Below the pieces are notes generated by a model, which saw only the letters and a program-made list of their open reading frames with translations, was not told the origin of the DNA and made no database searches. Below are positions 1-64,000 of a stretch of DNA of 64,000 bases, piece after piece (the stretch's first letter is position 1; each line of letters starts with the position of its first letter). Made by a program: the position numbers and the translations under genes. The stretch lies in NCBI RefSeq assembly GCF_000740895.1, contig NC_025261.1, positions 1,302,001 through 1,366,000 of the forward strand, in the 5' to 3' direction. This DNA is from Theileria orientalis strain Shintoku. Taxonomy: Eukaryota; Apicomplexa; Aconoidasida; Piroplasmida; Theileriidae.

Positions 1-1
1 C

Positions 2-268
2 GTAAGTTGCGGCACAGTCACAACGTTCAGGGTCTACGTGGCGACGCTGGCGGGGATGAACGCGATAGTGTTCATGAACTATTTGACGAGCGAGCACGTG
101 CGGAAGGCGCTCAACTACTTCGACATCACCTCCCTTAAGGTGCCGGACGTGGACAGCCCCTTCGCAAAGTTCACGGTGGCCTACATAGCGACGAAGCTGG
201 TGGAGCCGCTGAGGCTGGTCGTGTCAGTAATGATCACAATCGCAGTGACGAGGATACTAAAACGCTAA
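2..268 (+). CDS. 3' end of a DUF1279/FAM210-like membrane protein (partial)
   Basis: The open frame enters from the left edge and stops with TAA at 266-268, giving about 88 C-terminal residues. The last part reads TKLVEPLRLVVSVMITIAVTR, which matches the end of the DUF1279 (FAM210A/B) domain: a helix with a K.pLR pattern followed by a hydrophobic segment and a short basic tail. FAM210 proteins sit in the inner mitochondrial membrane and affect mitochondrial translation and mass; that role is family knowledge only. The stretch begins with GTAAGT, so a splice donor at position 2 with a short intron cannot be ruled out, and the true exon start may be slightly to the right. The first part of the gene is outside the window. 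Confidence 0.5.
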   Translation, partial: VSCGTVTTFRVYVATLAGMNAIVFMNYLTSEHVRKALNYFDITSLKVPDVDSPFAKFTVAYIATKLVEPLRLVVSVMITIAVTRILKR

Positions 269-633
269 TGTGTATGCTGAACGCAACACGCAACAGCAGA
301 GTTATGGACAATCGCCAGTGCCCTATGGATTTTGGACGCTTTGAGCCATACGAAGATCGGCGACGAAGGACCTTTGTGCCGGTCTTGTTGTGTTGCAGAG
401 TTTACATACACACCACTAATTTGTCATCAACACAAGTTATTTTTAATTATTACTCTCAATAAAGTTATTAGTAGTTGTTTTTATGTAAAACAAGTGAGAT
501 GGATAAAATTTGAATGCTCTGCTGGGATCAAATCCTATTCAAGTAGTAACACGTTAATTAAATTGATACCGGTACTTAAACAACCAATAAAACACCCACA
601 CCGAACTGTAAAATACGTTAATCAGCTATTGAA
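269..633. other. intergenic region
   Basis: This is the spacer between the FAM210-like gene and the J-protein, both on the plus strand. It is AT-rich. Short open frames are present but have no recognisable domain. I see no RNA gene, repeat or other named feature; it should hold the 3' UTR of the first gene and the promoter of the second. Confidence 0.6.
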
Positions 634-1836
634 ATGCCAGTTGAACTTTCATTATCACAAACCGTAGAGGATTACTTGAACAAACGCAATAACTTGAGCA
701 GGGGTTTAAACCACTACGATATCCTGGAGCTGGACCCCAATTGCTCAAAAGAAGACATTAGGCACTCATACTACCACTTTGCAAAAATGTTCCACCCAGA
801 TAAGTGAGGATTAGTTAAGCAAATTTACGATTTGGCCCAGAAATAAACTCACAGTATATACCTTATAGATTCACACATTTATTTAAAACTCATGGCAACC
901 AAACCTTTTGATATAGATCATTTTAGGTGTGGAAGTGACGAATACGCGTTCCTACTGGATCAAGTGAAAACGGCATACGAAACACTTTCCAATGAGTATA
1001 AGAGAGTGCATTACGATATCGTCAACTGTAACTTCGATGAGGAGCTTATGAATGACAAATTGATTCCAATTTACGATCGTATGCGTCAGAAATATTACAC
1101 ATTCATAAATGATAACGTGGAAACGTATTTACTCCTAGTAAACAGTCAGTTCATTCAACAAGGTATTAATTAGAGGCAGAATAGGGTTACAATTGGCTAA
1201 AATACCAGAGAATAGTTTAGAACACTAAAACACGCAATATTGGCTTAAATTTATAAATTTAATCGAATGATAACTTAAATGTAGGACTGATAATTAAGAA
1301 AGCGTTATATGGGAACTTGACTCTAGTAAACCCGGAAGAATTGAAATCTCTATCAACTATAGAGAACAAACATCTGAAGGGCCCATATATAGATGTCACA
1401 GTCCAGTTGCAACTGCTGATACAAAACGGAGTATTGAACTTGAACTCGGGAGCTCCGACTTCTTTCGGATATTTGCCTGGATTCTACAACCCAATTGATT
1501 TTGTATGATTATAGTAGTCTAAACTAGTTATTTACTTTTATTATCAACAACTGATAATGGCATAGGAGAGGAGTGAGGGGATTGATGAGTCGCAGTTATA
1601 CATATTATACTTATTCAGAGTAAGAAATACTACTTTCAACCAACAAACAATTAGTTACTGGCATAATTAACGTTTTAACCACAGTAACTACACTAATGAA
1701 TAATTAATAGAACAATGTTCACGAGGTGACGCTGAATGACCATTCGTGCGTTCGTTTGCCAATGAAGTCGCATTTGGTGTACGGAAATTATATCAAAGGG
1801 CCATTTCCTCTCTCAAATTTAGCATTAATGGTATAA
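634..1836 (+). CDS. DNAJC11-like J-domain protein, much shortened
   Basis: Five exons fit splice signals and frame: 634-803, 855-1162, 1285-1502, 1566-1619 and 1711-1836, giving 291 residues. Exon 1 has the start of a J domain (LNHYDILEL) up to the HPD loop, and exon 2 continues with helices III/IV (YAFLLDQVKTAYETLSNEYK). Exons 3-5 read as the DUF3395 domain that ends DNAJC11: GLIIKKALYGNL, YIDVTVQLQLLIQNG, LPGFYNP, then a strand-rich end with HEVTLNDHS and LPMKSH. DNAJC11 is a mitochondrial outer-membrane J-protein linked to MICOS/SAM and cristae. The human protein is about 559 residues; here almost all of the middle region between the J domain and DUF3395 is absent. The start of exon 2 is the least certain boundary. 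Confidence 0.75.
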
Positions 1837-1945
1837 TATGGTAAATATATACTACAAATACGTGGTACACATGGGGTCAGCAAACATACATATTTTAAAG
1901 TAAATCTAAGTATGAAGTGTATTTTACCATAAATTGTAACATAAA

Positions 1946-4900
1946 ATGACACCCAAATCTAACCACTCGGATTCTAATCCGAGCTATCGCAGTTCAAGTG
2001 TGAATAACCCGAGTTTGGAAAAATTCAAGTAAGTTGCCATTTATAAGCTAGATTTAGATAAATAAATAGAAAATGGTGATAGAAACTAACACAGTATTTA
2101 AAAATTGTCATTCCAGGTACTTACATAAGAATGTACTTAATCAAGATTCGGCGCACATAGCGTCGCCACCAGAAGTAGTTGACGCCCTAAAACAATTGGC
2201 AGAATACCTGATATGGGAGGACAGAAACGAAGAAGATGCAATATTCGAGTAAGCGTAGTAGAAAGAGTACAAAACATAAGTAAATCGAGGGTGATATTAA
2301 CGACAACCTAGGTACTTCTGCGAAGAGAACATGATGGACTACATGACGGGAGTGCTGTGCAGATCGTCCTCGAGACCAATAAGAATACAGCTGGTGCAAA
2401 CAATATCAATGCTGATACATAACGTGACAAACAAGAGAGCACTGTGTAAGTAGTAACTAGTAACGAAAGTTCCTTATGATAAATAAAATAGACTATTTCC
2501 TGTCAAACAACTACATCAACGGACTTATCATGGTGCCCGAAATGTACGCAGGAGGGGACGTGAGCAGCTGGACAATATCACTGCTGAAAACACTCTCGTC
2601 GATACTGGATAAGTCGACAATCAAGTTCTTCTTTTTAAAGGTAAGAATGAGCTAATAAGAGTAAATACGAACGGGATAAATAGTTACAAAGGCACAAAGA
2701 GACTAAAATCACTGCTTCTTATAGAAAAGAGAGACGTTTCCACTACTGGATAAAAGTTTAATGTTCCTAAACAATCATGATAGTATGAAGCGAGCACACG
2801 TAATGACGATAATATTGAATATATTTAAAGGTATAAAATATGGCAAGAAGTTGTATCAGTTAAATGTAAAGTAAACAAATAGGATAATTAGATAGATGGT
2901 TCAGTAGAAATTTGATTAAATAGTAACTTAAAAATTTTGTAGTCAAGGACGACGACGTGACAGAGTACATAATCAACAAATCAAAGATATTATTACAACT
3001 TGTATGTTTGGTTTATAGTAGTGATGGAAATATGATGGAAAATAGTACACACTTGGGATAACAATAAAAATAGTATGAGTAGGTACTATATTTAAAATAC
3101 TGCTGGTATCGATTAAATAAGTATATCAACAAGTATAAAAGATTCAGTGAGAATATATTAAGTAAGTTTGTAGTTAAAGTTAATAAAGTTGATAATACAA
3201 CGAGGCGTATGCGTCAATTAATAATCTGTTATAGTTGAATGTGATGATACATTATGTTTTATTGAGGAACTAATGGACTTGGAGATAGAGCCTATAAACG
3301 AGGTTGGTTTATAGTAAATGTGTAAAAAGAGGAAATTAAAGAATCGAGTTTCATCAATTAATAAATTTTGTAGAAATTGGTATATTACACGTACAACATA
3401 TGTTTTATACCGCTGTTGAGGAACGTCTTGAGGAAAAATAGAATCAATTTAAGGAAATTGGAGAGGTTGAATGTACCGTCGCGCATAAATTCGGAGTATT
3501 TGAACAACGCATACCACAAGCTGTCGGAAACAGTAGGATTAGTAGACCTCTATATAAACAATAAAACAAATCTGTACAATAATTTCTCCGATGCGAACAG
3601 CGTGCATGAAAGTATGGTAATGGATCAAGTGGAAAATGAAAGAGGACAATTGGAGGAGCCACGAGTAACAATGGGATTGCAGGAGGAAGCACCTACTAGC
3701 AGCATACATAATGACAGAGTAACACCGACTAGCAGCGTACATAATGACAGAGTAACACCGACTAGCAGCATACAGAGTGACAGAGTAACCTTGGAAGGAG
3801 TGGTAGTGGAAGAAGAAGGTCCGATGATGTGTAAGTTGGATGAGAGAGAAGAATCGGGAGGAGTTGACTCCGAAGGATCAATAAATAACGTAGTGTACTA
3901 TATTCTAGTAAACTTGTTGATGAACTGTAAGAGAAGGGAGTTATCAAAGCCACTGTTGTTATTGTTCTTTACACCCTTTGTATCGAGGCAGTTACTGATA
4001 AGTTTGGAATCATACAGTAGCGCATTGTTGGAAACGGAGAATAATACGCCAGTGTCGAATGCTAACACGAACACAAATACAAACACAAATGTGACGACGC
4101 CAGCATCAGGAAGAACATACAGAGCGGATAGCAGAGAGTTTGAAACGCGTAACTTATTTGACCACGTAAACTATCAAGTAGACGAAAGCACAATAGAAGT
4201 GTACGAGTTGTTGGTAAAGTACTTAGAGTATTACGATAAGGTCACTAAAGGAAGTAGCAGCAACGAAGAGTATGAGGGTTGGAAAGAGGAAAGTGACAAG
4301 GATGGTGAAACCAGGGATAAAAATGAATATGATGGTGAAGTAGGTGGTGAAGAAAGTAAACAATCGAATGAACAGCCAGATGGGCAGCACGATGAACGAA
4401 TAAATGAACAAACAAATGAAAACACTGAACACCAAAAACTACCAAATGAGCAGCACTATGAACGAATAAATGAACAAACAAATGAAAACACTGAACACCA
4501 AAAACTACCAAATGAACACACAAATGAACAGATGGAAGAAGAGTTGGAAGTGGTGGATGACGAATCGAAGACTGAACCATTACATTTGTTAGAACCTGAA
4601 AGGGTGTTTAATACTAAAATGTTGGATGATGTATGTCAAGAGTGTGTTGTGAATGTACTTATGGGAACGTTCATACATGATGGGTTAACCTCGTTGAAGT
4701 ATAAGGACCATAAGATGTTGATGCTGTTGAAGTTATTGATTAATAAGCAATCACAAGTATTCGGATTGGTACTGCCAAGTACAAAAACTGCTGCTAGTAC
4801 TACTAATACCACTGGAGATACCAGTAGTAGTAAGGATGTTGATAGCAATAATAACAGTAGTAGTAAGGATGTTGATAGCAATAATAACAGTAGTAGTAAG

Positions 4901-7533
4901 GATGTTGATAACTTAGAGATGGAGCACTTGTTTAGGAATAATTATGAATTGTTGCCACTGAGTTCATTGTTGATGAGCAATAACATATACCTGCAAATAT
5001 TTAACGTATTGTGTGCAAATGTGACAAATTATAAGTTGAACGTGGTAATGATAAAGTTATACAACGCAGTTCTAAGTAGATATATAGCTCAATTGAATAG
5101 TGGTCTGAGCAGCAGCGGGAGTAATCGAGCTCTGAGAAGTAGTAATACTGATAGTAATACTAGAGGTAGTACTGGTGCTGGCGACAAAGACAGTAGCAGT
5201 AAAGCTAACGGTATGAGCAGGAGCAACAGCAACAACAACAACAACAGCAACAGCATCAACAGCAACAACAACAACAACATCAACAGCATCAACAACAACA
5301 ACATCAACAGCATCAACAGCAACAACAACAACAACATCAACAGCATCAACAGCAACAGTACGATGAAAAGAAGTAGAAAACAAGTAGAAGAGGAGCTCAT
5401 AGACGAGTTGAGGTTTCACCTGGACATCATATTTAACATCATAAGGCTGTACATACTCAACTCAATAGAGTCGACGACGCTGCTGTACGTGTCAGTGTTC
5501 TACGACGAGTGGGTGAAGAACGTTAAGCTGCACCACACGAGTGTGCATAATCTGATACAGTACGAAGACATATTGCCACTAGAAGAGGAAGATGAGGACG
5601 ATGGTGAAAAGAGCATGGGCGGCGTAGTTGACGAAGGTGTGGAAAGCCCAAGTAGGAGTCAAGCAAGCTTAAAGAAGGACCAGGTGCTGAAGGACCAGCA
5701 AAAGGAAAGGCTCATAAGAAGACTATTCTTCAAAGGAAGTAGGAGCCTGAGGTCGAGTACGTCGATGACCGGGAGTGGATACGACAGCCACGCGGACAAT
5801 TCACCAATTAACGTATTTAAGAGATACATCCAGGTAGGAAAAGGGGCATTGTTAGTTAGTAGTAAGTCAAAGTAACAGATACTGACAACACTTGATGCAG
5901 ATATCACTGCTCTTTAAGGAGTTGTACAACACAATAACAAGCGACAACGCGACGAGCTTCAACGGAAAAGCGCACCTGAAGCCAATAAAGGAGACTTTAA
6001 GCTACATGTACGAGTCATGTCCACTCTTTTACAACCGACTGGAAATGCTGTACATAAACAACCAGCAGATTAAACTAGGTAAGCATTACCAGTATATATG
6101 TATGTATGGCCACATATGGATCAGTGACTACGGATATGCACGTTTATACGTACATATGGATATATATACGGAAATGAAGTGAATACTATTGTTTTTTGTA
6201 GCCACCATGGCAGGCAATATGCTAATTCAATGAAACTAATGACTAATATACAGGAAATGTTTTAAAAATCGATGATAGTATTAAGTATTTCAGGTGCGCA
6301 ATAAAGAATAGAAACGAACAGGTAATGGCACAAAAAAACATACAAATACAAACATAGATACACAATTACAAATACAAACATAGATACACAATTACAAATA
6401 CAAACATAGATACACAATTACAAATACAAACATAGATACACAATTACAAATACAAACATAGATACACAATTACAAATACAAACATAGATACACAATTACA
6501 AATACAAACATAGATACACAATTACAAATACAAACATAGATACACAATTACAAATACAAACATAGATACAAACATATATAGTTGGTTATTTGATTATCGA
6601 TCTAGTTAACAATTTACATAGCTGCTAACATAACTACCAGTATCATTTGAGCTAATAGTATAACTATTATTTTAGAGGCAGAGGGTGTATATAATACACG
6701 ACATATTCTTCATACTGGCCAAAGTTAAACACATACGTAGACTAAAGCCGAAACTAGAAGAAGATCAACTGCTGAAAAACCTGTCACTGCACACTAAACA
6801 ATCTACGGAGGAGGAGAAACTCATGCATCAAGAGTACTCAGACTCTGAAAATTTGGAAAGGGAAGGGAAGGAAGGTGGACTAACACTAGAAATAACGTAA
6901 GCAATGCCTGTTTATGTGTGAATATGTGCACGTGCAAACATTATTATACATGTAGATGTGTGCACTTGCTGTGGAACTGTCTGGTTAAAAAGGTGGATAC
7001 TGTGAATAGTAAATTCAACCTCTTGATATCGTGGCATCCAAACTATAAGTCACTGACACCATCGCACTACTATAACAACTCAAACAACAGGTACTTATGA
7101 ATATATTACAGCAGTTAGTTAACAGAGCACATGGCTAGCCCAGTATATATAACTGTTATTCTAAACTAACCCATATTAATAGCTGTAACTAACATTGATA
7201 CACATAACATTATCGATAGATATAACAAACAATAGTGGCTACTACTAACATAAATAGATATAACTAACACAAACAGCTATCGCTAACATACTGTTTGAAT
7301 AACAGGTTGTACGATTAAACATAAATATCACATTAGACGATTAATGGAAAATATCACATTAACTATTTCATAGGTGGAACGATCCGATAGCACCCGTGGT
7401 GAGTGAGTTCGACGTCGTTTTCGGCAGTCCCCGTGAACTGAGCGCAGCCTTGAAAATGCATAACCACAATAAGAAAAATCTATCGACCATGTGCCTAATG
7501 TCCCTCCAGGACTACCTCTACAATTCCATATAG
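1946..7533 (+). CDS. CLEC16A/Ema homologue (FPL domain protein)
   Basis: A gene of about 14 exons. Well-supported exons are 1946-2028, 2117-2248, 2312-2445, 2492-2640, 2725-2830, 2943-3001, one ending near 3302, ~3374-5833, 5901-6078, 6254-6321, 6676-6896, 6956-7090 and 7374-7533; the stretch 3002-3260 probably holds one or two more. The first 250 residues match the FPL domain of CLEC16A/Drosophila Ema in order: KYLHKNVL, LAEYLIWEDRNEEDAIFEYF, IQLVQTISMLIHNV, YYFLSNNYINGLIM, SLLKTLSSILDKSTIKFFF, FLNNHDSMKRAHVMTI. The family acts on endosome/lysosome maturation and mitophagy. The 2.4-kb exon is filled with low-complexity inserts: TPTSS(I/V)HNDRV repeats, two NEQTNENTEHQK repeats, SSSKDVDSNNN repeats and an N/S/I-rich run. 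It ends convergent to bL27m. Confidence 0.8.
6337..6576. repeat. 26-bp minisatellite in an intron of the CLEC16A-like gene
   Basis: About nine head-to-tail copies of a 26-bp unit containing acaaatacaaacatagat and ending in acacaatt. The copies are almost identical. The array lies wholly between the donor after 6321 and the acceptor before 6676, so it is spliced out. There are no unique spacers, so it is not a CRISPR array. Confidence 0.95.
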
Positions 7534-7807
7534 TTCAAATAAACATAATGTATTACTGTACAATACAAGGAATATGTGTTTAGGTGTGAATAGACATGTG
7601 TTGGCTTATTTAAATAGGTATATGTGAGAACTTATGTGTGTAAGTCTGAGTACATAGGTGTGTAAATGTGTAGATATGAGTACTCATCTGTGTAGGTGTG
7701 TAAGTGTGTGTAAATAGGTAGGCAGGTATGAGTATCTGCATAGGCGACTGAATATAAAGTACCTTGACTACTACTAATGAGGGAGGCGGTGGAGATGGCC
7801 GGGGCGG
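7534..7807. other. convergent intergenic region with a GT-rich degenerate repeat
   Basis: This separates the 3' ends of the CLEC16A-like gene (plus) and bL27m (minus). Between about 7560 and 7745 the plus strand is made of variants of tgtgtaggtgtgtaag and similar. It lacks the TTTAGGG-type piroplasm telomere unit, so it is not an internal telomere block. Confidence 0.6.
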
Positions 7808-8443
7808 TTAAGGCTTCTGAGGCGGAAACCTGTAGTTCAAAAAGAGATCGGGGTAGCAAGGGTTCTCCCGCTGGTCAGTCTTTGAAAGGAACCTGGGCCT
7901 CGGATAGGGCTTAAGAGGGGGATTGACGAGAGGGAGTCGGTGGCTGAAGCAGTAGGAGCTCTTGACTCGCCTCCAAACGAGGGCGGTGTTGTCCTGCAGA
8001 CTGGTCACGTGCTCGGTCCTGTAACGCCAAAGGTCACCCCTCAGAAGCTCGTCGGGAGGCTCGGGGAGCACGTTCACGAGCTTCACGTCCCTGGCGACGT
8101 CGTGCGTGTACTTGACGCGGCCGGCGACGAGCGAGAAGAGGCTGGTCGACTTGGAGGAGACGCCGACGTTCTCCCCGGGGTAAACCTTGAAGTGCCGGGT
8201 CCTCGTGACGCCCGGGTTGTGCGCGAGAACCTTGCGCTGCTTCACCAGGAGCTCGCCAGGCCTCACGTACTCGGCCGAGAGGCGCTTCAGGCCGATGTTG
8301 GCCTTCTTGGTCTGGCCGGTGGGCGAGGCCCTGGAAGGCCTTTTGTACGCGGACATTTTGACGGTCTTGCACCTCACCTGGATGCCCCTGGACTTTAAAA
8401 CGTCAAACAGGAGGACCCTGCTGAACACATTGAGCGCAAACAT
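7808..8443 (-). CDS. mitochondrial ribosomal protein bL27
   Basis: A single exon of 211 residues on the minus strand. Residues ~45-115 match bacterial L27: GLKRLSAEYVRPGELLVKQR, then a short insert, HFKVYPGENVGVSSKSTSLF and LVAGRVKYTHD. The start is the ATG at 8441-8443 (MFALNVFSRVLLF); the open frame runs further upstream but without another ATG. The first 30 residues are basic and hydrophobic, which fits a mitochondrial presequence. Bacterial L27 is about 85-90 residues, so about 95 C-terminal residues are an extension (WRRVKSSYCFSHRLPLVNPP and following), as often seen in mitochondrial ribosomal proteins. bL27 reaches the peptidyl-transferase centre of the large subunit. An apicoplast form is possible, but no clear signal peptide precedes it. 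Confidence 0.85.
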   Translation of the reverse strand: MFALNVFSRVLLFDVLKSRGIQVRCKTVKMSAYKRPSRASPTGQTKKANIGLKRLSAEYVRPGELLVKQRKVLAHNPGVTRTRHFKVYPGENVGVSSKSTSLFSLVAGRVKYTHDVARDVKLVNVLPEPPDELLRGDLWRYRTEHVTSLQDNTALVWRRVKSSYCFSHRLPLVNPPLKPYPRPRFLSKTDQRENPCYPDLFLNYRFPPQKP

Positions 8444-8528
8444 GGAGATTCCACTGGGAGCACACACTACACAAAGATCAGGCTGAACACATGATCGTAA
8501 TGCACGAATTAGTATAAAATTAACAGTA

Positions 8529-10055
8529 TTATAAATCTGAGTCCTCAAACTGCTTTACTACAACCAGAGGAACTTTTCTTTTAGCATACTCGCCGCTGAT
8601 GGCTAGGTTTGTAAGGCTGTCGTCGTGCGGCAAGTCGAGGGCGTTGCTGAATATTTTAAAGGGCCTCTTGCTGACGGTTTTCGGCTTCTCGTCGAGCGTG
8701 ACCATGGTCTTGAAGGTTTCCTCTTGCTTCACGGGGGTTACGTTGGCGTCCTCGACGTCCTCACTCTCCCCCAACTCGCGGTCGCACTTGAGTATGTACT
8801 TGCCCTTCGAATCAAATGGCAGCCAGCGCGTGTAGTGTAGAATTTTCTCCTGGGTGGGAATCCCCAAAAAGGCCAGGCAGGAGCTCACCACTTCCAGCGG
8901 CTTCTTGAAGGAGACCAGGTGGTCCGAGTCAGGGAAGATGATGGTGTGCGAGTTCGTGAAGAGCCTCGACAGCTCGTCTGCGCATTCGGGAGGCGTGAGC
9001 GTGTCCGAGTTGCCGAATATAATCAGCGTCGACTTTCCGAGGCTTCCGACCTTTCTGTACAGCTCACTGCTGGTCCACAGGGGCATCCTGTTGACGATGC
9101 CCATCAGACTCGCTATGGCGTTCCTTGTCACGAAAAGGCTCCAGAGCATTCGGTTTACCATCGGGTTCAGCTCAGTCTTCACGTCCGAGGCCTCCACTGA
9201 GATGCAGTTGTCCGTCTCCTTGGTTTCGCAGAACTCTATGCCAGACTCGTCCTGAAGCGTCGACTTCGGCGTGCTGATGCACTTGCTGAAGCAGCACTTC
9301 GAGACGCAGCAGGGCATGCACGGGATGCAGCACTGGATGTATCTCAGGAAAACCACGCGCTTTGGTTTCTTTGGGATCAGTCCTGCTGGTGATATCAGTA
9401 CCATTTTCTCCACGAGGTCCGGGTGCTTTTCGCAGTACGCTGCCGCCAGACACGCTCCCATCGACATTCCGATTAGGGACAGAGGCCTGCCTGCGTACCC
9501 TAGGTGGTTTATAACCTCGTCCGCCTGCTCCACGTAGTACTTTGGGGAGAAGGTGTCCCCGAAAACTCTGTACTTCGGGTGCCCGCTTAGTCCGTGTCCG
9601 TACAAATCTGAGTATTTATTTGTGCTAGTAACGTACCAAAAGCAATAACTCTGAATCCGTTTTTGGATAACACACTCTGGTATATAGAGAACGTGGTGTG
9701 AGTGGCGTTATATCCGTGGAAAGTCAATACCTGAGTATCATGAGAAGCAATAAATATATACACTAGCTTCTATTAATTGGAAAATACTATGTGTAAATTT
9801 TGTGCATAAATAAGACCAAAACTTCAAGAATAATCTTACCAGGTTCGCGGAGGGGTCTCCGACGACTGAATAGTTTATTGGGCCATGTTTACCCTCAAAT
9901 ATGTTGCCCTTTACGTACGGGCATTTTATGTTACACTTTAGAAGCCATTTGGGTATCTTGTATCCATTTTCCAGACACCATTCGATAGAAGGTTCAGTTT
10001 CTTCCTCATAACTGGAGGAGGAGCTGTTTTTAGGTGACTCAATTAAATCACCCAT
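8529..10055 (-). pseudogene. alpha/beta-hydrolase fold protein with a one-base frameshift in exon 2
   Basis: Three exons on the minus strand: 10055-9840, 9731-9637 and 9607-8529. Exon 2 should read VLTFHGYN...GFRVIAFD and exon 3 goes on LYGHGLSGHP, the usual core of a lysophospholipase/esterase-type hydrolase. The nucleophile elbow is LIGMSMGACLA, the acid is in FGNSDTLTPPE and the histidine in PDSDHLVSF. A long C-terminal tail (~110 residues, acidic and basic) follows. As written, exon 2 has 95 bases where 94 are needed: a run of four A at 9720-9723 throws the frame into a stop. Exon 1 and exon 3 phases agree only if one base is removed. All else, including splice sites and triad, is intact, so a sequencing indel is as likely as a true pseudogene. 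An in-frame ATG at 10113-10115 is an alternative start. Confidence 0.75.
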
Positions 10056-10251
10056 TTTTAAGATTGTTTGATCATGTAAATTATAAAAGTAGCATGAAGT
10101 ACCATATTTAATCAAGTGAACTGATGATGTTTACACTGGTGCTTTTACACCATCAACACAAATGTGTTGCATCAAAAATTATGTACATTTTCACTTTAAA
10201 TATATTAATCAGTTAATCTATTCATTATATTAATTTCTTAAATTCTTAAAT

Positions 10252-11150
10252 TTATGCACATATCTCTGTTTCCTGTTTAATCAGAGCCTCCTCCAGTTCC
10301 GCGAACTTATTAGAGATAGTTTCGAAATCTCCACACTTCTTCAGGTCCAGACTAGGGTTACTAGCAATTATGGCTTCAATACTTTCTGTTGAAGTGCTTG
10401 TAATGTATTTTAGGCTGCAGCACTTTTGCACATCTGTGAACATTGAATAACATTTGGCTTTGCCAAACACATCTCCCAAGTTTGTGAATGAAACGTTTTC
10501 TGCAATTTTAATTTTGTTTGCCAAATCATCAAAATCGGAAACGATTGTTGTTAGGGTTGAATTTTTGATATTTTCCAGTGAATCTGTTCATTATTGATTT
10601 TTTGACATATCAACATTTATATATATTTAACCTCTTATATTGTTTTGGCTTTTGTTTTTAATACATTCCACGAACTTTTGAAGTCGATTATTCATTGTTT
10701 CGATACTGTAAAACTATATTTTAAGTGTAATTAACCTGTTTGGCGTCTTCCCAAAAAATGATTCAACTGGAGCGAACATCATTTCAACATCGTTTTTTAA
10801 GTTAATTAAGTTGGATTCCACAACCTCATCTTGTTTTTTGATGAAGTTTTCGACGATATCATACAGCTAATAATTTATGCATCATAAGTACATTGGATAA
10901 ATAGAATATCTAAGGAACAATACATATTCGTACGAAATCGAGGATACGAGTTCATTGAACCTTGGAATTCCAGTAAAAACGTCTGAATGTTTGGTCTCAA
11001 AAGCGTAATTCTGGCAAATGTAGCAGGTGTCGCTCAAAGAGTCACACAGTTCTAATTTAAGAGTGAAAAATATGAATATAAGTAGAAATGTTACTTTTGG
11101 CGTTCGGAATAATCTGGAAACTGTAGGCTAGAGGAAGTTTGAGGGCTACT
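10252..11150 (-). CDS. multi-exon protein of unknown family
   Basis: I do not recognise this gene. On the minus strand a series of short exons can be joined: one around 11150-11100 (ALKLPLAYSFQI), 11052-10930 (LCDSLSDTCYICQNYAFETK), 10868-10740 (LYDIVENFIKKQDEVVESNL), 10712-10635 (IETMNNRLQKFVECIKNK) and ~10580-10252 (ANKIKIAENVSFTNLGDVFG to KQETEICA, stop at 10252). The product is about 250-300 residues, mostly helical, with scattered cysteines (DTCYIC, KCCSLKY, KKCGDF, EICA). The first exon and start codon were not resolved; ATGs near 11300 are possible. The cysteines suggest an exported or secreted protein, but no signal peptide was found. Exon limits are approximate. Confidence 0.45.
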
Positions 11151-11199
11151 AAAATTGAAAAAAGAGCGAAGGTAATCTAAACAAATCTTTTATGAAATC

Positions 11200-11571
11200 T
11201 TCTAAATATCTATTCTTAAATCTTAAATTTTGCGTGCTGATAAGTCTGTGATTCCATTAGTAAAAATTTTATAACTAAATAAGAGAAATGCTCATGATTG
11301 GGCAATGTAACACTGTCTAGTGCAACGGAATGCACAACAACACTCAATCATTTAAAGTTTTAAAGGCATTAATATACTCAAGTTTATTATATAATTAGAT
11401 ACAAATTACCAATTGTCTTTTGGTATGTAATTTACTTCCCATCTTCTATTTTTCAACGTTCATAAAAAATTAGTAATTGAACATCTTTTTTTTATATTTT
11501 TTATTTTAAGTCATATTTTTATAATATGACTAAATTATTTAAAAATTGTATCCTAATTTGACTTGTAAAAC
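11200..11571. other. divergent intergenic region
   Basis: An AT-rich stretch between the start of the unknown minus-strand gene and the plus-strand membrane protein at 11572. It may hold the unresolved first exon of the minus-strand gene. I see no other feature. Confidence 0.4.
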
Positions 11572-12453
11572 ATGATTTTGACTCCTAGATCATCCCCTAC
11601 AAAAAGTGGTGAGCTGAGAGCTTCAACTGGCTCTCCGTGTTCAACCAGGAGTCCAAAAATGGTTAATTATAACAAGGAAACATCAATTCCTATTACTGCG
11701 GAATTTCAGAACCCACCAATTCAGGCCGCAACATTCATTCGCATATTTGGCTACTTAACAGTAGTCTTCTACCTAGTAACAGGTTAGTTTGATACATTTA
11801 AAATCTTAGATATACACGAATATATATTTAAAATAAAAATCATCATTTATTTAAGTTAATTAACAACTTTAGTTTTTGTGTGTAATAAAACAGGGCAACT
11901 TTCTTCCCCGGTGTATGAATCCTTTATGAGTTTTCATACGCGGGTTTCAGAGTTATATCTCGTGGTTTTAGATTTATACAAACGCTGCCCGGCAATTACA
12001 GGCACCATCAAGAAGCTCAGGTTCGAAGTTCCATACTTCATTAAGATGTTCTCATTGTACGTCCCGAGGTATGAGAAGGCAATAATATATTTTACAACCT
12101 ACAACACATTGAACAATTGGGTATCCCTGTTCGTAGTTTTGACCTTCGTCTTCCTCATGGAGCTTTTTGTAACGATAGTGGACAATTTAATAGTCTCGTG
12201 TCGGTCTAAGAACTCTCAAAGATACTGTGTCAACATGGTCCATCCCTCTAAATTCCATGATAAGACATTTACCCAAGAGCAAGTAAACAAATTACTTCTG
12301 AGCCAAGAATACAACAAGCTTAAGAATTCTAGGATCGGATTGGGGCCTGAAGCATGGAATTGGCAACTCAGGAGGACATTGCACAACTCTGAGGGCCCTT
12401 TGAAATCGCAAACTGCCAACAAGTCTAGCTACGATTCCGATGGCAGTCATTGA
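11572..12453 (+). CDS. two-exon membrane protein of unknown function
   Basis: Exons 11572-11782 and 11894-12453 join in phase (g|gg, glycine) to give 256 residues. I do not recognise a family. The N-terminal ~45 residues are Ser/Thr/Pro-rich with SPTKSG and STRSPK, which look like phosphorylation sites. A hydrophobic segment (FIRIFGYLTVVFYLV) lies near residues 55-70, and a longer one (WVSLFVVLTFVFLMELFVTI) near 145-170. The tail is hydrophilic and ends in SSYDSDGSH. Two membrane segments with both ends on the same side are likely. The codon use is ordinary for the region. It lies just upstream of the kinase array on the same strand. Confidence 0.65.
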
Positions 12454-12739
12454 TGCACCACACATAACTTTTTATTATTTTTAATATCCTTATCAAATAA
12501 TTAAGTCTATAGTACATAACTAATTTAAACGAAATTAGAAAAAAACTTCACGAAGATAAAATGAATTTGAATGCAGTTTCCTAGATTTATTCATGGTATT
12601 ACTAAAATACTGTCACTTTTTTATACAAAGTTTAAGCTTTTAAGGATCACGTACATATTAATCATATAAAGGGATCTCTCAATAAAATACTTTGTGATTC
12701 TTTAATAGTGTAACACATTTTAGTTTTTTGTACTATATA
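12454..12739. other. intergenic region before the kinase array
   Basis: An AT-rich spacer of 286 bp between the membrane protein and the first kinase copy. It does not match the ~450-bp spacer unit that precedes copies 2, 3 and 4, so copy 1 marks one edge of the duplicated block. I see nothing else in it. Confidence 0.55.
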
Positions 12740-13972
12740 ATGAACTTAAAAAGTTATAAAAATATGATTAATCTCAATGGGTATAACACAACTAAAAAAA
12801 TACCTTCATACACAGCTTCTGTTCTCAAAAGTAAGTTAACACACGATAAACATGACTCGGGCATTTACGTATTAAATGACGAAGATATTAAATCAATAAA
12901 GGATATTTGTATTAAAAACATTCCATTTTGGAACAATTTAGATTATAATGATATCGAGATACAATTGAAATCTAATTCAGTTTCAAATATAGTTTTCTTT
13001 GTGAATTTAATTTGCGAGAACAATGAAATATATCCGAATCGTACTGTTATATTGAAGAAGCGTACCTCTTATAGCAATGTTATTTATGACAGGGAACTTC
13101 AACTTAATGTAGCTGAACTACTGGGTGAGAATAACCTAGGACCACGTGTGATTTGTAGATGTTCAGACTATACGATTCAGGAATTTGTGGAAGGAACCAC
13201 TTTGAAGAACAGCTCATTTCAAAATTTATCGGTTATCACAAGTCTTGCCTCGACTTTGGCCAAATTTCACAGGAAGGGTACTGAGATATCACTTCCTGAG
13301 TGGGATAGAACACCCTTTGTTCTTAGACATATTAACAAGTGGACTGAACCGGTAGAACGTATAATTAAGAAACACAACTTGGATTTCGATTTTAACGAGT
13401 TACAATCTTCGTTTGAACTGTACAAAACTTTACTAAACAATCACATCAAAACGTCAAACTCAGTAGCCAACTCTGTTCTGTTTTGTCATAATGATTTATT
13501 TTATAAAAACATTTTACAGTTTCAACAAGGAACATTTTTGATAGATTTTGACTACTCGGGTTATAATTATGTTGGTTGGGATGTTTCATGTTTTATTATT
13601 AAGGCACATCTTGATTACAACGAAACTGAACAGTATTATTTTTGTAATAAATCATATGATATACCTTATAATTTAAGGTGCATTTTTGTTTCTATTTATT
13701 TATCTGAACTTTTAAATAAGAATGTGTTACCATCAGAGAATGCAGTAAAGGAATTCCTAGATAGTTTAGAAACACACTCTCTAGGAGTTCACATTTTTTG
13801 GATGTATTGGGGACTTATTATGTAAGTTTTTGCTGTCATATTAGTTATAAATTTAATATATTTTAGGTTTGATAAACCAAATTCGGAATCGTCAATGTAT
13901 TTCGATGCCTATGAATACGCCAAGTTTCATTACAATTATTTTAAATCACAATTAAACAAATTAAGTCATTAA
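12740..13972 (+). CDS. choline/ethanolamine kinase-like protein, array copy 1
   Basis: Exons 12740-13821 and 13867-13972 give 395 residues. The protein kinase-like fold of choline/ethanolamine kinases is shown by the Brenner motif CHNDLFYKNIL, with the catalytic Asp, and by IDFDYSGYNYVGWD, which holds the metal-binding Asp. These enzymes phosphorylate choline or ethanolamine with ATP, the first step of the Kennedy pathway to PC and PE. The first ~50 residues (MNLKSYKNMINLNGYNTTKK...) are unique to this copy; from IKDICIKNIPFWNN onward it is almost identical to copy 2. After GWD it has VSCFIIKAHLDYNE and NKSYDIPYNL, a segment shared only with copy 2. The single intron follows an IM dipeptide in phase 2, as in every copy but copy 6, where the residue is Leu. 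Substrate choice cannot be read from the sequence. Confidence 0.85.
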
Positions 13973-14425
13973 AACATAATTTGTTTGTAATTATATTGAC
14001 TTTTAAGTTGATATTTTTACTGCATCTCAATTTGATGAACTGAGGTAAATGGCTCAGTTAGTGTATGAAACTCTGTAATTAGTTGTCGGACACAACTTCA
14101 TAAAATAGAAGATATTACACACATATAATATATGAGAATTGTATTGAGAATGTTATAAATGTGTCTCCAATGGACATGACTTATGGTGTACTGGTGTAAA
14201 ATAGGCCCATTTATTCACTTTACATTTATAATAAATACACAATGATTTGAGAGTAAATATCGCATAACATTTTATTAATTATATTTTGATCACATATTTG
14301 TGTTATAACATTTTACAATAACATTATCAATATCATTAATATAATCAATATTTTTGTATATCTAATCAATAGATTACATCAATAACTAATAATAATATTG
14401 TATTATAGTTTTTGAGTAACTAAAC
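13973..14425. repeat. repeated ~450-bp spacer unit, copy a
   Basis: This block follows kinase copy 1 and precedes copy 2. Nearly the same sequence recurs at 18593-19048 and 20255-20707, and a shortened form at 15631-15735. It holds the 3' UTR of one gene and the promoter and 5' UTR of the next. It includes gtaaatggctcagttagtgt and a short hairpin (tagttgt, five-base loop, acaact). Because it travels with the coding unit, it shows that whole gene-plus-spacer units were duplicated. Confidence 0.9.
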
Positions 14426-15630
14426 ATGTTTGATGTAAATGAAGTTGATAATTGTTCATCTTCAAACAGAGTCCCAGTTAAATACACTAAATACTCACAT
14501 AACCATATTGAAAACAAACTATATTGTTTGAGTGACCATGATAGTAAATTAATAAAGGATATTTGTATTAAAAACATTCCATTTTGGAACAATTTAGATT
14601 ATAATGATATCGAGATACAATTGAAATCTAATTCAGTTTCAAATATAGTTTTCTTTGTGAATTTAATTTGCGAGAACAATGAAATATATCCGAATCGTAC
14701 TGTTATATTGAAGAAGCGTACCTCTTATAGCAATGTTATTTATGACAGGGAACTTCAACTTAATGTAGCTGAACTACTGGGTGAGAATAACCTAGGACCA
14801 CGTGTGATTTGTAGATGTTCAGACTATACGATTCAGGAATTTGTGGAAGGAACCACTTTGAAGAACAGCTCATTTCAAAATTTATCGGTTATCACAAGTC
14901 TTGCCTCGACTTTGGCCAAATTTCACAGGAAGGGTACTGAGATATCACTTCCTGAGTGGGATAGAACACCCTTTGTTCTTAGACATATTAACAAGTGGAC
15001 TGAACCGGTAGAACGTATAATTAAGAAACACAAGTTGGATTTCGATTTTAACGAGTTACAATCTTCGTTTGAACTGTACAAAACTTTACTAAACAATCAC
15101 ATCAAAACGTCAAACTCAGTAGCCAACTCTGTTCTGTTTTGTCATAATGATTTATTTTATAAAAACATTTTACAGTTTCAACAAGGAACATTTTTGATAG
15201 ATTTTGACTACTCGGGTTATAATTATGTTGGTTGGGATGTTTCATGTTTTATTATTAAGGCACATCTTGATTACAACGAAACTGAACAGTATCATTTTTG
15301 TAATAAATCATATGATATACCTTATAATTTAAGGTGCATTTTTGTTTCTATTTATTTATCTGAACTGTTAAACAATAACGTGTTACCATCAGAGAATGTT
15401 GTAAAGGAATTCCTAGATAGTTTAGAAACACACTCTCTAGGAGTTCACATTTTTTGGACCTACTGGAGTATTCTTATGTATGTTTATAGTCATCTATATT
15501 ATCAACTTAAACATAATATTTCAGGTTTGATAAGCCCAAATCTGAATACTCTAAATATTTCGATGCCTATGAATACGCCAAGTTTCATTACAATTATTTT
15601 AAATCACAATTAAACAAATTAAGTCATTAA
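14426..15630 (+). CDS. choline/ethanolamine kinase-like protein, array copy 2
   Basis: Exons 14426-15477 and 15525-15630 give 385 residues. The N-terminus (MFDVNEVDNCSSSNRVPVKY...) is shared with copies 3 and 4, not with copy 1. The core, including CHNDLFYKNIL and IDFDYSGYNYVGWD, and the segment after GWD are almost identical to copy 1; one visible change is KHKLDFD for KHNLDFD. The intron here has no early stop, so a naive reading continues through it to 15613; the conserved donor (gtatgt) and acceptor (ttcag) and the conserved exon 2 (FDKPKSEYSKYFDAYEYAKF) show that the spliced form is the real one. Confidence 0.85.
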
Positions 15631-15735
15631 AACATAATTTGTTTGTACTTATGTTGATTTTTAAGTTGATATTTTTATTTCATCTCAATTTGATGAATTG
15701 AGGTAAATGGCTCAGTTAGTGTATGAAATTCAGTA
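15631..15735. repeat. shortened copy of the kinase-array spacer unit
   Basis: About 105 bp match the first part of the 450-bp spacer (compare 18593-18698). The match stops at about 15735 and gives way to the 3' end of the SAHH gene. This is a clear breakpoint between array sequence and the interrupting SAHH block. Confidence 0.8.
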
Positions 15736-15757
15736 TTGTACTCGCATATAGTGCTAC

Positions 15758-17395
15758 TCAGTATGTGTACCGTTGGTGCTTGTATGGGCCCTCCTTATTT
15801 ACTCCCAGGAACTCGCACTGGCTGTCAGACAGGACCGTAAGCTTAGCGTTTAGCGCCTCCAGGTGGAATCTTGCTATCGTCTCGTCAATTTTCTTTGGGA
15901 TTTGGTGAACTGTGTTTTCCAACTTTCCTCTGTTTTCGTATAGTTGCAGCAGTGCGAAGAACTGCGTCGTGAAGGACATTGACATCACCAGAGATGGGTG
16001 TCCGTTAGCGCATCCTAGATTATACAGGCTTCCGTGAGATAGAATTATTACGCCTTTGTTTAAGTCCTTGAACCTGTAGTAGTGTGCATTATTATTCAAC
16101 TCAATAATTTCCAGGTTCGGGTCTTTAACTATTTCGGGCATGAATATTTCTCTGTCTCCCTGGCCTATGTTTCCCAGGATTGCTCCGTCCTTCATCTTCC
16201 TCACGTGATGCAGTCTAATGACCTCTATTCCTCCGGTAGCCGTTACGAATATATCTGCTGTTTCAAGTGTGTCCTCCAGGAGTACGACTGGGTACCCGTC
16301 CATAACACTCTGCATTGCGCACAGGGGGTCTGCTTCGCACACTTTCACTATTGCTCCTGCTCCTCTGAATCCCATACACACCCCCTTACCGACGTGCCCG
16401 TAACCAATAACCACCACTTCTCTTCCTCCTACAAGTACCCCCTCGGCTCCTCTATGAATACCATCAATGGCACTGTACCTTGCTCCGTAGTTGTTGTCGA
16501 ACTTGGACTTAGAAATAACGTCGTTTGTCGAGTAAATTGGAAAGTGAAGTCTATTCATTTTTTCAAACTTTCTGAATTGCCACACACCGCTAGTTGTTTC
16601 CTCTGACAGACCCACTATTCTCTTGATGAGGTTGTTATAGAAGTGTGGGTTTTTTGGCACTGTGTAGTTCAAAAACTTAAAGAGATAAATCTTATCTCTG
16701 TCGGATTCTTCCACCTCCGACAGGTCGTACAACTTTCCCGTTGCGTTGTATCTATCTTCCAACTCCTTCCCGTATAGAATCATGGTGTACATTGAACATC
16801 CATCGTCCACCAGGAGCAGTGGTTTGTCAGTTTCCGGCCAGTTTATTGACTGGTACTTACACCACAAATACTCTTCCATGGACATATCTACACATATTTA
16901 TTAGTCGAGTGTGTGCATATCTAGTTTATGTATTCTACAATTCCAATAATTGTCACTGTGTGATTTAATATTCGATTATTATCTATTATTGTAAATACAT
17001 GAAGATTCCCCTAGCTACTTAAAAATTGATGTTGTGTATTAACTATCGTTCATACTTTTTTGACCGAACGTTGCTATTTTTGGATTGAACTGCTTAATAC
17101 ATGTGAAGACGGACATGTCGTTAGAAGTGTATGGGTTTGAGGAAGCCCATCTCACTTGAGCTCCCAGCCTATAGAGCGTATATGCCAAATTGATGGTCTC
17201 CTGGGTCATGTGCAGGCATCCTGTAATTTGTACTCCTTTGAAGGGCTGCTTATCTTCGTAGTGCTTTATCACGTTCAACAGGCCTGGGCACTCCTTCATT
17301 CTGAATTCGTACATGAACATTCCGGAGTCGCCGTAGTCCTTGCCCTTGTAGTAACTAGTGGTCCAAGGGGCCAAATCATCCCAAAGTTCGTGCAT
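15758..17395 (-). CDS. S-adenosylhomocysteine hydrolase (adenosylhomocysteinase)
   Basis: Two exons on the minus strand, 17395-17056 and 16887-15758, give 489 residues, close to the usual apicomplexan length. The enzyme splits S-adenosylhomocysteine to adenosine and homocysteine and so keeps methyltransferases active. Seen motifs: GCLHMTQETI and RWASSNPYTSND in the substrate domain, DDGCS, the catalytic pair SKSKFDNNYG, the NAD-binding GYGHVGKG with CEADP, HPSLVMSMSFT, and the C-terminal tail ending KHQRYTY. The usual DDGGD reads DDGCS, and the region that follows (YTMILYGKELEDRYNATGK) is the loop insert typical of the long SAHH forms of plants, Plasmodium and many bacteria. It lies inside the kinase array, in reverse orientation. 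Confidence 0.93.
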
Positions 17396-17698
17396 ATTTA
17401 AAAATTAGAACTATAAATATTTCATTAATACAAAAATCAGAATTGATGTGGTAAACTGTGTTAATATTGACTCTGAATTAAGATGATTAAAGAATATGGA
17501 ATTAATATACTATACACAAATCAGTGTTGTATTAAAATTATTGGTGTTCAGATAACGTCACCTTTTAAATTATAAAAGGCAGTTATTGCCATCGCCACAT
17601 GTCTAAAACAGCGTCATATTCTATTTGACGAATGGGGTACATATATAATAAAAGCTACTGTTTTGAGCAATTAATCCTTGTATATTATCATCATGTAA
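17396..17698. other. intergenic region
   Basis: An AT-rich spacer of about 300 bp between the start of SAHH and the 3' end of the small minus-strand gene. I see no array repeat or RNA gene in it; it should hold the SAHH promoter. Confidence 0.5.
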
Positions 17699-17989
17699 TT
17701 ACTTCTTATTCATTTGTTTCCCTGTCCTTTTCGTTCTGGAATATTCAGAGGATTTTTTGGGCGAAAGGGTCGACATGAAGTTTTTATATTCAGTCTTCTC
17801 CTCCGGATTCAACCTCTGCGATTCCTGTTTTATGCTTTTCAACTCCTTTATAATTTCAGATAAATCCGTAAATAGAATATTATCATCATTTACTCTAACC
17901 AGTTCAATTTGCTCCTCCTCATTCCCGTTATTGTCAACTTCCCCTGAAAAAGTTTGATCTTTCGCCAATACGCTATCTAACCAATCCAT
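17699..17989 (-). CDS. small hydrophilic protein of unknown function
   Basis: A minus-strand frame of 96 residues from the ATG at 17987-17989 (MDWLDSVLAKDQTF). The frame extends ~10 codons upstream without another ATG, so a spliced first exon is possible. The protein is acidic in the middle and ends in a very basic tail (SRTKRTGKQMNKK). Residues ~50-75 (LSEIIKELKSIKQESQRL) should form a helix or coiled coil. No family recognised. It is transcribed in the same direction as SAHH and sits with it inside the kinase array. Confidence 0.5.
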   Translation of the reverse strand: MDWLDSVLAKDQTFSGEVDNNGNEEEQIELVRVNDDNILFTDLSEIIKELKSIKQESQRLNPEEKTEYKNFMSTLSPKKSSEYSRTKRTGKQMNKK

Positions 17990-18289
17990 TTGCTTTGTTA
18001 TTTGAATAGAATCTTCCAATGTGTACGACTTATTTTGAGAACTGAATCACTATGGGTCAACTGAGAAAACTCGGTACATATATTAATTTAACATTAGATT
18101 CCGGTTCAGAATACTTAACATTTAATAAAGGTAGACTTATAAACTACTACAAATGGATTTGTAGGTAACTATGTATATGTATATATCCTCCCTACAAAAT
18201 AGTAATACATATAGACAAAACACACCAATTTAACATGTTAATAATAAAACATAAACATTAATATTTTATGTTTAATAAAAGATTGATTA

Positions 18290-18592
18290 AATTTAATTTG
18301 CGAGAACAATGAAATATATCCGAATCGTACTGTTATATTGAAGAAGCGTACCTCTTATAGCAATGTTATTTATGACAGGGAACTTCAACTTAATGTAGCT
18401 GAACTACTGGGTGAGAATAACCTAGGACCACGTGTGATTTGTAGATGTTCAGACTATACGATTCAGGAATTTGTGGAAGGAACCACTTTGAAGAACAGCT
18501 CATTTCAGAATTTATCGGTTATCACAAGTCTTGCCTCTACTTAGAAATTTTATTACAATTATTTTAAATCACAATTAAACAAATTAAGTCAT
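18290..18592 (+). pseudogene. deleted relic of a choline kinase-like gene
   Basis: From about 18290 the sequence matches the array genes from codon NLICENNE to SLAST (about 250 bp). It then jumps at 18542-18547 straight to the tail of exon 2 (YNYFKSQLNKLSH) and the 3' spacer. The start, N-terminus, both catalytic motifs (CHNDL, IDFD) and the intron are missing, and TAG follows SLAST. The remaining sequence is almost unchanged, so the deletion is recent or the fragment is still being converted by its neighbours. Confidence 0.9.
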
Positions 18593-19048
18593 TAAAACAT
18601 AATTTGTTTGTACTTATGTTGATTTTTAAGTTGATATTTTTACTGCATCTCGATTTGATGAACTGAGGTAAATGGCTCAGTTAGTGTATGAAACTCAGTA
18701 ATTAGTTGTCGGACACAACTACATAAAATTGAAGATATTACACACATATAATATATGAGAATTGTATTGAGAATGTTATAAATGTGTCTCCAATGGACAT
18801 GACTTATGGTGTACTGGTGTAAAATAGGCCCATTTATTCACTTTACATTTATAATAAATACACAATGATTTGAGAGTAAATATCGCATAACATTTTATTA
18901 ATTATATTTTGATCACATATTTGTGTTATAACATTTTACAATAACATTATCAATATCATTAATATAATCAATATTTTAGTATATCTAATCAATAGATTAC
19001 ATAAATAACTAATAATAATATTGTATTATAGTTTTTGAGTAACTAAAC
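18593..19048. repeat. repeated ~450-bp spacer unit, copy b
   Basis: This copy joins the relic to kinase copy 3. It is very close to 20255-20707 and slightly less close to 13973-14425. It contains the perfect 7-bp stem tagttgt/acaacta with a cggac loop, which may be a 3' UTR structure. Confidence 0.9.
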
Positions 19049-20254
19049 ATGTTTGATGTAAATGAAGTTGATAATTGTTCATCTTCAAACAGAGTCCCAG
19101 TTAAATACACTAAATACTCACATAACCATATTGAAAACAAACTATATTGTTTGAGCGACCATGATAGTAAATTAATAAAGGATATTTGTATTAAAAACAT
19201 TCCATTTTGGAACAATTTAGATTATAATGATATCGAGATACAATTGAAATCTAATTCAGTTTCAAATATAGTTTTCTTTGTGAATTTGATTTGCGAGAAC
19301 AATGAAATATATCCGAATCGTACTGTTATATTGAAGAAGCGTACCTCTTATAGCAATGTTATTTATGACAGGGAACTTCAACTTAATGTAGCTGAACTAC
19401 TGGGTGAGAATAACCTAGGACCACGTGTGATTTGTAGATGTTCAGACTATACGATTCAGGAATTTGTGGAAGGAACCACTTTGAAGAACAGCTCATTTCA
19501 AAATTTATCGGTTATCACAAGTCTTGCCTCGACTTTGGCCAAATTTCACAGGAAGGGTACTGAGATATCACTTCCTGAGTGGGATAGAACACCCTTTGTT
19601 CTTAGACATATTAACAAGTGGACTGAACCGGTAGAACGTATAATTAAGAAACACAACTTGGATTTCGATTTTAACGAGTTACAATCTTCGTTTGAACTGT
19701 ACAAAACTTTACTAAACAATCACATCAAAACGTCAAACTCAGTAGCCAACTCTGTTCTGTTTTGTCATAATGATTTATTTTATAAAAACATTTTACAGTT
19801 TCAACAAGGAACATTTTTGATAGATTTTGACTACTCGGGTTATAATTATGTTGGATGGGATATTGCTACATTTTTTTGTAAAATATGCATTTTATACAAT
19901 TTAAACGAATATCCAATTTTCTTTTACGACAAGACATTGGAGACATCGGACGAATTTAAATCCATTTTTGTTTCAATTTATTTATCTGAACTTTTAAATA
20001 AGAATGTGTTACCATCAGAGAATGCAGTAAAGGAATTCCTAGATAGTTTAGAAACACACTCTCTGGGAGTTTATCTTTTTTGGATGTATTGGGGACTTAT
20101 TATGTAAGTTTTTGCTGTCATATTAGTTATAAATTTAATATATTTTAGGTTTGATAAACCAAATTCGGAATCGTCAATGTATTTCGATGCTTATCAATTT
20201 TCCAAATGTCAATACAACCTTCTTAAGTCCCAATTAAACAAATTAAGTCATTAA
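19049..20254 (+). CDS. choline/ethanolamine kinase-like protein, array copy 3
   Basis: Exons 19049-20103 and 20149-20254 give 386 residues. It shares the N-terminus with copies 2 and 4 and the catalytic core (CHNDLFYKNIL, IDFDYSGYNYVGWD) with copies 1, 2 and 6. After GWD it switches to IATFFCKICILYNLNEYPIF followed by YDKTLETSDEFKS, a segment type also seen in copies 4 and 6 but not 1 and 2. Exon 2 starts like copy 1 (FDKPNSESSMYFDAY) and then differs (QFSKCQYNLLKSQ). All catalytic residues are present. Confidence 0.85.
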
Positions 20255-20707
20255 AACATAATTTGTTTGTAATTATATTGATTTTTAAGTTGATATTTTT
20301 ACTGCATCTCGATTTGATGAACTGAGGTAAATGGCTCAGTTAGTGTATGAAACTCAGTAATTAGTTGTCGGACACAACTACATAAAATTGAAGATATTAC
20401 ACACATATAATATATGAGAATTGTATTGAGAATGTTATAAATGTGTCTCCAATGGACATGACTTATGGTGTACTGGTGTAAAATAGGCCCATTTATTCAC
20501 TTTACATTTATAATAAATACACAATGATTTGAGAGTAAATATCGCATAACGTTTTATTAATTATATTTTGATCACATATTTGTGTTATAACATTTTACAA
20601 TAACATTATCAATATCATTAATATAATCAATATTGTTGTATATCTAATCAATAGATTACATCAATAACTAATAATAATATTGTATTATAGTTTTTGAGTA
20701 ACTAAAC
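20255..20707. repeat. repeated ~450-bp spacer unit, copy c
   Basis: This copy lies between kinase copies 3 and 4 and is nearly identical to 18593-19048. It is the last full copy of the unit; the spacers after copies 4 and 5 are unrelated. Confidence 0.9.
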
Positions 20708-21916
20708 ATGTTTGATGTAAATGAAGTTGATAATTGTTCATCTTCAAACAGAGTCCCAGTTAAATACACTAAATACTCACATAACCATATTGAAAACAAA
20801 CTATATTGTTTGAACGACCATGATAGTAAATTAATAAAGGATATTTGTATTAAAAACATTCCATTTTGGAACAATTTAGATTATAAAGGCATCAAAATAG
20901 AGATTGCACCTAATTCAGTTTCAAATTTAGTTTTCTTCGTGAATTTAATTTGCGAGAACAATGAAATATATCCGAATCGTACTGTTATATTGAAGAAGCG
21001 TACCTCTTATAGCAATGTTATTTATGACAGGGAACTTCAACTTAATGTAGCTGAACTACTGGGTGAGAATAACCTAGGACCACGTGTGATTTGTAGATGT
21101 TCAGACTATACGATTCAGGAATTTGTGGAAGGAACCACTTTGAAGAACAGCTCATTTCAGAATTTATCGGTTATCACAAGTCTTGCCTCGACTTTGGCCA
21201 AATTTCACAGGAAGGGTACTGAGATATCACTTCCTGAGTGGGATAGAACACCCTTTGTTCTTAGACATATTAACAAGTGGACTGAACCGGTAGAACGTAT
21301 AATTAAGAAACACAACTTGGATTTCGATTTTAACGAGTTACAATCTTCGTTTGAACTGTACAAAACTTTACTAAACAATCACATCAAAACGTCAAACTCA
21401 GTAGCCAACTCTGTTCTGTTTTGTCATAATGACCTATATTCTGAAAATATTATTAATTTTCAACAAGGAATATTTTTGATAGACTTTGATTTTTCAGGGT
21501 TCAATTACGTTGGATGGGATATTTCTACATTTTTTTGTAAAATGGGTTTCCTATATGACGTAACCACATTTCCTTATTTTGTTTATGACAAGACATTGGA
21601 GCCATCGGACGAATTTAAATCCATTTTTGTTTCAATTTATTTATCTGAACTTTTAAATAAGAATGTGTTACCATCAGAGAATGTAGTAAAGGAATTCTTA
21701 GATAGTTTGGATGTACACAGATTAGGTGTTCAATTATACTGGACTTATTGGGGAATAATAATGTAAGTTGCAGTAAATTTGAAATTATTATTTAGGAGTG
21801 ATAGGCCATCGAATGAATTGGCGATAAAATCCAATTTTTCCTCACAGTCCAAAGTTCACTTAGAAGTGTTTAATGCTTACTACAATAAGATACAAAGAAA
21901 ACAAACCAAACTTTAA
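20708..21916 (+). CDS. choline/ethanolamine kinase-like protein, array copy 4
   Basis: Exons 20708-21762 and 21796-21916 give 391 residues. The N-terminus and most of the core are as in copy 3. Two stretches differ: residues ~60-70 (KGIKIEIAPNSVSNLVFF in place of NDIEIQLKSNSVSNIVFF), and everything from CHNDLYSENIINF onward (IDFDFSGFNYVGWDISTFF, FCKMGFLYDVTTFPYFVYD). Exon 2 is also distinct (SDRPSNELAIKSNFSSQSK, ending RKQTKL). Several of the changed residues agree with copy 5 (DFDFSGFNYVGW), so this copy bridges the young AT-rich copies and the older one. Catalytic residues are intact. Confidence 0.85.
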
Positions 21917-22503
21917 ATTCCTTAATATTTTGGATCCATAATATATATTGTAGTAATCTCATTAGACCAGCACATTTATTTGAATACGAAGCTACATTAA
22001 TACTTGTTCAACACACTAAACTTGCAAGTCTACAAAAAATTCCAAGACCAAAATAGAGATGTGTTTAGATTAAAATTATATTTATAGCCATGTGAGAGTG
22101 GGGACTAAGGGATTGATCTATTCAAAAAATAACCTATTTTAACCAAATTGAATCATTTACACATCGAATTTATAAGAAAAAATTTAATAAGCAAAACATG
22201 AATTAAACTAATTATTAATCCATGGAAATCGTACAAGGAGTGGAAGCTTTATTATTTTGGCAACCTTCCCCATTACAAATTTAAATGATTTATAATGAAC
22301 GAGTTCATTTGATCCATTCGTTAACTTATCAAAACACCGCCCTTTAAGCTTATTGTACTGTTTTATAGAATATTTTTATAGTTTTATCGACGTTCGGCCT
22401 TGTTTCAATTTTATTACCTGATCAACATTATCATATAACAAATTTTGAGTTAGACTCAACCAGTACATATACGTAAAACTGACCATTTTTTGTAAATTAC
22501 ACA
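21917..22503. other. intergenic region between kinase copies 4 and 5
   Basis: About 590 bp of AT-rich sequence unlike the 450-bp array spacer. No gene or RNA seen. It marks the end of the recently duplicated part of the array. Confidence 0.55.
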
Positions 22504-23653
22504 ATGGGGACCCTACCTGACTACGTTTTCGGGAAGAAGGACAGCGACGAAGTGAAGGAAGTTTGCATGAAGCACGTTCCATTCTGGGATAGACTCACAC
22601 ACGATGATATGGTGGCGGAGTTTATCTCATCAGCAGTAACAAACAGAGTCTTTACGGTCACGTTGAACCCGGAACTTAAGAAGAAATACATGCTTAACAA
22701 AGTCATTATTAAGAAGACGACATCGTTTAACTCGCTGATGGGAGATATTGATAAGCAGTACGAGATAGTTAAGTTCATGAGCGATAACCAGTGCGGACCG
22801 AAGCTGATAGGACGTTTCGGAGTATACACACTACAAGTGTGGGTCGAGGGCACCATGATGTCGAACGACTCGTTCCAAAACCTGTCGGTGCTGGCAGGAC
22901 TGGCGACATCCCTTAGCAAACTCCACAAGAAGTGCACAGAAATCTCGCCTGATCACTGGGACAGAACACCATTCTACGTACCGTTGATGTCGAAGTGGGA
23001 GCAGCACCTGGAGAGAGTGATAGCAAAACTCAACTTAGACTTCGACCACAATGACCTGAAGCGAGACTACAAGGTAGTCGTGGACATTCTCGAGGACCAC
23101 GTCAAGAGCTCGAACTCGATGGCAAACACAATTATGTTTTGCCACAACGACCTGTTCTCGCTGAACATACTGGACACACAGCACGGAGTGTACCTGATCG
23201 ACTTCGACTTCTCAGGCTTCAACTACGTAGGATGGGAAATTGCGAACTTGTTTAGAGAAATAACGATCGTATACGACACGGGAATGCCGCCCTACTTCAT
23301 GAGCGATAAAAACCTTGAACTCTCATACGAGTTTCAATCGTTCTTCCTCTCAGTGTACCTCTCGCAACTGCTAGATAAAAATGTGTTGCCGTCGGACAAG
23401 ATGGTAAAGGAATTCATAGACAGTTTGGAAATACACTACTTGATGGTGGACGTGTTCTGGGTCTTCTGGGGAATCATCATGTAAGTTGCAAGCGTATAGA
23501 TCATATATGAGATATTCACAATTGTGCAGGAAGGACAGATCGCGCGAAGAGTTGAACAAGCCGGTTCAGTTCGAAGCGTATGCCGCATTACATAACAATT
23601 TGCTGAAAGCGCAGCTAAAAAAGCTGAGAGACCAGAAAGTTGTTAAGTATTGA
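22504..23653 (+). CDS. choline/ethanolamine kinase-like protein, array copy 5 (divergent)
   Basis: Exons 22504-23480 and 23530-23653 give 366 residues. The same domain order and intron position are kept, with CHNDLFSLNIL and IDFDFSGFNYVGW, but the protein is clearly diverged from the others along its whole length and its codons are richer in G and C. It has a short N-terminus (MGTLPDYVFGKKDSDEVK). The residue after GW is Glu (GWEIANLF) where the other copies and most choline kinases have Asp. It shows no long tract of identity with the other copies. It is the best candidate for the conserved, ancestral enzyme of the locus. Confidence 0.88.
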
Positions 23654-24167
23654 GAGCTTTAATATTTAATATTTACACATTTGTCTAAGTCACAGAATTT
23701 AAGTCAGCAATAGAGCGCTGTATGTAAATAATATACTATATAGAAACGATATGATTTGGGAGCCTGAAAATATTGAATAGGCGTGCTGAATGGGTGACCT
23801 CGTCAAGCGGATGGGGCGCCGTTTTCACTCATAGCAGCCCTTGTCACTTCTAAGCCTTGATACTAGGCTGGACTTGACCCACTTTGGGCGTTTACACTGT
23901 AATTTAAATCAATTTGGATCAAAAATATTAGTCTACAAGGCTTGGAATATACAATACACGTATTCAGAATGTGAAAATATCGTGACTTCTATATAAATTT
24001 GGATGTATTATATATATTTGTGTTACTCGTTCGTTCTGCTGGAAAGTGTTGATGTTTTTTTTGTTTTAATATTTAATAGATGTTAACTACTGTAAACTAC
24101 CTCAACAACGTTTCACCTTTTTAATTTGAGCATTTCAATCACATTGTTATAGTTAACTAGCTACAAT
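23654..24167. other. intergenic region between kinase copies 5 and 6
   Basis: AT-rich except for a GC-rich island at about 23775-23895, listed separately as a candidate ncRNA. The rest shows no open frame of note. Confidence 0.55.
23775..23895. ncRNA. candidate structured non-coding RNA
   Basis: A GC-rich island in AT-rich spacer DNA with no coding frame. Several helices can be drawn. tgggt (23791-23795) plus tcaag (23803-23807) pair with cttgaccca (23873-23881), leaving a seven-base bulge. agcct (23853-23857) pairs with aggct (23865-23869) around a seven-base loop. Between them is atggggcgccg, also GC-rich. A dense island of this type is how small stable RNAs usually look in AT-biased apicomplexan genomes. 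I could not match it to U snRNAs, RNase P, SRP RNA or a tRNA. The strand is not determined. Confidence 0.4.
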
Positions 24168-25331
24168 ATGAACTCAGAAAGGGAAACGCAAACAGCCGCC
24201 GTAAATGACGATAGTAGGTTAATAATGGATATTTGTATTAAAAATGTCCCGTTTTGGAACACCTTAAGTTATAATGACATGGAGTTAGAAAACAGCCATA
24301 TGGCTTTTAATAATGACGTTTTCATTTTAAAATTAAAGTGTAAAAATAAAAATGACTTTCCTTTTAACACCCTAATAGTGAAAAGGAGAACTCAATTCAG
24401 TGATTTGATGTTTGATTCTGAGTTTCAACATCACATAGCTGTACTCCTGGGTGAGAATAACCTAGGACCACGTGTGATTTGTAGATGTTCAGACTATACG
24501 ATTCAGGAATATGTGGAAGGAACCACTTTGAAGAACAGCTCATTTCAGAATTTATCGGTTATCACAAGTCTTGCCTCGACTTTGGCCAAATTTCACAGGA
24601 AGGGTACTGAGATATCACTTCCTGAGTGGGATAGAACACCCTTTGTTCTTAGACATATTAACAAGTGGACTGAACCGGTAGAACGTATAATTAAGAAACA
24701 CAACTTGGATTTCGATTTTAACGAGTTACAATCTTCGTTTGAACTGTACAAAACTTTACTAAACAATCACATCAAAACGTCAAACTCAGTAGCCAACTCT
24801 GTTCTGTTTTGTCATAATGATTTATTTTATAAAAACATTTTACAGTTTCAACAAGGAACATTTTTGATAGATTTTGACTACTCGGGTTATAATTATGTTG
24901 GATGGGATATTGCCAATTTTATATATAGAAGTTGTTTTGTATTCAATTTGCCTGAGTATCCTTACTTTTCTTACGACAAGACATTGGAGCCATCGGACGA
25001 ATTTAAATCCATTTTTGTTTCTATTTATTTATCTGAACTTTTAAATAAGAATGTGTTACCATCAGAGAATGCAGTAAAGGAATTCCTGGATAGTGTGCAA
25101 GTACATTTTCTCGGAGTTAATATATTCTGGATGTATTGGAGTATTGTCTTGTAAGTTTTTATCCAAATTTTAGATATATTATAAACTTATTGATAAAAAT
25201 ATTATAGATACGACAGAACATTTTTTCCGCCTACCTTGTCGGTCTGCCCACATGATAATGCCATAGTAGAATACGCAAATCTTAAAGCAACATTACGTGA
25301 ACTACGTGATAAAAAGTTAATCAGCAGTTAA
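24168..25331 (+). CDS. choline/ethanolamine kinase-like protein, array copy 6 (mosaic)
   Basis: Exons 24168-25150 and 25208-25331 give 368 residues. The N-terminal ~90 residues (MNSERETQTAAVNDDSR...) are diverged from all other copies. From about 24446 to 24912 the DNA is almost identical to copies 1-3 (LGENNLGPRVICRCSDYT to IDFDYSGYNYVGWD). It then changes to IANFIYRSCFVFNLPEYPYF, and joins the YDKTLEPSDEFKS segment shared with copies 3 and 4. Exon 2 is unique (YDRTFFPPTLSVCPHDN). The sharp edges of the shared block point to gene conversion into an older copy. Catalytic residues are intact. Confidence 0.87.
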
Positions 25332-25847
25332 ATGTTTTAATTTTTTGGGGTTACATGTGTGTATTATTAATATCATATTTATTATGTCAGTGTGTCCAAT
25401 AGAGTGTTTTAAACTTATGATATAAACAAATATGGTCTTGTTATGTCAAGATTCTGTTAAGATTACTAAATCAATATAATTACACGTATTTAATTTCAAC
25501 TAATTGCAATAAATTCTACTTTTATGCATGGGGTATTACACATTTGACGTTTTCATACACACTCGAATATTGAACCTTCCTAAAGTAATTTATATTTCAT
25601 TACATTTGTATTATATTAACAAAACAATGTATTAATAAAATTTTTACATGTGTAAACAATTTTTAGATTTTTATTAGTATCATTTAGATTTCTTGTTTTA
25701 ATTTATATATCTGAACCTATTACAATGTTAATGGTTATATCTCTAAACGCAATTAAGGAAATCAAAGGTTATTTTATGTCTGGTCAAAACTTAAATAGAA
25801 ATGTGATTCTTGTCATTTGACCAAGCAATGTTTTAAATTTTGTCATT
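25332..25847. other. AT-rich intergenic region after the kinase array
   Basis: About 515 bp, very AT-rich, with no open frame, repeat or RNA that I can name. It should hold the 3' UTR of kinase copy 6 and the promoter of the FAINT-type gene. Confidence 0.5.
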
Positions 25848-28800
25848 ATGTTGTTTGATAGTTCTATGTGTAAGTTAATTTTAGGATCGTTATGCTATTT
25901 GACCACTATTGGGACTATTTTCATATCTGTTAATGTTTGTGAGTGACTTAGTCATGGTCTAATTACTTAAGGTTGTAAGTTGATGTTGTTTTGAATGTAG
26001 TTACTGTTACTTGGATTTTTTATTAACATAGGGATTATTAAAGTATAAATGAATTTACACATATAATACCTTTAAATTACAAAGAAAACCCAGGATAATT
26101 GAAGTTTTTTAGTGTCTATATTAGGAAAATCTTAAACTTTTGATTTTTATAAGTTTTTTTAACACATATACTATAAAGAAATTTCTATAGCATATTAAGG
26201 CTTTAATATTGTTAACTTTTAATTTATATCAAAATCATAAAAGTTTAAATATATAATTTATTGTTAATCATGGAAGATTCAGGTTCTATCAAAGTTTTAA
26301 TTAAAGATCTTGGTTCGGAACATTATGCTTCAAAAGTTGGTGAGGAACCACTTACGGACTATCCTATGTTTGTCAAGCTTACTTTTAGAGAAGACAGTTG
26401 GCTTCCATTTCTTAATTTTTCTATTATAGCTAATGGTACAACATACAATTATAATCCTGAACATAGAAGTTTGGTTTATAAAAATGATTTAATTTTTTTT
26501 GTGGACATATTCGTTTTTAGAGACAATGTTAATAAACCGCTTTTAGTTGGAGTTAACAATGGAACTAACTACTATTACTTCAGAATAAGTGAATCGGAAG
26601 GTCATGACACTCAACTCGAACTGGATCACCCTTGTAATTGTTCACTTACAACATTTTTTGATATGTTACTAGATGAACATGAAAAAACAAACAGGACAAT
26701 TACATTTAAAATAGATAATAAAACCGGATATGACGGTGTAGATTTTACTAATGAAACAAAGTATGGATTTTCCACTTTTAAACATGTGCTTAAAAATGAC
26801 TATAAACTTCATTTTATTGTTGCTTTAAAAGGAAGAAATGAAATTTTTGATTACGAAACCCTTGAAAGTATTCAAAATAAAAATTTTAGAGAGATGACTG
26901 CGTATTACAGTAATAAATCCAATACTGAAATTCCTTTATTAATTGAATTTTTTAATGGGAGTAAGAGATGTTACTATCATAAAGAAAACATCCATCAAAA
27001 ATATTGGACCGAGATGGATATTAAGGATGAAAACGATCTAGAAAAAGAACTAAACCATCTTGAAGCAAAGTTATTTTACTCTATTTTAGTTTCAATAGAC
27101 CGAAAGAGTGATTATATTAGGGGAGTAATAATAGATGATATACACTCTGAGGGTTTGAATGATCCTAAAAACGAACAAATCAAAGTTGATAAAAATGAAA
27201 AATACTCAATTTCAAATTATGTGTGTTATGAACATGATTTAAGTGTGTATAATACAATAAATTTTGGGCACAAAAATTTTGAATATGGTGATTATTTCAA
27301 ATCATTATTTATTAACATATCTAATATAACAATAGAAATTGCTGAAGAAATTTTAGACTTTATTCTATTTGTTGAACCAACCCCTAAGTTATATGTATGG
27401 TTTTACGAAAAATTAAAGAAAGAAGATGAGCAAAATTTGCCATTGATGATACAATATTACAATAAAACTTACATTCCTAAAAGTAGAAATGAGTATTTCG
27501 ATAAATGGGTAGTTCTTAAATCTCTATCTGATTCTACACAAAATGAAAAAATGTATTTTAATACAATTATACAAAAGTCCGAAAGTTTTAATTTTATGTT
27601 AAAAAACTTTGAATCTAACAAATTTAAACATGAGTTAGACATAGTTAATGTTATGTTAAATGAAATCGATCTAAATCATAAAATGGTTAATACCAGTATG
27701 ACCAGCGAGTACGGTATACCCAGACCTGCTTATTTGAATACTACATATGACACGAGTAGGATACATGTTGAATATAATTATTATCAAGATTTATTTATTA
27801 ACTGTACTCATACTACAAAAAATGGGTTCACGATTGGAAAACAATATTATACCAAACAAATATACGATCAAAGAAGTATTAGAGAAAAAAATAACCCTGT
27901 TCGTAAACATAATAAAAGCAAGGATCAGAAAGGTGAATTGAATGTTAACTCTAGGGATGTTAGCATATATTATTTTAAATATGACCGTGATAGTGAATAC
28001 CCTTTAATGGTTGAATTTAAACTATATGATAGCCTCCACGAATATTATGTACTTAGGTGTAATTTTTTTAACAAGGCTGAATATGAGTTAAGAAAACTCC
28101 CATTCTGTGATAAAATTAAAGGCAACGATCTTTGTACTATACTCACACATCAGAATTTCATAATTCACAATGTTATAAGCATAAAATTGGATAAACGGTC
28201 ATCATACGCATGTTGTGACAAGAAAACCCATAACAAATATTTAGAGCTTGTTCCAATCAAAATTTGGGGATTTGAATGTTGTCGGTTTAAAGATGAAAAA
28301 AATAGTAAAACTACAAACTTTCCTTTTATACATGTGGCTGGATACCGTACAAATTCATCACATGGCTATATTCCATTTAAACATAATCTAACAACGTTTT
28401 TAACCAATAAAAATATGGGAACCCAAGACAATAAATTAGAACAGATAAAAATAAAAGGATTCCAAATAAATAATAACGATATCACATTAAATGGTACAGG
28501 ATTAGATAGACGAGCTGTTGTTAAAGCCCCTTATGTGTTTGTATATTTTTACGGCAATGATCCTAGACCCCTATTAGTGTATTTTAACAATAAAGTTTAT
28601 GTTCCCGAGGGACTATCCAATTACCCAAGTGTATGGAATCCTGTTAATAGTCAGAAAAAATTCACAATCAGAAGTCAACAACATATTAATTTGTTATACC
28701 AGAATATTTTGGACAAGTTAAATGTGACAGTAGGATTTTTAAATACGGTCAACCTTTATCAACATAACAAGGATGATAAGAATCACACTTATGATGTTCA

Positions 28801-30931
28801 CACATACAATAACCATCATGTAAAGATAAATGTAAAACCACAAAACTTTTCATTTTCATCAACCAGTTTTTCTACTAGCTGTTACAAGAAACTTACACAT
28901 ACCCCAAATGGTATGAATACAAAAACTGGAAGTGACCACGATGGATTTAGGTTAGGTAACATAGAATATAATGGAAATGGACTAACAGGCACACTGGATT
29001 ACAGTAACTGCTTTCATAAATGGCACCCTTTAATTAGTGTCAGTGTATACTACTATAAACATGACAATGATTACAAGGATCCTCTTTTAGTTGAGCTAAA
29101 GTTTAAGGTCATTATGACTGATAGGTTATTTGACTATTACTATAAGCTAAAGACTTCTGAAGGAAACCAGTTAAAATGGGAAATGGATAATAACGCTAAA
29201 AAGTTTGTAAATGGAGGCAATGACAATCTGGCAAAATACTTAAATGGTATTAGGTCTCAGCTAAAAAAGATCTTGAAAATAGAAATAAACAGACAGGCCC
29301 GATATGATTTGATGTTGTCGGAAAAAGCCGGTAAAGCTGATACATTTCAAAAAGAGAATCATTATCAAATAGAGGTTGAAAGGTGTACCGACTGTCCAAC
29401 GTTATCTAACCAAGATTACAAGACCTTTGTTCACAAAATCTCAAACATAAATGAAAGTTTCGATTACAATTCTATAGGAGGCATAGTATTTACTTTACCC
29501 GGTACTGATGAAAAGAACATTGAAATTTCACTTGAAGATTCAAAGACTTTGAATCCTATTGGCATTATTCATTATGATCAATGCATGGGAGATGTTCATG
29601 TGTATTTTTCTAAAAAGTCGGATTCACCTGCTGGAGTACCAATTCTTATTCGCCTTAATGATCAGTGGTACACTCCTAATAAAATTGAGAACTACTATAC
29701 AAAATGGTCTCGTGTGGATAAATTAGAAGTTCTTCCTGGACTTTATGAGTTTAAAGATCAGTCAATGATTAAGAAATATTTTGAAGAAGTAAATAAAACG
29801 CCAAATCAAGAGAATGAATTTACAGTTTCTAGTTTAAAATTTCCTAAACCTGATTCTACCGAAGGCAATAAAATTTCTGCTGATGACGTGAAATTGTATA
29901 TTGATGTGGCCAAAAATCCTTCTCACAATGACATGGAGGTACATTATAATCATGATTCTGAAATAGCTCCTGTTAATAACATGATGCCCTCTGTCCAGAT
30001 AGAAATACCTTCTTCCGACTCAAAAAAACAAGTTGACATAGAAACACCTAATGTCGATTTTGATATGTATCCTGCTGATGATTTGAAAATATTTTCTGTT
30101 AATTACCCTCAAATACCTCCTGATAATTTGGAAATGACTTATGTTAATAATTTAGAAATATCTCCTGCTAACGATTTGGAAATGCCGTATTCAAATGAAG
30201 TCCAGGTACCTCCTATTTACGATCTGAAAATGCCTTCCATTGATGATTTCGAAACCTCTCCCGTTAATGATCCCAAAATACCTTACGTTCGTGATCTGAA
30301 GATACCTTATACTCATCATTTGGCAGCGGCATCTATCGATTTAAAACAAACTCATGTTGATATAGAAAGACCTGATAAATCCATAAAAAAACCCATTGTT
30401 AACATAGATATGACTCCTGTTAATGTATTCGAAGTAGCTTCTTTTAAAGACGTAAATAAATCTGATGTTGACACAGAAACCCCTCCTGATGATGATTTGG
30501 AAATATTTCCCGTTAAATACCCTCAAACAACTTATTTATGTGATCCTGAACTAGAAAGTTTAGATGATAAATTTCGAGAAGCATTAGAAGACGATTCTAA
30601 TATTCAGGGAGACCAACCAAAAGCATTTGTAGGTTCAAAAATCCTTGACTTCACACAGGACCATAATCCCGGTTTTAGATCCCGTGAAGTTTCAGAAAAA
30701 GTTTTAAACCCTAAAAATATGAATCCTAAAGAACTTTCTTTCGATCAACCTCCTAACCCTCTTGCTTCAACTGGACTAGCATCTACTTCAGCTGATTCTG
30801 ATAACTCTTATTTAGGTCCTATATTAGGAGGGACTTTCGGCTTGCTTGTAACTCTAGGTCTTTTTACGTTTATGTTATTTAAATATTTTAGGAGAGTTCG
30901 ACTCCGGAACATGATTCCACAGCTTTACTAA
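25848..30931 (+). CDS. giant FAINT/DUF529-like surface or secreted protein with C-terminal membrane anchor
   Basis: The main exon has an ATG at 26270 and stops at 30931 (1553 residues). Seven blocks of the FAINT (DUF529) type recur: an aromatic strand, a short charged turn, PLLVEL-type strand, then YY/W. Examples are near residues 80 (VDIFVFRDNVNKPLLVGV), 209, 373 (KLYVWFYEKL), 564 (VSIYYFKYDRD), 757 (VFVYFYGNDPRPLLVYF), 925 (VSVYYYKHDND) and 1108 (DVHVYFSKKSD). Residues ~1240-1425 are Asp/Pro-rich short repeats (DLEMPY, DLEISP types). A membrane helix (GPILGGTFGLLVTLGLFTF) and a basic tail end the protein. The main exon has no signal peptide, but a candidate exon at 25848-25938 (MLFDSSMCKLILGSLCYLTT...) ends in a consensus GTGAGT donor and joins in frame to an acceptor at 26276 or 26282. 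FAINT proteins are exported to the host cell or surface in Theileria. Confidence 0.8.
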
Positions 30932-31263
30932 GTTTCAGTTTATGTAATAGTAGCAATAATTGATGTAGGTCTTTCGAGGCGTTTTAAACAAGTTAATGTA
31001 GTAACAACACACTTTTATACTTTATACATATTTGTCAGTCGTTAATAATACACACTATCCATTCTAACTTTGCCTTTTAAGTTAATGTAGCTATCTATGG
31101 TTCCATCCGCAGCCTACATATACAATGTACACACACTTTACATTAAGTTTACACCCACCTAGAGCTAAAATATATGTTTATATGTATTAGATTAACAAAG
31201 CGTTTTCTCAGCGGCCATCTCGTGGTCTACTCGTTGGCGTCGTGAAAATGTATCACTTGCAGT
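30932..31263. other. convergent intergenic region
   Basis: Lies between the 3' ends of the FAINT-type gene (plus) and the CstF-50 gene (minus). AT-rich, no feature seen. The last exon of the minus-strand gene may reach into it. Confidence 0.45.
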
Positions 31264-33650
31264 CTACAAATTTGTGCATTTTAGGAGCCTTGTACACCTA
31301 CTTCGATTCCTCTGACGCGGAGATGATAGCCAACTCATCATTTGAAGGCGTTGCATCCCAGATGGTTGTTCTATAAGAATGAATTTATTGCAATACAGGT
31401 CGCCGATGTACTTGACGACGGTGCTAGTATCGTATAATTCATAACTCCCAGACAGCAACAACAGGTAATAATCTGGCTCAACTGACTCTTTAGCCATTTT
31501 TTCAACTACTGGCAATAAATAGCTTGTATTTGTAACTAGGTACCGGTGAATGCACAGATGCATTTGCATCCTCTCAGAACACAATGAGATACTTTTTTGT
31601 CTATTTACCATACCTTCCAAATGAGCTCGATATATCCAACTCCATTGACGAATTGTTAATCGAGTACACTCGGCCCTCAGAATAACTCAAATTACCTAAA
31701 AATTAGTTTAATGTCATCCATCTTCTTATTTAGTCAACACACTTTCTGTCAGCACTGAAAATGTTGCAAAATAGTCGTAGTTGTTAAGGAACGTTGAGAA
31801 CGTCCTGATTGAGTTATTCCTTTCACACCCATAACTTGTAATCTAAAACACGTTAATCAATGTCTTAAATAGATCTCTTTGTACACACAACTATGTCCAT
31901 CACCAAGTCAATTACACATTTCCGAGAACGTATCATATATCAACTGCGTGCACATTGGCATCACAGTGCACAGCCCATGCAACACTCTTATTCACCAAAA
32001 TAACAACTCTTTTGGGAAATATACCAAGGCATTGTCAAGCACAGATGCTAGCACGCCCTCGGGAGCCCGGCTTCCAACCAATAGCTACCTAAGTACCTAG
32101 CTGTACAAACAACTAGCGTACTATGCTCCACTCACCTCCTTCAGCATTCTCAGGTCATACAACTTCGTTATCCCATTCAATCCGCTTGACAGCATGTAGT
32201 TATTGTTCCTGTGGCACTTGACTGATATTGCTGGCAGATCATTGTGCACGCTATCCATAACGTGCACGCACTCCAGGTTTTTGGCATCCCAGATCTAAAA
32301 CGTCCTCATTACCATCCGTAGCAGCACTTTTAGTCGCAATACTAGTGATAATAACAGCAATTATGGTTGCGATAACAACAGTAACTACGATTACTCTATT
32401 TCAATCTTTTAACTGTTTACGGTACCAGGAGTGATCCGTCACTTCCCGCTGTGAACAACATAGTTCCGAGTAGGTTAAAGTCGCATCCGTTGATTCCACC
32501 TCCCTTCGTTAGCAGTTAACTTTAACTTTAAACATACCTTGTGCTGGTGTGTCGTCTTTGCTGAAGTGTAACACTTTGAAGTGACCACGTCGTACAGCCT
32601 CGCCACTGAGTTCGACGTTCCGGCAAACAGGAAATCTCCGCAGGGGTGGAACTTGATGCACCTCACCGCGAACATGTCATTTATTTTCTCTGTTAATTTT
32701 AATAGACATTCCGCATTCATAAATTACACAATTACAAACATACATATATACATCCATTATATATATATTTATCCATCTATGATCCATTTCTATCATCACT
32801 TACTCATTTCTGTTGTTGCGTATATGAACCCGTTTGCAGCGTTTATATCATGGAAAATTATCGAATTCCCTATTCCAGCCGATGCCAAAATATGCCTGAA
32901 AGCCATTTTACCGTGTAAAATACATCATATATATCACTATCGTATCAAACTCATTCATTAGTCAACATTACTATACTTGTCAACATACCTCCTCGGGTGA
33001 AAGTCAAGTGCATCCACCTGCTCCTCGTGGCCGCTCAACTGGTTAGTCGACAGTCTATTGGGTATTCTACACAGCAATGTCATTTTCACACCCTTACCTC
33101 TTCTCCCTCTTATTTAATACGTTTAAAAATGGCACAACTGCCAATGAACCCGAAACGCCTCCGACTGCCACCAGCAACCCGTCTCTCGACTGTGCGACAC
33201 ATCGCGACGGCTAAATTCCCAATCTTTACTCTATAGACTTACCTTAGGGGTTTGAATGTCAGAAGTCACTCTGTATGATAGCTCTTCCAAATCCGGCTCT
33301 ACTTCCACTGGGAAATTTGTGTAGGATAGGAGCTCTGCAACCTTATCCGTTCCGCTGAATCTCAGGTTAAAATCCGATGCATTACCTCTTTAAAACTTCA
33401 TTTATGCCATTCACACTGGAATCCAGTGCCAATCTTGATGACAAATATCCATAGTTGTTAAAAATATCATATAAGTGATCCTTCCTCAGCAGCGAATTAG
33501 GCTTTATATGATATTTACTTTTTATTGCTTCAACGGCTTCATTTAACCTACATAATATCAATTTTTTAGAAAGAATGGAAAAATGTACCCATCATCTAGT
33601 AGCTGTTGCAAAACTGCCTCGTAGAAGAAAAGGCGCTGAGGTTCTACCAT
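31264..33650 (-). CDS. cleavage stimulation factor subunit 1 (CstF-50-like WD40 protein)
   Basis: A minus-strand gene of ten or more short exons. The start is the ATG at 33648-33650 (MVEPQRLFFYEAVLQQLLDD), which fits the N-terminal dimerisation region of CstF-50. Exons 33650-33589, 33547-33386 and 33360-33243 are well supported. WD repeats follow: RCVAQSRDGLLVAVGG, QLSGHEEQVDALDFHPR, HILASAGIGNSIIFHD, then FAVRCIKFHPCGDFLFAGTS with RLYDVVTSKCYTS, which closely follows CstF-50, GGINGCDFNLLG, and IWDAKNLECVHVMD with YMLSSGLNGITKLYD. A further exon near 31840-31740 (ITSYGCERNNSIRTFSTFL) fits the penultimate repeat. The 3' exons are not firmly resolved and the end is approximate. CstF-50 helps mRNA 3'-end cleavage and polyadenylation in the nucleus. 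Confidence 0.75.
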
Positions 33651-33862
33651 TTATGTGTAGCTTTAGTGCTTAAAAATCATATTATAAAATACCAAAACGC
33701 TGCGATTAAATATTAGATAGTTTTAAATTAAAATTTTAAGTCATATCAGTCCGCACAAAATCAGTAAAATTAAAATAGAACACAGTTAATTTATGATTTT
33801 TTTGTATTATATAAATTTAATTATGTTTGTATTATAAAATAAATGACAATTTCAAGTATATA

Positions 33863-36800
33863 ATGGATAGCGATGCCAATTATTTAGTTTCTTTCTTTAA
33901 AGAAACAAGCCGCTATTTTAGTTACGGAGGAGACAATTTAGTCGTCCTTCCAAACTTAAATAGCTTTATATCACAATATGACGACTGTTTGTATGCAGTT
34001 CCTCTTCAAAAATTAAATGATTCGAACACATTAGTGGAATCTTTGCTACGAGGTACATAATTATTTTTATTAACTCTATTCATCACTAAAATAATTTATC
34101 AGATGAATTTCTGGATGATATCGATTCAATTGAGCAGAATAGAAGGGAGATTTTGTGTATATTGGACTCTAACGAAGAAAATTTATACAATGGAACGAAG
34201 CATAGTAATCGATGTGTCGTAGCTCTCGGAGGAATTTCACGATATATAGTGAACCCAGCATCATATCAACTAATAGTAGTCTTCTCAAACAATGTGATGT
34301 GTGTTTATTCATTGCTGTCAGATAAAAAGGACTGGCTATACCTGTCAGTGATATCATCGACAAAGGTATTTAAACATAGTCAAATTTAAATTAAATTGAG
34401 GAATATAATAACATTATAGATAAATAATAATAATAAGGGGATAAGTGCAATTTGTGTAAACGAAAATGATATATTCATTGGACTCATGGACGGCACAGTG
34501 CTGGATTACAAAAACGGGAAATTTAAAAGCTCATTTAGGATAAACAGCTCACCAATCACACTATTAAAGTATGATAATAAATTTTAAAGGATTAATTTAA
34601 TGATTTAGGCCATTTAAGAAGGAGAAGATATTCCTGTGTAACAGAGAAGGAGATGTGTATATGTACGACTACGTTAAGAGAGTTAGGCTGGCACACTTCA
34701 AGGACCATACAGCATTCGTAAAGAGTTTACACTTCATAGTAACGAAAGAAAATGAAATAGGACTGATCACATTGGATAATGACAACATCATTGATCTGTG
34801 GTCGATTGGTGGAGCATCCAGTGGAGTAAATCACAAGGCCGGTAAAGGCAAGGAAGAAGACATATTGGTACTGGGAGGCAAAGAGAAAGCGGTTAGACCA
34901 TTTAAGAGACTAATAAAGCACGAAAACATAGTATCAGTGATAGTGGTAACGAGTAAATTAGTCGACCACGTGGAAAGGAGAAAGAAGGGCTCCTGGGTGT
35001 TACTGATCATAGAGGAGTCAGGGAAGATGTACTACGAGGACCCAACAGACCAATCGACACTAATGGTAGGAGATTAACACGTTTTAGATACAGCCGCTAC
35101 TACAATTACACATGTTTTTAGCACTACCACTTCTGATATTGGTATTACCAATAGTTACTATAGTTTTACCAATATAGCTAATACTATTTCTAGTACTGAT
35201 GATATTATTTTTAGAAAAATGAAGTTATGTATGGATTTGGCACGGTAAAATCAGTAGAGTATACCAAGGATATGATAGTGTTGCTTGGTTTAAATGGGAC
35301 AATACTGATATACGATCACAGTTTTAAGTTGACAACGTCGCTGATGTCAAATTTCAACAACCTCTTTCAATTCTCACTTATAAATGCAAATGTCATTAAC
35401 AGCACTGGCACTAATAGTAGTAACAGTAACAATGGGAATGATTACGATGATATTGATGTTGATAACAAAGACGATGATGATGATAAAGAGGCGTTGAATG
35501 TAAATAAAGTGGATGCGACAGATGAAATAAAATTGGAAGTGGCACAATCAGCTAAAGAGTTGGATGATGGAGAAGATTACTACTACGAGTATAGTAAATC
35601 ATGGTACAATCGTCATCGCAAAAGGAAGAGTGGAAGAAAACTAATGATTGTATTGACAGGAGATGAAGTGATAAGAGTACTACTGCTGAATCAATTGAAC
35701 GAGTTCATACCACTGGGACTGAAAAACACGAGTCAAACACACAAGGAAGTGGTGACAACAATATATCACGATCACAGAAGTAAGTTAATACTATTACCAT
35801 TATTACCATTAATATTACCATTATTACCATTAATATTACCATTATTACCATTAATATTACCATTATTACCATTAATATTACCATTATTACCATTAATATT
35901 ACCATTATTACCATTAATATTACCATTATTACCATTAATATTACCATTAATATTAGTAATGGTAGTGCAATAAGATACTTATTGTGTATGCACAGTAATG
36001 TAATTAAATCAGATGACTTATTGCTGAGTGGTTCAAAAGATAAACTGGTGATATTATGGGACATGAAAAAATTGGTTCAATTGAAGTTGATTAACACAAT
36101 ATACATAGTAACGTCACTGTTACTAGTAACAACCAAGTGAGTTGATGAAAACATGATGATCCTAATAAACGCAATTTAGGCTGAGTAGTACCAATATAGT
36201 GGACATCGTGTGCAGTAACAACAACATAATCAATTTGTATTCGACGAAGTTAAGCTATGATGGGTCGTATAGTAAAAGTGCGCACGAGTTAGGGGATATG
36301 AACAAGGAGGCGGATAAATCAACGCACACATCAGTTGTACACAAAACAAACATAAACTACTTGGGGATATCGCATAACCAAAAGGTAATGAAAGAAATAA
36401 GTATATATATATATATATATGTATGTAATTAAAAGAGTAAAGAAATATATTATATATATATACACAGTTAACTAACACAAATCCTTTTAATATGTGTAAG
36501 TATATATAAAAATTGAGTTAATAACGATTACTGTAGTACATAAGCAGTTGCAGTAATGACAAAGTGATAGTTGTGCACAACGCAAACAACTTGATAGTAA
36601 AGGGAAGATGCATTGGCCACAAGAAGTCAGTACTGTATGTGAAGTTCATGAAGATGACGAAAACACTAGTAAGCTCATCAATGGATCAGACGATTAAAAT
36701 ATGGAATCTGTCAGATTTCACAAACATGAAGACGCTGCAGGTATAACAATAACCACTGTGAACAGCAGTTCTTAACGTGGTTATTTAAGCGGATTTAGTT

Positions 36801-37903
36801 ATTAGCTTAGACTTAGCTACACATATGGATATGGATATGTACGTACACATACATAAACATTATAAGCACGTAAACATTATAAACACATAAACATTATAAA
36901 CACGTAAACTTTTTATACACGTAAACTTTTTATACAGGGTCATACTAACTCGATCATGAAGATATTAGTATTGGATAACCACGTACAGCTGATAAGTTGT
37001 GGATTGGATGGATTTGTAAAACTGTGGAATGTGCCAAATTCGGAGTGTGTACAGACGTTAAACAGCCACGACAATCAAGCGGTAAGTTAACAAATACATG
37101 AATAACCATACCAGTAGCAATTACACCAATAACACAATTAAGTAACAACACCAATAAATAACAATAGCAATTACACCAATAAACAACAAATACAATTACA
37201 CCAATAAATAACAATTTAGGTATGGGATGTTGAGATGGATAACAATCAGTTATACAGTGCGTCGAATAACATAATAGTAGTAAGTGAAGATGCAAGTGGA
37301 GAGATGATGAAAAGGCAAGCACTGGAAGAAAAGAATGAGGAGATAGTCACATCGCAAATCAATTCACTGCTATTGAAGAACAACTACAAGGAGTCGCTAT
37401 TGTTGTCGATAAAGTTGAATAACATTAAGTTGACAAACAGCATAATATTGAAACTGACCAACAAGTTGCTGTTTGAACCAGAATTTCAGATAAAAGGAGA
37501 TGGTGACGACGAAAGAGTAGTAGGGAAAGACGTTAGTGATTCCGGAGAAGAAGATGTGTATGACTATGTAATAAACAGAATTAAAGAGGAGAAGGAAGAA
37601 GAGGAGAGGAAACAACTACTGAGGAATCTGTTCAACTTTATTAAAACGTGGATCACGAATAGAAAAAATTACTACACAGCAAACATGTTGTTGAATAAAA
37701 TGTTGAGGAGTCTGAAGTTGGAGGAGCTGTTTAAGGTGGAAGGGCTGCTGGAAACAGCGGAGTTCCTGCTGCACAGCCTGTCGAACCACCAGACGAGGCT
37801 GAGCAGCCTGCAGGAAAAGTCGTACCTGCTGGACATCATCACGCAGCACAACCCAGTGAGCGTAAACACAAACATCGTCAACGACGTACTGTACAAGTAC
37901 TGA
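33863..37903 (+). CDS. UTP13/TBL3-like WD40 protein (small-subunit processome)
   Basis: A plus-strand gene of roughly 10 exons; the first two are 33863-34052 and 34103-34365. WD repeats are visible (IGLMDGTVLDYKNGKF, LLSGSKDKLVILWD, TLVSSSMDQTIKIWNL, LISCGLDGFVKLWNV). The C-terminal 200 residues match the Utp13 domain: LLLKNNYKESLLLSIKLNN, LLRNLFNFIKTWITNRKNYY, ending with LLETAEFLLHSLSNHQTRLS. Utp13 is part of the UTP-B complex for 18S rRNA maturation in the nucleolus. Low-complexity inserts (NSSNSNNGNDYDD, DNKDDDDDK) lie in the middle. The 21-bp repeat at 35795-35958 follows a GTAAGT donor and lies in an intron. Confidence 0.8.
35795..35958. repeat. 21-bp minisatellite in a UTP13 intron
   Basis: About seven and a half copies of a 21-bp unit made of attaccatt motifs ending in aat. 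It begins right after the donor following YHDHRS and is followed by taatggtag and an acceptor, after which TYLLCMHSNVIKSDD resumes the WD repeat. The sequence just downstream (agtaatggta) is complementary to the unit, so the transcript could fold. Confidence 0.9.
36400..36470. repeat. TA dinucleotide tracts in a UTP13 intron
   Basis: Two short (ta)n runs, at about 36402-36421 and 36448-36463, lie between WD exons. Confidence 0.85.
36850..37220. repeat. degenerate tandem repeats in two UTP13 introns
   Basis: At 36850-36940 about five variants of cgtaaacattataaaca follow one another in one intron. At 37100-37215 variants of caattacaccaataaataac repeat in the next intron. Both arrays stop short of the acceptors. 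Confidence 0.8.
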
Positions 37904-38438
37904 TTTGATAAAATGTGTAAAAGTACATATACACTCGTAGTTAGGAGTATGTATGCATATGTGTGAACATGAACAATTGAGGCTTATACGTGCCACAAAT
38001 GAAGAAAACACAAACGTATGAGGAGCATTAGTACTCTGAGTCAGAGTCGTGACAACAACAGTACTACAAGAAATGTGAGAAACGAGAGGAATCGGAGTCA
38101 CGTAATCAGCCACTGCAGCCGGTTACGGACACATGAATGGGTATGTAACAATATATCGACACAACGGAATACCAGAAATTACAGAATTAGTAAAAACTGG
38201 AACAAAACAAGGTCAGCCGGCGTAAAGAGGAGCAATCAACTGATTAGAGATACGATGGGTAAATTGACTTTGTTTTGACCATTTTTTTAAACCTACAATG
38301 ATGATAAACATGCCGAGAAAACACCTTTGGTAAAAACGGTAACAACGATTGGCAATGACTTTGGTGAAAGTTAAAGCTTGAATTTGGGGAGCAGCACTAC
38401 ACACTGGGCACTAGGTTATAAGCAACTTTTATAAGTAA
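37904..38438. other. convergent intergenic region with a small basic open frame
   Basis: Lies between the ends of UTP13 and the small acidic protein. It contains an ATG-started plus-strand frame at 38018-38278 (86 codons, MRSISTLSQSRDNNSTTRN..., rich in Arg and Asn). It matches no family I know and may be a chance frame. No RNA seen. Confidence 0.35.
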
Positions 38439-39011
38439 CTAATCGTCGTCAGTGGAAACCTGGGATTCTGGCCGCTTCCTCTTTTTGTACTCCTCTACTA
38501 TGATTGTGTCCTCCTTACCGCAATTATCCACCCTGTAAACACTCGTGGATACGACTTCTCCGTCAGGCTTCTCATCTTCGTTAGGCTCGTCCACAAATTC
38601 ATCGCCAGAGGGCATCCTAACTCTTCGAGTAGACCTGGGTCTGCCGATTTCCTGTATCTCCATTGAAATGTCGCTTTCTGATCCTTCACTGGTGTCCTCG
38701 GATTCTTCGACCTCCCCATGGCGCAGGTTAGAACGCTTTCTTAGGGCCTCTCTCAGCTCCATATTCTCAATCTTCAACTTGACCAGCAGCTTCAGGAGTT
38801 CTACAGTATTTGCAGCATCTTCCACCATTTTCTTTAAATCGTATAGACTAAGCTCACCAATATCCACATCCACAGCGTATTTTCTATCCCTATTCCGGGT
38901 TTGAGCGGCGTTCCTGGGTTTAGGGTCCCGATTGTCGCAGGACGCGAATTGAACACTTGACGATAGGAGGCGATAAAACATTATGCTATTGAGTATTGTT
39001 GGCACTTTCAT
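38439..39011 (-). CDS. acidic coiled-coil protein of unknown function, possibly organelle-targeted
   Basis: A single exon of 190 residues from the ATG at 39009-39011 (MKVPTILNSIMFYRLLSSSV). The N-terminus is hydrophobic and basic with no acidic residue, which fits a mitochondrial presequence or signal peptide. Residues ~55-90 (LYDLKKMVEDAANTVELLKL, KIENMELREALRKRSN) should form a coiled coil. The rest is acidic and Ser-rich (EESEDTSEGSESD), followed by a short KKRKRPES motif near the end. No known family recognised. Confidence 0.55.
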   Translation of the reverse strand: MKVPTILNSIMFYRLLSSSVQFASCDNRDPKPRNAAQTRNRDRKYAVDVDIGELSLYDLKKMVEDAANTVELLKLLVKLKIENMELREALRKRSNLRHGEVEESEDTSEGSESDISMEIQEIGRPRSTRRVRMPSGDEFVDEPNEDEKPDGEVVSTSVYRVDNCGKEDTIIVEEYKKRKRPESQVSTDDD

Positions 39012-39631
39012 ATATGTTGACAAAGCCGAGTGAGTTTCTAGAAATCAAAAAATATAAAAGGTACGAGTTTCCCTTCTAAATTATGCCTCTTATACACCAG
39101 TGCATCCAGTTAATTGTAGCCAGGGTAGCCAGTAGAGCTACACATTTTAGGTGCAATGGGGATTCCATTTGATAATTATTTTTATTCTTCTCATCTTAGT
39201 CGTCTTATCTGTTAGACGGGCGTCTAAACACAAAAGGGTTTAAAAAATTGCCATATAATCTCGCGAGAACCCTACTAAGCTTCTAAAACAACGCCACTCT
39301 GGTCCTTAGGTTGCCGTATGTTAATTTTACCAAAACATGAACCCTCTGCAATTGTACATACGAATAATTTTGAAAACAACACCTTTTCAATTGAAATGGC
39401 CAATTAATAGATTACTTTACATTTTATTTATTTTCTAAGAAGCTGTGTATTAGTTTAATAGTTTATTAACTGAATTATTATTTTGCTATTTACACATTTT
39501 GAATTTAACAAGCTAATATTACAGTTGCTTCCATTGTCCATTGTCACTCAGGTGCGTGCTTATCTATATATCCATCTACGTGGATACGCAATAGATCGTT
39601 GTGTAAACAAACCAGACATTTATGTTATGTG
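39012..39631. other. intergenic region between two minus-strand genes
   Basis: About 620 bp with no significant open frame on either strand. It should hold the promoter of the acidic protein and the 3' UTR of BUB3. I see no repeat or RNA gene. Confidence 0.5.
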
Positions 39632-40953
39632 CTAGGTGCCCTTAGAGCGAGGCTTAAACTCCTCTTTGAGGTTTTTTACGTGGAGACTGGGTGACTGGGC
39701 CTGGTAAGGATTAAGTTGAAAAACATCTGAAATCCCAATGGCCAGTTTGTTTCCCAGGTGGTTGAAGCTCACTGAGGCAACGGTGCCCTTGAACTTACTG
39801 CTCTTCCACAAACGTTTGCGGGCGAGGCCGTCCCAGCCGCAGATGAGACCATCGGCACCTCCCGTGACAAACGTGCCAAAGTTTGGATGGAACTCAATGC
39901 AGTTGACTGGATAGGCCACGTCAGTCTCGCCATTCTTGGCACGGTGGCACTTAAAGGCGTAATGCTGCGATTCAGACGATACGTACTTGGGGAAGTACTC
40001 CCAAGCAACGCGTCCCTCTATGGAGCTCAGAACGTAGCCAGTTCCCTCGGGAAAGCACTTCACGCATCGCACCTGGAACTTGAGGACTCCGCTAAACAGG
40101 TTTATATTAACAGCTTAAACGTACTCCTTTGTTTCTGGATTGGCGAAGCCGCTAAACCCATTGGACAAATCATATACGTAAACCTGAAAAGAGTTTATCG
40201 GTGTCCCCAAATACATATATGCATACCCAGTAGTTACTTTATTTAGTTAACAAAAGAACTACATGGGTGCCAGGCAGTTTATAACTAGCAGTAGCTACTA
40301 CACACTCTCTTCATTGAATCTCCGACCACCAGGTGATCTTTTGACAAATCCATACAGTATGCCTTTCCGTATATTTCAACATCCGCCACTGGCTTCAAGT
40401 TTGAGCTTCGCATATCGAACACCTTGACTCTCTTGTCCCACCCTCCCGTGATAATGGTATCTACAGAGGATCGTAATAGTTGCAATAGTTCATATATGAG
40501 CTAACATAACATAAAACAGGTGTATTTACGTTTAAAACTATTAATTCTAAAATAACTATGTATATTTGTGTAAACTACTGTGTGTTTGTGTTACTTGTGG
40601 GCTCATGGTATCTCACACACCGCACAGGCTCGTTGTGCCTTCCGACGGTGAACGCACTCTTCGTTTCAACGTCCAAAACTGCAACCTCCTTGTTCAGGTG
40701 GGCGAGTGCCATCTTCCTGTCGTCCTCGAAGAACACGAAGTCCATCACCGGAGATTCCAGCTCCAGGTTGTGCAGAAACTGCTTCTTCCTGTCCTGAGTG
40801 GGATCGTAGAACTTGATTGTCTGCGGAAACTTGAGTGAACGGCAAGCGTACCTGGTCCCAGGCCGAAACGGCCAGTAAATTTGTTTTGTTGCCGAAGGTC
40901 ACGTTGGTTATCACATCCCTGGGCTGCGTGTCAAAGGTTTCAATGGAATCCAT
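39632..40953 (-). CDS. BUB3: BUB3 spindle-checkpoint WD40 protein
   Basis: Five exons on the minus strand: 40953-40852, 40820 to ~40604, 40460 to ~40305, ~40182-40128 and ~40095-39632, about 330 residues. Diagnostic BUB3 text is GRVAWEYF followed by YAFKCHR and TDVAYPVNCIEFHP, then FVTGGADGLICGWDG, KRLWKSSKFKGTVASVSFNH and LAIGISDVF. Earlier repeats read TIKFYDPTQD, NKEVAVLDVETKSAF, and TIITGGWDKRVKVFDMRS. Rae1 is the close relative, but the VAWEYF/YAFKCHR strand favours BUB3. It binds GLEBS motifs at kinetochores; the parasite partners are unknown. The start ATG (MDSIETFDTQPRDVIT) has no rival upstream. Confidence 0.88.
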
Positions 40954-41182
40954 GTGTAAATCACAAAATAATCATGCAAACAGAAAATTAATTAGGATTA
41001 ATGTTATGTAAAACGTATTCGACCAGGCTATCCTCCCCCCCAAATGTCTACAGCATTTTTGTAAATTATCACAAAATAACTCTAAAATCAGTAGCTATTC
41101 GCACAAATATCAATATAATGGTCAATTGTGTTAATTTATCGCGTCCAATATCGCCACAAATTTCTAACAATTCTAGTCGCTG

Positions 41183-44100
41183 CTACACATGGTGCAACGC
41201 ACATCTGCTTACCTCCTTGTTTTCCAGATCTATGTCCACCAGCACGTACTGCACCTCGTGGGCCTCCGTCGTCCTCTTTATCGTTATCAGGTACTTGAGC
41301 TTCTGCAGCGAGAAGAGTCCCAGCTTCTTCATCCTTGCGATCTTCTTCGTGTTCACTGCGCCCGTGGCCTTCCTGTAGCACTTCAGGCCCAGCTTCCAGA
41401 ACCTGTTTTCCAGGCTCGTCGCCGTCACCATCAGGTTAACCTGCGGCGTGTAAATGATAACGTCCGGCGCGTAGTTGAGGTTGAACCTCATGGTCGGGTT
41501 CAGGTTCGCGTTCTGCGCCGTGTTTTGCGTGAAGTACTCGTATATTGGCTGCAGGTTCATTTCGAATCCGAACGCGTGCCTCTTCGTCACGACGCTCTCT
41601 ACTATCCTGTTGTAGCAGCCTCCGTACACGAACTCTCCGAAGCTCCTCTTTCCCACTTCCAGGCTCATCTTAAAGGCGTACTTTTCAAAAATGTCTCCGC
41701 AGGTGGTATTGCTGCCGTAATTGTAGGCAGTGCTGCCACTGCGAGTATAACCTCCGCCACCACTGCCACTAAAAGCGCCATTGCCACTATAACCGTTAGT
41801 AAAACCACTACCCGTGTAACTACCACTACCCATGCCACCACACCCTGTCTTGCTACCTGTTACTGCTGCGTATATTGGTCTGAAGTAGTGCGCTCCGTCG
41901 AAGTCTGCCAGGAACCTCTCGAAGTAGTTCAGTTCCTTCAGGTAACTCAGGAGCTCTCCTTCCAGGCTCATGCTCAGCGCCGCCTCCAGCCCTCTTTTAA
42001 ACTCCGGTATCTTCCCCTTGAACTTGTGCAGGTACTGGTGCAGGCTTGCCAGCAGCGATCCCACTTCATCTGAGAGTCCCGGCACCTTCCCCTTCACCGT
42101 GCTTTCGCTCGCCAGCATCGCGCCCACTCTTGCTGCTTCTCCTTCCGGCACCTTGAGGAAGCCCATGAGCTTCGTTATCAGCTCGTGGTGCGACCATTCA
42201 AGCACCAGTGTGCAGTTAATGAACCTTTTGAGTGGCCTCGAGCTCACTGCCACCAGCTCGTACGTGAAGAATGCGTCCAGGTCCATTTCGTACTCCTGGT
42301 TTTCGCTCAGCAGCACCAGGTAATCGACGAGGATGTCGTAGCCCAGGTAGTAGTAGAAGCTCCTCGCCTCTCCTCTTCCGTCTGACCTGCTGTCCGCCTT
42401 TCCTTCCCACCTTCCTTCCACTCTACCTGTCGCACCACTGCCGAGGCTAGTCATAACTCCTGAGGATCCTAACCCTCCTCCCACTGGCGACACTGAGTAC
42501 ACTGGCACGTACGCGTGCCTTCTCATTATGATTGACAGGTCTGTGGGCATGCACTCTGCCATTGAGTAGAGCACTGAGTACCTCAGGTAACAGCACCTTC
42601 CGTCGTTGAGCAGTATTCTATTCCTGTCCACCACTCCGTCTCTCATCCCTTCCGCCTCCTTACTAGCCTCTCTCAACTTTTCTCTTGACATGTTATCTCC
42701 TTTCTCTTTTGACATGTTATCCATCTTATCTTTCGTCATACTGTCTCCCCTATCTCTAACAATGTTGTCACCTTTCTCTCTTGACATGTTGTCTCCCTTT
42801 TCTGTGTTTTCTATTCCACCCACGTACTTCTCCTCGGTTCCTCCCTTCACCAGTGGCATGTTCATCAGTAGTGGCGGCTGCACTCTCAGCACGTTCCTCG
42901 ACCTGAACTCCTTGTCGTATATCATCTTCAGCTCCGAGTTCACGTAATCCACCACGTTGCTTCCTGACGCTATGTTGTAGCAGTCACTCAGCTTCTTGTA
43001 CTGCTGCTTCCTTGAGAAGATTGTGTTCAGCAGCTGCACTGACTCCATCGACTGCGGGTACCTCGTCACCACGTCGTACAGTGACTGCAAGTTAAGTCTG
43101 TTAAGGCTGAAGACTTCGTTTTGCAGTATTTCCGACGCTGAGGGTCTCTTCTTCGGGTTAACGTTAAGCATAGCCTCCAGCAGCTTAAACAGTCTGTGGT
43201 CCACTCTTTCTCTGAACCCTTCTGGCCACTGCTTATCTGGCGTCGAGAACGAAGACAGCACTTCGCACCTCTCCATGAACGTGTGGAACGGCTTCGACAG
43301 CATCTCGAATAGCACCACTCCTGACGAGAATATGTCCACCTTTTCGTCGTAGGCGTCTCCTTCCAGCTGTTCTGGCGCCATGTAATGCAGTGTACCCACC
43401 AGTCCATTTTCACTCTTCACTCCTTTATCTCCTACATAACAATTGTTACTCCACAATTGTTGGCGGTTGCAATTCCATTATATTCACACATATCTAGTCA
43501 ATATATCTAATTACTATATCCAATCACTATATCTCGTCAATACATCTAATTACTATATCTAATCAGCATATTCAATCAACACATCTAATAAGCATATATA
43601 TTCAATGCATTCAATTATTACTCACCTTTTGACTGCTGTAACTTTGCTGTTAATCCAAAATCACCCAGCTTTACCAAAAATTCATTTTCAAACTTGAGAA
43701 AGATGTTAGAGGGCTTTACGTCTCTGTGTATTATGCCCTTTTCGTGGATGTAGCTCAGCGCCTCCATCACTTGCCTGAACAACTCGATCACCTTCTGCGG
43801 CGTCTCGTGCAGCGTGTGCGTGTTGATCGTTTCCAGCAGTGACTCTTCTCCGCAGTACTCCATCAGTATGAAGAGGCACTTCTTCGGCATGTTCTCCTTC
43901 TTCCTCCTATAGTGCTTGTTGTAGAACTTTACTATGTGGTTATCCTTCTCTCTTTTGTACACCTGATCTATCTTCCTGTCCACTTCGCTATCAGCTATCG
44001 AGTTGGTGCCTGTGTTACCTCCGTTCGCCTCATATGTGTCTTCATAATTCAGGGTGCTTGGCGTTTGAAAGCCTCCTACTCTCCTCTCGTGCTCTTCGTC

Positions 44101-45054
44101 GGTCACGTCCACCGCCTGCACGTTAAACTTGTTTATCAGGTAGTCCGGCGACTGCTCCAGCCACGCGTCGTAGTACCTGACTATGTTCGGGTGGTGGAGA
44201 CTCGCCAGCACTGCCGCCTCTTCGTGCAAAATGCTTTCGTAGTTTTCGTATATTGGTATCTGCTTCACTGCGTAGTTAATTCCGTTCCTCAGCACCTTCG
44301 TCACGCATCCAAAGGAGCCTGAGCCCAGTATCGCCTCCTCCTTGAACTCTCTGAAGTAGCGCGAGTGCGTCGTCAGGTGCGTGTATATCTTATCCTTTCT
44401 GTTGATTTCCATGCTGTTGTACCTCGTCGTGTTCCTGTAAAGCCCGTTGTAGCCGCTCACCTTCTTCAGGTGGTCGTTGTACGTGTTGTTCGAAAAGTAC
44501 TGGAAAAACTTTTTAGAGCCCTTGGGATCGCTTCCCATCGATATCTGAGCTCCTGCTGCGTCCTCAAATATCGACGAGCCTTCGCTGATCTGCTGAAACT
44601 CTCCTCCTCTCGGGTCCATCTGGAGGAAATTGTAAAAGTCGATTATCAGCTTATACATGCTGAACCCTGTGTTTGAAGAACGCGAGAATGCCACTTGGTT
44701 GAAGTAGTATTCGCAGTTTGTTCTCAGCTGAATTGACGAGTTCGTTATTCTGCATACTTCCACCAGCGGGTGGTTCAGGTCCTCCCTCAGTTCTATGCGC
44801 AAGGTCACTACACATTCGGTGTTCTTGCTTATGGCGTAGACGCACTCCTTTATGTGAATACTCACTTCGAAATTGTGGCACAAATCCTCGGATTCTTGGG
44901 ACGAATCTTCGAATTCGATCCCATGACTATCGTCATCAAACGGGACATCGTTTTCATATAAACTATCATCCCATTTTTTAATTTCCACGTATTCCAAGTC
45001 CGAAATTAGTTTAATGTCCTCATCTAAAGCTTTTGGCAGTTTTAGCTGGGACAT
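41183..45054 (-). CDS. GCN2-like eIF2alpha kinase with RWD-like, kinase and HisRS-like regions
   Basis: Two exons on the minus strand, 45054-43626 and 43431-41183, join g|ga in frame to give 1225 residues. Residues ~60-150 resemble an RWD domain (HNFEVSIHIKECVYAISKNT). The kinase starts near residue 240 with LGSGSFGCVTKVL, YAVKQI and the eIF2alpha-kinase type HHPNIVRYYDAWLE; then comes a ~90-residue insert, HRDVKPSNIFL, LGDFGLTAKL and GTLHYMAPEQLEG. It is followed by a HisRS-like part (VLRVQPPLLMN, RYSVLYSMAECMPTDLS) split by a KGDNMSREKGDN repeat, and by a Gly/Ser-rich insert. GCN2 senses uncharged tRNA and phosphorylates eIF2alpha on amino-acid starvation. The catalytic residues are complete. 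The 3' end may include one more tiny intron (GTAAGC at about 41213). Confidence 0.87.
43480..43612. repeat. degenerate repeat in the GCN2-like intron
   Basis: Variants of tctaattactatatc and tcaatacatctaat repeat about six times within the single 194-bp intron of the kinase gene. Confidence 0.7.
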
Positions 45055-45416
45055 TATCTAGACATTCCTATTAGTACATTAATCATAGTTACAAATACAC
45101 CAAAATCAGCTCAAAACAAATTAAAATGTGATACTACTATTACAAAATACACACAGAAATCGATACTAAAATTACATTGCGATATGTTACATAATAATAA
45201 AATGATTAACTACACTTCTTAATTGGGCAAAGAAGACTCTCAATATTAGGGTTTGAAGTTACCAAATCATTTGATATTATTTTTTAAGCCTACATTTGTT
45301 TACACATTTTTATATTCTAATTTATTATTCACATTTACATTATATGTATGTTTTAAATTGTCAATCTTCATCTTGGCGGATTTGTCTCACGTAAACCCGC
45401 ATTTCTACAAAATCAA
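45055..45416. other. divergent promoter region
   Basis: An AT-rich stretch of about 360 bp between the starts of the GCN2-like gene (minus) and PPC decarboxylase (plus). It must hold both promoters. No open frame or repeat of note. Confidence 0.55.
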
Positions 45417-46195
45417 ATGCCAGTTACCAAAAATATTTTAATTGGAGTGACTGGTTCTGTTTCTGCTATAAAAATTCCCGAAATTGTTCAAAAATTCCAC
45501 AATTTAGCCAATTCAAATAACAATACTGTAAATGTACAATATACTAAATAAATATTTGTTAAATTCTAACTTTTTTATAGATTAAGATTGTGAGAACGTT
45601 AGCTTCAAAGGAATACTTTTTTGATTCCGAATCCTGCGACCTCTTTGAAGTTTTTGACGACACTGAGAGAGTAAAGTATACAAAGTCCGATCCTATATTA
45701 CACATTGAGGTAAATTTGTACACATACCTTTATTTTGTAATTGTGAATTATAATATGTACATTTAAACGTTTAGTTACGTCGCTGGGCTGATATTTATTT
45801 GATTTGTCCCTTGGATGCTAACACCTTGGCCAAGATATCAATAGGCTTATGCGATAATCTACTGGTAAACATTGACAACTAGTTAAACTAAGATTATATG
45901 ACAAACACAAATTAAATATTCACTTAGACAGACATTGCAAGGGCATGGGACATGAGTAAACCTCTCTGGGTTTACCCATCTATGAACACGTGTATGTACG
46001 AACACAAATTGACTGAAGAGCAATTGAATAAGCTAAAATCATTTGGAATAAAGGTAAATTAAAACAAACTAATTTATTAACTAATAGGTAATACCGCCAA
46101 TAACCAAGAAACTGGCTTGCGGAGACTATGGCATGGGAGCATTACCCGAGCCTGACCAAATAGTGGAATCTGTATACAATTATATGTACCGTTGA
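45417..46195 (+). CDS. phosphopantothenoylcysteine decarboxylase
   Basis: Five exons, 45417-45533, 45581-45709, 45775-45864, 45928-46053 and 46088-46195, all joining in phase 0, give 189 residues, the normal length of this flavoprotein. It decarboxylates 4'-phosphopantothenoylcysteine in CoA synthesis. Seen motifs: ILIGVTGSVSAIKIPEI (FMN-binding start), LICPLDANTLAKISIGLCDN (with the NTLAK motif), WVYPSMNTCMYEH (the PXMNXXMW motif, here with Tyr in the last position) and KLACGDYGMGALPE (the substrate-clamp ACGD motif). The usual active-site His after the first strands is not obvious: SKEYFFDSESC stands where a His is often found. A shorter donor at 45528 would also keep the frame. Confidence 0.9.
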
Positions 46196-46219
46196 TAGTA
46201 AACCTTGTACAATATAAAA

Positions 46220-46969
46220 ATGGGATCGAGTAAGAGTAAGCTGGAGGACAGCCTGCAGGAGAACAAAAGAATAGTGAACAGAACAATTAGGAGCCTGGAA
46301 AGACAGAAGTTAGCGTCCGAGAGAGAAGAGGAGAAGCTGGTAGAGAAACTGAGGGTGGAGGCGAGAGCAGGAAGGATGAACAACGTGAAGCTGATGGCGA
46401 GGGATGTGCTCAGAAACCGGAAGATGGGAGACCACTACTGCAACATGAGGTCGCAAATGATGGCAGTACAGTCGCAGCTGCAAACAGCGTATAACACCAA
46501 CAAGATATCTAACAGCCTGAAAAGCGTTAGCGACCTCATGACGCAGGTCAACTGCGACACCAAGGTGGCAGAATTCCAGAAAATCATGAACAACATATCC
46601 CAACAAGCCGAAATGTTGAACCTGAAGCTGGAAATAATGGAAGATACGATGGAAACGTCGTTAATAGGTGTGCACATTAGCCATATTAGACAAAATTAAC
46701 AGATAAAATAGGTGAATAGTTTAGCAATAATGAAGGAAAATAAATATAATACAGACGGTGACAATGCGCAAGAGGAGAAGGCTGTTAATCAACTGCTACA
46801 AGAGCTCGGAATCGAAGTGGATGTGGGTGATAAAACAGAAAAAACAAAACAGAATGAAGTTATGAGAGCTTTAGATGGAAATACGAAGGATTCCGGAGGA
46901 ATAAAAGAGACAGAACTGAAAAATGAAATGCTACGAATAGAAGAAAGGATAAGTAATTTAAAAAAATAA
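46220..46969 (+). CDS. VPS2: ESCRT-III subunit VPS2/CHMP2
   Basis: Exons 46220-46667 and 46725-46969 join g|ca to give 230 residues. The Snf7-type pattern is clear: basic helix 1 (LQENKRIVNRTIRSLERQKL), helix 2 (GRMNNVKLMARDVLRNRK), and the acidic C-terminal half with VNQLLQELGIEVDVG. It ends in LRIEERISNLKK, a MIM1-like motif (compare DLEERLKNLRR in CHMP2A), which binds the VPS4 MIT domain. ESCRT-III drives membrane scission. The gene starts only about 25 bp after the stop of PPC decarboxylase on the same strand, so the two transcripts must overlap or share signals. Confidence 0.9.
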
Positions 46970-47365
46970 TTTTCTCCCCATCTAAAAAGTAACAACGTAT
47001 TCTACACATAACTGCATACAAACGCCCAATTCTAAGTAACATATAGGTTTTAATTAGTAACATAAAGGGGAAAGTAACTAAGAAAAAATAATAAATAATG
47101 AGCCTGTGGAGCCTGGTAACAGTATATGGGTGTAAGGCCTAGTTGCCACAACATATAAACTAAAACAAAAATTAATATAATACTCTAGCTACCTCAACCT
47201 TGTTGAATTCTTAATATTTAATATATCAAATAGCAAATTTTAATCTCTTAAGATTCCTTAACTGTGTAAAGGAATCAAGAAGTAACTCCGTGAACCGACC
47301 TCAAAAGTTGAAGAGGAAAATAGGCTATCTAGACCAATTAACATTTTAATTTAACACTCTGAAAA
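46970..47365. other. intergenic region
   Basis: About 395 bp between VPS2 and citrate synthase, both on the plus strand. AT-rich, without notable repeats or open frames. Confidence 0.5.
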
Positions 47366-50300
47366 ATGGTATTGAGGAATTCTATCTGTAACTTGTCAAA
47401 GTATAGCATAAAAAACGATGAAATACTGACTCCGGTGCTCAGTGAAACGCTTTTCTCAGACATAAAGAGCATCTTTTCAAACCCAATGGGATATAGAACA
47501 CAAGTGAGTATAGGCAAAATAGACGTACCAAAAAATATACTGAGGTCAAAATCGTTTAATAGCTTTACACAGTTAATTGCAAGCACAGAGTGCAAGTATA
47601 TGACAAACTCATACAGAAGAGCAAGCAGTTTGTGTTTAACAAGGGACTTGGGAACAAAACTGCCACTTTCAGGCGGAATAGGAACGAGAAACGGAGAAAA
47701 CAGCCTTTCAAACACAAAAATAAGAATAAGCACAATGCTAAAGATGGAAAATGGTGAATTTAGTAAAAAATACGATCTAGACTATAATAAAAAGGGAATA
47801 AACGAAAGAAATATGAGTGAAAAGGTGAAAGGATACGACACGCTGAATGGCGGATTTAGTAAGAGCAATAACGGATACAATAAAGCAAAAATATTGGTAA
47901 AAGAACCAAGTATGATAAATGAAAGTAATTTGGAGAAAAGAAGATCGTTAATGAATGATAACGTTGGTAGAATAGAAAAAGGAGAAGAGATGATTGAAGA
48001 AGAGCTGATAGAAACAACAGGAGAGATAGGTAGTTACAGAAACAGTAGAAGTGTTGGTAGTAAGGGTGTAGGAAAATCGCTGGCGATTAGAGAAGAAGTG
48101 GCAAGTGAGAGTGCAATGTATACAAAAGTGTACAAAGATAACAAGGTGGAAAATACTGAATACAGTGAAAGTAGGTCAAACAAGATTACTGCGAAGGAAA
48201 GGGAATCGAGTAGAGGCTTCTGGAGGAAGCTGAGTCTAGGATCATTTACACCAATGCTCTTCGGAATAGACGCATCGAGTCAGTTCAGCGCACTGACGAT
48301 TAAGGGGAGGCAGAAGACAGGCCTATCAGAAGCGTCGGAAGTGTCGGAGCCGGAGCTTTCGAAGTCGAAAGTGTTCCTGAAGCTGGTGGATAAAATAGAA
48401 AGGCTGGTGAAGGTGAAGAGAGAGAAGGTGGCGGAGCTCCACAAAAACTACGGCTCGAAGACGCTGGGCAACGTCACGCTCGCAATGCTCTTCTCGGGCC
48501 TGAAGGACGTGCCGGCAATGGTGACCGAAACGAGTGAGCTGGACCCGACGAAGGGCATAAGGTTCAGAGGGCTCACGGTCGACGAGATGCTGCGAAAGCT
48601 CCCGGGCAAAAACGAGGACTGCCCGTACACGGAGTCGGTGCTCTGGTACCTGCTGACAGGTGAGGTGCCGGAGCCGGAGGACGTGAAGGAGCTCTCGCGG
48701 GAGCTGCACGCGCGGAGCGCAATACCGCACCACGTCTTCGAGGTGATGGAGAGCATGCCGCGGGACTCGCACCCTCTGACGCAGTACGTGACGGCGGTCT
48801 CGGCGCTGCAGACGGAGTCGGTCTTCAGGAAGGCGTACCTGGACAAGACGTACCAGAAGGACACGAGCTGGAAGCTGGCGCTCGAGGACTGCCTGAACCT
48901 GGTGGCGAAGAACGTGGTGCTCGTGGGCTTCATCTACAGGAGAAGCTTCATCGACCCGACCGTGAAGCCTGAGGACGTCAAGTTTAACGCGGAGCTGGAT
49001 TACGTAAGCGAAAGCACGACTAGAATTACCTTAGAGGATAGGTAGATAGATAGTTGTACTGATACACAGGTAGTTACGAGTTGGTATAACATATGAGTAT
49101 ATATCAGTTGCTATAACATATGAGTAGTTACCAATAGGTATAACATATGAGTAGTTACCGGTGGAATAGAATAGCTAAGTAGTTACCAATAGTTATAACA
49201 GATGAGTAGTTACCGGTGGAATAGAATAGCTAAGTAGTTACCAATAGTTATAACAGATGAGTAGTTACGGGTGGAATAGAATAGCTGATTAACAATTATA
49301 GGCCGCGAACCTGGCGCATTTTCTAGGAGATAAAACAGAACTCTTCAGTGATTTAATGAGACTCTACTTAGCACTGCATTCAGACCACGAAGGTGAGTAC
49401 TTTGACGGTATCCACCGATACCACTATCATAGTATATGGCTAGGTGTATTAGATAAGTGGATTAACTATGCATATTAGCCATATTAAATAGGTTGATTAA
49501 CATGATCAACAATAATATTGGCAATAAAGAAATTAATCACATAAACACTCTTTTTGTAGGTGGGAATGTGAGCGCGCACGCATCACACCTGGTGGGAAGT
49601 GCACTGGCAGACCCGTACTTCTGCCTGGCAAGCGCACTCTGTGGACTCTCAGGACCACTACACGGAATGGCAAACCAGGAGTGCCTGGTGTGGATCAAGA
49701 GAATGCTGAGGAACCTGGGACCGAACACGGAAATCACAGTGGAAAGAGTTAAGAAGTACGCAGAAGACACAATGGCAGCAGGACAAGTGATACCAGGATA
49801 CGGACACGCAGTGTTGAAGGTGACAGACCCAAGACACACGGCGTTCGTGAGGTTCGCAAGAACGCACTTCCCGAACGACCCAATGGTGAGGCTGCTGGAC
49901 ATATGCCTGGAAGCAATACCGCAAGTGTTGATAGCTTCAGGTTAGTGCGAAGAGCAAAAGTATTATCAATAGTATTATCAATAGTTGTAGTTATGATAGT
50001 ACACATTATAGTAGGTAGAGTAGCTATGTTATTATTCATTGTAGTAAGTAGAGTAGCTATGTTATTATTCATTGTAGTAAGTAGAGTAGCTATAGTAGAT
50101 TTGGTAGTAGGTAGAGTAGATATATAGATAAGACTAGGCCAAGTAGTACACATTTACACGAATATATGGCAACAATAGCTAATTTTAACGCAGGAAAAGT
50201 GAGGAATCCGAACCCAAATGTGGACTGCTCAACAGGAGTCCTCCTGAGCCACTTCAACATAGACCAGCCGCAAGTGTTCACAGTCTTCTTCGGACTCTCG

Positions 50301-50438
50301 CGCTCACTGGGAATACTGTCGCAGCTAGTGTGGGCAAGAGCACTGAGGTATCCAATAGAGAGACCAAAGTCACTAACACTGGACACAGTGGAAAGAATGT
50401 GCACATCCCCAGAGGAACCAAAAGCAGCCGCATCATAA
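47366..50438 (+). CDS. citrate synthase with a ~320-residue N-terminal extension
   Basis: Exons 47366-49003, 49302-49392, 49560-49940 and 50194-50438 give 784 residues. The enzyme domain starts near residue 325 (KVFLKLVDKIERLVKVKREK) and carries the catalytic residues: His in LHSDHEGGNVSAH, His in VIPGYGHAVLKVTDPR, and Asp in NPNPNVDCSTGVLL. GLSGPLHGMANQ and YPIERPKS are also typical. It condenses acetyl-CoA with oxaloacetate in the mitochondrion. Usual enzymes are about 440-480 residues. The extra N-terminal part is Ser/Asn/Lys/Glu-rich and lacks a known fold; only the first ~30 residues would be needed for import. An internal Met (MLFGIDASSQFSAL) near residue 297 could start a normal-length form. 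Codons shift to G/C-rich at about 48230, where the conserved part begins. Confidence 0.9.
49065..49290. repeat. ~60-bp tandem repeat in citrate synthase intron 1
   Basis: Units built from tagttaccggtggaatagaa and agctaagtagttaccaatag plus taacagatgag repeat two to three times exactly, preceded by shorter variants. All lies between the donor at 49004 and the acceptor at 49300-49301. Confidence 0.85.
49950..50125. repeat. ~33-bp tandem repeat in citrate synthase intron 3
   Basis: Three copies of a unit containing agagtagctatgttattatt and cattgtagtaagt, with degenerate ends, lie between the donor at 49941 and the acceptor at 50192-50193. Confidence 0.85.
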
Positions 50439-50491
50439 CCTTAACAAAGGAAATGAAAACAATTAGTTTAGACTAATTCACTATTATAATA

Positions 50492-53400
50492 ATGTATATG
50501 ATATGTGGAATAATTATCGCAATAACAGTTAGTGGTCGTGTAGTAGAGTCTGTGAATTTGAATGGAAGTGTAAGAATATCTAGAAAAGAAGTTAGAACAA
50601 ATTTAGATAAAAAAGCATTAAATAGACTAGATAAGATAGTATATGAGGAAGTAGAAGTAATTGACGTAACTATAGATATGGAAGGAAGGAAGAAGAAGAC
50701 CCATGGGATTCATAGGAAATAAGGTCGTAAACACGAGAGAATTTAGGCTATACAATGGGAATACCGGTAAGAAAAAGGAAAGATTATGACGAAAACACGT
50801 AGAAGATAAGGATACGAAGTACTGCGAAAACGTATACAAGAGAGTCCGGTTCCCAACCAGATGTGTAAAGATAGGAAAGGTGACAATAGGAGGAAACAAC
50901 CCAATCGCACTTCAAACAATGACGTCCTGTGATACGAACGACGTTAAGGAAACAGTAGATCAAGTAAGAAGGGTTAAGTAGATAAATGGATACACACAAT
51001 GGTCCACAGAGGACTTGGAAAAAAAACAAGCATGATTAATTAAAATTAATGAACAATGCAGATATTAAAAGTACAAGAGTACGGAGCAGACATGGTGAGA
51101 CTGACAGTGCAGTCGCCGAGAGAGGTGAAGTCGTCAGTGCTGATCAAGGAGAAGCTGACGTCGCTCAACTGCGACATACCGCTGATAGCAGATATACACT
51201 TCAACCCAAAAGTAAGCACCATACACACAGTTACATAAAGATGGATCATGAGTAATATGAGTTTATGTGAGCCCGGTGGATAAGAAGACGTACAAGTGGT
51301 AACAATGATGAGTAGGTGGCGCTAATGAGCGCAGAAATATACGATAAGGTCAGAGTGAACCCAGGAAACTACGTGGACGGACGTAAAAACTGGGACACGA
51401 AGGTGTACGATAGCTACGAAGAGTTTAAAAAGAGCGGAGAGTACATAGAGGAAATGTTCACTCCGCTGGTGGAAAAGTGCAAGCAGCTGAAAAAGGCAAT
51501 AAGAATAGGAACAAATCACGGGTATTTTCGTGTGTAGTTAGAACAGTACCAAGCTCAAGCATTACTATTTATATTAGTGATAGTTACTAGTACTAACTGA
51601 CACGGGCACTAATAAGTACACACATCAATAGACTAGTGATGTAGTTGGATGGTGATACTAGTAGTTAGTGATATAAGTTAGCGGGATTTGACAACATTAA
51701 TAGCTAGACAAGTGATATAAGTTAGCGAATAGTAATCAGATATTGAACAGCTGATAATCAGTAACAAATGATTCAACAGGTCGCTGAGCAGTAGAGTGAT
51801 GAGTTTCTACGGAGACACGCCGCTGGGAATGGTGATGTCGGCAGTGGAGTTCGCAGAGGTGTGCAGAAAGAACGACTTCCACGACTTTGTGTTCTCAATG
51901 AAGTCGTCGAACGTGTTCGTAATGATCCACGCATACAGACTGCTGGTGAACGAAATGTATAAAAGAAGCTGGGACTATCCAATACACCTGGGAGTAACGG
52001 AAGCAGGCTCAGGTACGAAAACTATTGGTGTTAGTGTTAGGATTACTGTTGGTATTGGTCCTAGTATTAAGATTAGAATAGGTGTCATTATGGGAAATGA
52101 TTTTATTAATTTAACACGTTTAGTTGACGATGGAAGGATAAAAAGTTGTCTGGGAATAGGCTCACTACTGATAGACGGGATAGGAGACACGATAAGAATG
52201 TCATTAACAGAAGACCCATGGTATGAACTACTACCGTCGAGGAAGTTGTTGGAGTCAGTAAAAGAGTTGTACCCAGAAAAGGAGGAAAGTAGCAATGGTG
52301 ACAAAAAAAGTGAAAGTAAAGATGAGGAGGGGGATTATGATAAGTGGAGAGACTTCAGAAACATAGAAAGGAGGAATGTGAAGTACGGAACGAGCATGCT
52401 TAACTATAACGATGAAACTAAAAATCATTTGTTGAACCCGAATGGGTCAGTAGGAACAATACTGAATACACATCATCTGAATAACAGGGTAACTGCATAG
52501 ATAAATATAGAGCAGATAGATAAATAAATAAATTGCCGCCTGAATACATTAGGTAATTAAGATAATCAATTGATTTATAATATGAATTAGATTGAATTGT
52601 ACAAGTCGCTCGGGTTGGATATAGTTAATGGCTTGCCGAATAAGTCGCTTCAAAGCGTAGACTTTGTAATATTAGAAGATGTACCATATTTTCATGAATA
52701 TAATAAGCAGAGAGTAGTAAAGGAGCTGATAGAAGGAGGAGTGCACGTGATATCGCCAATAGCAAAACTAAGATTTAATCCAATTAAGTTTACGATAGGA
52801 CTGGTAACAGTGAAGGAATATAGGATGCTGATAAGAAGTAAACCGAGCCAATACTACTTTGATGAAAAAAATAAAAATAATAGTAACAATAGACTGGTAG
52901 GAATAAATTTAGACGAAGAAAATGGCGAAGGAGGAGGAGGAACGATGGAGAGTGAAGATGAGCTGGAATTGAATAGACTGATGAATGAATTGAACAAATT
53001 TGAAAAGTTGGTAGTTAAAATAACAGGAAATGAAACGGACGAGGAGTTGATGGAATTTTTCAACACATACAAAGTATAGAGAAAGATAACACATATTAAC
53101 TGTTTAGATAGATATATAGTTATATAACCCTTATAATTACTTAATCAATATAACCAATGTCACTGATATAATCAATATAACCAATATCACTGATATAACT
53201 AGATAACAAATATAACAATTTAAGACAACTATATTAATTATTATAGAAACAAGCAAATCAATTAAATAATAAGGAGAAGAAGAATGAAGTCGGATTCATA
53301 ATACTGGAGATAGACAGTAAATTGAATTATATGTACACAGTGAGAAGAATATTTGGTTTGATCAATAAAACAAACTGTGACTTGCCAGTGATACACCAAC

Positions 53401-54219
53401 TGAAGTTTCCAAATTTAGAAGATCAACAAGTTAATAACCATATATAACATAGTATTAGGATCGATAGATAGTTAATATGTAATTAACATCAATATAGGAT
53501 ATGCTGGTAAAAAGTTGCTGTCTACTAGGATGTAATTTAATCGATAAAATGGGAGAAGGGATAATAATAAAATCAAAATTGCCAATACAAATAACGAATC
53601 AACTGGCGCTAAACATATTACAAGTAATAGAAAAAACATAACTAGTTATATATTTAAGTAACCAGGAAAGCACTGTGACTAAATAAATTAAACCCTGTTT
53701 AGAATAGCAGAATGAGGAACATAAAGACTGATTTTATATCATGTCCATCATGTGGAAGAACATTATTTAACATTCAAGTAAGAAAAATAGGTAGATATAA
53801 CAAATGTTAAATATACACACCTGATACTAGTATTGTTAAACACAGATAAAACAAACATAGTAAACAAAAACATAAATAAATGTGTAATAGGAAACCACTG
53901 AGGAGATACGAAAAAGAGTTGGACACCTACCAGGAGTAACAATAGCAATCATGGGATGCATAGTCAACGGAATAGGAGAGATGGCAGACGCAGATTTTGG
54001 ATACGTAGGAGGGTCACCGGGAAAGGTAAAGTTGCGTATTGCAGATAAATTAAGTAAAAACTAACGCAATAAAACAAATATTGATAGGTTGACCTGTACG
54101 TCAAGAAGAAGCTGATAGAAAGGAATATACCTAAGGAGAAAGCGTGTGATAAATTGATTGAGCTAATAAAACAACACAATAAATGGGTGGAACCAGTACA
54201 AACTCAAACAACACAATAA
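50492..54219 (+). CDS. ispG: 4-hydroxy-3-methylbut-2-enyl diphosphate synthase (IspG/GcpE), apicoplast
   Basis: A plus-strand gene of about 12 exons. The first ([20 protein letters not shown]) gives a signal-anchor-like start followed by a basic, Ser-poor leader, as expected for apicoplast import. The enzyme then reads [82 protein letters not shown] and LGVTEAGS, then [20 protein letters not shown], a long insert of the plant/apicomplexan type, and the Fe-S region [11 protein letters not shown] plus [20 protein letters not shown]. The three cluster Cys (CPSC, MGC) are present. It makes HMBPP in the non-mevalonate isoprenoid pathway. The insert has low-complexity runs ([21 protein letters not shown]). 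The junction after ~50700 is not fully resolved. Confidence 0.9.
51540..51780. repeat. degenerate repeats in an IspG intron
   Basis: Variants of tagtgatataagttagcg and similar recur in the intron between the exons for IRIGTNHG and [11 protein letters not shown]. Confidence 0.6.
53105..53230. repeat. degenerate repeats in a later IspG intron
   Basis: Short variants of tataaccaatatcactgat repeat three to four times before the next acceptor. Confidence 0.7.
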
Positions 54220-54466
54220 CTAAAATAAAATTTTAAAATAATATGTGCATATTTAACCATGTGTACATACACACCCCTTACAGTGGATTACGGACACACA
54301 TCATTAGGATTTAAATGGGCGTACTTCGCTACCCATAACATATAAATCAATTATTCTATAGAAACTATGGAATATATAAGAACGACGATATAACCTGTGA
54401 CGATAAATGGTGTTATGTAACATTCGAATAATAAATAAGAAACAGGACGTGGGACGTGATACTATA
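54220..54466. other. convergent intergenic region
   Basis: Separates the 3' ends of IspG (plus) and the Tpr/ENT-like gene (minus). No features seen. Confidence 0.5.
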
Positions 54467-55861
54467 TTACAAGTAATTCTTAATGTTCCTTCTAAAATCA
54501 CCGATGATATCTTTCCCGGCTCTTTTGAACATGTTCTTGATGATGTACCAAAACGTGTTTGAATTCGACATCCTGTGATTAGGCCGAAACTTGGGAAGGT
54601 GGTACCCGAGTGCAACCCTGGTGTGATTGTATCCCACAGACAACTTCGAGAAGAAGAACCTGTAAACCATGGTGGAAATTACGTAAAAGGTAATGACACT
54701 TTTATCTCCAGTTTTACGCTTTCCCTTAAAAGCAGTATGAACGACCTTGGGGACGCCTCCGTAGCTCAGAGAATATAGAAAGCTGTAATAGAGGATCACT
54801 GAAAGTGTCATGGCCATTACTATGGGCCGCGAATTCCTAATCTTCACGGCAGACGGAACCCTGGTGTGTATAGCCAAGAAGGCGTATATGGGTACCGCAT
54901 TAATGGGAATGGTCAAAACCCAAAATCCATCGTAGTAGCCGTTCCACTCCTCGAAAACACCAACTCGTTCCAAAACGAAAAACGTGATAGAAGCAAGTCC
55001 GTAGCACGCAGTAGCGAGAATGTTTATGATGTGACACTTTTCCCTCTGCAGCAAAGAGAACGGCAGCACGCCGGGGTACAGGAAATCCTTGAACATGGAA
55101 GCTGCCGGAAACATTAGGAAAGGCGATAGCGCCTCACGCATTGTTTCAGAAAAGGAGGCCACTTCAACCTCGGGAGGACTCACAGAACCTGGATTTGAAG
55201 CAAGACCGGCCTCGGGATCGTCCTCTCCTTTACTGCCAGAGGTGGGATTGGAGCACGAATGTGTGTAGTACCCCCATGAGCCCAAGGCAAAGGCGGTCAG
55301 AAGGACACTCGCCCAGCACTGGATCTTAATCAGAACCAGTGGGTGGCCGTGTAACATCAAATCGAGGATAAACTGAAAGAAAGGCACGAACATTCTGCAA
55401 ACATTGTATCCCAAAGTTACAACCACCGAGTGCTCGGGAACGATCGCAGTAAGTGACATTAAACATCCACAAAAAAACGCTTCGACAGCCAGAATAATGT
55501 AGACGTGATAGGCCAACTGCGATGAAAAGTGTGTTAAAGCTGCAAAAACAAACCGAGTGACCAGTATTAAAAACAAGTTGATTAAACTGATATATATGCG
55601 ATTATCCTTAGATTTAAAAATCGAATTGGCACAAACATAGAAAAGATACTCAACGACGAGCCCAGTACCAAGAAGTAAAACCCTTAAATTGTACAGCTTG
55701 TCGAAGTAGATGCTCGTGTTATGAATTGGTATCTTGAGAACAACAGCAAAGAGAGCCGAAGAAGAATCTATGTGGGCGGTAGTCAAATACGTGGTGAAAG
55801 AAATGAAGGCAGGCACAAACTGACAAAGTGGACTGCTACTTATAACCTTATCGCCAGTCAT
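54467..55861 (-). CDS. polytopic membrane protein, Tpr-related / ENT-like
   Basis: A single minus-strand exon of 464 residues (MTGDKVISSSPLCQFVPAFI start). About ten hydrophobic segments are seen, for example RVLLLGTGLVVEYLFYVCA, IYISLINLFLILVTRFVFAA, VYIILAVEAFFCGCLMSLTA, ILATACYGLASITFFVLE and RPIVMAMTLSVILYYSFLY. A hydrophilic loop (SCSNPTSGSKGEDDPEAG) divides it into six and about four to five segments, the layout of equilibrative nucleoside transporters and of Theileria Tpr-family proteins. AFKGKRKTGDKSV lies in a late loop. I cannot decide between an ENT and a Tpr-related protein from motifs alone; nucleoside transport is therefore only a guess. Confidence 0.65.
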   Translation of the reverse strand: MTGDKVISSSPLCQFVPAFISFTTYLTTAHIDSSSALFAVVLKIPIHNTSIYFDKLYNLRVLLLGTGLVVEYLFYVCANSIFKSKDNRIYISLINLFLILVTRFVFAALTHFSSQLAYHVYIILAVEAFFCGCLMSLTAIVPEHSVVVTLGYNVCRMFVPFFQFILDLMLHGHPLVLIKIQCWASVLLTAFALGSWGYYTHSCSNPTSGSKGEDDPEAGLASNPGSVSPPEVEVASFSETMREALSPFLMFPAASMFKDFLYPGVLPFSLLQREKCHIINILATACYGLASITFFVLERVGVFEEWNGYYDGFWVLTIPINAVPIYAFLAIHTRVPSAVKIRNSRPIVMAMTLSVILYYSFLYSLSYGGVPKVVHTAFKGKRKTGDKSVITFYVISTMVYRFFFSKLSVGYNHTRVALGYHLPKFRPNHRMSNSNTFWYIIKNMFKRAGKDIIGDFRRNIKNYL

Positions 55862-57445
55862 ATCCCCTAGGGATTCAGAATAGCCTAAAACACTCTACAT
55901 TTCAGAGAATAAATCTAAAAATTAAAATTGAGATATCAGTTCCAAAAGTTTAGTGAAAAGATCCATATTTACAGGTTCTCGGTCAAGAGTGAGTTAACAT
56001 AAACGAACCACAATCAAATCCTTTCCGTGAGTTGATTGGCATTCTGTTCACAAGCTTATAACCAGTTTTCGATCATAAGACTAATAAATTAATGAAATGC
56101 CTAAGGGAATGAGATTTATAGGGCCATTCCTTTTTGGGCCCCCTTAGTCATCGCCGCTACTACTTTTACATGGGCCCAGGAGAGTTTTACATACTCAATT
56201 TACAAAGACAACCTTTAGTTAGTTGTCAAACAACTCATTGTAAGGTCATACTTCCAACACCCTAGTCATCCTGAGTGAACTTTGAACGACTTCCTGGTAT
56301 TGATCCAATAACCTGTTGCGATACTAACTATTTTACACATCTCTAGTTATTGATTAACCATATACTTAATATACTCTGAAACATATAATCTTCAGATACT
56401 ATTATGTGTGTTTTTAACTATTGGAAGTTAACGTGTTACTGTCAATGTGTATAGGAAGGAATGTGTGTATATAATACATTATTTTGACATCTAGGTTGAA
56501 AATTATTATATCAAGATATTTGTACAACACTTATTTACATAATGGAGTTGTATATGTTTAAACAAAATGACTTAAAAATCATGGAAGCAGGCTCGTGCCT
56601 CACATTACTAACACTATTTAGTTTTAATCATTGGCTTTAATTACGTATTATTTTAATTTTTATTTAATTATACTTTTAATTAACCTGTTTTTGCCTTTTA
56701 CAAATCTCTAACAGTTGAAACGGTGCTTGGATATTACAATCCTGTTACTTCATGCTGGATTCTTACATACTGATCCGTTCTGAAGTTATTATGATAAGAG
56801 CAAATTAAACGTATTAATCGCAATATACATAAAGTGGCATATAATTTGGAAGAACAGGTTAACCTTTCCGATAAGAATTATTAACTTGTAAGAGGATTTA
56901 CAGATATTTGCCACTAATAATTTCCCTATTTTCAATATAAACAGCTTCGAGTAAGATTTTACTTAGTGCTTAAAACACTCATAATATTCAGAATGTAAAT
57001 ACAAGTTATATAAGTTACAGTAGACTAGTTAATTTAAGGTCTAATAAACTTAACTTGTATCACCTATAATGGATAGTTGTAAAAGCTAACAATCTAAGCA
57101 TAGTACGCTCAAAGTGTCCGATATATATAGATAAAATCTGATTTAAAGCTAAGTAGGATTCCATTGTATGCAAATACCGTACACACCCATAGTTACACAT
57201 GTGTATTTAGGTGTACCTTGAAGCAATCAGGGTTCAGAGAATACCCTTGGACAAATCTTGGTTTCAAGAATTCGGTGTCTGATTTAAAGCAATTCATGGG
57301 CCAGAAAAGAGGACTTGATGGGGATTTTTAGTGCGAACACGGAAGGAAAGGTTTGCTGTAATTGCTCAAACAGTGGACTTAAATAGGAGTTTTAAAACTT
57401 TGATAAGGTTTCTGAGCTTCAATTCAACTTTGCAGTTGTTCTGCA
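55862..57445. other. 1.6-kb intergenic region between divergent genes
   Basis: A long stretch between the start of the Tpr/ENT-like gene (minus) and the first ABC gene (plus). No long open frame on either strand. It contains nested inverted repeats at 56101-56147 (listed separately), a gggccc at 56136-56141 and another near 56172, and the short hairpin agttgt/acaact at about 56220. It must hold both promoters and may have a small RNA. Confidence 0.5.
56101..56147. other. nested inverted repeats
   Basis: ctaaggg (56101-56107) is complementary to cccttag (56141-56147), and inside it ggaatg (56106-56111) is complementary to cattcc (56125-56130). The two stems share one or two G bases, so only one can form fully at a time. 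The region is richer in G and C than its surroundings. It may be a regulatory site or part of a structured RNA; the sequence gives no more. Confidence 0.4.
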
Positions 57446-60400
57446 ATGCGATTAGAGCATCTTGTTAGGACTCTGATCAAGTCCATTTCTAAGGGGAGAG
57501 AGAGGAAAAAGAAAATGTCCAAGTCAGCCAAACTAATCAACATGGATGAAACGGGCAAAGAACAGCTTGATCCAGACAACGATCCTGAGTATTGTTTCTG
57601 GCAGCCAGAATACTACTCAAAGGTTAAGAGCTCCCGCTACTTTAAGGAAAACAAATTCAAGTTCCTCGACCATGGCCGCTTTTTATACACCTTTTTCGCC
57701 TGGGCTGGCCCCTGGGTCTACAAAATATGCAAACAGTACATGGACCCGTTCATGTTTTACCCCTTGCCAGTGTCCGACCAAATACTATACTGGCAGCCAA
57801 TATTCGCCAAGCGCGTCAGCGACGGCCTGGTTAAGCTCGACCAGTACGAGAGCTGCAGATCGCAACCCACAGCCAAACGCAGAACTCCCTGCAAGTCCGT
57901 TCTCCTGAGGGCCCTGTTCGCCACGTTCTGGAGAAGAATCACGTTCATCCTGTGCTGCAACATCGTTCTCAACGTCGCCAACATGCTGCACATCTTCATA
58001 GTGAGGGAGATTCTCGTGGTCCTGACCAAAGACTCAAACAACTACTACAAGTTATATTCGTTGGCAGTTGTCCTGTCCTTTTACCAGTTTATCATAGCAC
58101 TGCTGCTGGACCATGTGAACTTTTATATGTATCGGCTGATCCACGTGATCCAGTACTCATTCTCCATCACAATATTCCAGCACGGCATGTGTCACCGGAG
58201 GAAGTTCGCGAACAACATCAACGGCTCAAATCCCCTGAACGTGTGCAACCAGGTTCTCCACAGCTGCTCACCGGACTCTGAGTGTTCTAAAAACCCATTA
58301 TTCTGCCAGGCTCTGCGTTACCAGAACAAGGATATCAATTCTAGGATATTTTCTTTCGAGTTTATGGATTCATACTACATTTCACTATTTCTTGAATCTA
58401 TCGTTCAGATACTTCAGTTCATTTTTAACTTCCTTGTGGGATTTTACATCATCTATGAGTGTCTATCTGTTTCTGTCTGGCCTCTGTACGTCTTCTACCT
58501 GTCTATCACCTTCGTTATGGTTCTTATCGAGATCTTCAACACTGTGCTACTGAAGTACATTTACGGCCTGAAGGATTACAGGATGAACAAGTGCAAGGAG
58601 GTAATCTCAGGCCTGGACCTAATTGACAAAATGTGCATGGGCGACATTGCTCACAACATCATAACAGGGACTAGGAACAACGAACTTCGGCTACTTTTCG
58701 TCAGATTTATGCTGTCGTTCCTTAACCGGCTTTTGGTAAACATCAGCTCATCGTTTGCCACGCTGCACATAATGGACGACCTCATAGAGATATCATTTAA
58801 GTTAGAGGACATTAGGAAGTTTAAAACATCCCACATGATGTCATCGATGATAGTCGTACTCAAGATCACGGATTCTATGTTGTTTGTTCCAGACTCAATG
58901 AAATTTTTGGCATATTCCCTAATATCCTACTTCAGAGCAGAGTATTATGTGAAAGATTGTTCTCCTAACTTTTATATCAGTGACAACAAGTACACTGGAT
59001 CTGTTCAAACGTCCACCGACATCGCCAGCGCCACCAACCAGCTACCTAACGATGTTGTTGTGTATTATAAGGATGCCACGTTCACCTGGGTCAACTCCAG
59101 GGAGAACCTGTTGAGTCAGAACTATGATCCTTATTTGAAGAACATCACCTTTGAACTCAAACGTGGCCAGATGGTCATTGTTACAGGTGCTCAGGGTTCT
59201 GGTAAATCTAACTTCATCAAGTCAATGCTCGGTGAGATGACCCTGGTTGGTGGTTCCATGGCTGTTGTGCCTCTACACACTTCTATGCCTATATTCTACG
59301 CATCACAGGACATATGGCTACACCAGGGTACCATTAGGTCAAACATTACATTTGGATACAAGTTTGATGAACACTTGTACAACACTGTGCTTAAGGCTGT
59401 TGAACTTGAATATGACATATCAACGTGGCTGCACGGTGACCTCAGAGTAGTATCTGACAACGCACATTCACTCAGTGGAGGCCAACGTGTAAGAATGGAG
59501 TTGGCTCGTGCAGTGTACGCTTATATGGTATTCCATCAGGTAAACAAGGAGTATAACAACAGCCAATGTTCGTTCTTGATGTGTTTGGATGCCTCGTTTC
59601 ATGGTTTGGACCCATATGTATCCAAGACAATATTCAATAACCTGTTTAACCTTAAAACTGGCTTATTGTTAAAGGATGATTTATCAATCGTTTTAACATC
59701 GTCGAAACGATACCTCGATAACATATCTCTATCCCAGGATTATTTTCCAAACTTTACTTTGTACAACGTCAAGGATAAAATGCTTGAGAAGACCAAAGAG
59801 GTATCGTTAAAGCCGAAGGATACTAGCTCTTCCTCACCCTCTGATCTGAAATCAATCAGCTCAGAGGAAATGTTCCAACTTTGCGAGTCCGACGAGAACT
59901 GTGGCAAGGGCAGATCGGAGTACATAAAGGAAATGTATGCGAACTCGCTGATAGTGAACCCAGAGATGAAGAAGCCCCAATCCAGGTTCAAACAGTCGCT
60001 GAGGCCTCATATCATCTATTTCAAGTCAGTGGGACCACTTTTCGCAATATTCGTCGCTCTTACTCTCATTTACATGATACTGGAAACGTATAAGTACGTA
60101 GTTGCTGGAAAACTGGGCGACGACATAATGAACATCGTATACACCATAGTTAGCCCACAGGAATACATGCCAGCACTCGCTAAGATCAGAGAGCTCTGCG
60201 ACGACACGCTGCTGAAAGTTAAGAAGATAACTGTGTCAGTTGTGGTGATCTGCTTTACTGCCAACTCCGTCCTGACGTTATGCTGCCTCCGCGGCTGCAA
60301 GAGGATACACGAATACTGCATCGACTCTCTGCTGAACAACAGCCCCCAGTTCGTGAAGATCAAGTTGTACAGCAGTGAAATCCTAACGTTCCTTTCCTCG

Positions 60401-62083
60401 GACATGTTCATGATCGACGAGACCTTCGGAAGCATTCTGTCTCAGCTGCTGATACTGGTGATCCAGGTCATCCTCATGGTTTGCGTTCTCTGTTACTACT
60501 TTCCCATCTGCGTGCCTGCCATTGGCCTGTGCCTGACCATAATGGTGTACGGAGTTTTTATGCAGTACGTCTACTCGACGAAAAACCTGCAAATTGCCTC
60601 TCTGGAGGCGCTCTCCAGGAACAACTTCGTCTGCGAAAACGCCGTGTCATCCTCGTCGACTTACCGCAGCCTCAAGAAGGAGGCGAGTCTTCTGGATAAC
60701 GTGATGGAGCACACCGACTACTTCGTCAGGGCCTTCTTTTTCAACAAGTCGTTTATGTCCTGGGCCTGCTTTGCCTCCAAGTTTGCCTTCCTGTTCATGA
60801 CTCTGAGCTCCTTCATCATCCCCCTGATTTATAAGCAGTTCAAAAAGCCCCAATTTTTCATCGGGGACTATGGCCTGAACGCCATGCAGACCGTAAGGAT
60901 CATGTTCACCTACACCGCCTACATCCTCACTGCTGCCAACCTCGAGATGCTGATGTGCTCCATCACCAGGTTTGAATGCTTCGTCCCCCGCGGACAGAAG
61001 TGCAAGTTCCTAAAGTGCCGCAATATCCACCAGGAGAACCTGGTCATGGACGTTGACTCCTACATGGGCCGCCCCGCCTCTGAGGCCGAGGTAAAACAGT
61101 CACTGCTGCTGAGAAGAAAGAGGGAATTCAGAAAGGAGAATAAGAAGTTTTATTGTTTTAGAAAGCTTAGTTTCAAGCCGAGGATTAACATATCTCACCC
61201 GAACTCTGAACTAAATCAAGAGCACACTGGCGTCAGTTTGGTCGACGTTTCAGTGTACACAACCCCTGACTATAACCCAGATGGTGTAATTCTTAAGGCA
61301 ATAACAGTCTCTGCTAAGCGTTCTGAGATAATTGGCATTGTTGGCAGGACTGGTGCTGGTAAGACTACTCTGTTGTCAGTACTGCAGAACATTGTTGAGA
61401 ACAGAACAGGTCTCGTACTGTTGGACGGCATGGATCTCAATAAAATCTCCAAACACGTACTCAGACAGGTTATAGGTGTTCTACCACAACTGCCATTTGT
61501 GTTCAAGGGATGGACTATTCGCAGGTTCCTTGATCCTAGGAAGCTGTTTAGTGACGATGACATCAACGATGCGCTGGACAAGTGTGGTCTACTCAACTTA
61601 GTCAATGAGCTTCCTGGTGGCAACAAGTTGGATAGTGTGATAATACCAGACAATCTGAGTCTGTACATGCCAACGAAGAAGAAAATCGCTAAACTGAACG
61701 TTGACAACTTGAAGGATTATTATAAGGAGTGTGACATGTTACTGTCGAACAGTCAGCTGAGGACACTCTCACTGGCCAGACTAGTGCTGTACCGAAACCT
61801 ATTCAGGGTCATTCTGGTTGATGAACCTCCAGAAAACTCAGACGAATACGAGTACGGAGAACAGAGTCTAGAGTACAAGGATACTGGAGTCCCAATATAT
61901 GAGTTACTAAAAGCCTACTTCCAACACTGTACAACATTCGTCACGGCACACAATTCCAACTCCCTGCGTATGTGCAATTCAGTATGGATATTGCACAAGG
62001 GAATGTACATGGGCAAGTGCGGCGCCGAAGAAATATTAAAAGAGAATTCTATCGCCAATATAATACAAAAGTTTGTAAAATAG
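57446..62083 (+). CDS. ABCC/MRP-type full ABC transporter
   Basis: A single exon of 1545 residues: TMD1-NBD1-TMD2-NBD2. The N-terminus has the ABCC-like stretch LPVSDQILYWQPIFAKRVSD ahead of the first helices. NBD1 (~residues 540-780) has Walker A GAQGSGKS, Q-loop YASQDIW, a perfect signature LSGGQRVRMELARA, but Walker B ends LDAS (Ala where the catalytic Glu stands) and the H-loop is LTSSKR (no His). NBD2 (~1270-1545) has Walker A GRTGAGKTT, Q-loop LPQLPF, Walker B ILVDEPP with the Glu, H-loop TAHNS, but a degenerate signature LSNSQLRTLSLA. So only one composite ATP site should hydrolyse, as in many ABCC proteins. Probably an organic-anion or drug exporter; substrate unknown. The start is the first ATG (MRLEHLVRTLIKSI); MSKSAKLIN is an alternative. 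Confidence 0.92.
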   Translation: MRLEHLVRTLIKSISKGRERKKKMSKSAKLINMDETGKEQLDPDNDPEYCFWQPEYYSKVKSSRYFKENKFKFLDHGRFLYTFFAWAGPWVYKICKQYMDPFMFYPLPVSDQILYWQPIFAKRVSDGLVKLDQYESCRSQPTAKRRTPCKSVLLRALFATFWRRITFILCCNIVLNVANMLHIFIVREILVVLTKDSNNYYKLYSLAVVLSFYQFIIALLLDHVNFYMYRLIHVIQYSFSITIFQHGMCHRRKFANNINGSNPLNVCNQVLHSCSPDSECSKNPLFCQALRYQNKDINSRIFSFEFMDSYYISLFLESIVQILQFIFNFLVGFYIIYECLSVSVWPLYVFYLSITFVMVLIEIFNTVLLKYIYGLKDYRMNKCKEVISGLDLIDKMCMGDIAHNIITGTRNNELRLLFVRFMLSFLNRLLVNISSSFATLHIMDDLIEISFKLEDIRKFKTSHMMSSMIVVLKITDSMLFVPDSMKFLAYSLISYFRAEYYVKDCSPNFYISDNKYTGSVQTSTDIASATNQLPNDVVVYYKDATFTWVNSRENLLSQNYDPYLKNITFELKRGQMVIVTGAQGSGKSNFIKSMLGEMTLVGGSMAVVPLHTSMPIFYASQDIWLHQGTIRSNITFGYKFDEHLYNTVLKAVELEYDISTWLHGDLRVVSDNAHSLSGGQRVRMELARAVYAYMVFHQVNKEYNNSQCSFLMCLDASFHGLDPYVSKTIFNNLFNLKTGLLLKDDLSIVLTSSKRYLDNISLSQDYFPNFTLYNVKDKMLEKTKEVSLKPKDTSSSSPSDLKSISSEEMFQLCESDENCGKGRSEYIKEMYANSLIVNPEMKKPQSRFKQSLRPHIIYFKSVGPLFAIFVALTLIYMILETYKYVVAGKLGDDIMNIVYTIVSPQEYMPALAKIRELCDDTLLKVKKITVSVVVICFTANSVLTLCCLRGCKRIHEYCIDSLLNNSPQFVKIKLYSSEILTFLSSDMFMIDETFGSILSQLLILVIQVILMVCVLCYYFPICVPAIGLCLTIMVYGVFMQYVYSTKNLQIASLEALSRNNFVCENAVSSSSTYRSLKKEASLLDNVMEHTDYFVRAFFFNKSFMSWACFASKFAFLFMTLSSFIIPLIYKQFKKPQFFIGDYGLNAMQTVRIMFTYTAYILTAANLEMLMCSITRFECFVPRGQKCKFLKCRNIHQENLVMDVDSYMGRPASEAEVKQSLLLRRKREFRKENKKFYCFRKLSFKPRINISHPNSELNQEHTGVSLVDVSVYTTPDYNPDGVILKAITVSAKRSEIIGIVGRTGAGKTTLLSVLQNIVENRTGLVLLDGMDLNKISKHVLRQVIGVLPQLPFVFKGWTIRRFLDPRKLFSDDDINDALDKCGLLNLVNELPGGNKLDSVIIPDNLSLYMPTKKKIAKLNVDNLKDYYKECDMLLSNSQLRTLSLARLVLYRNLFRVILVDEPPENSDEYEYGEQSLEYKDTGVPIYELLKAYFQHCTTFVTAHNSNSLRMCNSVWILHKGMYMGKCGAEEILKENSIANIIQKFVK
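58178..58338 (+). repeat. 161-bp tract shared with the next ABC gene (copy A)
   Basis: This stretch of TMD1 is identical to 63261-63421 except for one base (tgttct here, tgttca there). It encodes QHGMCHRRKFANNINGSNPL to NKDIN. The flanking sequence of the two genes differs at many positions. Confidence 0.97.
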
Positions 62084-62621
62084 CCTAACCGTTAAATATT
62101 CCAAATGTTTAACCATAATTAATGTCATATCCACATTTTTTTTTATCAATTATTTAGCCATTTATAGTTAAAGTACAATTATACCATATTTTGGGTGTTT
62201 TATGAACCTAATGTTGAGATGAATTGTGTACCTTCATCATCTAAATGTGTAACACAAACTTTTAGAATATAGCGCTTGTTAGTTAAATAATGGGCCATTA
62301 GTTTACACAGTTAAATATACTAACAAATCAATATTAAATGAAATCATAAATGCCAGTATATATATGATAAATATGATTAGAGTCCCCATAGGTAACATTC
62401 TATACATAAAAATGTTAAGTACTTAGCACATAATAAACATATTCAACATAAAACAATCCTTTTGGTGAATATGAAGAATCGTAGACACCTACATTGTTAT
62501 AATGAAGTGTAATTCCTTCACTTGTACAATATTTATGAATAAAACGAATAATATTTAAAAGAGTAACAAGAAAATCCAATAATTGATTTTTTAAAACATA
62601 CGACATGGCACAATATTATAT
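62084..62621. other. intergenic region between two ABC genes
   Basis: About 540 AT-rich bases with no clear feature. An ATG at 62605 opens a seven-codon frame that ends just before the second ABC start. Confidence 0.5.
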
Positions 62622-64000
62622 ATGAATCAACCTTCAACCACTATTGGAGCCAATTCTGGCATAGAGCCAGAAGAATTCTTTTGGCAAAGTGAACTGTATT
62701 TTAAATCATATTTCAGGAGCAAAAGAGGTAAAGCGTACCCTCATTACGATAACTCGAGCATCTTAAAGTTTTTGTTTTTTCACTGGGTCAACAAATGGGT
62801 CAATTTAGTCTCGAAACAATATGTTGATCCTTACAGATTACACCCCCTGCCAGTGTCGGACCAAATACTGTACTGGCAGCCAATATTTTCTAAACACATT
62901 AGCGACGCACTATTTAGACTAGAGTCGTTTGAAAATGCTAAATTTAAGTCGGGAAAAGTCAGATTGAAACTTTACTATTCAGTACTGCTGAGGGCCGCCA
63001 TCTACACATTCTGGAAGAGGCTCCTCTTTCTGATCACAGGCTTAATATTCGTGAACATTTTGAGCATGAGTATCGCAATCTTGGTTAAAAAGTTACTGGG
63101 AATCTTGAACGACAAGTCGTTCAATTTTATCAACACAGTTTTGCTACTGCTATCGATCATCGTGTTTCAAATAGCTGATGGACTGTTCATCGACAATTTG
63201 ACGTTTTACATGTACCGATTAATGTGTGTTGTACAGTGTCTCATTATCATAAATCCGTTTCAGCACGGCATGTGTCACCGGAGGAAGTTCGCGAACAACA
63301 TCAACGGCTCAAATCCCCTGAACGTGTGCAACCAGGTTCTCCACAGCTGCTCACCGGACTCTGAGTGTTCAAAAAACCCATTATTCTGCCAGGCTCTGCG
63401 TTACCAGAACAAGGATATCAACTCCAGAATATTCACGCTGGAGTTCATGGATTCGTATTACGTTTCGCTGATATTTGAGTCGATAAAGTACATGATAGAA
63501 TTCTTGTCAAATTTCATTTACGGGATCATTCTAATGTCGTTTCAACTTAAAATAAACATATGGGTGCTTTACATTTTAGGGTTTTTGTTCCTGGTTTTAA
63601 TCATTTTAATGGAAATAGCAAACACGTTCGTCTTTAAACACATTTCGCGCATCAGGGACATCAGAATAACGAAGTCCAATGACATTATACTTTCGCTGCC
63701 CATCATTAAGAAGACGCTCTACGATGATATCGCAATTACCATCATAACGCAGCTCAGAAACAATGAACTCATACTGTTCTTAGTAAGGGCGCTGATAACG
63801 TACTTCAATATCACCCTATACACGACGTGCGTTAACATCTCATTTTACATTATAAAAAGGTATTTTATAAAGTCAGTAAACGACGCCACTTTAATCACCG
63901 ACATAGACACGGCAGGCTTTATGGCGACGATATACATAATGCTGAAGATATACAATTCAATGTTCTTGGTGCCCAGTTCTATAAAAATGTTCGGAATGTC
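62622..64000 (+). CDS. second ABCC-type ABC transporter, 5' part (runs off the window)
   Basis: An open frame from the ATG at 62622 (MNQPSTTIGANSGIEPEEFF) to the end of the window, at least 459 residues. It follows the first ABC protein collinearly: FFWQSELYFKSYFRSKRG, LPVSDQILYWQPIFSKHISD, then the first membrane helices (LLFLITGLIFVNILSMSIAI, LLLLSIIVFQIADGLF), the shared CHRRKFANN tract and more helices. TMD1 is nearly complete; NBD1 lies beyond the window. The two genes are tandem paralogues. The upstream ATG at 62605 leads to a stop after six codons and is not the start. Confidence 0.9.
   Translation, partial: MNQPSTTIGANSGIEPEEFFWQSELYFKSYFRSKRGKAYPHYDNSSILKFLFFHWVNKWVNLVSKQYVDPYRLHPLPVSDQILYWQPIFSKHISDALFRLESFENAKFKSGKVRLKLYYSVLLRAAIYTFWKRLLFLITGLIFVNILSMSIAILVKKLLGILNDKSFNFINTVLLLLSIIVFQIADGLFIDNLTFYMYRLMCVVQCLIIINPFQHGMCHRRKFANNINGSNPLNVCNQVLHSCSPDSECSKNPLFCQALRYQNKDINSRIFTLEFMDSYYVSLIFESIKYMIEFLSNFIYGIILMSFQLKINIWVLYILGFLFLVLIILMEIANTFVFKHISRIRDIRITKSNDIILSLPIIKKTLYDDIAITIITQLRNNELILFLVRALITYFNITLYTTCVNISFYIIKRYFIKSVNDATLITDIDTAGFMATIYIMLKIYNSMFLVPSSIKMFGM
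63261..63421 (+). repeat. 161-bp tract shared with the previous ABC gene (copy B)
   Basis: Partner of 58178-58338, 160 of 161 bases identical by eye, inside an otherwise clearly diverged paralogue. Confidence 0.97.

What the first reader, a model, noticed from the sequence alone, without database searches (positions are those of the whole stretch)
12740..25331. Six-gene choline/ethanolamine kinase-like array with swapped cassettes around a homogenised catalytic core
Seen: six intact genes and one relic share CHNDL and IDFD motifs and one conserved intron. The core is nearly identical at the DNA level in copies 1-4 and 6, yet N-termini and the segment after GWD come in different types that are reassorted: copies 2-4 share an N-terminus, copies 1-2 share one post-GWD segment, copies 3, 4 and 6 share another. 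Known: one or two such kinases serve the Kennedy pathway in related parasites. Inference: gene conversion keeps the core uniform while edges diversify, as in an adaptive or multi-substrate family. This is the most unusual system in the window.
Basis: partly seen in the sequence, partly recalled or inferred. Interest (0 to 1): 0.78.

Follow-up and report, generated by a model that had tools for sequence, protein, structure and literature searches.

The report
Kinase array: uniform core, swapped pockets
A cattle blood parasite carries a row of choline-kinase-like genes whose middles are kept nearly identical by copying between neighbours, while the pieces that would hold the substrate stay different and, in most copies, have lost the residue that grips choline, which suggests a set of enzymes for other substrates.

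Summary
The observation largely holds. In this Theileria orientalis (Shintoku) window, six intact choline/ethanolamine-kinase-like genes (c1-c6) and one truncated relic lie at 12740-25331. In c1-c4 and c6 the core has pS 0.00-0.03, while segments of different type reach 0.85. A second tandem pair on another chromosome repeats this: 521 identical bases between edges at pS 0.87 and 0.96. T. annulata and, more weakly, T. parva proteins show the same design. Cores cluster by genome; several post-GW segments pair between genomes. So gene conversion homogenises the core while pocket types persist. The variable segments hold known choline-pocket residues. The glutamate described as invariant in choline kinases (PMC4702295) is Lys in 16, Arg in 2, Ile in 2 and Glu in 5 of 25 array proteins; the catalytic Asp is kept in 24 of 25. 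Best reading: small-molecule kinases with a shared scaffold and preserved, diversified acceptor pockets, mostly no longer tuned to choline. Substrates are unknown and activity untested.

The parts
12740..13972 (+). c1: exon 1 12740-13821, intron 13822-13866, exon 2 13867-13972; 395 aa; own N-terminus, post-GWD type shared with c2, Lys at the choline-Glu site
   Evidence: splice search; translation; residue table
14426..15630 (+). c2: intron 15478-15524; 385 aa; N-terminus shared with c3/c4, post-GWD type shared with c1; Lys at the choline-Glu site
   Evidence: P0021
18287..18599 (+). relic: 253 bases (LICENN to SLAST) joined to the last part of exon 2; no HNDL, IDFD or intron
19049..20254 (+). 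c3: intron 20104-20148; 386 aa (P0019); Lys278 at the choline-Glu site (codon 19880-19882)
   Evidence: AlphaFold model
20708..21916 (+). c4: intron 21763-21795; 391 aa (P0018); distinct HNDL-to-GW stretch; Lys at the choline-Glu site
22504..23653 (+). c5: intron 23481-23529; 366 aa (P0001); diverged throughout, keeps the choline-binding Glu; by eye in the alignment resembles TA_P0004 and TP_P0006 in its N-terminal, pocket and C-terminal segments
   Evidence: model
24168..25331 (+). c6: intron 25151-25207; 368 aa; own N-terminus, pocket and C-terminus around the shared core; Arg at the choline-Glu site
13118..13582 (+). homogenised core of c1 (LLGENN to GWD; limits counted from the c3 numbering)
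14774..15238 (+). homogenised core of c2 (same limits)
19397..19861 (+). homogenised core of c3
21056..21432 (+). homogenised core of c4 (ends at HNDL)
24444..24913 (+). homogenised core of c6
19859..19957 (+). pocket cassette of c3 (helix after GWD and following loop, residues 271-303); equivalents near 13580-13675 (c1), 15236-15331 (c2), 21518-21616 (c4), 23236-23334 (c5), 24906-25004 (c6)
   Evidence: coordinates of the equivalents counted by hand

Best explanation
A Theileria-lineage array of choline/ethanolamine-kinase-like enzymes in mosaic concerted evolution. Shown: in T. orientalis the scaffold from about LLGENN to HNDL/GWD is overwritten between paralogues by ectopic gene conversion, in this array and in a second tandem pair on another chromosome; protein data show the same homogenised scaffold in T. 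annulata and, more weakly, in T. parva. Shown: the helix and loop after GW[D/E] keep distinct types, several of which match between genomes; for some copies the loop with the Ser121 equivalent and the C-terminal tail do so too. Shown: these segments carry positions that hold choline in solved choline kinases, and the choline-contacting glutamate is Lys, Arg or Ile in 20 of 25 array proteins, while the catalytic Asp and the Mg-binding Asp are kept in 24 and 25 of 25. Inferred: selection against conversion tracts that run into the pocket sets the boundaries, and most members phosphorylate a small alcohol other than choline or ethanolamine (neutral or anionic), with c5 and its relatives nearest to the ancestral specificity.
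Against: T. parva cores are only partly homogenised (mean 0.89; two changes on the core tree). The fitted end of the uniform block is residue 271 and 273 in the two T. orientalis loci but 243 in T. annulata and T. parva, so the boundary is not one place. T. orientalis pockets as a group are not interleaved with those of the other two species (one change, 53/83), so pocket persistence is shown only between T. annulata and T. parva and between T. orientalis genomes. The core rejects P0004+P0006 only at p 0.037, and the core tests of P0011+P0010, P0014+P0013 and c4+P0022 could not run. The pocket tree has 41 columns and long branches, and the clades were named after the trees were seen. Divergence alone can block conversion, so selection on the boundary is not proved. 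In the C. elegans enzyme, Glu-to-Ala raised the Km for choline only threefold, so loss of this Glu need not end choline kinase activity. One T. parva copy has lost the catalytic Asp and another both pocket Trp, so some copies may be decaying. No expression or activity data were found.
Confidence: 0.68

Rival explanations
1. Passive barrier: tandem copies first drifted apart at their edges, and conversion now works only where identity remains high. The pockets carry no adaptive meaning and the enzymes are redundant choline/ethanolamine kinases.
For: A neutral model of this kind, with divergence suppressing conversion, is discussed in PMC3728101 (passages); edges of different type are highly diverged at silent sites; Glu-to-Ala has a mild effect in C. 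elegans; T. annulata and T. parva blocks end elsewhere than the T. orientalis ones.
Against: A low-divergence island (29 codons, pS 0.05-0.32) lies between the two diverged 3' blocks. The fitted 3' boundary is nearly the same (271 and 273) in two T. orientalis loci. Three of four same-type pockets are nearly as conserved between species as the cores. The Glu site is changed to Lys/Arg in 18 of 20 non-Glu rows, while its immediate neighbours have ten and six residue types.
Confidence: 0.2
2. Partly pseudo-enzymes: most members no longer act on a small alcohol and serve as regulatory or structural partners of the few canonical enzymes; the homogenised scaffold keeps them compatible, for example as dimers.
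For: TP_P0009 lacks the catalytic Asp, TP_P0025 has Gly in IDFD, TP_P0013 lacks both pocket Trp; IDFE is IDFD or IDFG in 25 of 25 array proteins.
Against: The catalytic Asp is kept in 24 of 25 array proteins, the Asn311 equivalent and the Mg-binding Asp in 25 of 25.
Confidence: 0.1
3. Assembly or annotation artefact of one locus.
For: Highly similar tandem copies are easily misassembled; two gene models of another T. orientalis genome hold the core twice.
Against: N-termini, pockets, introns and tails differ between copies; the design recurs on another chromosome and in T. annulata and T. parva records.
Confidence: 0.02

Closest known systems
Eukaryotic choline kinases (P. knowlesi 3c5i, P. 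falciparum 6yxs/3fi8, Cryptosporidium 3mes, human CKalpha/beta)
   Different: Choline-binding Glu replaced in 20 of 25, IDFE is IDFD (IDFG in one), Asn345 equivalent kept in 12 of 25, Tyr440 equivalent variable
Theileria choline/ethanolamine kinase family proteins of T. annulata and T. parva (database annotation)
   Same: Same family and the same uniform-core, varied-pocket design
   Different: Named choline or choline/ethanolamine kinase in the search listings; those names say nothing of the mosaic or the lost Glu
Paralogue pairs with islands of divergence under gene conversion (copepod GOT1; opsins and RH factor as cited in PMC3728101)
   Same: Converted background with divergent islands, read by some as selection against conversion (passages)
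   Different: Here up to five converted copies, recurring in several genomes and two loci, with islands on an enzyme's acceptor pocket

Membership tests
Choline/ethanolamine kinase family (Pfam PF01633) | Profile match above the curated cut-off | tested here: met
   c2-c6 and both C1 genes score 145-180 bits against cut-off 29; c1 146 bits
Choline/ethanolamine kinase family (Pfam PF01633) | Choline kinase fold | tested here: met
Functional choline kinase | Brenner motif HND...N and Mg-binding Asp | tested here: met
   6 of 6 window genes; of 25 array proteins the catalytic Asp in 24, Asn311 equivalent and Mg-binding Asp in 25
Functional choline kinase | Glu at the end of the choline kinase motif, binding the charged substrate | tested here: not met
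   c1-c4 Lys, c6 Arg; met only in c5 among the six; role from PMC4364537 and PMC4702295
Functional choline kinase | DFE glutamate | tested here: not met
   IDFD in 6 of 6 window genes; IDFE kept in both C1 genes
Functional choline kinase | ATP-dependent phosphorylation of choline or ethanolamine | not testable with these tools
   needs purified protein
Gene family in concerted evolution | Paralogues in a genome closer to each other than to orthologues, with silent sites homogenised | tested here: met
   core only, and weaker in T. parva; silent sites only for T. orientalis Shintoku, because only proteins were held for the others
Antigenic-variation family (var/VESA type) | Secreted or surface product with expression switching | not tested
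   no signal-peptide or expression test was run

The most novel reading that the evidence does not exclude
A cassette-type metabolic enzyme array: each genome keeps a set of old acceptor pockets, repeatedly re-mounted on a scaffold refreshed by gene conversion, so that Theileria makes several small-molecule kinases for head groups or metabolites other than choline and ethanolamine, with Lys/Arg in the pocket selecting a neutral or anionic alcohol.
Probability: 0.35. Interest if true: 0.75.

Novelty: new variant of a known kind. Interest (0 to 1): 0.58.

Why it matters
The proteins are filed as choline kinases, yet most lack the residue described as invariant in that family, so pathway maps and drug-target ideas built on 'several choline kinases' in Theileria may be wrong. 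The array offers natural sets of enzymes with one scaffold and different pockets, which makes two questions testable: what the extra kinases phosphorylate, and whether selection on a pocket can hold back gene conversion at a defined boundary.

Tried and rejected
Assembly artefact: rejected, because the design recurs on another chromosome and in other species' records. c5 as a conversion partner: no run longer than chance on third positions; on all positions two of five pairs give short runs at p 0.014 and 0.019, which I do not take as conversion. RNA gene or tRNA: none at Rfam gathering scores or by ARAGORN over 8000-30000; a GC-rich stretch at 23750-23905 finds only itself in this genome, gives no Rfam match at E <= 1 in 23650-24170 and folds no better than shuffles (z -0.86). 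Pocket types shared between T. orientalis and T. annulata/T. parva: not resolved. Kennedy pathway completeness: matches to cytidylyltransferase (6) and CDP-alcohol phosphotransferase (2) families are present, but genes were not modelled. Literature: searches over an open-licence PMC library listed no paper on this array's mosaic. I searched the text of PMC9323827, PMC9610513, PMC5921998, PMC5854367 and PMC10434005 for 'choline' and found 0 occurrences in each; PMC3505731 has one sentence on gene number in T. equi. The library lacks most subscription papers, and the original T. parva, T. annulata and T. orientalis genome papers (recalled, not seen) may list the family.
Full report
WHAT IS THERE. 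The window is a stretch of contig C2 of a 9.0-Mb genome; database names of the encoded proteins give Theileria orientalis strain Shintoku. Six choline/ethanolamine-kinase-like genes (c1-c6) stand head to tail on the plus strand, 12740-25331, each with one intron at the same place. A relic at 18287-18599 consists of 253 bases (LICENN to SLAST) joined to the last part of exon 2. The array is split by a minus-strand S-adenosylhomocysteine hydrolase gene (15758-17404) and an ORF without Pfam match (17699-18046). The genome scan for PF01633 gave 11 matches: six in this array plus the relic, a tandem pair at C1:1194555-1197207, and two neighbouring pieces, probably exons of one gene, at C1:2132603-2133642. 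Self-comparison fits tandem duplication of c2, c3 and c4 with their flanks (93-94% over 1.6-1.8 kb).

IDENTITY ALONG THE GENES. Among c1-c4 and c6, codon-alignment columns 151-250 have pS 0.00-0.03. Columns 351-400 have 0.31-0.85 and columns 1-50 0.00-0.78, near zero where an N-terminus is shared. By segment, the core has pS 0.00-0.03, the pocket segment 0.42-0.83 (c1-c2: 0.00), a 29-codon island after it 0.05-0.32, and the C-terminus 0.27-0.80. A permutation test on runs of identical polymorphic sites (2000 shuffles) gave p <= 0.0035 for 10 of 10 pairs of these five copies, also with third positions alone. c5 showed nothing on third positions (p 0.48-0.67); on all positions two of its five pairs gave p 0.014 and 0.019 with runs of six sites. 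The segment types are reassorted: c2-c4 share an N-terminus, c1-c2 a post-GWD segment, and c3, c4 and c6 only the distal part of theirs.

THE SAME DESIGN ELSEWHERE. The C1 pair shares only one 35-base nucleotide hit with the array region, yet has 521 bases at 100% identity covering the same part of the protein. Its core has no silent change in 102.7 sites, against pS 0.87 before and 0.96 after it. Third-position GC of C1B is 0.41, 0.68 and 0.41 in 5' edge, core and 3' edge, and of C1A 0.47, 0.68 and 0.76, which fits C1A as donor (inference). In T. annulata (eight protein clusters, seemingly not all from one assembly) and T. parva (six proteins), within-genome identity is 0.99 and 0.89 over the core and 0.48 and 0.39 over the pocket. 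In all four sets the 15 residues after GW have 0.42-0.49. A maximum-likelihood two-breakpoint fit puts the end of the uniform block at residue 271 (array), 273 (C1 pair), 243 (T. annulata) and 243 (T. parva), in c3 numbering; T. annulata and T. parva also vary just after HNDL, as c4 does. Residue 244 matches by position the LicA pocket residue Val178, two residues after the catalytic Asp176 (residue numbers; the match is my alignment).

DISCORDANT TREES. On 28 rows (25 array proteins and three C1-type outgroups; LG+G4) the core tree puts the eight T. annulata rows in one clade (98/97). The T. parva rows are not one clade (two changes), and T. orientalis is weak (59/96). On the pocket tree T. 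annulata needs 6 changes and T. parva 5, with TA_P0011+TP_P0010 and TA_P0014+TP_P0013 at 99/95, and c1+c2+P0024 at 99/95; T. orientalis stays one group (53/83). AU tests: 9 asked, 6 run; the core tests of P0011+P0010, P0014+P0013 and c4+P0022 could not run. The pocket rejects a T. annulata clade (0.0007), a T. parva clade (4e-20) and a c1-c4,c6 clade (2e-63). The core rejects c6+P0020 (1.7e-7) and c1+c2+P0024 (0.0007), and P0004+P0006 only at 0.037. The clades were chosen after seeing the trees, and the pocket has 41 columns and long branches. Of four same-type pockets compared between T. annulata and T. parva, three are 0.70-0.82 identical and one (P0007 with P0009) 0.55, against 0.44 for all such pairs. 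N-terminal and C-terminal types pair between species for some copies only: for the same four pairs identity is 0.54-0.67 (mean of all pairs 0.52) and 0.38-0.85 (mean 0.44). Pocket and tail do not always travel together: TA_P0007's pocket is nearest TP_P0026, its C-terminus TP_P0025.

READING. Conversion of the scaffold is shown for T. orientalis Shintoku at silent sites and inferred from proteins for the others. Persistence of pocket types across splits is shown between T. annulata and T. parva and between T. orientalis genomes; whether the Lys types of T. orientalis and of the other two species share one origin is unresolved. That selection fixes the boundaries is inferred from the boundary shared by the two T. 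orientalis loci, the low-divergence island between variable blocks, the conservation of types and the placement on the pocket. A change of acceptor is inferred. The leading rival is that divergence passively blocks conversion and the enzymes are redundant; the mild effect of Glu loss in C. elegans, the different block ends in T. annulata and T. parva, and decayed T. parva copies count for it. Islands of divergence under conversion are known (PMC3728101, abstract and passages), and the family is annotated in databases, so the novelty is a variant: a multi-copy enzyme array with pocket cassettes. An increased count of such genes in T. equi is in print (PMC3505731, passages).

Noticed in passing
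L009 2750-3270 and 4449-4969 (C1:1194.5-1197.2 kb): Second tandem choline-kinase-like pair with a 521-base identical tract and diverged edges, in an unrelated place of the genome.
   Followed up: yes
window 15758-17404, minus strand: Two-exon S-adenosylhomocysteine hydrolase gene inside the kinase array.
   Followed up: partly
window 17699-18046, minus strand: 115-aa ORF inside the array with no Pfam match.
   Followed up: no
window 22504-23653: c5 has third-position GC of 0.66 against 0.30-0.35 in its five neighbours.
   Followed up: partly
P0020 and P0022 (another T. orientalis genome): Predicted proteins that hold the conserved core twice; real partial duplications or gene-model errors.
   Followed up: no
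P0009 (T. parva): Array protein with HNV instead of HND at the catalytic Asp.
   Followed up: partly
window 23750-23905: GC-rich stretch between c5 and c6 that finds only itself in this genome, without Rfam match or unusual folding.
   Followed up: partly
window 26270-30928, plus strand: 1553-aa ORF just downstream with no Pfam match and, by eye, a hydrophobic stretch near its C-terminus.
   Followed up: partly
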